Shown here in pieces: positions 1-43,894 of a stretch of 43,894 nt of DNA. The stretch is taken from contig JAIMBH010000011.1 in NCBI GenBank assembly GCA_023511485.1, positions 33,485 to 77,378 on the forward strand. Direction: 5' to 3'. The translations under genes were made by a program, and so were the position numbers. Every line of letters begins with the position of its first letter. The stretch's first letter is position 1. A model generated the notes under the pieces. It ran no database searches, was not told where the DNA came from, and saw nothing but the letters and a program-made list of their open reading frames with translations. The stretch comes from Bacillota bacterium. GTDB lineage: Bacteria; Actinomycetota; Aquicultoria; Aquicultorales; Aquicultoraceae.

Positions 1-639
1 GGAAAATCAACCCTCATTAACCTTATCCTGCGTTTTTATGATGTATCCGATGGCCAAGTGCTAGTCAACGGCATTGATGTTCGACTCGTTAAGCAAAAAG
101 ACCTTCGCGATATGATAGGTTATGTTCCGCAAAAAGCAGTCCTCTTCTCGGGAACCGTATGCAGCAACATAAAATACGGGGCGCCAGAAGCCTCAGACGA
201 GGAAATGCAAGAAGCTGCAAGAATAGCGCAAGCTTCAGAGTTCATCGAAAACTTTGATACCAGATTTGAATCACCGATCGCTCAGAGCGGCGCAAACATT
301 TCCGGCGGTCAAAAACAGCGTCTTGCAATTGCACGAGCCATTATCAAAAAACCGCAGATATATATTTTTGATGATAGCTTCTCCGCTCTTGATTTTAGAA
401 CCGACGCAGCACTTCGGGAGGAACTTAGCAAAGAGATAAAAGGTGCAACCGTCCTTATAGTTGCGCAAAGAATAAGCACAATCATAGACGCTGATAAAAT
501 CATCGTCCTTGATGAGGGCAGGATTGTTGGTACCGGCACACACACAGAGCTAATGAAAAGCTGCGACATATATAGAGAAATCGCCTTCTCTCAGTTATCT
601 GAGGAGGAGCTAAAAAGCACAGTGGAGAGTCCAGTATGA
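1..639 (+). CDS. ABC exporter subunit, 3' part only (degenerate NBD)
   Basis: The reading frame is open from base 1, so this is the C-terminal 212 residues of an ABC exporter half-transporter whose membrane domain lies outside the window. The first residues, GKSTL, are the end of a Walker A motif. The signature ISGGQKQ is canonical (about residue 100). The Walker B stretch reads IFDDSFSALD (about 121-130), with Asp where the catalytic Glu normally sits, and the H-loop reads AQRIS (Gln instead of His, about 155). This pattern is known from the degenerate-site subunit of heterodimeric exporters such as BmrC/BmrD or TM287/288. It overlaps the next gene as ATGA, so the two are translationally coupled and very probably form one heterodimer. 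The substrate cannot be told from the sequence; multidrug or lipid export is typical. Confidence 0.92.
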   Translation, partial: GKSTLINLILRFYDVSDGQVLVNGIDVRLVKQKDLRDMIGYVPQKAVLFSGTVCSNIKYGAPEASDEEMQEAARIAQASEFIENFDTRFESPIAQSGANISGGQKQRLAIARAIIKKPQIYIFDDSFSALDFRTDAALREELSKEIKGATVLIVAQRISTIIDADKIIVLDEGRIVGTGTHTELMKSCDIYREIAFSQLSEEELKSTVESPV

Positions 640-2663
640 GTAAAAACGATCGTATTGCCTCAAGTATGTCAAGACCCGTTGGAAGACACAGTCCATTTGG
701 TGGAGGCATGGGCCATGCAATGAGGGGTGGCGAAAAAGCGAAAAATTTCAAAGGCACAATGAGCAGTCTTATTTTGTACCTGCGCCCGTTTTGGGTCTCA
801 ATTATTATAGTTCTTATTTTTGCGATTGCCAGCACTATATTTTCTATCGTAAGCCCTAGAATACTTGGCAATATGACAAACCAAGTAGTTGATGATTACA
901 CGAATAGGTCAATCTATGACCAGGTCATCTCCAGACTACCCAAAGGTGTTGTGCTGCCTCCTGGAACAACCGGAGCGGATTTGCTTAAAAAGGCTCCACC
1001 AGAATTAGTTAAAAAAATTCCCGCCGATAAATTAGATAGAATAAAATCGCTCGACTTTTCGAAGCGTCCAACTATTGATTTTCAAAAACTTGCAGACACT
1101 GCCTTGTTTTTAATAGGTCTATATTTATTAAGCGCGCTGTTCAGTTATATTCAGGGATGGATTATGTCGGGAGTCACCCAGAAGGTCACCTATCGATTTA
1201 GACGAGACATTTCAGAAAAAATCAACCGCATTCCACTTAAATATTTTGACACAAAGACGCACGGCGACGTTTTAAGCCGCGTGATCAACGACGTTGATAT
1301 AATAAGCCAAACGCTTAATCAGAGCATGATTCAAATAATAACTTCAATTACAATGATTATCGGAATCCTTGGCATGATGTTTTCTATAAGCTGGCTCATG
1401 ACTCTGGTGACCCTCCTTACTCTCCCGCTTAGCTTTATTTTTATCAGTAAAATCGTAAAAAGGTCACAAAAACAATTTCGGATCCACCAGGCAACCTTGG
1501 GTAACCTCAACGGTCATATTGAAGAGATGTATGCAGGGCATAATGTATTGAAAGCCTTTAATGGCGAGAAGCGCTCCATTGAAAAGTTTCAGTCCATTAA
1601 TCAAAAACTTTACGATAGCGCATGGAAATCTCAGTTTCTATCCGGCATGATGTGGCCGATCATGAGCTTTATTAGCAATTTGGGTTATGTTGGTATTGCA
1701 GTAGTTGGAGGCTGGCTGGCTATCAGAGGCACAATAAACATTGGTGACATACAGGCATTCATCCAATACGTGCGCCAGTTCAACCAACCTATCACCCAAA
1801 CAGCAAATATAGCAAATGTACTTCAATCAACTGCCGCTGCCGCTGAGCGCGTATTTGAATTTCTCAGTGAAAAAGAAGAGGATTCTGATCCCGAAAACCC
1901 GGTAGAGCTTGAGATGGTAAACGGCGCGGTGGAATTTGATAATGTAGTGTTTGGCTACAGCCGCGATAAAGCAATCATAAAAGGATTTTCCGCAAGCATA
2001 AAACCAGGTCAAAAGGTGGCTATAGTCGGCCCAACCGGCGCGGGAAAGACAACGCTAGTAAATCTTTTAATGCGTTTCTATGATATCTGGCAGGGCTCGA
2101 TCAAAATCGATGGTATAGATATCCGAGATATGCGGCGTTCGAGCTTGCGTAACATATTTGGGATGGTATTGCAGGATACATGGTTGTTCAACGGTTCTAT
2201 AAAAGAGAATATCGCCTACGCTAAACCAAATGCAACCGATGAAGAGATAACTGAAGCGGCAAAAACCGCCTATGTCGACCGCTTCGTACGCTTTCTGCCA
2301 AACGGATATGATATGAAACTCAATGAGGAAGCCGATAACATCTCGCAGGGTGAAAAGCAACTTATTACGATAGCTCGTGCTGTTCTTGCAAACCCGGCCA
2401 TCTTAATACTTGATGAGGCGACAAGTTCCGTTGATACAAGAACTGAAGTGCTTATACAAAAAGCAATGAATAATTTGATGCGCGGTAGAACAAGCTTTAT
2501 CATCGCACATAGATTGTCAACCATTAGAGATGCGGACTTAATCCTTGTTATGAACGATGGCAATATTGTCGAACAGGGCACTCACAACGAACTTCTAGCG
2601 GCAGATGGTCTTTACGCTTCACTTTACAACAGCCAGTTTACCTTGATGACAAACACCGGGTAA
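636..2663 (+). CDS. ABC exporter subunit, full length (catalytic NBD)
   Basis: A 675-residue half-transporter: cytoplasmic N-terminus rich in Gly, Arg and His, six-helix membrane domain (about 45-390) and C-terminal ATPase. Walker A is GPTGAGKTT (about 465), Walker B is LILDEATSS with the catalytic Glu (about 590) and the H-loop is IAHRLS (about 625). The signature is the divergent ISQGEKQ (about 568) instead of LSGGQ. A charged insertion of about 70 residues with many Lys and Pro separates the first two membrane helices (about 85-155), which is larger than usual and presumably extracellular. The start overlaps the stop of the preceding subunit. With the upstream partner it supplies the one hydrolysis-competent Walker B/H-loop pair expected of an asymmetric exporter. 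Transport substrate unknown. Confidence 0.93.
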   Translation: MSKNDRIASSMSRPVGRHSPFGGGMGHAMRGGEKAKNFKGTMSSLILYLRPFWVSIIIVLIFAIASTIFSIVSPRILGNMTNQVVDDYTNRSIYDQVISRLPKGVVLPPGTTGADLLKKAPPELVKKIPADKLDRIKSLDFSKRPTIDFQKLADTALFLIGLYLLSALFSYIQGWIMSGVTQKVTYRFRRDISEKINRIPLKYFDTKTHGDVLSRVINDVDIISQTLNQSMIQIITSITMIIGILGMMFSISWLMTLVTLLTLPLSFIFISKIVKRSQKQFRIHQATLGNLNGHIEEMYAGHNVLKAFNGEKRSIEKFQSINQKLYDSAWKSQFLSGMMWPIMSFISNLGYVGIAVVGGWLAIRGTINIGDIQAFIQYVRQFNQPITQTANIANVLQSTAAAAERVFEFLSEKEEDSDPENPVELEMVNGAVEFDNVVFGYSRDKAIIKGFSASIKPGQKVAIVGPTGAGKTTLVNLLMRFYDIWQGSIKIDGIDIRDMRRSSLRNIFGMVLQDTWLFNGSIKENIAYAKPNATDEEITEAAKTAYVDRFVRFLPNGYDMKLNEEADNISQGEKQLITIARAVLANPAILILDEATSSVDTRTEVLIQKAMNNLMRGRTSFIIAHRLSTIRDADLILVMNDGNIVEQGTHNELLAADGLYASLYNSQFTLMTNTG

Positions 2664-2665
2664 GC

Positions 2666-2693
2666 TGATTGCCAGCAATTTTATGGGCAATCA
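2666..2693 (+). terminator. possible terminator after ABC operon
   Basis: An 8-bp inverted repeat (TGATTGCC / GGCAATCA) with a 12-nt loop begins right at the end of the ABC exporter gene and is followed by a short T run. It lies between two convergent genes. The U tract is weak, so this is only a candidate. Confidence 0.4.
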
Positions 2694-2763
2694 TTTGTGA
2701 ATTGTGCAATCAAGACATTGAGTTGGCTGCGTTCTGGAAAGGCTCGCTGTGCTCATTATATCC

Positions 2764-3930
2764 TTAATAAATTCTTTTCAAGAAACGGTGCCAATAGAAT
2801 CTTATGACCTGTATAAAGGTGGGTTTTTTCACGCCTCTGTCTGCTACTAGCCTTACATGCGCTACAGGATAATCTGACTGATAAATAGTTAAATTACCTA
2901 AGACAGCTCCCTTTTTTACCGGAGCTTTTATGTTCTTTTTGATATCTGTTTTTGCAAAGGTCTTGAACGAACGCCTAACCGTTGCTGTCACGTCGGATTC
3001 TGCCACCAGATTTAACTTCTGCCCATAGTCGAGCTTTATGGTCTTAAGTATGGCTCCCTTCTTCACTAGCTTTTTCTGTTCAAACTGGGCAAAGCCATAA
3101 TTAAGCAGACTAGCCGATTCATCAAATACAGCATCCTGGGACTTTGAACCAAGTACAACGGCTATTAAAGAAACGCCTTCTTTCGCAGCTGAAGATACCA
3201 GGCAGTAGCCGGCCTCGTTTGTGTGGCCTGTCTTTATACCGTTAGCACCCGGATAGCTCCAGAGAAGTTTATTGCGGTTAATAACAACCGCTGGCTTTGA
3301 GCCGTCCCTTGTAAGAGTATCTTCTTTCGTGGCAACTATGGCTGCAAAAGTTTTATTTTTCATCGCATGCCTCGATATTATTGCTAAGTCGCGCGCGGTC
3401 GAGAAATGCGCTGTTGAATTTAGCTCATGATTGTTGATTAATCCATTTGGGCTTGTGAAGTTTGAATTCTTAGCGCCGAGCTCCAACGCTTTCTGGTTCA
3501 TCAAACCAAGGAAGCCCTCAACCGAACCACCAACATATTCGGCCACAGCTATAGCTGCATCATTTGCCGAGTTAAGCATAAGAGCACTTAAGAGATCCCT
3601 TAGTTTAATTTTTTCACCCGGCGATAGCTTCATCCCATTTTCCCGTGCCAACACAACATTCTCCCCCACTGTGACGGTTTCATCTAATGATTTTTTTTCG
3701 ATTGCAAGAATAGCCGTCATTATTTTAGTGGTGCTGGCAATAGCACGCCGCTCGTCGGCATTTTTTTGCCAAAGAATATCTCCGGTTTTTTCGTCTATTA
3801 ATATTGCGGAAGGGGAATTTATTGTGGGCGCTACTGTTGCATTGGCTACTCGTTGCGTTACGATGAACGCAGGTGAAGTGAAGGCGATTATAAAAAATAT
3901 TAGCGTGATTAAAAATAACGTGCGTTTCAT
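2764..3930 (-). CDS. dacF: D-alanyl-D-alanine carboxypeptidase (DacF/PBP5 family)
   Basis: Trims the terminal D-Ala from peptidoglycan pentapeptides outside the membrane. The 388-residue product has an N-terminal signal segment (about 1-30, hydrophobic after MKRT) and the three catalytic motifs of serine peptidase family S11: STTK (66-69, nucleophile Ser66), SAN (121-123) and KTG (233-235). A beta-rich PBP5 C-terminal domain occupies about 280-370 and the basic C-terminal tail (HRFLKRIY) probably sits on the membrane surface. Length and motif spacing are normal for the family. The gene is convergent with the ABC operon; a weak purine-rich stretch precedes the ATG. The dacF symbol is by family only; it could equally be called dacA or dacB. 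Confidence 0.93.
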   Translation of the reverse strand: MKRTLFLITLIFFIIAFTSPAFIVTQRVANATVAPTINSPSAILIDEKTGDILWQKNADERRAIASTTKIMTAILAIEKKSLDETVTVGENVVLARENGMKLSPGEKIKLRDLLSALMLNSANDAAIAVAEYVGGSVEGFLGLMNQKALELGAKNSNFTSPNGLINNHELNSTAHFSTARDLAIISRHAMKNKTFAAIVATKEDTLTRDGSKPAVVINRNKLLWSYPGANGIKTGHTNEAGYCLVSSAAKEGVSLIAVVLGSKSQDAVFDESASLLNYGFAQFEQKKLVKKGAILKTIKLDYGQKLNLVAESDVTATVRRSFKTFAKTDIKKNIKAPVKKGAVLGNLTIYQSDYPVAHVRLVADRGVKKPTFIQVIRFYWHRFLKRIY

Positions 3931-3994
3931 CTGCCTGCTTGCTTAGGTCTTTTAAGCACAATAAGATTATTTTAGCAAACAAAAATCTCTAATT

Positions 3995-5170
3995 TTAAAA
4001 TGTTTCTAACCGGGCTAGCTGTTGTAGTACGTACTCGCGGATCTCTCTGGGTGATGGAAGGTCCCGGACAATCTCGCCCGATCTAATAAGTGGTTTTAGC
4101 ATTGCAACCCAGCTGCCTCCACATACGCACGGTTCTTCTGGTTTTTTATCTTTTGGGGTTAACTTTGAGCTAAAGCAATTTTCGCATCTCCAAAGTTGTT
4201 TTGCCCCGGACATCTTACCGCGTTTGGCAAGCGGCTTGCCTGCAATCTGCACAAGGTCAAATGAGCAGTCGACCACTGGAGCAGAGCTTATAAATGTGCC
4301 AACTCCATATGCTTGCGCAAACTCATTTAGCTCTTTAATCTTTACGTCATCCAACCCACCGCTTGCAAATATCTTTACAAAGTTATAACCTCTTAAATCA
4401 AGTTCCCACCTTACTTCCTGCATGATCTTACGGAAATTTCCTCTCCTTGAGCTTGGGGTATCAAGTCTTACTGCGTAGAGATGCTCTCCGAGTGTCTGTG
4501 CTGCAGTTAGTGCGCCGAACTTCTCATCCTCAAACGTATCTATAAGCGCGACTCTTTTAATTGAAGGATCGATAACTTCATCGAAAGCTTTGTAGGCAGT
4601 TGCTGGATCTTCGAAGACCAGGATTAAGGCGTGCGGCATTGTTCCGGATGGCTTCTCTCCAATAAGTTCTGCGCTCTTAATTACCGCCACCCCATCACAG
4701 CCTCCAATAAAAGCATTGCGCTCGATCATGGGGCTTATTGCAGGGTGCATACGTCGTGCTCCAAAGCTTATCACCGTTCTTTCACCGGCAGCAAGTTTGC
4801 ACCTAGCTGCCCGCGTCGCTATGCCTGACGCCTGGCATATAAGGCCTAGCATTGATGTTTCATAAATTGCAAAATCAGTGTATATTCCACTTACGTTCAG
4901 CATAACATCCTCGGCTTTAAAAAGTGTGCCCTCATCCAAGGCATCTATATCTACATTTTTTCCCTCGAATAGACGTGCCATCTCTTCCACGCCCGCAAAA
5001 ACAGCCCATGGCCACGAATCTGGAAGTGTATGGGCTACGGCTTCTCCAATAACATGTTTTCTTATCCCTTTTGCTTCAAGTACTTTTACGTCTCTTGCAA
5101 AATATACGTCAGTGATCTCGCCAGCCTTGATCTCGTCTTCAGTTGCTATATAGAATCGCCGGTTATCCAA
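3995..5170 (-). CDS. nicotinate phosphoribosyltransferase with C-terminal zinc ribbon
   Basis: Converts nicotinate and PRPP to nicotinate mononucleotide in the NAD salvage (Preiss-Handler) pathway. The 391-residue protein has the barrel fold features of the short, archaeal-like NAPRTase class: a RRMHPAI loop in the middle, a central GGCDGVA segment and FASGGLD near residue 265. The C-terminus carries a four-cysteine zinc ribbon (CENC and CVCGG, about 330-355), as in the Thermoplasma acidophilum enzyme class. Translation probably begins at TTG (5170), because GAGGTG sits 7 nt upstream and there is no better ATG. It stands between dacF and a macro-domain gene on the same strand; an NAD-related link to the macro-domain protein (ADP-ribose metabolism) is plausible but unproven. 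Confidence 0.85.
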   Translation of the reverse strand: MDNRRFYIATEDEIKAGEITDVYFARDVKVLEAKGIRKHVIGEAVAHTLPDSWPWAVFAGVEEMARLFEGKNVDIDALDEGTLFKAEDVMLNVSGIYTDFAIYETSMLGLICQASGIATRAARCKLAAGERTVISFGARRMHPAISPMIERNAFIGGCDGVAVIKSAELIGEKPSGTMPHALILVFEDPATAYKAFDEVIDPSIKRVALIDTFEDEKFGALTAAQTLGEHLYAVRLDTPSSRRGNFRKIMQEVRWELDLRGYNFVKIFASGGLDDVKIKELNEFAQAYGVGTFISSAPVVDCSFDLVQIAGKPLAKRGKMSGAKQLWRCENCFSSKLTPKDKKPEEPCVCGGSWVAMLKPLIRSGEIVRDLPSPREIREYVLQQLARLETF

Positions 5171-5294
5171 ATCTTTGCACCTCAGAATCGTTCATTGTTC
5201 ATGGCTTTAATGGTTGGCAATGAGTAAATCGCCTCATCTCTCCTCTAAGGAGAGGCACTTTTATCCGAAATTCTAAATTTTAATTATAAATTTC

Positions 5295-5837
5295 TTAAAC
5301 TCTTGCCCCAGCCAGATCTTTTTCTGCTCTCGCCAGGAATTCGTTATAAGCTTCATACCCATAAAGTACCAGCACAATTTCATCAAGCGAGCTTTCGCCA
5401 CGGTTTAAATGCTCTTTTATTATTTTATACATAACCCTTGCCGCTTCATTATACGGAAAGCCTCCAACTCCTGTTCCGAGAGCAGGGAATGCTATTCTCT
5501 TGATTCCTGTCCTTTCGGCCACATTAAGTGCAGAAAGCGTTGCTTTCCTGATTTTTTCTGCGTCTGTAATCAGGTTGATACCCATCACCGCAGCGTGTAC
5601 AACGTAGTTTGCTTTAAGCTTACCTGCTGAAGTAATTATCGCATCCCCTACATCTATCGGTCCCTGCTTTACGGCTTCGTCTTCTATCTCCTGGCCACCT
5701 TTTTTCTTTATTGCCCCGGCTACACCCGTACCCATATACAACTGGTTGTTAGCCGGATTGACTATTGCGTCAACCTCGCAATCGGTTATATCGCCCTGTA
5801 TAATTAAAATTTCAGTACCGCCAACCTTATATATCAT
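5295..5837 (-). CDS. macro-domain protein, probable ADP-ribose hydrolase
   Basis: A single-domain 180-residue macro protein of the MacroD/YmdB/AF1521-like type. Visible motifs are the adenine/ribose loops DAIVNPANNQLYMGTGVAGAI (about 24-44; Asn29, Asn32 and the Gly-rich loop) and a second phosphate loop GTGVGGFP (about 120-127). Such proteins bind ADP-ribose and many hydrolyse O-acetyl-ADP-ribose or remove ADP-ribose from proteins. The start ATG is preceded by a G-rich stretch. No membrane segment or extra domain is seen. Whether it deacetylates or de-ADP-ribosylates cannot be decided by inspection. Confidence 0.9.
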   Translation of the reverse strand: MIYKVGGTEILIIQGDITDCEVDAIVNPANNQLYMGTGVAGAIKKKGGQEIEDEAVKQGPIDVGDAIITSAGKLKANYVVHAAVMGINLITDAEKIRKATLSALNVAERTGIKRIAFPALGTGVGGFPYNEAARVMYKIIKEHLNRGESSLDEIVLVLYGYEAYNEFLARAEKDLAGARV

Positions 5838-5992
5838 AAAGGCCCCCTACTCCCCCAACCTTTTAACAACATATTATAGCAGGATACATATTTTGGTCAC
5901 TAAGCAAATCCCAAAAAATATTTTTCGTTATCGGACAAGATTCGCTAATGTCGCTAGATGCTCCGCTTAATGCTATATCAATTCCATAGACT

Positions 5993-6017
5993 GGTTATTT
6001 ATAACCATTGTCAATGG
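5993..6017. promoter_or_regulatory. two overlapping palindromes upstream of STAS gene
   Basis: GGTTATTTATAACC (5993-6006) shares its last two bases with CCATTGTCAATGG (6005-6017). The pair lies 80-100 bases before the STAS gene start, in a 258-base non-coding gap, and may be an operator. No convincing -35/-10 pair was recognised beside it. Confidence 0.35.
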
Positions 6018-6095
6018 GTATAAAAGATCTACCGCAGCAATATATAAGCCCAACTTAAAAGCTTGAAATTCAGTCTACTGCTAAGATGGAGCTTT

Positions 6096-6407
6096 ATGAA
6101 GATATCCGAGAATTTCAATTGCCAGGTAATTAAACTTGAATCTGAACTTTTAATCAGTCTTCAGGGAAATCTGGATATGTATACTACTTCTATTTTGCAG
6201 GAGACCATCTGGCGTTACCTTGAGCCAAGCATCACCAAAATCACTATCGACTGCGGTTGGGTTCAATATGTTGATAGCTCATTTTTACAGCTCCTGACCA
6301 GGCTATCCACACTCGTCGATAAAGTGCGGATTATAAACGCCAGCAGGACAGTTAGGAGAATTTTTACAATTACAAGCCTTGATAAAACGTTTATCGAAGA
6401 CGATTAG
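6096..6407 (+). CDS. STAS-domain protein (anti-sigma-factor-antagonist-like)
   Basis: A 103-residue stand-alone STAS domain. The order is a beta-rich N-terminus, the LQGNLDMYT segment where the STAS beta hairpin enters helix 1, ITIDCGWVQYVDSS with the Ser pair where SpoIIAA-type proteins are phosphorylated, and a C-terminal helix. Proteins of this fold bind anti-sigma kinases or work in stressosome-like switches. I chose ATG 6096 because GGAG lies about 7 nt upstream; an in-frame TTG at 6063 has no ribosome site. No partner kinase or sigma factor gene is adjacent, so its pathway is unknown. The gene is convergent with the ACT gene with only 3 bases between the stop codons. Confidence 0.75.
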   Translation: MKISENFNCQVIKLESELLISLQGNLDMYTTSILQETIWRYLEPSITKITIDCGWVQYVDSSFLQLLTRLSTLVDKVRIINASRTVRRIFTITSLDKTFIEDD

Positions 6408-6410
6408 CAT

Positions 6411-6842
6411 CTAGAGCTCATGAAGGTCACTTGCGCTAAGTAGCTTCACTCCCGAGTTTTGCAACACATCTATTGCTCTGGCTGTATCTTCAAGACGCAT
6501 GATATCAACCGCTACATTGCGCTCCGTGTCTAAAAAGCAATACAGGTATTCAACATTTAACTTATTATCATTTAGTATCCCCAGTACGTTTGCGAGACTC
6601 CCCGGTCTGTCCTCCAGTTCGACCGCAACTACATCAGTTTCACTCACCGTGAACTGATTTTCTTTCAAAATCTCAACAGCTTTACCTGGCTTATTAACAA
6701 TCATTCGCAAGATTCCAAAGTCAGAAGTATCTGCTATGAAAAGCGCCCTGATATTTATATCGTTATCGGCAAGCACCTTTGTCACATCGGCAAGGCGGCC
6801 TTGCTTGTTTTCTAAGAATACTGAAATCTGCGTTGCCTTCAT
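6411..6842 (-). CDS. tandem ACT-domain protein
   Basis: A 143-residue protein made of two ACT domains (about 3-68 and 70-138), each starting with the hallmark strand followed by NKQGRLADV or DRPGSLANV, where the Gly contacts amino-acid ligands. ACT domains usually sense amino acids. The gene lies just downstream of phenylacetate-CoA ligase, an arrangement recurrent in anaerobes that ferment or salvage aromatic amino acids through aryl-CoA intermediates; regulation of the ligase by an aromatic amino acid is therefore inferred. The start is ATG 6842 with a strong GGAGGTG upstream; the in-frame ATG at 6857 would place the ribosome site inside the coding region. Confidence 0.87.
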   Translation of the reverse strand: MKATQISVFLENKQGRLADVTKVLADNDINIRALFIADTSDFGILRMIVNKPGKAVEILKENQFTVSETDVVAVELEDRPGSLANVLGILNDNKLNVEYLYCFLDTERNVAVDIMRLEDTARAIDVLQNSGVKLLSASDLHEL

Positions 6843-6958
6843 AAAACACCTCCACATCAGCTCTAGGATTAAAGTACAAACCTTTAGCCCTATTGTTAGG
6901 CAGCCCTAAAGGACTGCACTACCAGATTAACAATCAAAAATATCCTTTGCTCCAAGCT

Positions 6959-8260
6959 CTAGCTTAGATTTCTCTTATCGATGACTCTCTTTGCTTTGCC
7001 TTCGCTTCGCTGGATTGTCTTTGGCTCAACGAGCTTAACGCCAACTGAAATATTTAGAATGCTTTCAAGCTCTTCTCTTATTTTATTCTCAAAGGCCTCC
7101 AGTAATTTAACTTCATCAGAGAAATACTTTTCGTTTACTTCAACCTGAACCTCAATAACATCAAGCTGTCCGACTCTATCAACTACTAGCTGATAATGAG
7201 GCTCTGTCCCGTCAATCTGCATCAACACATGTTCAATTTGAGATGGAAAAACATTAACCCCTCTTATGATAAGCATATCATCAGTTCTACCAGTTACTCT
7301 ATCCATCCTGGCAACGGTCCTGCCGCATGCACACTCCTCGAAATGCACAGCTGAAATATCCCTTGTCCTATATCGGATTACCGGTATTGCCTCTTTTGTT
7401 ATTGTTGTAAAGACAAGCTCTCCTCTTTCACCTGGAGGCAACCTCTTACCAGTCTCGGGATCTATCACCTCTACTATAAAATGGTCTTCTCCAATATGAA
7501 GACCATTTTTCTCCGGACACTCATACGCAACGCCTGGCCCAATGATCTCACTTAAGCCATATATATCTAGCGCAAGTATACCGAGTTTCTCTTCGATCTC
7601 ACGCCTCATACTATCGGACCATGGCTCGGCGCCAAATACTCCCGCTTTGAGTTTCAGGTCTCCTTTTTTGATGCCCATCTCTTTAGCAACTTCCGCAATA
7701 TAAAGCGCATATGATGGGGTACATGCCAATATTGTACTGCCAAAATCCTGCATTATCGTGATCTGTCTTTTTGTATTTCCGCCCGATATCGGTATTACCG
7801 TTGCACCAAGCCTCTCACCGCCGTAGTGGATGCCAAGGCCACCGGTAAATAAGCCATATCCATAAGCGTTGTGTACAACATCTTCTTTTGTTGTACCTGC
7901 AGATGCAAGGGTTCTCGCCATTAGCTCTGCCCAAGTTTCTATATCTTTAGCCGTGTAGCCCACAACTGTTGATTTGCCAGTTGTACCGGAAGATGCATGC
8001 ACTCTAACTATATCCTTCATGGGAGCCGCAAATAATCCAAAAGGATAGTTATCTCTCAAATCAGTTTTTAAGGTGAAGGGCAGCTTTTCAAGATCATCGA
8101 GAGTTTTTATTGAATTGGGTCCTATTCCCGCTTCATCCAAGCGCTTTTTATACATGGGTACGTACTCATAAATCCGCTTTACGGTATCTTGCAATCGTTG
8201 TAACTGCAACTGTTCTAACCGATCATGCGGCATAGTCTCGATGTCTTTGTTCCAAATCAT
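6959..8260 (-). CDS. paaK: phenylacetate-CoA ligase (adenylate-forming)
   Basis: Activates phenylacetate or a related aryl acid to its CoA thioester with ATP (AMP-forming). At 433 residues it matches the PaaK family. The ATP-binding loop SSGTTGKST is at about 91-99, the [11 protein letters not shown] segment follows at about 235, YRTRDIS is near 300 and the C-terminal lid domain carries [18 protein letters not shown] (about 328-345). A good AAGGAG site precedes ATG 8260. In anaerobes this enzyme often works with indolepyruvate/2-oxoacid:ferredoxin oxidoreductases; none is present in the window. The adjacent ACT gene is the only apparent operon partner. Confidence 0.9.
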
Positions 8261-8435
8261 AAACTAACTCCTTACTTTCAAGCTTCGCGCCGATTTATTC
8301 ATCGTTGCACAGTAAATAGGCACAATCTTCAAAGCCTTACTATATAATAGCTAAATTATGCCAACAATTCTAGTAATGACCTGGTAATACAGGAGAATAA
8401 CGCCTGGCCAGCCCTGTGGCAGCATGTGTTACATG

Positions 8436-10250
8436 TTAATCAACAACTTCGACTGTGCTTGTAGCCTCAGGCACAGGAGGTGGAGGACCGCCAGCGCCAG
8501 TTCCAACCCTAATTATGGCTTTCTTGGGTACATATTTGCTTACAAATTTATCTTGCCTGGTCACAGTGCCATTTTTATATACCGTTCTGTAAACGATAAC
8601 CTGGCATCCTCTCTCCCCTTCTTCTTCCTGCTTGGTAACACCCTGCGGCAGCGAGGGGTCTTCTATTATCTGTGGTGCGACATCCCTAAAGTTACTTGGA
8701 CCCTCTGTGGTATATTCAACCTTTACACCCTGGTTAGTACTATAAAAATCAATGGTAATGGAGCTAGCTGTTGTTTTAACTTTTATAAGAATATATGCCG
8801 ATGTATCGTTTTTGAATTTCAAATCTGGGCCGCCCCATGATACTGTCGCATCTCTCCCTAATGGGTAATGGCTTATATAGAAACTATGGTTATGTCGCTC
8901 AATAACCTCATATCCTCCAAAAAATATTGCGTTAAATAGAGTCGTGCCTACTTGGCATACGCCCCCGCCAAGCGAAGGAACGAGCTTGCCGTTTATAATA
9001 GCCGGAGCTTCTTTATACCCTTTTTCAGCAGTTCTCGGCCCCATAGCCCCATTAAATGAAAATATCTCTCCAGGTGCGACTATTTTCCCATCCAAAGTAC
9101 TTCCCAGTAACCGAATATTATGAACTCGCGACGCCTGCGCCGGGTTAAAGAAAGTTGTAAAGCTAGATACTTTCTCCTTGATTCCCATTTTACTAGCTTC
9201 TTCGGTGGTTAGCTTGGGCTTAGCTGTCTCCATCGAAAGCAATACTTCTCGTTTCTTTTTGCTCTTGCTTGCATCCAAAATATCATCGTATGCCTTGCTT
9301 AAGTTAACTTTTAACCCATCACTGCTTGGCACTATTGTCACTTGGTCATTTTCTATTTTAAACTGAGCGTCTTTGGCCTCTATTACAACACCCTTAGTAA
9401 CTTCTTCAAGATACTTGTTTATTTTATCCTTATCAAAAACAACAGTTAGGCTCCAGTGGTCACCTTCCCTTACTTTGCTGAAATCTATCCATTCTGCAAT
9501 TAACCTGACAGAAACCTCCCATTCGTGCTCTTTATATTTGAGAGATAGGGGAGCCTTGACCATCTCCCTTACCATCTTTTTGGCTGAGTTCAGGTGGGCC
9601 TCAGTTATATCTGGCTTCAATACCCTAGTCGGTACTTCTATGCGCTGAACTCTTTTTGACGTAAAGGCGTTGATTATCTTATCGGACAGCAGTTTTTTCT
9701 CAACTGCAATACCATTCCTGTGGGGAGTCGTAGTAACCCGGCCTTCGATAACTTTAATCTGCGCATCTTCAGCTGGATTATCGATAAATTTAGATATTTT
9801 ACCAATAATCCTATCAAGCTTATCCTGCCTGTAATTAAAGGCAATCCCAACATCTCTTGCCACAAACCATAAGGAAAATCTTTCTGCAATCGACTTAAAT
9901 AAGCCGTCTCTGCCTATTTTAAACGCTTTATCAACTGTGCCTCTTTCATCAACTTGAAAGTCCAGGTCTTTTGCGTTTATCATCCATGCCTTGCCCTTGT
10001 ATTCTATCTTTATTTCTCTATTTTCTAACTTATCGGCAAACTTACTTACAGAAGCTTTCGCAGCATCCTTATCCTGCCTTCCAATATAAAGACCGGCAAC
10101 GCTAATGCCATTATGGACTTTATTTAAAGAAACAACTGCATCTAAGACGCCAAAGAGAGCGAGAATTACGAGTATGGTGGCAACCACGATTATCGCTATT
10201 CTTGAAGATTGATCCTTAAGCATCTTTCTCATGCTATCGCTAATATTCAT
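8436..10250 (-). CDS. VanW-family membrane-anchored cell-wall protein
   Basis: A 604-residue protein with an N-terminal cytoplasmic tail, one membrane helix (about 18-42) and a long exterior part. Two peptidoglycan-binding_4-type repeats cover about 50-340, the VanW domain covers about 365-500 with its SLGGGVCQVGTTLF motif and the RHNHSFYISHYPLGRDA stretch, and a G5-like beta module (about 540-585, VYRTVYKNG) precedes a Gly/Pro-rich tail. VanW occurs in some vancomycin-resistance clusters, but most homologues, like this one, are chromosomal envelope proteins of unknown biochemical role in Gram-positive bacteria. No van ligase or reductase genes are near, so a resistance function should not be inferred. 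Start ATG 10250 has GAGGAGAG upstream. Confidence 0.85.
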   Translation of the reverse strand: MNISDSMRKMLKDQSSRIAIIVVATILVILALFGVLDAVVSLNKVHNGISVAGLYIGRQDKDAAKASVSKFADKLENREIKIEYKGKAWMINAKDLDFQVDERGTVDKAFKIGRDGLFKSIAERFSLWFVARDVGIAFNYRQDKLDRIIGKISKFIDNPAEDAQIKVIEGRVTTTPHRNGIAVEKKLLSDKIINAFTSKRVQRIEVPTRVLKPDITEAHLNSAKKMVREMVKAPLSLKYKEHEWEVSVRLIAEWIDFSKVREGDHWSLTVVFDKDKINKYLEEVTKGVVIEAKDAQFKIENDQVTIVPSSDGLKVNLSKAYDDILDASKSKKKREVLLSMETAKPKLTTEEASKMGIKEKVSSFTTFFNPAQASRVHNIRLLGSTLDGKIVAPGEIFSFNGAMGPRTAEKGYKEAPAIINGKLVPSLGGGVCQVGTTLFNAIFFGGYEVIERHNHSFYISHYPLGRDATVSWGGPDLKFKNDTSAYILIKVKTTASSITIDFYSTNQGVKVEYTTEGPSNFRDVAPQIIEDPSLPQGVTKQEEEGERGCQVIVYRTVYKNGTVTRQDKFVSKYVPKKAIIRVGTGAGGPPPPVPEATSTVEVVD

Positions 10251-10710
10251 CTACTCTCCTCAGCTACATTTTATTATTGAACGCTACCATTTTAGCGCCT
10301 CATTTCCAGCAAAACTCTTTTCACTAGTAATTGCATTGCAGCTCTCAAAAGCCTAGGAAAAAATATAACAACCATTAACACATATGCAAAAACCGCAGTG
10401 CCGCCTTTTGAATTCTACGCAAGGCAGATTCTAAAAAGCTGATAACATGCAGTAAGTAGAGGCTTAGTAGTCTTCCTGCTGCAAAGCAGGGCTATAGCTC
10501 TACACTTGTCTTCATTATCTAAATCCTCAAGTCGGTATAAAACCCCTTACTGCTTTTATTTGGGCAAAGCTTGCTCTTTACATATGCAAGCGGGAACATT
10601 ATGTCTCGTCAATACTGCAAAAGATTTTATTTTATTCCTGTGATAACAGCCCCTTGCATAATTGGACACCATTCCATTATAATAGCGCCTTTTATCAGCT
10701 CATAATCCAC
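10251..10710. other. 460-base gap without recognisable gene
   Basis: No coding region is supported here. It contains a small perfect hairpin (CCTGC / GCAGG near 10475-10490) and several AT-rich stretches, but no clear promoter pair, tRNA or repeated element was seen. It separates the DUF881/sbp cluster from the VanW gene, so the VanW promoter is expected within it. Confidence 0.6.
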
Positions 10711-11400
10711 CTAATTAGCAGATATTACTGGGTTAATCTGCAAATCGTCTTCTTTATTTAAATAAAAAGATACGCCAGAGAGTGGTGTTAACTTATCTCT
10801 TACGCCACCATTTATGGTTAAAGCATCATATAGCATCTGTGAATCCCCAATTGCAAGTATCTCATATGGCGGCGTTATCAATTTTTGGTCTACGAACATG
10901 CCTTTTGATTGTATGATTCCGGTGTGGGAAACAACTCTAATGCCATTTATTGATATGGCCTCTGCTCCACCACCCCTTAATTCCGATACAATGTCTACAA
11001 GGTCGCTCGACGTTAAAAGACCGTTCTCGTCATTTATCCTTACTCTGATACCTGGTCCCCGTACCTCCGTAATCCCGGCTAAGATTTTAAGGTTGTTTAT
11101 GCTTTTAGACGACTCATTTAATATCGTCGAGCTATCTTTATTAGCACGCTCTATTTCAAATAGCTGTAGCTTTAAGCTTGCTGTTTCGGCCTTAAGCATA
11201 TTTATTTGGTTGTTTAGGTTGCTGGCAATTTCTCCAAGGTCCTCTTCGGTTGCAGCCTGCAAAGCTTGGCCAGCTGTTTGCTGCACACGTATCTGCATAA
11301 CGATCAAAAAACCGATCACCATTGTTACTGCTGCAATCGCTAATTGTGTCCTCTTTGCCTGGTTATTTAAATCGTTGATGAACCGCCATAACATATTCAC
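10711..11400 (-). CDS. DUF881 family membrane-anchored protein
   Basis: A 229-residue type II membrane protein: short cytoplasmic start, one helix (about 15-35), a coiled coil (about 40-85, Leu/Glu/Asn-rich) and the DUF881 domain with the signature GPGIRVRINDENG (about 120), GGAEAISINGIRV (about 153) and a C-terminal YEILAIGD segment. It is a paralogue of the DUF881 gene at 11762-12493; the two bracket the small basic protein gene. The start is GTG 11400 with GGGAG about 9 nt upstream; an ATG two codons later is poorer. The family is linked by gene context to division and lipid/cell-wall genes in Gram-positive bacteria, but no biochemical function is established. Confidence 0.87.
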   Translation of the reverse strand: MNMLWRFINDLNNQAKRTQLAIAAVTMVIGFLIVMQIRVQQTAGQALQAATEEDLGEIASNLNNQINMLKAETASLKLQLFEIERANKDSSTILNESSKSINNLKILAGITEVRGPGIRVRINDENGLLTSSDLVDIVSELRGGGAEAISINGIRVVSHTGIIQSKGMFVDQKLITPPYEILAIGDSQMLYDALTINGGVRDKLTPLSGVSFYLNKEDDLQINPVISAN

Positions 11401-11422
11401 GTTTAACGACTCCCAACAGCAC

Positions 11423-11761
11423 TTACTCCCAATGACGTTTTTGGAAATAATGCCTTCTTACAAGAGCCAGGTTCTGGAATAGCCGCACACCAAATGCAAC
11501 AACAGCTGCAAGGTATAGGTCCACCCCTAGCTTGTCACCCATATATACAATAAACGCCGCCATCAGCGTATTGCTAAATATTCCTGTAAAAAAGAGTTTT
11601 TCGTTGAATTTCATCTCCAGACTTGCACGTAGACCACCGATAGCGCTATCAAGAGCAGCCAGGACAGCGATACCTAAATACTTCGACCAGTTTATAGGAA
11701 CAGGAATATTTAGTATCAACCCTAGGATAATTCCCAATATTAATCCAATTAGAGGTAGCAA
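11423..11761 (-). CDS. sbp: small basic protein, DUF1290 family
   Basis: A 112-residue integral membrane protein with three hydrophobic segments (about 3-20, 25-43, 60-98) and the conserved stretch AALDSAIGGLRA (about 35-46) typical of Sbp/DUF1290. The function is unknown. In Bacillus sbp lies next to division genes; in Actinobacteria it is flanked by DUF881 genes as here. Translation starts at TTG 11761 directly after the TAA of the upstream DUF881 gene, with GGAGGAG overlapping the end of that gene, so the two are translationally coupled. Confidence 0.87.
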   Translation of the reverse strand: MLPLIGLILGIILGLILNIPVPINWSKYLGIAVLAALDSAIGGLRASLEMKFNEKLFFTGIFSNTLMAAFIVYMGDKLGVDLYLAAVVAFGVRLFQNLALVRRHYFQKRHWE

Positions 11762-12493
11762 TTAATCTCCTCCTTCTACAACTTTTGCTTTATCTACCAG
11801 CAACCCACCATTATATCCTTTTATTACTAAGGAAGGACTTCTTGTTACCGATTTCTTTAAACCATAGAAATTCGCTATTTCGTTCATGAACCTTCTCGAG
11901 TTTATATCTTCATTTAGAGCATTTTCCAGCTTTTCTGGATCACCAATCGCTTTTATTGTATACGGTGAACTAAGGCGTGTCGAATTTATTAAGATGAAAG
12001 TGCCCGCACATCGAATTGCTGAGGTAGATATCAATCTCTGGTCGTTAACTGAAATAGCTTTGGCCCCACCACCCCAAAGGCTATTCACCACTATCCTTAT
12101 GTCATAATCGTGAATTATGTAATTGTTTGGATTTGGATCATCCTTTGGATACTGCGGATTATCTGCAAGAGTCACGATAATACCCGGTCCCTTCTCCTGG
12201 ACTAGGCCTGCGGCCATCTTAACTTTATCGAGCTCTTTGGTATACGTGGAAAGAATACCCTGGTTTTTTGCCGCTAGCTCCTCATATCTGGCAATCTGGG
12301 CTCGCTGATCCTTTATTTCGATCTCCAGTTTAGCTTTAGACTTTTCAAGCTCGCGAACTGTTTTAATAAGATCTTGTTTGCGCAGCGTATTTAGCGCTTC
12401 CCGGTTTCGCTGCTGCGTATTAAACGATGTTGCCAATAATATCCCTAGCACTATACATACAAGCGTGATTGAAAGGTGCCAATTTCTTTTCAA
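11762..12493 (-). CDS. DUF881 family membrane-anchored protein (first copy)
   Basis: A 243-residue relative of the 10711-11400 product: membrane helix about 7-23, coiled coil about 32-90, then the DUF881 domain with KGPGIIVTLADN (about 101), WGGGAKAISVNDQRL (about 139) and SPYTIKAIGDPE. It begins at TTG 12493, supported by AGGTG 8 nt upstream. It is first in the DUF881-sbp-DUF881 cluster and its stop codon abuts the sbp start. The conserved trio is characteristic of Actinobacteriota and some Firmicutes and is one of the taxonomic clues here. Confidence 0.87.
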   Translation of the reverse strand: MKRNWHLSITLVCIVLGILLATSFNTQQRNREALNTLRKQDLIKTVRELEKSKAKLEIEIKDQRAQIARYEELAAKNQGILSTYTKELDKVKMAAGLVQEKGPGIIVTLADNPQYPKDDPNPNNYIIHDYDIRIVVNSLWGGGAKAISVNDQRLISTSAIRCAGTFILINSTRLSSPYTIKAIGDPEKLENALNEDINSRRFMNEIANFYGLKKSVTRSPSLVIKGYNGGLLVDKAKVVEGGD

Positions 12494-12754
12494 TTAAATT
12501 CACCTGAGAGTAATTTCGATAAATTTCAGTATATACGATTGGCTGGTTAGTTAGAATATGCAATAACCTGCAATAATGGTTTGGTAGTACTAGTAGACCT
12601 ACGGTCATATGAAAACCACGGTATTGGGATACTTTAGTAATGTGTGAGCCTAGGTTTGGGTTAAGTCTTTATATGATAATTTTCAAGGTACCAAGGTCAA
12701 AGAATACAAGACATTGGCACTTTTGTACTTTAAAACTTCCAGGCCTGAAGGTAA

Positions 12755-14158
12755 TTACATCAGCAAGCTCGCAATATCCTTAAACCGGTCTTTTTCCTTT
12801 GATTCACTATATATTCGAATCAATGGTTCGGTTCCTGATGGCCTTACTAAAACCCAGTCCCCGCTCTCTAGAACAAGCTTTACCCCATCAATTGTTTTTA
12901 TATCCACAACCTTATCGCCTACTAATTCCCGTGGTGGGCTTTCCTTTAAACTCTTTAGCAGTTCATCCTTGCGTTCCTGTGTAATATGAACATCAATGCG
13001 TTGCGTGTAGAATCTGCCGTAAGTAGAATATATATCTTCCATTATCTCAGTTAGCGGCTTCTGCTCATGGGCTACTATTTCTGCTAGTAGTAGGTCTGCA
13101 AGCAACCCATCCTTTTCTGGTATATGACCCTGGATACTCAAGCCACCGCTTTCTTCTCCACCCAAAACCACCTGTCTCTGCATCATAACTTGTGCGATAT
13201 ACTTAAAGCCGACAGGCACTTCAACTACCTCAGTGCCAAATGCTTCTGCTATTCTGTCTAGAAGATGCGTGGTTGCAATGGTCCTAACGAGAATTCCTTT
13301 CATGCCTCTGTTTTTAAGAAGCTGAACCGCCACAAGGCTTAAAACCTGATTTGCTGTCAAATAAGTCCCATCATAATCCACCACACCGAACCTGTCTGCA
13401 TCTCCATCCAAGGCCAGCCCCATGTCTGCTTTTATCTTTATCACTTCATCTTTAAGCTCTGCAAGGTGCCTTTCGCTTGGGTCGGGATACGATCCACCGA
13501 ACAAGACATCTCGATAGTTATGTATCGTCTCTACTGAGCATCCTGCCTCAGCAAGCAGCACATCCATAAGCCCTTGAGCAGCTCCATACATTGGGTCAAG
13601 TACCAGCTTGAGTCGCGCCTCTCTTAGCTTTTCGAAATCTACAAGATTTGTTATATGCTCGATATATTTTGGAAACGGTTCTGCTTTTCGCAGTTTCCCA
13701 TTTCCATCAAGTGGGGAAGTCAGTATGCGCCCGCTTTCCTGGATGGATGAAATGTGCTTTTCGATTCTGCCTGTTATCTCCGGACTCGCAGGCCCCGCAT
13801 ATTCAGGAATAAATTTTATGCCATTGTATTCGGGTGGATTATGGCTCGCTGTAAGCATAATCGCTCCAGCGGTATTATATATCTTTATAGAATACGCGGT
13901 TATGGGAGTAGGCATTGCACGGCTCGGCATATATACCGGGATGTCGTTTCCTAACATTACAGAGGCACACTCGTTAGCAAACTGCTCTGCAAAGAAACGC
14001 GTGTCGTATCCGATTATAACCCCTTTGTCCTGAAGATTCTCTTCTATAAGGTAATCTGCAATTGCTTGAGCAACTATCCGAACGTTTGGCAATATAAATG
14101 TATCATTCATTACCGCACGCCAACCATCTGTACCAAATTTTATGACAGTATCCACCAT
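12755..14158 (-). CDS. phosphomannomutase/phosphoglucomutase (alpha-D-phosphohexomutase)
   Basis: Interconverts hexose 6- and 1-phosphates. The 467-residue protein has all four active-site loops: phosphoserine loop TASHNPPEYNG (about 102-112), Mg-binding DGDADRFG (about 240-247), sugar-binding GGEESGG (about 330) and phosphate-binding RPSGTEP (about 440). I chose ATG 14158, preceded by AGGAG at 5 nt; a TTG at 14191 lacks a ribosome site. It lies immediately downstream of the GDP-mannose-pyrophosphorylase-like fusion, so mannose-1-phosphate for GDP-mannose is the likely product, though glucose-1-phosphate formation cannot be excluded. Confidence 0.92.
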   Translation of the reverse strand: MVDTVIKFGTDGWRAVMNDTFILPNVRIVAQAIADYLIEENLQDKGVIIGYDTRFFAEQFANECASVMLGNDIPVYMPSRAMPTPITAYSIKIYNTAGAIMLTASHNPPEYNGIKFIPEYAGPASPEITGRIEKHISSIQESGRILTSPLDGNGKLRKAEPFPKYIEHITNLVDFEKLREARLKLVLDPMYGAAQGLMDVLLAEAGCSVETIHNYRDVLFGGSYPDPSERHLAELKDEVIKIKADMGLALDGDADRFGVVDYDGTYLTANQVLSLVAVQLLKNRGMKGILVRTIATTHLLDRIAEAFGTEVVEVPVGFKYIAQVMMQRQVVLGGEESGGLSIQGHIPEKDGLLADLLLAEIVAHEQKPLTEIMEDIYSTYGRFYTQRIDVHITQERKDELLKSLKESPPRELVGDKVVDIKTIDGVKLVLESGDWVLVRPSGTEPLIRIYSESKEKDRFKDIASLLM

Positions 14159-14232
14159 ATGATCTCCTGTTCGTCTAAGTTCATTAAGCAACTGCCTTAA
14201 AATTACTTCGGCACTTCCAATTTCGGCACTTT

Positions 14233-16737
14233 TTATTCTCCGGCCTGGATTACTTCATCCACGAACTTAATTAGCTTCTCCACTTCATAATCGGCATCTT
14301 TTTGTGTTTTTCCCTCAGCATAAATACGAACGATCGGCTCATCCGGGTCTGGCAGGACAAGCCCCCAGCCACCGTCGCTATATATCTTTACACCATCAAT
14401 CATCTCTGTTTGATAGTCTTTAGCAACTTCAAGTATGCGCCTCATGACAAGCCCTTTTTTATCCCAGGGACAAAATGTATTATCGCTTGCCAAATGGTAT
14501 GTCGGCAAGCTCGCCACAAGCTCAGAAATCGGTCTATCTGAAGATGCGAGATATTCCATTAGCTTAAAGAATGTTACGACTCCATCGTAAGCCGGCAGAA
14601 ATTTTGGAAATATATAGCCCCCTCCTTGTGCGCCTACAAAAATCACATCGTCTCGAAGGGCTGCCTCCATCATCGCTCTCGCGCTTACCTTAGTTCTTAG
14701 AACATCTCTTCCAAAGCTTGCCGCTATGTCCTCAACTTGCGATGATGCTGTAAGCGGAACCGCAATCTTCCCTGCATCCTTTTCATGCTGGCATGTCAAA
14801 TAAATGAATAAATGAAGAGCGTCATCGGGTGAAATCGACCGTCCGCGGTCGTCAATAAGCATGACTTTTTCACCCCCGCTGTCTATCATTATGCCAAAGT
14901 CTGCTTTAAAAGTTTCAACTATCCTTGATAGTTGCTGAACCGCGACGCCAAGCTGCTCAGGCGATAAAGTCGTTTTATATTCGCTTGTATAGGTGTTTAA
15001 ACCCACCACATCGCAATTTAGCTTCTCGAGCAAATGCGGCATTAACAGAGTTGTGCTTCCATATGCATAGTCTACCACAACCTTGAATCGCCTCTGCCTA
15101 ATCTTTTCAGCGTCAACGACACGCAATATCGAATCTCTGTATATCTCAATTGACCTCTGCGGAAATTTTGTCTCCCCAATTTCCGAAAAGAACACCCGTC
15201 TATAGTCCTGGCGATAGAAGTATTTCTCAATATCTCGCTGTGAGCCCTCTTTGATATCAATACCGTGTGAATCAAAGAAATGTATTTCCATTGATTGCTG
15301 ATCAAACGGCGATGTCCTTATGTGCAATCCGCCGACTTCCTGCCCAGTCTGAATCAAAAACCTGTTCACCGATGATGGGGCAATCCTTAAATCGCTGCAG
15401 TCGACCCCGGTCGAGTTTAAGCCTGCAATCATAGCTCTCTTTATCATACGTGCGGCACGGCTGGCATCCTGGCTAACAACTACTGAGGAGCCCTTCTTTA
15501 ATGTAGTGCCATATGCCATAGCCAGCTTCATGGCAAGCTCCACAGTTATATCGATATTTATCAGGCCGCTTACCCCTTTTGCACCAAAGAGGCTTCGCAT
15601 GCCCCTGGATTCCCAAATCAAGTTAGTATTTACCACAGCACTCTCGTCGACTCTCTTGAACGGATAAATCTTTACATCATGGTTGATGACAGCACCCTCG
15701 CCAATTACAGAGTCGTCACCTACCACTACTCCCTCCTCAATGCGAACGCCATTTTTTATATCACAGTTCTTGCCTACAACTGCACCATGTATATGCGATT
15801 GAGAACCAAGATATGCATTGTCCCAGATAACACTCCTGTGCGTATGGGCCTTACTTTTCATGACCACGTTATTTCCAATTACCGAGTACTCGTCAAGCTC
15901 CGCACCCGGCTCTATCTTTGCATTTTGGCCGATTACCACAGGGCCCGATATATCTACGGAAAGGTCAACATCGGCACCATCGCCTATCCAAACATTTTCC
16001 CTCATACGGATACCGGGAGGCTGAATCTTCGCTTTCATATCCAGAATATCCCTGTGCGCCTGCATATATTGCTCAAAATTTCCAATATCGCACCAGTAGC
16101 CGTCCATAACGCAACCATATAACGGCGCACCCTTTGCCAAAAGCATTGGGAATAGGTCCTTACTAAAATCGAAAGGCTCTCCTTTTGGTATATATTTAAA
16201 GATCTCCGGCTCCAGCACGTAGATTCCGGTGTTCACGGTGTCACTAAAAACTTGACCCCAGGTAGGCTTCTCTAAGAACCTTTCGATCTGACCCGACTCC
16301 TCCGTGATAACAACTCCAAACTCTAAAGGATTTTCAACACTTTTAAGCGCTATTGTCACCATTGCGCCTTTCCTTTTGTGATAATCGATAAGATAGCTAA
16401 GGTCAAAATCTGTTAGCGCATCTCCACTTATAACAACAAAAGGCTCATTTAGAAAATCCTCTGCTTCCTTAACGCTTCCTGCCGTGCCAAGTGGAAAATC
16501 CTCTATGGAGTAGTTCAGGTTTACGCCCTGGTCAGCACCTTTACCAAAATAGTTCTTTATCAGCTGCGGAAGAAAGTGAAGTGTAGCGACAATATCAACA
16601 ATCCCGTGCTCGCGAAGTAGTTCAAGGATATAATCCATGCAAGGCCTGTTCAGAATCGGAACCATTGGTTTTGGTTGGTTACTTGTTAAAGGCCTAAGCC
16701 GACTACCCTCACCACCAGCCATTACTACTGCCTTCAT
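14233..16737 (-). CDS. nucleotidyltransferase / LbH / phosphomannomutase-like fusion
   Basis: An 834-residue three-part protein. Residues 1-235 form a sugar-1-phosphate nucleotidyltransferase (MAGGEGSRLRPL at 6-17, then QPKPM), 245-370 a left-handed beta-helix of hexapeptide repeats, and about 385-825 a phosphohexomutase-like fold. It resembles the mannose-1-phosphate guanylyltransferase fusions of Actinobacteria and Cyanobacteria and probably makes GDP-mannose. The mutase part is degenerate: the TASHNP loop reads RTSPFDQQ, the DGDADR metal loop reads IDSGGEKV, the GEESGG loop reads GAQGGGY and the phosphate loop reads PDPDEPIV. It is therefore probably regulatory or structural. Start ATG 16737 has a near-perfect AGGAGGT. 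A genuine mutase gene follows 74 bases downstream. Confidence 0.88.
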   Translation of the reverse strand: MKAVVMAGGEGSRLRPLTSNQPKPMVPILNRPCMDYILELLREHGIVDIVATLHFLPQLIKNYFGKGADQGVNLNYSIEDFPLGTAGSVKEAEDFLNEPFVVISGDALTDFDLSYLIDYHKRKGAMVTIALKSVENPLEFGVVITEESGQIERFLEKPTWGQVFSDTVNTGIYVLEPEIFKYIPKGEPFDFSKDLFPMLLAKGAPLYGCVMDGYWCDIGNFEQYMQAHRDILDMKAKIQPPGIRMRENVWIGDGADVDLSVDISGPVVIGQNAKIEPGAELDEYSVIGNNVVMKSKAHTHRSVIWDNAYLGSQSHIHGAVVGKNCDIKNGVRIEEGVVVGDDSVIGEGAVINHDVKIYPFKRVDESAVVNTNLIWESRGMRSLFGAKGVSGLINIDITVELAMKLAMAYGTTLKKGSSVVVSQDASRAARMIKRAMIAGLNSTGVDCSDLRIAPSSVNRFLIQTGQEVGGLHIRTSPFDQQSMEIHFFDSHGIDIKEGSQRDIEKYFYRQDYRRVFFSEIGETKFPQRSIEIYRDSILRVVDAEKIRQRRFKVVVDYAYGSTTLLMPHLLEKLNCDVVGLNTYTSEYKTTLSPEQLGVAVQQLSRIVETFKADFGIMIDSGGEKVMLIDDRGRSISPDDALHLFIYLTCQHEKDAGKIAVPLTASSQVEDIAASFGRDVLRTKVSARAMMEAALRDDVIFVGAQGGGYIFPKFLPAYDGVVTFFKLMEYLASSDRPISELVASLPTYHLASDNTFCPWDKKGLVMRRILEVAKDYQTEMIDGVKIYSDGGWGLVLPDPDEPIVRIYAEGKTQKDADYEVEKLIKFVDEVIQAGE

Positions 16738-16763
16738 AACTACCTCCTGGTTATGATAATAAG

Positions 16764-17426
16764 CTATTGTACATATTCCATTATCCAAGCCTCTGTATTT
16801 CTGGGAATATTTGCTGCGGAAAGCTCTATAGTGCTGCCTTTGCGCTTAACAACATCCATCTCCTCTAGAAACGGTTCAGCTGTATCTATTTCAAAAGCGC
16901 AGTGTGCTGTCTTATAATGTATTGGTATAGCAATCTTTGGCTTTATAATTTTTACAACCCTAGCTGCTTCTTTACCATCTATTGTATAAACACCGCCAAC
17001 AGGAATCATTAATACATCAACGCCCAGCAATGCACCAACTTGCTCATCTGTAATTGGTTGCCCAAAATCGCCCATATGCGCTAATGTTATGCCGCCTACG
17101 TTGTACTTAAATATGATATTCTCGCCTCTCTTTTTACCTCTTACTTCGTCATGGAAGGATGGAATTCCTTCTATAAGGATACCTTTAATATTAAATTTCC
17201 CTATGCTGTCTATAACCTCTGGAGAGCCGTTGATAGTCGAGATATTATTATGGTCGCGGTGATGGTGACTTATTGTTACTATGTCTGCCGAAATCTTAGG
17301 AGGGGTGTATCCTGTATATTCCTGGTACGGGTCAGTTATGATTCGAATCCCTCGATTATCTTCAATTAAAAACATGGAGTGCCCAAACCAGGTAATTTGC
17401 GCACTTTCGTTTGATTGGTTGCCCAT
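16764..17426 (-). CDS. UPF0173-type metallo-beta-lactamase-fold hydrolase
   Basis: A 220-residue single-domain metallohydrolase. It begins with the ITWFGHSMFLIED strand pair of this family and has the metal motif SHHHRDHN (about 53-60, HxHxDH type), further ligands around HMGDFGQP (about 131) and IPIHYKT (about 180). The UPF0173 (YtkL-like) proteins are probably Zn-dependent hydrolases with unknown substrate. AGGTG precedes ATG 17426. It sits between pgsA and the nucleotidyltransferase fusion on the same strand, with no clear functional connection. Confidence 0.87.
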   Translation of the reverse strand: MGNQSNESAQITWFGHSMFLIEDNRGIRIITDPYQEYTGYTPPKISADIVTISHHHRDHNNISTINGSPEVIDSIGKFNIKGILIEGIPSFHDEVRGKKRGENIIFKYNVGGITLAHMGDFGQPITDEQVGALLGVDVLMIPVGGVYTIDGKEAARVVKIIKPKIAIPIHYKTAHCAFEIDTAEPFLEEMDVVKRKGSTIELSAANIPRNTEAWIMEYVQ

Positions 17427-17523
17427 AAAATCACCTGTCCTTTGCTGTATGATAAGTATTATGCGTGTTACAGGGTTATGTTTACAATTCTAACTCTATT
17501 GCCGCTAGATTTAATATACGTAT

Positions 17524-18069
17524 CTAGGTATGCCTTATGGCAGCTATACCGACCTTCAGATAATTTAAGCCAGATTTAAGCGAGAGAGCTACCCCAACGT
17601 AAAACAATAAGACGCCTATCTTCGTTATCCAACCGAAGGTTTGACCTACATTAATCAGCAATATAAACGCGGATAACATCAATACAGCGGTAGCAAGCTT
17701 TCCTTCATAGGTAACCCTTATCCGTTTACCCAGGTTAGCTATATATACCCATCCTAAAACCATAACTAAATCTCTTCCTATTACAATAAGGATTGCCCAA
17801 AGCGGGACATGTGAACTTATTTTTATATAGAGGATTAAAAGAACGGAAGCAATAAATATCCGGTCAACAACCGGGTCGAAGATTTTTCCAAATTCCGTGA
17901 CTTGATTCAGCTTCCGGGCAGCAATTCCATCAAGCCAATCGGTTAATGCAGCTATTCCGAACACCGGCGCTGCCAGCCAACTAATCCCTGCTGCACCTAA
18001 TGCAACATAGGTAATGACGGGTATTAGCAGTAATCTTAATAGGGTTAATATGTTGGGTACATTTAGCAT
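17524..18069 (-). CDS. pgsA: CDP-diacylglycerol-glycerol-3-phosphate phosphatidyltransferase
   Basis: Makes phosphatidylglycerol phosphate, the committed step to phosphatidylglycerol and cardiolipin. The 181-residue membrane protein carries the CDP-alcohol phosphotransferase motif D-x2-D-G-x2-A-R-x8-G-x3-D-x3-D (Asp44, Asp47, Gly61, Asp65, Asp69) and about five membrane helices. Length is normal for PgsA. Family members with other alcohols (inositol phosphate, for example) share the motif, so substrate is inferred. It lies downstream of the SRPBCC gene; the ribosome site is weak (GAGGT about 13 nt upstream). Confidence 0.85.
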   Translation of the reverse strand: MLNVPNILTLLRLLLIPVITYVALGAAGISWLAAPVFGIAALTDWLDGIAARKLNQVTEFGKIFDPVVDRIFIASVLLILYIKISSHVPLWAILIVIGRDLVMVLGWVYIANLGKRIRVTYEGKLATAVLMLSAFILLINVGQTFGWITKIGVLLFYVGVALSLKSGLNYLKVGIAAIRHT

Positions 18070-18116
18070 GAGATGTAGCTTACCTCTAAGCAGGTAATTA
18101 ATTTTTAATAGCTTTA

Positions 18117-18569
18117 TTATGCCTCTACCTGTGTCTTATCCTCGGCCCTCTTCTTCAAATCAGTCAGCATCTGTTTCATATTCTCTCGCAGCTTCTTTGC
18201 AAGCAGCGGGTGAATCAAAGGTGCGATCATCGGGATTCCAAACTCGAAGTAGATACTGAAGATAACTTTTGTCACCGACCCATGATTCTCAAGCTGCCAG
18301 AACCCTTTCATTATCTTGAGGTCACCCTCGATTTGCTCAAAATCAATCCGGTTTTCTGCTGGTTTAATAAAATCTTTCTCGATCCACCTAATTACACGCC
18401 CATCTACTTCGTTTATCCACTCCGATACTGTCCAGCCATCGCCCCTCTCAAGTATGTTTACTTCTTTTACGTCTTCCATAATCTCTGGATACTTCTCAAA
18501 ATCCGTGATTATTGGAAAGAGTTTTGACGGATCTATGCTCATCTCGATGGTCTCTTCAACTAGTGGCAT
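18117..18569 (-). CDS. SRPBCC / polyketide-cyclase-like (COQ10-type) protein
   Basis: A 150-residue START-like fold protein: N-terminal strand VEETIEMSID, the helix FPIITDFEKYPEIMEDV (about 18-34), an antiparallel sheet and a long C-terminal helix with KKLRENMKQML. Such proteins bind hydrophobic ligands (polyketides, lipids, quinones). A specific role is not visible. AGGAGG precedes ATG 18569. It lies between the aminotransferase and pgsA, possibly in one transcript. Confidence 0.8.
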   Translation of the reverse strand: MPLVEETIEMSIDPSKLFPIITDFEKYPEIMEDVKEVNILERGDGWTVSEWINEVDGRVIRWIEKDFIKPAENRIDFEQIEGDLKIMKGFWQLENHGSVTKVIFSIYFEFGIPMIAPLIHPLLAKKLRENMKQMLTDLKKRAEDKTQVEA

Positions 18570-18602
18570 ATTATTCCTCCTAAGCCTTAGATGAGATATA
18601 CA

Positions 18603-19886
18603 TTATAATAATGTTCTGGCTTGCTCCATTGCCCGCTTTAGGCTGCTAAGCATGAAATCAATCTGCTCATATGTAATAATAAGGGGCGGCTCCAATCGAA
18701 CTACCTTTGGATTGTTTAGCATATGAAGCACAAGTATATATTCTTGCTCCAACTCGTAGATAGTGCTTCCTGCTAGCCCTTCATCAGCAAACTCAATGCC
18801 AATCAATAAGCCTTGCCCACGCACATCCTTTAATACATCTGGATAATCTTCTTTAAGCTTATAAAGTTTTGAGAGCATGTATTCGCCTTTTTCTGTGGCC
18901 TGTTTCGGCAAATCTTCTTCTAAAATGACGTTAATTGTAGCAATTGCTGCGGCGCAGGCAAGCGGATTACCTCCGAATGTCGATGTATGAAGAAGCGGAT
19001 CAGCTACAAATGGAGCAAACGCTTTTGGAGTTGCTATAAAAGCTCCGATTGGCATAACGCCACCTCCAAGCGCTTTTGCAAGAGCCATTATATCAGGAGT
19101 AACGCCTTCATGCTCACAGGCAAACATCTTTCCGGTTCTGCCAAAACCGGTTTGTACCTCATCTAGAATTAATAAGACCCCTGTCTCATCGCAGAGTTGC
19201 CTTACCGCCCTTAAATAACCGCTAGGCGGTACATTGACTCCACCTTCGCCTTGAACCGGCTCAAGTATAACGGCTGCGGTATTATCGTTAATCGCAGCTC
19301 TTAACGAATTGATATCCCCAAACGGAACATGATCTACCTCTGGAATAAGCGGCTTAAAAGGCTCGCGATAGGCAGGTCTTCCTGTTGCGCTTAATGAGCC
19401 AAGCGATTTTCCGTGGAACGCGTTGTCCGCTGCGATAATCTGTGTCTTACCCGTAGCGGCTCTTGCAAGTTTTAAAGAGCCCTCAACTGCTTCAGTTCCG
19501 CTGTTACACAGGAACGTGTATGTCAGCTCACCCGGTGTTACTTTTGCCAATAATTCACATAGGTCTGCCATCGGTTTGTTCAATATTGTTCTCGCGCTTG
19601 TCTGAGCAATTCTTTTTATCTGGTCTTCAACAGCTTTAACTACTTTAGGATGGCAATATCCTAAATTGTAAACACCATGTCCACTTAGAAAATCAAGGTA
19701 CTTGTGCCCATAAACATCGTACATATAGGCACCTTCTGTCTTAACTTCAAGCGTGGTGCCCAAGATTCTCATTAATTGTGCAAAACCAGGGTTGACATAC
19801 CTTTCGTATTTATCAAGAGTTTCTTCTACCAATTTATCAGCTTCCTCTATTGATATCCCTTCGATATCTTCAATCATTTCTTTCAA
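18603..19886 (-). CDS. class III PLP aminotransferase (ornithine/putrescine type)
   Basis: A 427-residue fold-type I aminotransferase of subgroup III. Visible are the NSGTEAVEGSLKLAR phosphate-binding region (about 128-142), ILDEVQTGFGRTG (about 240-252, Asp242 to the pyridine nitrogen) and the Schiff-base lysine in ALAKALGGG (Lys271). It transfers an omega-amino group, as in acetylornithine, ornithine or putrescine aminotransferases; putrescine-type is the closest impression. Start is TTG 19886 with a G-rich site 6 nt upstream, or ATG 19877. It is the first gene after the dsr-operon terminator and not part of the sulfur cluster. Confidence 0.85.
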   Translation of the reverse strand: MKEMIEDIEGISIEEADKLVEETLDKYERYVNPGFAQLMRILGTTLEVKTEGAYMYDVYGHKYLDFLSGHGVYNLGYCHPKVVKAVEDQIKRIAQTSARTILNKPMADLCELLAKVTPGELTYTFLCNSGTEAVEGSLKLARAATGKTQIIAADNAFHGKSLGSLSATGRPAYREPFKPLIPEVDHVPFGDINSLRAAINDNTAAVILEPVQGEGGVNVPPSGYLRAVRQLCDETGVLLILDEVQTGFGRTGKMFACEHEGVTPDIMALAKALGGGVMPIGAFIATPKAFAPFVADPLLHTSTFGGNPLACAAAIATINVILEEDLPKQATEKGEYMLSKLYKLKEDYPDVLKDVRGQGLLIGIEFADEGLAGSTIYELEQEYILVLHMLNNPKVVRLEPPLIITYEQIDFMLSSLKRAMEQARTLL

Positions 19887-19986
19887 GTCGCGCCCCCTTG
19901 GTATTTTTCCGTTTTTTAGGTTAGCTTTTGGTTTATGAATCCTGGCTTCTTTCCTTTATATTATATCTGATTTCTCGACAAAGAAG

Positions 19987-20017
19987 AAAAGCCTGCCTAA
20001 TTTTAAGGCAGGCTTTT
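19987..20017 (-). terminator. rho-independent terminator of the dsr operon
   Basis: A perfect 11-bp stem (AAAAGCCTGCC / GGCAGGCTTTT) with a 9-nt loop, 25 bases after the stop of the dsrL-like gene. In the minus-strand transcript it is followed by a TTTTCTTCTTT run, and in the plus direction by TTTTATTAATTTC, so it could stop transcription either way. Confidence 0.9.
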
Positions 20018-20041
20018 ATTAATTTCTTTTGTCTAACTACA

Positions 20042-21727
20042 CTACTGCATATCGATGTAGTTGCAAGGACATTCTTCTGCACATTTCTTGCAGCCTACGC
20101 AGGCATCGAGGTTCATCTTGTAGCGCGGCCCGAATTCATTCTTTTCGGGCAACTTCTTGAACACACTGTACGTGCAGAAGTTATAGCAATTTCCGCAATC
20201 GAAGCACATACCACAGCTTAGGCACCTCTCGGTTTCAGCATTGGCAGCTTCCTGGGTAAGCGTAGATACAACCTCGTTGAAGTTGCTTATCCGGTCTGCA
20301 ACTGCTATATGCGATTTCTCAGCCCGTGGCATATTCGTATAGTAACTCATTGCCATAGTTGAATATCTTACAACCGGTGGCAGATACTCCTTCGGCAGGT
20401 CCTCGCCCTTAATGTAGGCATCGATTGCTTTCGCTGCTTTATGGCCAAGGCCGATTGCCTCGGTTACCGTTCCAAGCTTGTTAGTGACGTCACCGCCTGC
20501 AAATACTGCCTCGTCATTTGTCTGGCCAAACGCACTCTGCGTTGTAATCCAGCCATTCTCATCAAAGCTCTCAAGACCTGTGAAGTCCGGACCTTGCCCT
20601 ATAGCCGGAATAACCATATCCGCTTCTATAACGAACTCGGAGCCTTCGACCGGAACTGGCCGGCGGCGCCCGCTTGCATCCGGCTCACCAAGCTCCATCC
20701 TTATGCACTTCAACCCGGTTACTTTATCACCATCGCGAATTACTTCTACTGGAGCAGCAAGGAACTCAATATGAATGCCTTCATCCTCAGTGTCCTTGAT
20801 TTCCTCATCAAGTGCAGGCATTTCCTCTTTGGTCCTACGGTATACAATCTGCGGAGTAGCTCCTAACCTAAGGGATACCCTTGCAGCGTCAACCGCGCTG
20901 TTGCCACCGCCGATTACAAGAACTTTTTTACCTGAGAGATCGATACTCTCGCCTGCGTTAATTTTATGCAGGAATTCTACGGCGTTCATAACGCCTTCGC
21001 CTTCCTCGCCAGGTATGCCAAGGTTCCATCCTACATGCGCACCGATACCAAGGAATACAGCTTTATATTCTTTCTTTAGATCATCTAAGGATACATCCTT
21101 GCCGATCTTTGTGTTGTACTTAATCTCAACGCCAAGTTCTTGAATCTTTGCGATTTCGGCATCAAGAATATCGTCTGGCAGCCTGTATGTTGGAATACCA
21201 TACCTCAACATACCACCAGCTTTATCGAATGCCTCGAAGATAGTTACAGCGTAACCCCTTCTTGCAAGTTGATACGCGCAGGAGAGTCCTGCCGGACCGG
21301 AACCTACAACCGCTACCTTCTCTGAACGCGACTCATCTGTTATCTTTTCAAACTTTAGATTGTTTTGAATACCGTAATCGCCAAGGAATCTCTCTATCTG
21401 GTTTATTGAAACGGCCTCATCTTTTTCTTTCCTATTGCATTCGCTCTCGCAGAAATGCGGACAAACTCGCCCTAAGGTAGCCGGCATCGGGTTTGTATCG
21501 GTTAATATCCTCCATGCCTGCTCATATGACTGCTCGTAGCTTCTACCGAAATATTCGGTCTGGGCGATCGACGTTAAAAACGATCTTATCGCATTGCTGC
21601 TCGGGCAGGCATTCTTACAAGGCGGAGTTTTTTCGTTGTATTGCGGACGCAAATATGCATCTTCGCCCTGACGGCTATAGCTAACTGCACCAATCGGCCG
21701 CTTTCTCGTTTTAAGTACTACCGCCAT
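20042..21727 (-). CDS. dsrL: DsrL-like iron-sulfur flavoprotein, NAD(P)H-linked
   Basis: A 561-residue relative of glutamate synthase small subunits. The N-terminal Fe-S region has CKNAC (37-41) and CPHFCESEC (89-97), followed by FAD-binding GSGPAG (142-147), NAD(P)-binding VIGGGNSAVDAAR (about 276) and a C-terminal ferredoxin-like tail of two cysteine clusters (CLSCGMCFDCGNC about 500, CVGCKKCAEECPC about 545). DsrL in Allochromatium passes electrons between NAD(H) and DsrAB. Its position right after dsrABD supports a DsrL role, in which NADPH or NADH would feed sulfite reduction here. Start ATG 21727 has GGAGGG; an upstream in-frame start at 21760 has none. A generic GltD-like oxidoreductase is the alternative. 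Confidence 0.78.
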   Translation of the reverse strand: MAVVLKTRKRPIGAVSYSRQGEDAYLRPQYNEKTPPCKNACPSSNAIRSFLTSIAQTEYFGRSYEQSYEQAWRILTDTNPMPATLGRVCPHFCESECNRKEKDEAVSINQIERFLGDYGIQNNLKFEKITDESRSEKVAVVGSGPAGLSCAYQLARRGYAVTIFEAFDKAGGMLRYGIPTYRLPDDILDAEIAKIQELGVEIKYNTKIGKDVSLDDLKKEYKAVFLGIGAHVGWNLGIPGEEGEGVMNAVEFLHKINAGESIDLSGKKVLVIGGGNSAVDAARVSLRLGATPQIVYRRTKEEMPALDEEIKDTEDEGIHIEFLAAPVEVIRDGDKVTGLKCIRMELGEPDASGRRRPVPVEGSEFVIEADMVIPAIGQGPDFTGLESFDENGWITTQSAFGQTNDEAVFAGGDVTNKLGTVTEAIGLGHKAAKAIDAYIKGEDLPKEYLPPVVRYSTMAMSYYTNMPRAEKSHIAVADRISNFNEVVSTLTQEAANAETERCLSCGMCFDCGNCYNFCTYSVFKKLPEKNEFGPRYKMNLDACVGCKKCAEECPCNYIDMQ

Positions 21728-21827
21728 ATTTCCCTCCTTTTTTACCTCAGGCGATACCACACCTCACCCAAGGCTTGGTTCAAAATCATTGACCTATTGC
21801 CAGTGTGTGTTCGCCTAAGCGAGCTAT

Positions 21828-22079
21828 TTATTGATTTGCAGAGCCTTCTACGCGCGGAAGCTCTATTGAACTTCCGCCATAGTAGCCATATACACACCGG
21901 CCGGAGTCAATAAGCATCTTTATAGCATCCTTGCAATCCTGCTTGGACACCTTGTCCCCGTATTTTGATGTCATTGCTTTTGTCAGGTCAGTTGATTTTA
22001 ATTTCTTCTGCCCCGCACTTTCGGCAACTAGCTGATACATTTCATCAGCAATTTGCTCAATTGAAATTTCTCCAGCCAT
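21828..22079 (-). CDS. dsrD: DsrD, winged-helix activator of sulfite reductase
   Basis: An 83-residue protein directly after dsrB (12 bases). DsrD is a small winged-helix protein; biochemical work has shown it allosterically activates DsrAB for sulfite reduction. Here the helices EQIADEMYQLVAESAG and TDLTKAMTSKYGD and the wing SGRCVYGYYGGSSIEL (about 62-77) fit. Its presence is a known marker for the reductive direction of the pathway. AGGAGG precedes the ATG by 8 nt. Confidence 0.93.
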   Translation of the reverse strand: MAGEISIEQIADEMYQLVAESAGQKKLKSTDLTKAMTSKYGDKVSKQDCKDAIKMLIDSGRCVYGYYGGSSIELPRVEGSANQ

Positions 22080-22091
22080 GTTAAATTCCTC

Positions 22092-23168
22092 CTAATACCT
22101 ATTCTGTAGCGACCTCTTGTAGGTCGTACCGGCGTGCCTGAAGTCATCGAGATGGTACTTGGTAAACTCAATACCAGTAAGATCGAAGAACTTCGGCCAC
22201 CCTATCCTGTGTATCCACTCGCCAACACGCTCATATGGTTTTGCGTTCTTGGCATATACTTCAACAATATTCTTTACTGCTTCCGTAGCCTCAGGCCATC
22301 TCGGTGGATTATTCGGCAGGTAATGAACTGCCAACTTGGTAAACATTGGCTCTGTCCTCGCGTTAGAGATTTTTCCTCCAACCCAGATCGATACACCGTC
22401 ATTTAATGCATCTGCAATTGGCATTGCCGGGCACACTGTGTAGCAGTTGCCGCAGTACATGCACTTATCTTCATCAACCTTAACCGTTGCCCTTCCCTCG
22501 ATTGAGGTTGGCCTTATTGCGTTGTTCGGGCATGACGCAACAGTTGTCGGAATCTCGCAGAGATTCGGAAGCGATTCATGATCAATCCTCGGAGGCGTCC
22601 TGTGAACACCAAGGATTGCAATATCAGATGCGTGAACAGCGCCACACATGTTAAGGCAGCATGCCACCGCAAGTCTTACCTTGTGCGGAAGCTTCATTGA
22701 TGTAAAGTAATCTGACAGTTCATCCATAACAACCTTAACCAAACCAGATGCATCGGTTGCTGATGAATGGCAGTGCACCCAGCCCTGAGTATGAACAATG
22801 TTTGATATCGATTTGCCAGTCCCACCTACTAGAGTGAACTCACTTAGCTCATTAATTAACGGATCAATGTTGTCCTTGTTGGCTAACAGGAACTCAACAT
22901 TGTTTCGACTGGTAAACCTCAGGTAACCATCAGCATACTTTGATGCTAATGCCGTTAGCTTCCTCGCAAAGTTAGTTGAAATCAACCTTGGGGAAGCGGC
23001 GCGCACTGTATATATCACATCGCCAGATTCCGCAGTATGAGCAAGCACGCCTGGTTTCAATATCTCATGATATTTCCACTGGCCATAATTTTTCTTGATA
23101 ATTGGATGCAAGAACTGCTCATAATGCGGTGGGCCTATATCCGTTCTTCTTTCTGTCGTTGTCGACAT
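22092..23168 (-). CDS. dsrB: dissimilatory sulfite reductase beta subunit
   Basis: Beta subunit of the siroheme enzyme that reduces sulfite in the cytoplasm, coupled to DsrC. The 358-residue protein has the conserved [16 protein letters not shown]-like segment (about 126-140), cysteines for the coupled siroheme/[4Fe-4S] site at ACCLNMCG (169-176), SCPNN (about 212-216), and an inserted ferredoxin domain with [11 protein letters not shown] (about 235-245). GGAGG lies 9 nt before ATG 23168. It is separated from dsrA by 96 bases holding a hairpin. Length and motifs are normal. Confidence 0.97.
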
Positions 23169-23215
23169 TTATTTTACCTCCCATTTCATAAAATATTAAT
23201 GCTTATCTAAATCCC

Positions 23216-23268
23216 GTAGACTTAGCTAGCGTTCAATTAACCACCTGCATGCTTTCATATAAGTCTAC
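23216..23268 (-). other. dsrA-dsrB intergenic hairpin
   Basis: A perfect 9-bp inverted repeat (GTAGACTTA 23216-23224, TAAGTCTAC 23260-23268) with a 35-nt loop that covers the dsrA stop codon and the gap before dsrB. It lacks a T run on either side, so an mRNA processing or stability element is more likely than a terminator. Confidence 0.45.
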
Positions 23269-24443
23269 TCTTCTTCGTAATACTCCTCGTAGAAGATGTA
23301 TGGATTATCCCTCGGCTCTTTGATCATCTGCGGTATTGGCTCCAGACCGATACCCTCTATGAAGTTCGCTAGGCCAACACGCTCAACACACTCACCGATT
23401 CTCTCTCTGTTTTTGCCGTGTTCATCCCAGAACTCCCATATTCTTTCGATAAGGTCGTGCAATTCCTCAAAGTCGTCCATTTTCATGAATGGAACCATGA
23501 CCGAACCGAAGAGAGCACCCTCAACAATAGGAGCCTTTGCACCAAGAACGATAGCTGCACCACGTTCTTTTCCTACTTTAAGAGCCTTTGGTAGCGTGTT
23601 AATGCAGTGCATGCACTTCACACAGTCGCTATTGTCAATTTTGATCTCCTTGCCCTCAACACTTATGCATTTTGTTGGGCATTTATCAACTACAGCACCC
23701 TGAATATCCATACCTGAGTCAACGTACTCTGCAAACGCAGCCTGATCTACTTGGATATCGTCTTTCCAGATTCCGATAATACCCAAATCTGACCTTGCTA
23801 TAGCAGCCGTACAGTCGTTTGGGCAACCAGACATTTTAATCTTAAACTTATAGTTAAACATTGGCCTGTGAAGCTCGTCTTGATACTTATGGGTTAAATC
23901 ATATGTTAGAGCCAAAGTATCATAACAAGCATTTTGACACCTTGCGGGGCCTACGCAGCAGCTCGGTGTCCTAAGGTCAGAACCAGAACCGCCCAGATCC
24001 CAATCCTTTGCTGTTAGAGCCCTGAAAGTAGGTTCGAGCTCGTCAGTAACTGTTCCAAGAAACACAAGGTCACCGGTTGATCCGTGCATGTTAAGAAGTC
24101 CTGATCCATGCTCATCCCATATATCAAGTAGCTCGTTTAGAGCATCAGCGGTGTAGAACCAACCCGACGGCTGGTTAACACGGACGGTATGGAAGTGCGA
24201 TACCCCAGGAAATTCATCAGGTAGAGCCGAGTATCTTCCAATAACACCTCCACCATAACCCATTACTCCGACCAGGCCACCATGTTTCCAGTAGCCTCTC
24301 TTGTCGGTATAGGACTTTTCAAGCTGCCTTAGCAAGTCCTTGACCATGGGTTTTTTGTCGGCCATAGTCTTCAGATCTTTTACGAAGCTTGGCCATGCTC
24401 CCTTTTCCAACTCATCTAAGAGTGGAGTCTTTAGGTCCGACAT
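23265..24443 (-). CDS. dsrA: dissimilatory sulfite reductase alpha subunit
   Basis: Alpha subunit of DsrAB. The 392 residues include the substrate-arginine region [20 protein letters not shown] (51-70), the siroheme-[4Fe-4S] motif CCVGPARC (162-169) with CPNDC (207-211), and the ferredoxin insertion (Cys255, Cys259, Cys274, Cys277, Cys280). It is somewhat shorter than the Desulfovibrio subunit but all motifs are present. AAAGGAGG precedes the ATG. It is downstream of dsrP with an 81-base gap, so dsrMKJOP, dsrABD and dsrL are probably one transcript or two overlapping ones. Confidence 0.97.
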
Positions 24444-24524
24444 TTACTTAGCCTCCTTTTCTTTGTTGCGCAAATTAACTTGCTTATCGGTTAACTTATA
24501 CATACCTATCTCTATCTAATAGGC

Positions 24525-25787
24525 TTATCTACTACCAACTAATTCTGCTTCGACGATTTCATCAAGTTCGGTTACCTTTGGCTTACCCTCCGATACATAC
24601 CTACCCTCAACCGGTAGCAAAGGTAGCATCCTCAAACCTAAGATATAGACGAATGCCACGAATGCAAAAATGCCTATTAGCTGCATCCATTCATAACCGG
24701 ATGGTAGATAATTCCATATCTTACCATCGCCAAATGCACTACTTATCTGATAACCGGGTAAAATACTGATCGGCAGCATCTGACCTGGCAGGATGATAAG
24801 CATTCTTTCGCATAGCACTCCAAATACGTGAAGCCCGCCTGCAGTTAGAATCCACTTAAGATTATCTTTTGTGCGCTTATATAGCAGTAAGAAGACCGGT
24901 ACTATACCGCCTATAGTTATGAGGCCACCCCAGAATGCCCATTGGAAGAACTGTCCTCCATGCTCACCGAATAATACGAAAAGCTCGCCTTCTCTGTGCT
25001 CAGGTACATACAGGTGCATCAGATGCTCAACGGCCATGAGATATATAACAACGATTATCAATCCAAGCATTACCTTGCTTAACTGCCTGAAGAAGCGGAC
25101 ATCTACCGATCTTCCGGTCAATTTAAATGTAAAATACAAAACATTCATGATCATACCGCTTCCTGATGACAGAGCAGCGACAACAAATGCTATTGGAACA
25201 ACCGGCGTAAACAGCATCTCTCTCGCATTTGCGATAGCAAAAATAAATCCAGTACCTGTATGAACAAAAACAGCCGCTACTGTAGCCGCTATTGCAAGCC
25301 CTGTCATCGCCCTGTCGTGCTCCTTAAATTGCGCCCATAGATAAAAGATGCCTATGACCATATACGTCGTATAGAAGAACGCGTTTAGCGATAGCATCGA
25401 TGTCGGGTTAATATTATTTGGATCAAACACTATAAAGAGCCTGTCCGGTCTACCCCAGTCAGTAATAAGCAGCAATAGCGCGGCCAGGATAAACAATACC
25501 GCTAAAAATCCTCCGACTCTTGATAGTACTTTATACTCTTTCTGGCCAAATACGGCAGATAGCGCCGATATAATAAACGATCCTGCACTCAAGCCAACGA
25601 AGAGTACAAAGACAACCTTTGGTCCTGCCCATGTTACTTGATGATTCAAACCGGTAAGATACGGGCCGCCTATAAACCTTATGTAAGAAGCTATAAGCCA
25701 GCCTAGCGTTAGGGCACCCAGGATTCCCATTACCCAGTAATATTTGGCTCCTTTAGCTTTTACCGGTGCGAAATAATACTTAGCCAT
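24525..25787 (-). CDS. dsrP: DsrP, NrfD-type quinone-interacting membrane subunit
   Basis: A 420-residue protein of about ten membrane helices in the NrfD/PsrC superfamily. It is the menaquinone-facing membrane anchor of the DsrMKJOP complex, partnering the Fe-S subunit DsrO. Visible family features are the N-terminal YYWVMGILGALTLGW helix, an LNHQVTWAGPKV loop and conserved TDWGRPDRLF after helix 3 (about 108-117). AGGCGG precedes ATG 25787. It is last in dsrMKJOP, 11 bases after dsrO. Confidence 0.95.
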   Translation of the reverse strand: MAKYYFAPVKAKGAKYYWVMGILGALTLGWLIASYIRFIGGPYLTGLNHQVTWAGPKVVFVLFVGLSAGSFIISALSAVFGQKEYKVLSRVGGFLAVLFILAALLLLITDWGRPDRLFIVFDPNNINPTSMLSLNAFFYTTYMVIGIFYLWAQFKEHDRAMTGLAIAATVAAVFVHTGTGFIFAIANAREMLFTPVVPIAFVVAALSSGSGMIMNVLYFTFKLTGRSVDVRFFRQLSKVMLGLIIVVIYLMAVEHLMHLYVPEHREGELFVLFGEHGGQFFQWAFWGGLITIGGIVPVFLLLYKRTKDNLKWILTAGGLHVFGVLCERMLIILPGQMLPISILPGYQISSAFGDGKIWNYLPSGYEWMQLIGIFAFVAFVYILGLRMLPLLPVEGRYVSEGKPKVTELDEIVEAELVGSR

Positions 25788-25798
25788 ATCCGCCTCAC

Positions 25799-26524
25799 CT
25801 ATAGTCCTTTGTAGAATACTCCAGGGCCTACGCGCTTCTCAGGCCTTAGAACTTTTACGTTTCCAGTAGCAATTATCTTCGCTACCTCACTATTTGGATC
25901 ATTCATATTCCCAAAAGTAAGCGCTTCGTGCGGGCACTTCTCTACACATGCAGGTTTTTTGCCCTCATCGACTCTTTGTACGCAAAACGAACACTTTGTT
26001 GCAACGCCTACCATCATCGCAGGAACATTGGCGTTTGTTATGTTCTCATTCTTCCTGAAGATAATAGACCTAGCCTTATACGGGCATGCGTAAACACAGT
26101 ACCTACATCCAATACACTTGTGCTCATCTACAAGAACAATCCCGTCTTTTCGCTTAAATGATGCTTTTGTTACGCACACCTCTACACAAGGTGGGTCATC
26201 GCAATGCTGGCACATGATCGGCAAATGCCTTTCCTGAGTGCCTTCTAGCTCCTGCTTTATATCCGCAACCCTTAGCCAATACGCATCATATCTCGGATCA
26301 CCCCATGAAGGCACGTTGTTTTCCTCCCGGCAGGCTCTTTCGCATACTTTGCATCCCGTGCATTTATCGAGGTCTACCGCCATTGCCCATCTGGTCTTTG
26401 ACTTCGACTCGCCTTTCGGGCTCTCTTCTTGCGCCGTGACCAAATATTGCGCGCCGGGAGCTATAATAGAGCTTAAAGCAAATGCTCCTCCAATTTTAAG
26501 AAATGTCCTTCTGTCCATTCCCAT
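25799..26524 (-). CDS. dsrO: DsrO, exported four-cluster ferredoxin subunit
   Basis: A 241-residue Fe-S protein with a twin-arginine signal (DRRTFLKIGG, then a hydrophobic stretch, about 4-30), so it acts outside the membrane next to DsrJ and DsrP. Four [4Fe-4S] sites are visible: CTGCKVCERAC (about 55-65), CQHCDDPPCVEVC, CIGCRYCVYAC and CSFCVQRVDEGKKPACVEKC. This is the usual DsrO layout. It passes electrons within the DsrMKJOP complex. Confidence 0.96.
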   Translation of the reverse strand: MGMDRRTFLKIGGAFALSSIIAPGAQYLVTAQEESPKGESKSKTRWAMAVDLDKCTGCKVCERACREENNVPSWGDPRYDAYWLRVADIKQELEGTQERHLPIMCQHCDDPPCVEVCVTKASFKRKDGIVLVDEHKCIGCRYCVYACPYKARSIIFRKNENITNANVPAMMVGVATKCSFCVQRVDEGKKPACVEKCPHEALTFGNMNDPNSEVAKIIATGNVKVLRPEKRVGPGVFYKGL

Positions 26525-26590
26525 CGCTTGATCTTCTCCTTAATCTTCAAGCACATCCATTTGTCTTAAAGGAGTATTTCTACTCAGCTC

Positions 26591-26962
26591 CTACTTCTTT
26601 GAAGTCGGTGCAGAATGGCAACCGCCGGCTTCAACAAAGCAGGTAGGCTTCACGCCTGCATAATTATGGCACCGATCACAAAACTTTGACTTATCGGTGT
26701 GGCATGTAAAGCAGTTCTTAAGGCTGTGCTTCTTAGTCCTGATTCCGAGCCTTACAGCCCGCTCCCTCTCTTCCTTCAATATATTCATGTGGTTGGCACG
26801 CATATACGCGGTATCTTCCACACATTTCGTTGCATTTGTTGGAAGCTCAAGCTTTGGCTGTACGGCCCCTTGTAGTATCTGTCCGTTACCTATTGCAACC
26901 AAAAACGGCGACGCTAGAATAACGGCAAAAATTACAAATGCACCTATCGCTTTCATTTTCAT
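26591..26962 (-). CDS. dsrJ: DsrJ, multihaem cytochrome c with altered third site
   Basis: A 123-residue periplasmic-side cytochrome subunit anchored by an N-terminal signal helix (about 4-30). DsrJ normally carries three c haems, one with His/Cys ligation. Here the conserved Cys47 (KCVEDTAYMRANHM) and two ordinary sites, CFTCH (84-88) and CDRCH (95-99), are present. The third site is not CxxCH: the sequence runs Cys108, FVEAGG, Cys115, His116, leaving AGGCH. The haem count is therefore two certain and one doubtful. It overlaps dsrK by 4 bases (ATGA). Confidence 0.93.
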   Translation of the reverse strand: MKMKAIGAFVIFAVILASPFLVAIGNGQILQGAVQPKLELPTNATKCVEDTAYMRANHMNILKEERERAVRLGIRTKKHSLKNCFTCHTDKSKFCDRCHNYAGVKPTCFVEAGGCHSAPTSKK

Positions 26963-28497
26963 TCCTTTGCTCCAAGTACTAAAGCCCTACCAACAAGCTG
27001 ATGAATTCCACCAGCAGTTTCCATTGGAACTCCATACATCGGCATGATTTTTGTAAATTGCGCCTTGCAAATCGCGCATATTAAAGCCATGAAGTTCACA
27101 CCATGTGTTTCCATTACAGAATGCAGCGCCTGCATTCTCGGCATAGCTCCTTTTGCCCGCAGGTCTACAATCTCATCGGTCAAAAGGCCGCCTCCACTGC
27201 CACAGCAGAATGTCTTCTCCCTTATAGTTTCCGCCGGCATATCGACATACTTGTTGACGACTTTTTTAATCAATTCCCTTGGAATATCGAACTGACCTCC
27301 GGGTTTGTCACCCATTCTAGTCGCACGCGCTACGTTGCACGAATCATGGAACGTTACCACGAATTCATCATTTGCAGATTTGTCGATTTCTAAAGCACCC
27401 TTGTCTATCAAGTCATTAGTGAATTCGCATATGTGCTGAGGCCTTGGATATTTAGGATTTAAGGTATCAAATGGACCTATCAGTGTATTCCAAAACTGGT
27501 AGGCAACCCTCCATGCATGACCGCATTCGCCCACAATCAGACGCTTTGGCCTTAGCTCATATATCGCATCTTTAATACGCGATGCAATCTTTTGCATCGC
27601 ATTGTAGTTTCCGATAAACATGCCAAAGTTTCCAGCCTCAGAAGCTGTTGAGCTCAAGGTCCAGCTAATTCCGGCCTGATGGAATACTTTTGCATATCCC
27701 ACCAGCGACTCTATATGTGGCGAGGCAAAGAAATCTGCCGATGGTGTAACAAGAAGAACCTCGGCATCCTCAACATCCATAGGAAGTTTAACCGGAATTC
27801 CTGTATCTTCTTCAATCTCCTCCTCGACGAATTCTATCGCATTCTGCAAAGCTGGTCCGCTCATTCCCAAGTTATTACCTATCTCATAGACCTTACCGAT
27901 AATCTCGTTTACATACTTTTGCCCGAGCCCGATAGAATCCATGATTTCCCTTGCTGCCATCGATATCTCCGCAGTATCAATTCCATATGGACAATATAGC
28001 GAACACCTGCGGCATTGTGAGCACTGATGGAAATAGGTATACCATTCGGCTAGCAGCTCAAGGTCAAAATCAACGGCTCCTGCAACTTTTCCAAAGATCT
28101 TTCCTTCTCTCGTAAAGTACCTTCGGTAAACTTTTCTAAATAACTCCGCCCTTGCCACGGGCATATTTTTTGGATCTTTTGTTCCTAAGAAAAACTGGCA
28201 CTTATCAGTACAAGCACCGCACCTTACACAAATATCCATATATACCTGAAGCGATTTGTACTTTTCAAGAAGCTCACCCATTCTACGAATGGCGGCTTCC
28301 TGCCAGTTATCAACCAGTTCACCAGGGAACCCCAGCTTCTCCTGTACTTCTGGCTTAGCAACGTGACATTTATAGTGAGACGCGGCACCCGTAACTATTT
28401 TTGGTGTCTTTATTTTGCCGGTTAGCTTTGGTACCGGTTCTCTCTCTTTTTTCTTAGGCGCAGAAGTAATTAATTGTTCTTTTGTTATATCTGCCAT
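26959..28497 (-). CDS. dsrK: DsrK, HdrD-like catalytic Fe-S subunit
   Basis: A 512-residue cytoplasmic membrane-bound subunit that reduces the DsrC trisulfide/disulfide. It has two [4Fe-4S] motifs, CVRCGACTDKC (90-100) and CSQCRRCSLYC (159-169), and CCG-type cysteine segments for the non-cubane active-site cluster: GECGHAW (about 332), HDSCNVA (about 390) and FCCGSGGG (about 430), closing with CAICKAQF. This matches HdrD/DsrK. The ORF lies 6 bases after dsrM and overlaps dsrJ, so translation is coupled. Confidence 0.96.
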   Translation of the reverse strand: MADITKEQLITSAPKKKEREPVPKLTGKIKTPKIVTGAASHYKCHVAKPEVQEKLGFPGELVDNWQEAAIRRMGELLEKYKSLQVYMDICVRCGACTDKCQFFLGTKDPKNMPVARAELFRKVYRRYFTREGKIFGKVAGAVDFDLELLAEWYTYFHQCSQCRRCSLYCPYGIDTAEISMAAREIMDSIGLGQKYVNEIIGKVYEIGNNLGMSGPALQNAIEFVEEEIEEDTGIPVKLPMDVEDAEVLLVTPSADFFASPHIESLVGYAKVFHQAGISWTLSSTASEAGNFGMFIGNYNAMQKIASRIKDAIYELRPKRLIVGECGHAWRVAYQFWNTLIGPFDTLNPKYPRPQHICEFTNDLIDKGALEIDKSANDEFVVTFHDSCNVARATRMGDKPGGQFDIPRELIKKVVNKYVDMPAETIREKTFCCGSGGGLLTDEIVDLRAKGAMPRMQALHSVMETHGVNFMALICAICKAQFTKIMPMYGVPMETAGGIHQLVGRALVLGAKE

Positions 28498-28503
28498 CTC
28501 ACA

Positions 28504-29226
28504 CTATCCTTTCACAGCCCATGGATTTACGTGCCTGACTTCCCTGGGTTCATCAACCTGTGTCCTTGTTGGGCTAAAGAATATTCCGCCTGCATGCATA
28601 AGTTTGCTAAACGGAAAATAGATAAGTAGCAGCATTACCAATGTAAAGTGCGTGATGAATATAATATCCATCGGCATCGCTGTAGGACTAAACGACACTA
28701 TGCCCATTATATATTCCTTAACGCCAATTATATCGGTCCTTACATAATACTTTGTAAGGATACCGGTCGCCGCTATAAGCATCAAAAGAACTAATATGAT
28801 GTAGTCCGTCAGCAATGATATATAAAACGTCCTATCCGTAATCAGTCTTAAAAGAAATAGGAATATAAGCGGTACAAAGAAAATAAAGCCCGCATAGGCC
28901 TCAAAAGTTGTGATCCAAGCCAGTGAAGCCGGAGCTGGGGTAAAGAAAAACCTTAAATGCTTTATCAAGACAAGAGCCAGGCCAAGATGCATTATGTACC
29001 CACCCAGCCAAATTATCCTGTTGCTGTAGAATAGACTTTTAAAGACACCTACCTCTTGAACCACTCTATAGACAGCACCAGCTCTTGTAGTTGGACCAGG
29101 CGTTAGAGTAATGTTTAGCGGTGAAGGTGTCTTTGCATATTTAATAATTCTCGAAAGGAATCCGACTAAAAATATGGCGATAGCCACATAAGCAAACGCA
29201 GTGTAGAACAATGATATCACGTTCAT
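28504..29226 (-). CDS. dsrM: DsrM, NarI-like dihaem b membrane subunit
   Basis: A 240-residue protein with about six membrane helices. His80 and His90 in GGYIMHLGLALVLIKH and His193 and His211 in FITHFT...KLMHAGG fit the axial ligands of two b haems, as in NarI. It exchanges electrons between menaquinone and DsrK. It is the short, NarI-sized form of DsrM without N-terminal extension. A GGAAGAG stretch precedes ATG 29226. Its upstream region holds the inverted-repeat element at 29297-29448. Confidence 0.94.
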   Translation of the reverse strand: MNVISLFYTAFAYVAIAIFLVGFLSRIIKYAKTPSPLNITLTPGPTTRAGAVYRVVQEVGVFKSLFYSNRIIWLGGYIMHLGLALVLIKHLRFFFTPAPASLAWITTFEAYAGFIFFVPLIFLFLLRLITDRTFYISLLTDYIILVLLMLIAATGILTKYYVRTDIIGVKEYIMGIVSFSPTAMPMDIIFITHFTLVMLLLIYFPFSKLMHAGGIFFSPTRTQVDEPREVRHVNPWAVKG

Positions 29227-29296
29227 ATCTCTTCCCTTTTTGTTCTTCAGAACACTATGTCCTACTGATATTGACTGATATTGACCAAAAGAATAG

Positions 29297-29448
29297 CCGC
29301 CTTTAGCAAAACTCCGGATTGCGCCGCTTGTTTTGCTGTTAAGTTCTTGGCAAGAGATGTCCTTGCTGTGCGCTTTACAACCTCTTGCTTGCTTCGAGAT
29401 AAATTCTCCCTATTTAGCAGGTTGCATACCGACTCCTGCTAAAGGCGG
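29297..29448 (-). repeat. 152-bp inverted-repeat-bounded element before dsrM
   Basis: Perfect 12-bp ends CCGCCTTTAGCA (29297-29308) and TGCTAAAGGCGG (29437-29448), extendable with mismatches to about 20 bp. The right end also takes part in a local 9-bp hairpin: TTTAGCAGG 29413-29421 with CCTGCTAAA 29435-29443. A further stem, GCAAGAG with CTCTTGC, lies inside (about 29349-29390). The pairings with the terminal repeat are mutually exclusive. It may be a small non-autonomous mobile element or a structured leader RNA of the dsrM transcript. No target duplication was recognised and no known riboswitch class matched. Confidence 0.5.
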
Positions 29449-29489
29449 TTTTCACGCTCTCACTCGCGGGGACCTGCATTCCTATATAG

Positions 29490-29523
29490 AGACCGACCAC
29501 TTTAAAAATCTAAAGGTCGGTCT
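29490..29523 (-). terminator. hairpin 38-71 bases downstream of dsrC
   Basis: A perfect 9-bp stem (AGACCGACC 29490-29498, GGTCGGTCT 29515-29523) with an A/T-rich loop. The flanking T content on the minus strand is modest, so it may be a partial terminator separating the abundant dsrC message from dsrMKJOP, or a 3'-end stabilising stem. Confidence 0.55.
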
Positions 29524-29560
29524 ATCTATATATTAAGCATTCAAAACTAAGATCTGTTGC

Positions 29561-29893
29561 TTATACGCAGCCAGTCGGTTTTGGTAGTCCGGCGATCTTG
29601 CAAGCCTGAAGAGCTGGGCCAGCTGGATAAAGCTGATAGAGATAAGCGTTGTTGCCTTTCTCCGGACCAAACATCTTCTTCATTTCTTTGATCAAGATCT
29701 TGATCATTGGAGCGATTTTGTACTCTCTGTAGTAGTCTCTAAGGAAGTTGACTACCTCCCAGTGAGCCTCGGTCATCTCAATGCCCTCTTGCTGAGCGAT
29801 GTAGTTAGCTACCTCTTCATTCCAGTCATCTAGATTTACCAGGTAGCCATCATCATCTGTCTCATACATCTTTCCATTAAACTCAAAGCCCAT
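29561..29893 (-). CDS. dsrC: DsrC, sulfur-carrier protein
   Basis: A 110-residue cytoplasmic protein that carries the sulfite-derived sulfur as a trisulfide between DsrAB and DsrMKJOP. The flexible C-terminal arm has both required cysteines: Cys109, penultimate, and Cys98, exactly ten residues apart in ACKIAGLPKPTGCV. The single-copy TusE-type homologues lack the upstream cysteine, so this is true DsrC. AGGGAGG precedes the ATG. It has its own promoter (29994-30022) and lies between dsrN and dsrM. Confidence 0.97.
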   Translation of the reverse strand: MGFEFNGKMYETDDDGYLVNLDDWNEEVANYIAQQEGIEMTEAHWEVVNFLRDYYREYKIAPMIKILIKEMKKMFGPEKGNNAYLYQLYPAGPALQACKIAGLPKPTGCV

Positions 29894-29972
29894 AAAGATA
29901 CCTCCCTATTTTAGATGCTTTATTGTTACTTGATCACGGAGTGGTTTATATCCTCGCCCTTCAGGTAAGAAG

Positions 29973-30022
29973 TTTGTACCAAATGTTACGATGAGCTTAA
30001 CAGTTATCCTACCTTTTGTCAA
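29973..30022 (-). promoter_or_regulatory. dsrC promoter with AACATTTG element
   Basis: Reading the minus strand: TTGACA (30017-30022), a 17-base spacer, TAAGCT (29994-29999), 6 bases, then AACATTTGGTACAAA (29973-29987). The same arrangement with identical spacings precedes sat. The start of transcription would be about 29988, giving a leader of about 95 nt. The downstream element overlaps the expected start and may be an operator. Confidence 0.72.
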
Positions 30023-30100
30023 GTATATAGCGAATAAATTTTCAAGTTTTTGCTATATTAAATAGACTCACTAGCATTAGTTTTTGTATCACAAACTATG

Positions 30101-31474
30101 TCAAAAGCCATAACCTTTATCTTTAACATAAGCTATAAATTTTTCGGCCCAAATGGGAAAACCGGCACTATGCAGATGAGTATATGAAGCCAGCACATTT
30201 TTATATACAATGCCATCGTTTAAGCCATCCACGCCCTTGCCTCGCAGTACTCTGTATGCAAACCTCACGTCACTAAGATTTTTAACCTCTGAGTAATGAA
30301 ACTCATGCCCTTTTACTTCTAAGTCAGACGTAAGCCAGCTGTCACCTGTCGTCTTAAGTCTTACGTATCCATGTCCTTTCGGCTTCTTATGCATAAATAT
30401 ATCACACGGTAGTCCACCAACCATTTCTCGTGTCTTGCCGTTCCACGATATACCTCTGGCTAGGTACATAAGACCGCCGCACTCTGCATAAACAGGCATA
30501 CCGTCTCCAATAGCTTTCTTTATTTCTTCACGAATAGACGTATTCGACTCAAGTTCATCCATGAATACCTCTGGAAACCCGCCTCCAATATACAAGCCAT
30601 TTATGGCTGGAAGCTGCTTATCTCTAAGAGGGCTGAACGGGATTAGTTCAGCCCCTGCCATCTCAAGCGCATCAATATTTTCCGGGTAATAGAATGTAAA
30701 CGCTTGATCCATTGCTATACCAATTTTAACCGCGGGTTTTGGTTTTGGTTTTATTAAATCGAGCCCCTCTATAGAAGGCAATTCCGGAGCCGTTCTTGCA
30801 ATCTGAATAAGTTTCTCCAGGTCGACATAGTTTTTTACCAACTCGGCTACTGAGTTTATAACCGCAACCGCTTTTTCATCTTCCCTGGCAGGCTTCAAGC
30901 CCAGATGCCTCTGGACAAGGCCTATTTCTGAGGAATTTGGTACTGCGCCTACCACTTCAACGTCACAATAGCGTTCAATTGCGGCCCTAAGTTTAGACTC
31001 GTGTCTTGAGCCTGAAACTTTATTTAGTATTATCCCCGCAATATATATATCCGGTTCAAAATTCTTAAAGCCCTGGATAAGCGGCGCAACACTTCGAGTC
31101 ATATTGCTTGTATCCAGGATTAATATAACTGGAACCTTGAGGAGCCGCGCTAAATCGGCCGTACTTCCTCTACCATCGACCTCCATGCCGTCGTATAGAC
31201 CCATATTGCCTTCTATAATACTTATATCTGCATCAGATGCGTTCATCAGAAAAGACATTCTGATGTTTTCTTCACCCATCATGAAGAAATCGAGATTTCG
31301 GCAATTCCTGCCCGTCGCTGTGGTATGCCACATTGGATCTATGTAATCCGGGCCTTTCTTAAAAGGCTGCACTTTAAAACCTGATTCCGCCAAAGCGGCA
31401 CATAGCCCTATTGTCAAAGTGGTTTTACCTGAACTCCTATGCGGAGCAGAAATTACCACGCGTGGTAGAGTCAA
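30101..31474 (-). CDS. dsrN: DsrN, cobyrinate a,c-diamide synthase-type (siroheme) amidase
   Basis: A 457-residue ATP- and glutamine-dependent amidotransferase of the CbiA/CobB family. It has a P-loop near the N-terminus (SAPHRSSGKTT, 9-19), the DTSNMTRS-type dethiobiotin-synthase-like domain and a C-terminal class I glutaminase with the nucleophile in YAECGGLMYLARG (about 328-340). Next to dsr genes this family is DsrN, thought to amidate siroheme for DsrAB; a cobalamin role is the alternative, but no other cob genes are near. I chose TTG 31474 because AGGAGAG lies 7 nt upstream; in-frame codons further upstream lack a site. It is first of the dsr genes, with a 207-base gap and separate promoter before dsrC. 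Confidence 0.85.
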   Translation of the reverse strand: MTLPRVVISAPHRSSGKTTLTIGLCAALAESGFKVQPFKKGPDYIDPMWHTTATGRNCRNLDFFMMGEENIRMSFLMNASDADISIIEGNMGLYDGMEVDGRGSTADLARLLKVPVILILDTSNMTRSVAPLIQGFKNFEPDIYIAGIILNKVSGSRHESKLRAAIERYCDVEVVGAVPNSSEIGLVQRHLGLKPAREDEKAVAVINSVAELVKNYVDLEKLIQIARTAPELPSIEGLDLIKPKPKPAVKIGIAMDQAFTFYYPENIDALEMAGAELIPFSPLRDKQLPAINGLYIGGGFPEVFMDELESNTSIREEIKKAIGDGMPVYAECGGLMYLARGISWNGKTREMVGGLPCDIFMHKKPKGHGYVRLKTTGDSWLTSDLEVKGHEFHYSEVKNLSDVRFAYRVLRGKGVDGLNDGIVYKNVLASYTHLHSAGFPIWAEKFIAYVKDKGYGF

Positions 31475-31503
31475 AAATTTTCTCTCCTTTGTTTTAAATA
31501 GGC

Positions 31504-31548
31504 GGATAAGTAAATTGTTACTTATCCAACATAACACCTTCTATTATA
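31504..31548 (-). promoter_or_regulatory. dsrN leader: -10 box and perfect palindrome
   Basis: On the minus strand a TATAAT (31543-31548) is followed after about 15 bases by a perfect inverted repeat with 10-bp arms, GGATAAGTAA / TTACTTATCC, and a 4-base centre ATTG (31504-31527). The palindrome lies in the leader about 30 bases before the TTG start. No good -35 box was seen. It could be an operator or a leader hairpin. Confidence 0.55.
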
Positions 31549-31582
31549 AGAATATAAGCAACGGTATACTATAGTTTTGCAA

Positions 31583-31611
31583 TAGACAATATCAAGCCGT
31601 CTTCCTATACT
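31583..31611 (+). promoter_or_regulatory. promoter of MFS-ASKHA operon
   Basis: TAGACA (31583-31588), 17-base spacer, TATACT (31606-31611): each box differs from the housekeeping consensus by one base. Transcription would start near 31618, leaving a leader of only about 16 bases before the ATG. Confidence 0.65.
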
Positions 31612-31633
31612 CTATTTATATTTTATTTTAGGG

Positions 31634-32878
31634 ATGATTAATCGATTGGATGCCAACGCAATAACAATATCCGAATCAGAAAAACATACAAACAGTAGAG
31701 TTATAGCGCTGCTTACAGTTGCCCATATAATTAATGACTCGTATATGAGCCTATACCCGCCCCTTATCCCGCTTATGATGCCTGTTCTTGGTATGAACAT
31801 TGCCGAGGCTGGCTTATTATCGACAATCTTTTCGGTAACATCATCTCTTTCACAGCTTGCATTTGGCCTGTTTACCGATCGCATTGGCAGCCGGTTCTTC
31901 ATTTTTATGGGGCCATTCATCGCCGGTTCGTTTATGTCCTTAGTCGGAATCATCCATAATTATGCAATTCTTGCGCTTTGCATAGCGATTGCCGGGCTTG
32001 GAGTCGCCGCTTTCCACCCTCCATCATCTTCAATCGTAGGGACTGTACGAAAAGAGCGGCGGGGATCTACCATGTCGATTTTTGTTCTGGGGGGCAATAT
32101 TGGCATATCAATCATGCCGCTTGTAGTCGTTCCCGTTGCGCTTGCTTTCGGTCTATCCTCAACGCTTTTCCTTGCGGTACCTGCAATAATCATATCAATA
32201 ATATTATTTTTTACTGCGCCGCCAGTTAAAGCAAACAAGCGCGCTAGATCCGAGTCCTTCAGTACAAGCGTAAAGGCAAACCCGCTTGCCTTTACTAGCC
32301 TTCTCGGCACGGTTGCATTTCGCTCATTTGCTTTTTTTAGCCTTACAACTTATCTGCCAAAGCTTCTTCACGACCAGGGTTTCTCTCCTGTATCCGCCGG
32401 CGGTTACGTTTCTATTCTTATGCTATCCGGCGCTGTCGGAGGACTTATTGGCGGATTCCTTTCCGATAGGCTTGGTCGAAAACCTGTAATTGCAGGCTCT
32501 CTTTCCGCATCGGTTCCTTTCCTGTGGCTTTTTTTGGTCACAAGCGGTTTTGTAAAAGTATTGTTTCTGATTTTAGCCGGACTATGCCTTCTTGCTCCAT
32601 TTTCCGTTACGGTAGTTGCAGCTCAAGAAATTTTCCCGAATAGTAAGGCGACAGCTTCAAGTATATCAATGGGCTTTGGATTGGGCCTTGGTGGAATTGG
32701 CATCGGTATAGTCGGCCATGTGGCATCCATATTTGGATTGCCTCAAGCTATTGGATTTGTAAGTATGCTTCCCATAATAGCGGCTGCTTTTGCTCTGGGG
32801 TTACCCGGGAAGTCTAAGATTAAAGCAAAAACTAAAGAAACAGGGGGCATAGTTGAATATGTCAGCGTTAACGATTAA
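31634..32878 (+). CDS. MFS transporter, fosmidomycin-resistance (Fsr)-like
   Basis: A 414-residue permease with twelve predicted helices. VAHIINDSYMSLYPPLIPLM in the first helix and FTDRIGSRF in loop 2-3, with FLSDRLGRK in loop 8-9 (both MFS signature loops), match the Fsr-like branch of drug efflux pumps. The substrate is unknown. The ATG has almost no ribosome site (AGGG immediately before it), which fits a near-leaderless message. Its 3' end overlaps the following ASKHA gene. Being divergent from dsrN, it might export a sulfur-metabolism or cofactor-related compound, but that is only context. Confidence 0.82.
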   Translation: MINRLDANAITISESEKHTNSRVIALLTVAHIINDSYMSLYPPLIPLMMPVLGMNIAEAGLLSTIFSVTSSLSQLAFGLFTDRIGSRFFIFMGPFIAGSFMSLVGIIHNYAILALCIAIAGLGVAAFHPPSSSIVGTVRKERRGSTMSIFVLGGNIGISIMPLVVVPVALAFGLSSTLFLAVPAIIISIILFFTAPPVKANKRARSESFSTSVKANPLAFTSLLGTVAFRSFAFFSLTTYLPKLLHDQGFSPVSAGGYVSILMLSGAVGGLIGGFLSDRLGRKPVIAGSLSASVPFLWLFLVTSGFVKVLFLILAGLCLLAPFSVTVVAAQEIFPNSKATASSISMGFGLGLGGIGIGIVGHVASIFGLPQAIGFVSMLPIIAAAFALGLPGKSKIKAKTKETGGIVEYVSVND

Positions 32879-34364
32879 GAAATTTCTTAGGGTTGCAACC
32901 CCCTCACTGGATAATAATGTCGGCGATGCCGAGCGGGTCAACATCGCTTTAGGCGAAAACTTTGATACCAAAAATATTATTTGGCCTTTGGACCTTCTTA
33001 GAGATATTGCAAGAATCTTAAGAACTAATGGCGGAGACATTACTGCTACTTTGTTCACAGACGGCGACACCATTAAAATTATCAACATCGAGTCGGGTAA
33101 CACCGCAGATTCTCATTTCGGTATCGCTGTGGACATCGGGACAACCGTGGTGGCCGCCGAACTGGTCGATCTGCATAAAGGAAAATCATTGGCAGCCGCA
33201 GGCGATATTAACGGCCAGGTTGTTTACGGAGAAGACTTACTTACGCGCCTTCATTTTTCAAGCCAGGGTGGGCTTAGTAAACTACACCAAACCCTTCTTG
33301 ATACTATTAACGGGTTAATCGCTAAAGTATGCGATATTGCCAATATCGATGTGAATCAAGTCTCGGCAATTTGTGCCGCCGGCAACACTTCAATGACCCA
33401 CTTGCTGCTGGGACTTGACCCATCGCCAATCCGCCGAGAGCCCTATGCACCTGTCTTGGCGAAAGTACCCATGTTTGCTGCTAAAGATTTGGGATTAAAT
33501 ATCATGCCCAATGCTGCCGTTTACATTTTTCCAAGCGTAGGCAGTTTTCTTGGGGGGGATTTAGTTGCTGGGGCATTATCGGCCGGAATCGATGAGCGCG
33601 ACGAAATATCACTTTTATTAGACATTGGAACCAACGGCGAGATGATACTCGGCAATAATGAATGGCTGCTTGCCGGAGCGGGAGCAGCAGGGCCTGCCCT
33701 TGAGGGAGGTGTGGCAGAGTGTGCAAAGCGCGCTGAGCCAGGAGCGATCGATCGTGTCAATATAGATAAAGCCACCCTTGAACCATCATATAGCGTGATT
33801 GGCGACATAGAGCCGACCGGCCTATGCGGTTCTGGGCTTATAGATGCCATCGCCGCCCTTTATAATGCCGGTTTGCTGGATACAACGGGGCATTTTATCC
33901 TTGAGAAAAACACCGATCGCTGGCAACTAATTAACAACAAGCCCGCTTATATAATAAGATATGCCGACAAAACGCGTGGAATTCCGCTTATTTACATATC
34001 TGAAAAAGATATACAAAATGTAATGCGTACCAAAGCAGCCATGGTAGCCGCTCTCACCATATTATTAGATAGTGTTGGTTTAGATATCAATTCAATCGAT
34101 AGAGTATATACGGCAGGCTCGTTTGGAATTCACTTATCGATTGAATCATCAAAAGCAATCGGTCTCTATCCAAAGCTTCCTACCGAGCGATTTGTCCAAC
34201 TTGGTAACGGGTCACTAAAAGGCGCCAAAGAGGTTCTTTTAAACGCAGGAAAGATAAACGACGCTAACAGGATAGCTGAGAAAATCACATACCTCGAACT
34301 CAACATCCACCCGGCATTTATGTCGATTTTTAGATCCGCAAAATATCTCGATGGAGGACATTAG
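32853..34364 (+). CDS. ASKHA-fold protein, DUF4445/RACo-like, without ferredoxin domain
   Basis: A 503-residue protein with an ATPase fold of the ASKHA superfamily: GIAVDIGTTVVAAELVD (phosphate 1 region, about 92-108), LLDIGTNGEMILG (about 255) and GLCGSGLIDAIAALY (about 325). It matches the C-terminal part of RACo-type reductive activators of corrinoid proteins. RACo-type proteins normally start with a [2Fe-2S] ferredoxin domain; here the first ~85 residues contain no cysteine cluster, so that domain is missing. Start is TTG 32853 (GGGGG 5-6 nt before) or ATG 32859, both inside the end of the MFS gene. It is convergent with a universal stress gene 7 bases away. The function is unassigned; no corrinoid methyltransferase gene is near. 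Confidence 0.8.
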   Translation: MNMSALTIKKFLRVATPSLDNNVGDAERVNIALGENFDTKNIIWPLDLLRDIARILRTNGGDITATLFTDGDTIKIINIESGNTADSHFGIAVDIGTTVVAAELVDLHKGKSLAAAGDINGQVVYGEDLLTRLHFSSQGGLSKLHQTLLDTINGLIAKVCDIANIDVNQVSAICAAGNTSMTHLLLGLDPSPIRREPYAPVLAKVPMFAAKDLGLNIMPNAAVYIFPSVGSFLGGDLVAGALSAGIDERDEISLLLDIGTNGEMILGNNEWLLAGAGAAGPALEGGVAECAKRAEPGAIDRVNIDKATLEPSYSVIGDIEPTGLCGSGLIDAIAALYNAGLLDTTGHFILEKNTDRWQLINNKPAYIIRYADKTRGIPLIYISEKDIQNVMRTKAAMVAALTILLDSVGLDINSIDRVYTAGSFGIHLSIESSKAIGLYPKLPTERFVQLGNGSLKGAKEVLLNAGKINDANRIAEKITYLELNIHPAFMSIFRSAKYLDGGH

Positions 34365-34371
34365 CGCTTTC

Positions 34372-35229
34372 CTAAGCCTTAACCACCAACACGGAGCAAG
34401 GTGCGTTTGCTAAAGCCTGCTCTGCTACACTTCCCATGATTATTCTAGTCAGTCCTGTTCTTCCATGAGTGCCCATACATATGACATCAACCTTAAGTTC
34501 GTCGGCAATCCGGATTATTTCTTTATGCGGATCACCCTCCCTGATGAAGGCGTTGATTTTAACGTCCATTGATTCGGCAAGTTGCCTGACATGCTCTATA
34601 TTAAGATGAGCGCGGTCTCCCATCTTTCCTAAATTTCCAGGCATCTCGGTATAGAAAGCATCTGTCGTATCGATTACAGACACAACGTTTAATTCTCCCC
34701 CGTGCTCCTGGGCTATCTCTAGCGCTCTTTGCGCAGCGACCTGGCTATAGTGCGATCCATCGGTTGCCAAAAGTATTTTTCTCCAACCAAGGCTGCTGCT
34801 TCTTTGCATTACAAGAACATCGATGGGGCTATGTCTTAGAACCTGTGCTGTAACACTCCCGATAAGGGCTCTCTCAATTCTTGGTAATTTCCGCCTGCCC
34901 ATGACAATTAAATCACATGAACGGTTCTCGGCAACATCAATGATCGCCTTGTGCACTATTCCTTCTTCAAGAATGGTTTGCACTGAGTCTCCGTTTTCTT
35001 CTATGACAAGTTTTACAGAGTTTGTATAAACAGCTTTGCCTGGAGTCACCGATGCTTCTTTTGCGTTTCTTATTCGTGACGCTTCTGCTTCGCTATCGTT
35101 GGCATGTATCACTGTAACGGCAGTAGCCCTAAAACCCTCTACCTTTGCCATCCCCAATATCTGTTTGAGTGCGTTCTTGCTGGAATCAGACCCATCAAAC
35201 GCAACAAGGATATTTTTGTACTTGCTCAC
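34372..35229 (-). CDS. universal stress protein, two UspA domains
   Basis: A 285-residue tandem UspA protein (domains about 1-145 and 148-285). Domain 2 ends in the full ATP-binding motif G-x2-G-x9-G-S (MGTHGRTGLTRIIMGS). Domain 1 has MGRRKLPRIERALIGS, where the second Gly is Lys, so only domain 2 clearly has the complete nucleotide motif. Such proteins bind ATP and respond to energy or redox stress. It and the neighbour at 35395-36291 are paralogues in the same orientation. Confidence 0.92.
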   Translation of the reverse strand: MSKYKNILVAFDGSDSSKNALKQILGMAKVEGFRATAVTVIHANDSEAEASRIRNAKEASVTPGKAVYTNSVKLVIEENGDSVQTILEEGIVHKAIIDVAENRSCDLIVMGRRKLPRIERALIGSVTAQVLRHSPIDVLVMQRSSSLGWRKILLATDGSHYSQVAAQRALEIAQEHGGELNVVSVIDTTDAFYTEMPGNLGKMGDRAHLNIEHVRQLAESMDVKINAFIREGDPHKEIIRIADELKVDVICMGTHGRTGLTRIIMGSVAEQALANAPCSVLVVKA

Positions 35230-35320
35230 TTTATCTGGCCTCCTTAAGGAGATTGAAAATACGAGCCAAAGCTAATCGACTCCCCTGCGACGTTATTCCT
35301 TCAACCGCTTATAAATAACA

Positions 35321-35361
35321 AAATAGGCTCATTCCTATAATAACCGGGAATGAGCCTATTT
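35321..35361 (-). terminator. terminator after second universal stress gene
   Basis: A perfect 15-bp stem (AAATAGGCTCATTCC / GGAATGAGCCTATTT) with an 11-nt loop, 34 bases after the stop of the gene at 35395. The minus-strand transcript continues with TGTTATTTAT. Confidence 0.85.
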
Positions 35362-35394
35362 ATAAACTTTCCTGTCGATATTTTTTAATACCCT

Positions 35395-36291
35395 CTAACT
35401 TGATTTAACAACCAGGACAGGGCACGGCGCATGTCCAATAACTCTTTCAGTTACGCTACCCATAAGCAGTCTCTTGAGCCCTGTGTGGCCATGACTTCCC
35501 ATAACGATAACATCCGATTCTAGCTTCTTGGCGAGATCCAGAATTTTCTCGGGAGCGTCTCCGTCCCTGACGAATGATGTTGCGCTGATTTTCGCAACCT
35601 TCGCAGTGTTTTCTACAGTTTCGGCAATTTCCCTTGCCTTTTCTACCATCTTATCTACAAAATCTGGCGCTTCGCCGTATGCCTCTGGCGGCACGTCAAC
35701 AACAGAGAGAATATCAAGTGTCCTTCCATACGTTTGAGCGAAGGTTATGGCTCTACTTGCAGCGACATCGCTGTACTTTGAGCCATCTACAGCAAGCAAT
35801 ATCTTACCCCATTTTATTACGCTCTTCTCCGGCATAACAAGCACATCGATCGGGCTGTAGCCTATAACCCTTGCAGTAACACTTCCCATAAGGACTCTTT
35901 CGATTCCCGTAAGACCCCTTCTGCCCATAACAATGAGATCGCAATCTCTCGATTGAGCTACATCGATTATGGCCTCATGGATATTTCCCTCTTCTAAGAA
36001 AGTGTAGATTTCAACGCCTTCTTGAGTTGCTATTTTTCTGGCTTCCTCCAGAACCTTTTCTCCCGGCTCTTTAAATGCTTCCCTAATGTTACGAACTCCT
36101 ATAAGGTCTATATCTCCTTCATATGAAGGAATAACTGTTACGGCGGTTACACCGCAATGGTGATCTCGCGCAAATCGTATGCTCTGTCTAAGTGCGTTTT
36201 TGCTGGACTCCGAACCGTCGATGGCAACTAATAGTAAGATATTCCTCACCCTTTTCATGGCAATTAATCTACCCATAGTAGTCATATTCAT
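35395..36291 (-). CDS. universal stress protein, two UspA domains (second copy)
   Basis: A 298-residue tandem UspA protein. Both domains end in a complete ATP motif: GRRGLTGIERVLMGS (domain 1) and GSHGHTGLKRLLMGS (domain 2). The sequence is clearly related to the product of 34372-35229 across its length, so the pair probably arose by duplication. Start ATG 36291 is preceded by AAGGAAG; a methionine 11 residues later is an alternative. It is separated from its sister by a terminator hairpin, so the two are transcribed independently. Confidence 0.92.
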   Translation of the reverse strand: MNMTTMGRLIAMKRVRNILLLVAIDGSESSKNALRQSIRFARDHHCGVTAVTVIPSYEGDIDLIGVRNIREAFKEPGEKVLEEARKIATQEGVEIYTFLEEGNIHEAIIDVAQSRDCDLIVMGRRGLTGIERVLMGSVTARVIGYSPIDVLVMPEKSVIKWGKILLAVDGSKYSDVAASRAITFAQTYGRTLDILSVVDVPPEAYGEAPDFVDKMVEKAREIAETVENTAKVAKISATSFVRDGDAPEKILDLAKKLESDVIVMGSHGHTGLKRLLMGSVTERVIGHAPCPVLVVKSS

Positions 36292-36417
36292 AATAACCAG
36301 CTTCCTTTTTCATATAGCTATCAGCCATCAGCTTTTAGCTATCGGCTTTTGATTCTTCCTACGGCTTAAGCTAGACGCTGGTCGCTGACAGCTGACTGCT
36401 TGATTATTAGTTGATTA
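36292..36417. repeat. short repeats in the gap before a TauE gene
   Basis: TAGCTATCAGC (36315-36325) and TAGCTATCGGC (36336-36346) form a near-perfect direct pair, followed by an AGC/CTG-rich stretch to 36396. TGATTATTAGT is perfectly duplicated at 36401-36411 and 36412-36422, the second copy containing the TauE stop codon. Confidence 0.45.
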
Positions 36418-37584
36418 TTAGTTAACGGCCTTCTCTAGACCCCTAACAGGTTCTGGTTTTACTGCCGGCTTATGTCGCATCGCTTTTATCATGCTGCCCA
36501 AGATAATCGTTGCACCAAGTGCAAGGGCAAATGCCATTATGTAGAAGCTTATGCTGCTAAGGGTAGGCACTAAATCTTTTGATATGCTGGTTAAGCCAAG
36601 CTGGTTGGTATACTTTGGAATAGCAAATCCCCTACTAAAGGCAACTATTAACATAATTGTACCCATTACGACCTTTATCATATAGTCCTTTACATAAGTG
36701 GTACCCAAAGCACCCAGTTGTACACCAAAAAGCGATCCGGCAAGAATTAATAGGACCAGCCTGATATCTATATTGCCTACCAACGCCCATTCCGTCGAGC
36801 CGACAAAACCCATTACAAATGCGATAACTAGCTCTGTTGCGGACGCTACCAGACTTGATGCACCAATTACATACATCATTCCCGGTACGCCAATAAACCC
36901 TCCAACCGCAATCGTTGCTGCAAGAAGACCGGTTGCAAGACCAACTGGTACAGTTATCCACATAGATATCTTAAGGTTTGCAGTTTTGAAGTGCATCATT
37001 GGAGGGATGTTTAGTTTTTGCAGAGCTAGAGCCAACCGAGGTTGTGGAGCTGGTCCAGTTTGTTTTTTTGTTTTCCAGGCGTCGTAGAAAACATAGCTGC
37101 CTACTGTTATAAGTATGACAAGAAAAGCAAAGCTAACATATAGATTTGAGCCTGCTTCTCCCCACATATGTTGTATGTATTTTTGAATCTTAATACCGAG
37201 TTCTACGCCAACTGATGCTGAAATACCTAAAGTCAATCCCAGCTTTAGATCGACCTGTCCATACTTGTGACGCTTAATTGCACCGACTAAAGCTTTTGGG
37301 AACTTGTGGCACATGTTGCTCGCGACTGCGACAAGTCCAGGTACGCCAAGACTCATCATTGCAGGAGTTAAAACAAAAGCGCCTCCCGAGCCGATAAAGC
37401 CACTTACCAATCCACCTATAAAACCAACAATAAACAAGAACACCGCATTAAAAATAGTAAGTTCAATGAACTTATTCCCCTTGAACGCTGTAACTGCCTC
37501 ACCGGTAGCTAATGCCGGTGCTGATAACAGCAGAAGCATTAATATTGCTAATAGCGCAGGGATGATAATTTTCCGTCGTGACAT
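36418..37584 (-). CDS. TauE/SafE-family permease (sulfate/sulfite transport candidate)
   Basis: A 388-residue membrane protein with a signal-like first helix (about 7-26) and about eight helices. It shows the two inverted TauE repeats (GFIGGLVSGFIGSGGAFVLTP about 55-75; GLLAAT...GGFIGVPGM about 215-235) and NMCHKFPKALVGAIKRHKYG (about 91-110), typical of the large TauE proteins carried near sat/apr/dsr genes in sulfate reducers. Some of these are considered sulfate or sulfite transporters; direction and ion are not settled by sequence. AGGGTGA precedes the ATG. The 78-residue membrane gene upstream is a likely partner. A short part of this gene is duplicated near 39990. Confidence 0.85.
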   Translation of the reverse strand: MSRRKIIIPALLAILMLLLLSAPALATGEAVTAFKGNKFIELTIFNAVFLFIVGFIGGLVSGFIGSGGAFVLTPAMMSLGVPGLVAVASNMCHKFPKALVGAIKRHKYGQVDLKLGLTLGISASVGVELGIKIQKYIQHMWGEAGSNLYVSFAFLVILITVGSYVFYDAWKTKKQTGPAPQPRLALALQKLNIPPMMHFKTANLKISMWITVPVGLATGLLAATIAVGGFIGVPGMMYVIGASSLVASATELVIAFVMGFVGSTEWALVGNIDIRLVLLILAGSLFGVQLGALGTTYVKDYMIKVVMGTIMLIVAFSRGFAIPKYTNQLGLTSISKDLVPTLSSISFYIMAFALALGATIILGSMIKAMRHKPAVKPEPVRGLEKAVN

Positions 37585-37742
37585 AGATCACCCTTCTTTC
37601 ACTATTTACTTAACAGAATTGGTTGAGCAAACGATTTAATTAATCGCTAATGTGAACTTTCTTACTTGGCATCTGCTCATCCTCTTGCGCAAGGCCTAAA
37701 TGCCTTTCCATGCCCTTTATGAAATTTTAAAAGATCAGTTCG

Positions 37743-37979
37743 CTATTTCTTCTTTGCAACGAGCCCAAATGAGGCCATTAGGCTGTCCGCAAAATTCCCG
37801 TGAACAAACGAGAATATAAAAACAGTGATTAGCGGTAAAACCGCATATGCTCCACCTTTCGCCCATGTCTCCCTTACGAAATTCTCATTCGCAAATACAG
37901 CCACATACAACGCTATAGATGCAATTCCAAAAAGTAATGCCTTTGCAATGGGCTTCTTACCGCTTTTGGCGTTTGCCAT
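37743..37979 (-). CDS. 78-residue two-helix membrane protein of unknown function
   Basis: The sequence starts with a Lys-rich tail (about 1-11), then two hydrophobic segments (about 12-30 and 42-62) and ends in KKK. No family was recognised. A strong AAAGGAGG precedes the ATG. It lies directly upstream of the TauE permease on the same strand (158-base gap) and may be an accessory subunit of it. It is not related in sequence to the three-helix proteins encoded after the other two TauE genes. Confidence 0.7.
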   Translation of the reverse strand: MANAKSGKKPIAKALLFGIASIALYVAVFANENFVRETWAKGGAYAVLPLITVFIFSFVHGNFADSLMASFGLVAKKK

Positions 37980-38434
37980 ACTTCCAACCTCCTTTCCTAC
38001 TGTATTAGTATCATCACTCTCCTTTACTTAGGGCTTAAATTCCTAGAATTTACTAATCTATTTGGCTAGTGTAATTGCGGTATTGCATGAAGGCGTTTGT
38101 CAAAGAATTCTTCCTTCAGCGTACTGGCCTAATTTCATATTAGCACTATGGGTAATTTCGTCAATGGTTTACGTAATTACCCATCTATTGGAAACAAGTT
38201 TAACTCCTAATTTTGTACTAAGTTATGCTCTATTATGGTAATAGCTATACCACCACCACTACTTATCGTTATACCCCAATACCTGCCGAGGCATAACGCG
38301 GACCATAATAAAAATTTTGCTACGCATTATTCTTGATAAGTTTTTAGCAATCGCCCCGATGTGGTTTTCTACTGTACGTGCTCAAATACATGTAGGGCAA
38401 AATCAACAATCTCAGGAAGGAGGGAGTATTAGAT
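37980..38434. promoter_or_regulatory. 455-base divergent regulatory gap with palindromes
   Basis: No gene is supported. It separates two divergent transport units. It contains a perfect 10-bp-arm inverted repeat ATGGGTAATT / AATTACCCAT (38148-38157, 38175-38184) and a perfect palindrome CTATTA-TGG-TAATAG (38230-38244). At 38211-38224 TTTTGTACTAAGTT resembles, with one gap, the minus-strand sat/dsrC element; this similarity is weak. No complete -35/-10 pair was recognised on either strand. Confidence 0.45.
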
Positions 38435-39382
38435 TTGAGTAAAAGAGTAGTAGTTGTTTTTGTAACCGCCTTCATTTTAGTTTTATTAATTGCAAGCGCC
38501 GTCGTGGCAGCTTCAGGGCCAATCGACAGCCCTGTTCAAGGAACACCCTGGTGGGTCTGGCCCTTGGCATTGTTTGTGCTTACTTTTGTTATGGGAATTG
38601 TAGCAATCCCCGCAGGTGTAGGAGGCGGGGTTCTTTTTGTACCCATCGTAAGCAGCTTTTTTCCGTTTCACCTGGACTTTGTTAGAGGTGCAGGCTTAAT
38701 GATCGCCCTCTCGGGTTCGCTTGCAGCCGGACCGGGTCTTCTCAAGAAGGGACTCGCAGACCTTAGATTGGCAATGCCCGTCGCCCTTATAGCATCTATA
38801 TTTTCAATTGTGGGTGCGGCGGTAGGTCTTGCACTGCCACAAAGGATCGTACAGCTTGGCCTTGGAGGAGTCATCCTGGCTATCGTTGTAGTTATGATTT
38901 TGGCTAAAAAATCTGAGTACCCGGCGGTTAAAACGCCAGATTCGCTCTCGACAGCCCTAAGGATCACCGGTATTTACCATGAGGATTCGACTAAGCAGGA
39001 TATCGACTGGAAGATTCACCGCACCCCCGTCGGATTAGCATTATTTGCTCTAATTGGATTTATGGCCGGAATGTTTGGCCTTGGTGCTGGCTGGGCAAAT
39101 GTTCCTGTTTTAAATCTGGTAATGGGTGCACCGCTTAAACTATCAGTGGCAACTAGCAGTTTTTTACTATCAATAACCGATACTTCTGCAGCATGGGTCT
39201 ATATAAACAAAGGAGCAATATTGCCACTTGTTGTAGCCCCTTCGATTATCGGTATGATGATTGGGGCTTTTGTCGGAGCCAAACTTTTAGCAAAAGCGAA
39301 ACCTTCAGCAATTAGATATGCAGTCATAGCAATGTTGTTTTTATCAGGATTAAGGGCTTTCCTTAAAGGCTTTGGCATATAA
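38435..39382 (+). CDS. TauE/SafE-family permease, module copy 1
   Basis: A 315-residue permease with a first helix (about 4-24) and about eight further segments. TauE repeats are visible as IPAGVGGGVLFVPIV (about 54-68) and GLGAGWANVPVLNL (about 210-223), followed by SITDTSAAWVYIN. It shares these and most of its length with the product of 40484-41458, so the genes are paralogues; it is only distantly related to the 36418 permease. Start is TTG 38435 with GGAAGGAGG about 10 nt upstream. A three-helix membrane-protein gene follows at 84 bases. Confidence 0.85.
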   Translation: MSKRVVVVFVTAFILVLLIASAVVAASGPIDSPVQGTPWWVWPLALFVLTFVMGIVAIPAGVGGGVLFVPIVSSFFPFHLDFVRGAGLMIALSGSLAAGPGLLKKGLADLRLAMPVALIASIFSIVGAAVGLALPQRIVQLGLGGVILAIVVVMILAKKSEYPAVKTPDSLSTALRITGIYHEDSTKQDIDWKIHRTPVGLALFALIGFMAGMFGLGAGWANVPVLNLVMGAPLKLSVATSSFLLSITDTSAAWVYINKGAILPLVVAPSIIGMMIGAFVGAKLLAKAKPSAIRYAVIAMLFLSGLRAFLKGFGI

Positions 39383-39465
39383 GAGCCTGTCAATATGATA
39401 TGCACGCATAGCGAAAATTTAATATCGCTTGGTGCAGAATAAGAATTCAGCAGATAGGAGGTTGT

Positions 39466-39957
39466 ATGGCTGTTTCACCAAGTAAAGCAAAAAATTTGTC
39501 TGATAAAACAGTGTCCCAAGTAGAAGCGAAGACATTATCATCTAAAGGCCGTACGCCCGGAGCTACCGAGGAGCAGATGATTTATGCCAGCATTCTTGGA
39601 AACGGGCGCAAAATTGGCTTAGCGGGGATAATAGTTGCTTTTATAGTTTATCTTTCAGGGATTGTTGCTCCCAAAATGCCACTTTCTGATGTTCCAAAAT
39701 ACTGGCAACTTCCATCAGGCGAGTTTATGAAGACTGTGGGGCTTCATCCAGGATGGTCATGGGTTGGAATGTATCATTATGGAGATATGCTTAATTTCTT
39801 TGGAGTTGCAATCCTTGGGCTGATAAGTATTGTTTGTTATCTAGCGATAATACCAAAACTATTACGCAAAAAAGATATAACTTATACGACTATAGCCCTT
39901 TTAGAGGTTATCGTGCTTTTATTTGCAGCTTCCGGCATTGTTCATATAGGAGAATAA
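39466..39957 (+). CDS. three-helix membrane protein, module copy 1
   Basis: A 163-residue protein: soluble N-terminus (about 1-48), helix 1 (about 50-70), an exterior loop with GLHPGWSWVGMYHYGDML, helix 2 (about 107-127) and helix 3 (about 134-158). The paralogue at 41508-41981 shares EEQ-(ML)-(IL)-Y in the N-terminus, the HxGWSW...HGD loop and the CYLAI end of helix 2. The conserved His, Trp and Asp residues in the loop suggest a functional site. Family not recognised; DUF1634, another TauE companion, was considered but not confirmed. GGAGG precedes the ATG. Confidence 0.75.
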   Translation: MAVSPSKAKNLSDKTVSQVEAKTLSSKGRTPGATEEQMIYASILGNGRKIGLAGIIVAFIVYLSGIVAPKMPLSDVPKYWQLPSGEFMKTVGLHPGWSWVGMYHYGDMLNFFGVAILGLISIVCYLAIIPKLLRKKDITYTTIALLEVIVLLFAASGIVHIGE

Positions 39958-40483
39958 TTGAGTAGAATATCTAGGTATGCGCTTGGCTGCCTATAAGACC
40001 AACAATAAACAAGAACACCGCAATTAGTATTGTTTATCAGGTTTTTTGGGTACCGCCTACGCATAACCAGATACTATTGCGCTGTGGAGCTGTGCCAGCT
40101 TGTTTGAAAAGCATAGGCAGCCAAGACACGTAAGACATTCAAGAATGCCCCAGGCGCTAGGTAAACCTAGCACCAATTTCAAGTTGGACTTTATTACTAC
40201 CGCCTGAAACGAAATTAAATAATCGCCTGTGCCAGCACAAAACGCATGCATATACATGTATAAACCCAATGGTTTATACCAATGGTATCGTTCTGCATGG
40301 TGCGGTAGGAGCATGGTGCAGCATAACGTTTAACTCACATCACTATTTTGCATGAAGAGATATCTTAACCAGAGGATATCTTAACCAGAGATATCTTGGG
40401 CAAGCACTAGAAGCGATGCGTATGCTTAAAATCACAAGCACGGTAGTAGGCGTCCAAACAAAAAATAAGAGGAAGGATGATCA
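39958..40483. pseudogene. 526-base gap with TauE-like relic and tandem repeats
   Basis: 39990-40022 matches 37415-37447 of the TauE gene at 36418-37584 in 32 of 33 bases. 40081-40105 matches 37041-37065 in 21 of 25, but the two blocks are in reversed order relative to that gene. Inverted repeats CTTGGCTGCCTAT (39982-39994) and ATAGGCAGCCAAG (40113-40125) bracket the segment. In the minus-strand reading of 40080-40310 fragments recall TauE but with stops and frame changes. I read it as a rearranged, decayed TauE copy. The end of the gap holds a 16-bp tandem repeat (40359-40390) before the next gene. Confidence 0.5.
40359..40397 (+). repeat. 16-bp direct repeat upstream of TauE module copy 2
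   Basis: GATATCTTAACCAGAG occurs twice back to back (40359-40374 and 40375-40390), followed by a third partial copy ATATCTT (40391-40397). It ends about 87 bases before the TauE start and could be an iterated regulator site. Confidence 0.65.
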
Positions 40484-41458
40484 ATGACGCGCAGAATAAC
40501 AGTACTCTCTACCTTGTTTACCGCCTTCATATTTTTAATGGTTTTAGCACAACCTGTGTTTGCCTCAAGCAACAGCTCAGCGGCAAACTCATCAACGACA
40601 GTGTGGTGGATTTGGCCTTTACTACTATTTGTCGTTACTCTTGCTATGGGTATAGTCGCCGTACTCGGAGGAGTTGGCGGTGGGGTTCTTTTCACGCCCA
40701 TAGTAGGTAGCTTCTTCCCATTTGGCATGGATTTTGTTCGTGCTGCCGGCTTATTGGTGGCTTTATCCGGTGCGCTTGCAGCCGGGCCGGGTTTGCTTAA
40801 GAAAGGACTTGCCGATCTTCGTCTGGCTATACCGGTTGCTTTAATAGCATCTGCGGGCTCTATTGGCGGCGCCATGCTGGGGCTCTGGGTCTCAAAACTA
40901 CCCGGCGGCAAAGACATTATACAGGTCAGCCTAGGCGTCGTAATCTTAGCCATCGTTCTTATAATGTTAATGGCTAAGAAGTCGGAGTTTCCTGAAGTTA
41001 AAAAGGCCGATAAACTATCAACAGCCCTTAAGATTACCGGTGTTTATCATGAGCCTACAACCAATCAAAGCATCGATTGGAAAATTCATAGGACCCCAAC
41101 GGGGCTTTTCACTTTTATCTTTATAGGTTTACTTGCCGGAATGTTTGGCCTCGGAGCCGGATGGGCAAATGTACCGGTTCTTAACCTCTTGATGGGTGCT
41201 CCGCTAAAGATATCGGTCGCAACCAGTAAATTTTTGCTTTCCATAACCGATACTTCTGCAGCATGGGTCTATATTAATAGTGGAGCCGCAATACCAATGA
41301 TTATTGTCCCATCGATAATAGGGATCATGTTAGGCTCATTTATCGGAGTTAAGCTGCTCACTAAAACCAAACCAAACATAATCAAAATCATCGTCATATT
41401 TATTCTTATCGTTTCAGGCTCAACTTCTATACTTAAGGGCCTACACATTATGAAATAA
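40484..41458 (+). CDS. TauE/SafE-family permease, module copy 2
   Basis: A 324-residue paralogue of the 38435-39382 permease with the same layout: signal-like first helix (about 8-26), GGVGGGVLFTPIV (about 61-73), KKGLADLRLAIPVALIAS (about 106-123), GLGAGWANVPVLNL (about 222-235) and SITDTSAAWVYIN. A Ser/Asn-rich stretch (about 29-40) follows the first helix. GAGGAAGG precedes the ATG. The three-helix gene follows after 49 bases. Ion specificity cannot be read from sequence; proximity to sat makes sulfate or another sulfur oxyanion the leading guess. Confidence 0.85.
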   Translation: MTRRITVLSTLFTAFIFLMVLAQPVFASSNSSAANSSTTVWWIWPLLLFVVTLAMGIVAVLGGVGGGVLFTPIVGSFFPFGMDFVRAAGLLVALSGALAAGPGLLKKGLADLRLAIPVALIASAGSIGGAMLGLWVSKLPGGKDIIQVSLGVVILAIVLIMLMAKKSEFPEVKKADKLSTALKITGVYHEPTTNQSIDWKIHRTPTGLFTFIFIGLLAGMFGLGAGWANVPVLNLLMGAPLKISVATSKFLLSITDTSAAWVYINSGAAIPMIIVPSIIGIMLGSFIGVKLLTKTKPNIIKIIVIFILIVSGSTSILKGLHIMK

Positions 41459-41507
41459 GGGGTCAGTATTTTCGATTAACTGATACATTTTGCCAGGAGG
41501 TGTTAAT

Positions 41508-41981
41508 ATGGCTAAGACGACAGAGGTTAGTAAGCAAGAAAGCGTAGCTTTAGGCGCGCCTGAAAAAGTTTCAGTTAGCGCTACTGAAGAGCAGCTTTTA
41601 TATTCAAAAATCCTGGATATTTGCATGAAAATAGGTCTTGTCGGCATTGTCTTGTCTTTCATTATTTATGCTTCAGGTATACTGCCTCCGAAAATATCAA
41701 TCGATGAAGTTATAAGCAAGTGGAGCGATGCTAAGACATATAATACAATGCTTTCTGAGAACGGCATCCACCACGGCTGGAGCTGGACGCAATTCTATGC
41801 ACACGGAGATTTTCTAAACCTTTTCCCGATCGCATTTTTGGCCGGTATAACTATTCTCTGCTATTTAGCAATCGTGCCGGTTCTTTTTAAGAAAAAGGAT
41901 GCAGTTTATGCGGTTCTAGCTATTGTGGAGGTGCTTATCCTTCTAGGTGCCGCCTCAGGTCTTATTGCAGCAGGACACTAA
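41508..41981 (+). CDS. three-helix membrane protein, module copy 2
   Basis: A 157-residue paralogue of the 39466-39957 product: N-terminal soluble part (about 1-38), helix 1 (about 40-60), loop with GIHHGWSWTQFYAHGDFL, helix 2 (about 98-118) and helix 3 (about 125-150). I chose ATG 41508 because CAGGAGGTG lies 6 nt upstream; a TTG at 41490 would put this site inside the gene. It is the last gene of its module, followed by a strong terminator. Confidence 0.77.
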   Translation: MAKTTEVSKQESVALGAPEKVSVSATEEQLLYSKILDICMKIGLVGIVLSFIIYASGILPPKISIDEVISKWSDAKTYNTMLSENGIHHGWSWTQFYAHGDFLNLFPIAFLAGITILCYLAIVPVLFKKKDAVYAVLAIVEVLILLGAASGLIAAGH

Positions 41982-42008
41982 CATAATTGTTTAATCTCTT
42001 AACAAGCT

Positions 42009-42036
42009 ATGGGGCAATCTTTTTGGATTGCCCCAT
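42009..42036 (+). terminator. terminator of TauE module copy 2
   Basis: A perfect 11-bp stem (ATGGGGCAATC / GATTGCCCCAT) with loop TTTTTG, followed by CTTACGTTTTT, 28 bases after the stop codon at 41981. Confidence 0.88.
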
Positions 42037-42107
42037 CTTACGTTTTTAAGACAGTCGATATGCTGGCCTTTCCTTATCTATAACCAGTAAACTTATTTGC
42101 TACTTAC

Positions 42108-42167
42108 TTGACAAATAACTGTATTAATGCTAAGCTTTATGGAACATTTGTTACAATCCGAATGTTC
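42108..42167 (+). promoter_or_regulatory. sat promoter with AACATTTG element and palindrome
   Basis: TTGACA (42108-42113), 17-base spacer, TAAGCT (42131-42136), 6 bases, AACATTTGTTACAAT (42143-42157). The element overlaps an inverted repeat GAACATT (42142-42148) / AATGTTC (42161-42167). The first 14 bases of the element and both promoter boxes recur with the same spacing before dsrC. Transcription would start near 42143, giving a leader of about 157 nt. Confidence 0.78.
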
Positions 42168-42299
42168 TTGCTTCTTGAATTGGCTTTGAGAGCTTGCCAT
42201 TTCAAATTATCATTATTTTGAAAATTATTATGCGGGACAGACCTTGAACGTATATATTCGTTTCAGCTTAAAATTCAAAAGGCAACTTAAGGAGGTATT

Positions 42300-43520
42300 A
42301 TGTCAAAATTAGTTCCCCCTCATGGCGGTGGCGAGTTAAAGCCGCTACTACTCGAAGGCGATGAGCTAAAAGAAGCATGGGAAAAGGCGCAAACTCTTGA
42401 GAAGGTCATGATGACTTCTCGCGAAACCGGAGACCTTATTATGATGGGTATCGGTGCCTTCACCCCACTCGAAGGTTTCATGACCAAAGCTGACTGGAAA
42501 GGTGTTTGCGATGAGTACAAGATGGAAAATGGTATCTTCTGGCCTATCCCAATCACCCTTTCCACCTCAAAAGAGCAAGCTAAAAATTTAAAAGAGGGTC
42601 AAGAAGTTGCGTTAGTCGACACTGAAACCGGCGAACTTATGGGCAGCATGGAGATCACCGAGAAATACGAGATAGACAAAGTCTATGAGTGCAAGCAGGT
42701 GTTTAGAACTGACGATATCGATGGTCACCCAGGTGTGCAGAAGGTTATGGCACAGGGTGATGTAAACCTAGCAGGTAAAGTCAAAGTCTTTAGCGAGAGC
42801 TACTTCCCAGAGATGTTTAAAGGCGTTTACATGCGCCCAGCTGAAACAAGAAAAGCTTTCGAGGAGAGGGGCTGGAGCACAGTCGCTGCGTTGCAGCTCA
42901 GAAACCCAATGCACCGCTCACACGAATTTCTAGCAAAAATCGCAATTGAGGTAACCGACGGTGTCCTGATCCACCAGCTGGTTGGTAAGCTAAAACCGGG
43001 TGATATTCCGGCTGAGGTTCGCGTAAAAGCTATCGACAAGCTTGTCGAACTTTACTTTGTACCAAACACCGTTATTCAGGCAGGATACCCGGCGGAGATG
43101 CGTTATGCAGGACCGCGTGAGGCACTCCTTCATGCAACCTTCCGCCAGAACTACGGCTGCAGCCATCTTATTGTTGGCCGTGACCACGCCGGTGTTGGTG
43201 AATACTATGGGCCATTTGATGCTCAGCATATTTTTGACGAGATCCCGAAGGATGCCCTTATCACAAAACCACTCAAGATTGACTGGACCTTCTATTGCCA
43301 CAAGTGCGATGGTATGGCTTCAATGAGAACCTGTCCGCACGGCAAAGAAGATAGGCTACTTCTCAGCGGAACCAAGCTTAGGAAGATGCTCTCTGAGGGC
43401 GAAGAGGTACCGGATCACTTCAGCCGCCCAGAAGTTCTCGAGATTCTAAGAGAGTACTATTCAAGCCTTACAGAGAAGGTAGAAGTTAAATTGCACAAAT
43501 ACGCAGAGGGCGAGAAATAA
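42300..43520 (+). CDS. sat: sulfate adenylyltransferase (ATP sulfurylase)
   Basis: Activates sulfate with ATP to APS and pyrophosphate, the first cytoplasmic step of sulfate reduction. The 406-residue single-domain enzyme has [11 protein letters not shown] (199-209), the substrate-binding GRDHAG (293-298) and AQHIFDE. CHKC...CPH (Cys333, Cys336, Cys345, with His347 nearby) looks like the zinc site seen in homo-oligomeric prokaryotic Sat such as that of Thermus. No APS kinase domain is fused, consistent with a dissimilatory role. AAGGAGG lies 6 nt before the ATG. The upstream promoter resembles that of dsrC. aprAB is not found in the remaining window. Confidence 0.97.
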
Positions 43521-43894
43521 TATAGTAGAATTCAGAGGCCATAGAGATAGGTCCCGGGTAAGAGATACATGGCTCAGCTTATAAGCTGAGCCATGCCTTT
43601 TCTATATTATGCTCATCGAAGAACGCTGCCTTTACACAGGAATTGTAACCCTGACTTCCGCAATGCAGCACCCTAATTCTGGCATGGCATTACCTTTTCT
43701 ATGTGGTCTCAGCACCCTTTAAATGTCATCCCGAGCGAAGCCGAGGGATCTAAATAATATATTCATAATTCTTAAGAGACTAACAGGGCTTAGCACCACC
43801 AGTAGCGAATAATCATCCCTGACTTCCGCATTGGGACACCCAAGGCCTAGTTTTTATAAACAACCTTCTGATTTGTCAACTCACCCATCTCTGT
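43521..43894. other. 374-base non-coding end of window
   Basis: After the sat terminator the region holds a stretch TGTCATCCCGAGCGAAGCCG (43727-43746 approx.) of a type often found as dispersed intergenic repeats, and two copies of CCCTGACTTCCGCA (43649-43662 and 43817-43830) each followed by a loosely similar CACCC-containing tail. No gene is supported. Confidence 0.5.
43569..43594 (+). terminator. terminator of sat
   Basis: A perfect 13-bp inverted repeat (ATGGCTCAGCTTA / TAAGCTGAGCCAT, 43569-43594) 49 bases after the sat stop, followed by GCCTTTTCTATATT. Confidence 0.88.

Follow-up and report, generated by a model that had tools for sequence, protein, structure and literature searches.

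The Candidatus Aquicultor family (Actinomycetota) is made up of uncultured bacteria that breathe sulfate. In the member studied here, sat, aprBA-qmoABC and dsrC-dsrMKJOP-dsrAB have one promoter-operator in common. This shared promoter-operator probably defines a small sulfate-reduction regulon in the family, in which a dimeric protein would block initiation of transcription, with a linked response regulator as the best candidate for that protein.

sat and dsrC carry the same promoter-operator

We analysed a stretch of 43,894 nucleotides (the window) from a 2.37-Mb genome of 58 contigs, with a completeness of about 100%. The Sat protein of the window shares 98% identity with the Sat of an Actinomycetota MAG and 86% with the Sat of Candidatus Aquicultor primus. 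On the opposite strand from sat, the window carries dsrC, dsrMKJOP, dsrAB, a dsrD-like ORF and an oxidoreductase gene in this order (Table 1). The aprBA-qmoABC genes were found on a separate contig, C12, where two genes follow them, one for a response regulator of the NarL/LuxR type and one for a HisKA_3 kinase with GAF/PAS domains. A run of 68 bases in the window is identical to the 3' end of the kinase gene, which indicates that sat is convergent with and adjoins the aprBA-qmoABC/regulator/kinase operon; the same gene order, with sat convergent with the kinase gene, was found on contig C1 of the relative G007. Several genes for TauE/SafE-type sulfite-exporter-like permeases and universal-stress proteins cluster around the sulfate-reduction genes (window 36418-37584, 38435-39382 and 40484-41458; L147:18773-19705).

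The initial annotation of the window had described a nearly superimposable promoter-operator before sat and dsrC, and both sequences and all spacings proved to be as claimed. The pattern TTGACA-N17-TAAGCT-N6-AACATTTG(T/G)TACAA preceded sat (42108-42156, plus strand) and dsrC (29974-30022, minus strand) with zero mismatches, while this 49-base pattern had no match in 100 dinucleotide shuffles of the window, even when three mismatches were allowed. Across the 2.37-Mb genome, the full pattern matched only upstream of these two genes, and the same was true of exact matches to TTGACA-N17-TAAGCT and of exact copies of the element AACATTTGNTACAA. The likeness between the two regions reached further upstream (TATTTGCTACTTACTTGACAAA at sat and TATTCGCTATATACTTGACAAA at dsrC) and included the TGn of an extended -10. 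The annotation had also called the two genes otherwise unrelated, which they are not, as both belong to one pathway.

Table 1. Positions of the genes and promoter-operator features (window coordinates unless a contig or locus is named)
Feature	Position	Strand	Basis
sat upstream box TTTGCTA, about -47 to -41	42096..42102	+	alignment of sites by gene class
sat -35 box TTGACA	42108..42113	+	
sat -10 box TAAGCT, preceded by TGn (extended -10)	42131..42136	+	
sat operator core GGAACATTTGTTAC, over predicted start (about 42143)	42141..42154	+	palindrome centre test
sat, ATP sulfurylase	42300..43520	+	Pfam PF01747 and PF14306
68 bases identical to contig C12:99-166 (3' end of histidine-kinase gene)	43582..43649	-	
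dsrC upstream box TTCGCTA	30028..30034	-	
dsrC -35 box TTGACA	30017..30022	-	
dsrC -10 box TAAGCT, preceded by TGn	29994..29999	-	
dsrC operator core GTAACATTTGGTAC, over predicted start (about 29987)	29976..29989	-	
dsrC, first gene of putative dsr operon	29561..29893	-	Pfam PF04358
dsrM, dsrK, dsrJ, dsrO, dsrP, downstream of dsrC	24525..29226	-	Pfam for M, K, O and P; dsrJ by position only
dsrA and dsrB	22092..24443	-	Pfam NIR_SIR
dsrD-like small ORF	21828-22079	-	named by position
FAD/ferredoxin oxidoreductase	20042-21760	-	
TTGACTTAAGTCAA sites in the hcpR loci of G000, G005 and G008	L268:1896 (adjoins hcp), L270:1823, L276:1416		

A third site upstream of aprB and the generalised module

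Scanning with a profile of the sat and dsrC upstream regions identified a further site with identical spacing about 335 bases 5' of the aprB start codon, in which the -10 box reads TATTAT. The three sites are covered by a generalised module, TTGACA-N17-TnnnnT-N6-RRCAWTTGnTAC, whose only exact matches in the own genome were those at dsrC, sat and aprB. The genome scan proposed in the initial annotation, with a look at the apr genes, thus placed the module at aprBA and found it to be rare genome-wide. When the sites of the family were grouped by gene, CTTGACAAA, TGnTAnnnT and AACAWTTGnTAC were invariant. The -10 box of relatives was TAAGCT, TACGCT or TATGCT, and TATTAT or TATCAT at apr; as it varies, it is the downstream palindrome that carries the information, and not TAAGCT, to which the annotation had given this role. 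An upstream box, TTTGMTA at about -47, was common to sat, dsrC and aprB (TTTGATA at aprB), and was absent at an SQR-like gene described below.

A loose search for the 14-mer of the operator with two mismatches gave 77 matches, no more than the reversed control (95), and we therefore used only matches with zero or one mismatch. Additional one-mismatch matches on contigs C8 and C14 were dismissed because they lie inside coding sequence. The leader of aprB, about 330-400 nt in length (L147:10402-10774 and relatives), showed partial conservation between genera, including some compensatory changes, and is possibly a structured leader; the leaders had no match to an Rfam family.

The module accompanies sulfur genes across the family

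We then relate the module to its distribution in relatives, where the annotation had suggested looking for it before sat and dsrC. It recurred upstream of dsrC in 10 of 10 sulfate-reducing family genomes and upstream of sat in 8 of 9, a conservation that spans five genera. All but one of 34 distinct module sites precede sulfur genes, namely dsrC (10), sat (8), aprB (8), decayed sat copies (4) and the SQR-like gene (3); the apr upstream region of G003 is off the contig. Pathway-bearing relatives had one to five exact matches each, except that in G009 every match had mismatches or a spacer longer by one base. The reversed pattern gave no match at up to one mismatch in all 36 genomes of the class. 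Moreover, no module was identified in G008, the sole family member examined without sat and apr; sat and aprA are missing from it, and its only dsrC is divergent. About 77 sat loci from other phyla showed no such palindrome, and the one-mismatch matches within the class but outside the family (G012, G015 and G019) were not shown to belong to sulfur genes. In G015, a distant class member, a near-perfect ACGTAACATTTGTTACGT (L251:254-267) lies over a promoter 5' of a gene for a small cysteine-rich protein without Pfam match, and may reflect chance or a related regulon.

The promoter-operator also persists where its gene does not. Four decayed sat copies have kept it intact (L192 in G003, L212 in G004, L219 in G002, and L194 in G005 at a contig end), and in the first three the module now lies 5' of genes for an RsbRD-domain protein and a dsrM-like protein. 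Since the module is intact while the sat coding part has decayed, and a dsrM-like gene follows in at least three of the four, the promoter has outlived its gene, and a second dsrM-type locus has apparently taken over the sat promoter. These observations bear on the reading that the sites arose by chance, or descend from duplicated promoters and have no role in regulation. The sat and dsrC spacers do have some bases in common, and strong promoters resemble one another; however, the empty reversed control across the class, the conservation over five genera and the retention of the module beside decayed sat leave this reading scarcely credible.

In G009, the sat site has been lost though the pathway remains, the apr site has two mismatches and the dsrC spacer is one base longer. 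The sat gene of G009 (L125) shares 98% identity with the sat of the window, yet G009 belongs to a different genus and no operator lies upstream; sat may have been exchanged horizontally, with its control lost. The SQR-like gene, encoding a pyridine nucleotide-disulfide oxidoreductase (L148:5235-6239), is divergent from the aprBA locus with tusA between them, and carries the module in G005, G006 and G007.

The operator is a palindrome over the predicted transcription start

The element is a 14-bp palindrome, GTAACAWTTGKTAC (ideal TGTAACAATTGTTACA), that runs from about -2 to +12 and so covers the predicted transcription start. The annotation had placed the sat and dsrC elements over the expected start, but had not noted the palindrome. 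The 14-mer reads GGAACAWTTGTTAC at sat, GTAACAWTTGGTAC at dsrC and GTAACAATTGGTAC at aprB, and the SQR-like gene of G007 carries the perfect 14-mer GTAACAATTGTTAC. Pairing peaked at a single centre, with an average of 6.55 of 8 pairs, compared with 3.5 at the next best centre and a mean of 2.1. Each gene has kept its own single mismatch in one half of the palindrome. Such a gene-specific fixed mismatch fits a protein dimer that tolerates one poor half-site, and speaks against an RNA hairpin. A short inverted repeat at the predicted 5' end of a transcript could act in RNA, as a 5' hairpin GUAAC-AWUU-GUUAC that stabilises the mRNAs; but all 18 dsrC and aprB sites had stem pair 4 broken and all 12 sat-type sites had pair 2 broken, in neither case with a compensating change, and the same mismatch was kept across genera, unlike in a hairpin. 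We rejected this reading on account of the fixed uncompensated mismatches, and consider it very improbable.

Each target promoter combines a consensus -35, an extended -10 and the palindrome, and with such boxes the promoters should be strong. Because a dimer bound at about -2 to +12 would block initiation, repression is most likely: a dimeric DNA-binding protein would sit on the palindrome and shut off intrinsically strong promoters. From the position of the sites, we infer that sat, aprBA-qmoABC and dsrC-dsrMKJOP-dsrAB would be switched together, and that in some species the SQR-like and dsrM-like genes would be switched with the pathway. For the signal, the obvious guess would be electron-acceptor or redox state.

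Another palindrome, GTAACAAATCTTAC, lies between aprA and qmoA (L147:7825-7838) and is conserved in three congeneric genomes. It is situated near -38 of an internal qmoA promoter, about 18 bases 5' of TATAAT, and a -35 box is absent. This position suits activation, so the factor might conceivably also activate, and an internal activated promoter at qmoA is possible. The activation-like position of this palindrome counts against blocked initiation as the main explanation, as do the loss of the sat site in G009 and the upstream box TTTGMTA, for which that explanation does not account.

Taken together, a dedicated sulfate-reduction regulon, as the annotation had proposed, is well supported by the restriction of the three own-genome sites to sulfate-reduction operons, the 33 of 34 distinct sites at sulfur genes, the empty reversed control across the class, the palindromy at one centre, the module kept beside decayed sat and its absence from G008. 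Coregulation through one operator, in a regulon confined to sulfate reduction, is the part of that proposal that stood; for the dedicated regulator itself, both identity and sign of control are our inference.

A linked two-component system is the best candidate for the regulator

The best candidate is the NarL/LuxR-type response regulator P0001 with its GAF/PAS histidine kinase, encoded directly 3' of qmoC and beside sat, in which we place slightly less than even confidence. According to Pfam, P0001 combines a receiver with a LuxR/GerE DNA-binding domain and its partner kinase is of the HisKA_3 type, and its PDB relatives are VraR (the closest solved structure), DevR and NarL. Its candidacy is based on linkage and co-occurrence. 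The regulator genes are linked to, and co-occur with, the module-bearing operons, and a P0001-like response regulator (at least 60% identity, orthologues or paralogues) was encoded by all ten genomes with the module but not by G008, although the joint absence of module and regulator rests on one pathway-less genome and the co-occurrence is thus not independent of linkage. Of the families that we found conserved in the sulfur loci sampled, only that of P0001 has a recognised DNA-binding domain. The one to seven paralogues of P0001 per genome count against singling out one protein. Upstream of response-regulator genes, the only copies of the operator were two-mismatch sites at two paralogues, near chance. 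A conserved TATAAT lies 7-12 bases before the response-regulator ATG (L220, L221, L222, L223, L224 and L227), which suggests that this gene is transcribed leaderless from its own promoter.

Alternatively, the palindrome could be bound by a one-component regulator encoded away from the sulfur operons, such as a MarR-, TetR- or Rrf2-type protein, with the linked two-component system acting elsewhere, perhaps at the TTTGMTA box. A strongly conserved palindrome of 14-16 bp over the start is typical of one-component repressors, and our regulator survey, made up of pattern searches and targeted stretches, covered part of the regulators of the genome; on the other hand, no one-component regulator gene was conserved beside the sulfur operons in the sampled loci. 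We regard this arrangement as rather unlikely, though more probable than the other rival readings.

Relation to HcpR, Rex and NarL-type systems

Control of dissimilatory sulfate reduction is known mainly from Desulfovibrio, through HcpR predictions and the action of Rex on sat and apr. One operator for sat, apr-qmo and dsr would show a whole respiratory pathway run as one regulon, and the switch sequence points to one undescribed regulator for it. For this uncultured lineage of actinobacteria, a defined site of 14 bp and a specific candidate protein are now in hand, and the module is a sequence tag for further regulon members in relatives.

The initial annotation had stated that the element fits neither HcpR nor Rex. 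Concerning HcpR this was not borne out: the operator core (ideal GTAACAATTGTTAC) is the same as GTAACnnnnGTTAC, the consensus reported for HcpR2 in clostridia and other groups (PMC1274295), though no HcpR2-type gene was found in the family genomes by PF13545 and PF00027 searches. In Desulfovibrio, HcpR sites are predicted at sat and apsAB, with repression (PMC545781, PMC1274295), and an HcpR-like gene is present in 11 of 11 family genomes. That this CRP/FNR-family protein binds the operator is nevertheless improbable. The sole family-wide CRP/FNR protein adjoins hcp and has the HcpR1-type helix SETISR, with Glu where HcpR2 has Pro; it also occurs in G008, which is without the module; and a perfect HcpR1 consensus, TTGACTTAAGTCAA, was identified in the hcpR locus of G000, G005 and G008. 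The hcp/hcpR loci carried this site and not the module core. In addition, the central AWTT is conserved in the family operator, whereas it is free in HcpR2 sites. Most of the remaining cNMP-domain matches fell in proteins about 640 aa long, and only G002 had an additional CRP/FNR gene. As the HcpR2 protein was not found and hcp has a different site, we do not class the module as an HcpR regulon.

Rex sites typically read TTGTGAnnnnnnTCACAA, with TTGTGA-type ends and a free centre; the dsrC and aprB sites show the reverse, with an invariant centre and no TTG..CAA ends. A divergent Rex site would find a precedent in Desulfovibrio vulgaris, where Rex represses sat (PMC7531388), and at some sat sites the sequence is TTGGAACAATTGTTACAA, whose TTG..CAA ends resemble those of Rex sites. 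A Rex gene (PF06971) is present in 11 of 11 family genomes, but these Rex proteins have a canonical helix and Rex also occurs in G008, which is without the module. Binding by Rex is thus highly improbable.

For the preferred candidate, the nearest comparison is with NarL/FixJ systems such as VraR, DevR, NarL, DesR and ComA, with which P0001 shares the domain make-up and the HisKA_3 kinase, while its operator binding is only predicted. Members of this family bind dyads, and some repress over the transcription start; we know of no characterised member that controls dissimilatory sulfate reduction. We tentatively suggest that a dedicated two-component system might control the entire pathway directly, through a palindromic operator over the start site and outside the classical sulfate reducers, in which case a core equal to that of HcpR2 would be read by an unrelated protein.

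As in the HcpR regulons of the CRP/FNR family (Rodionov 2004, 2005), the palindrome lies at sat and aps(apr) promoters, repression is predicted and the core equals GTAACnnnnGTTAC. In contrast, the core targets of HcpR2 are hcp genes, whereas the HcpR1-like protein of the Aquicultor family has its own hcp site, and the dsr operon, absent from the predicted Desulfovibrio HcpR regulon, is included here. As under Rex control in D. vulgaris, a repressor site would lie upstream of sat, with a redox link to sulfate activation; unlike the Rex site, the family operator has another base pattern and a conserved centre, and also covers dsrC. The system would work like these regulons, with a different pairing of operator and regulator and with the dsr operon included.
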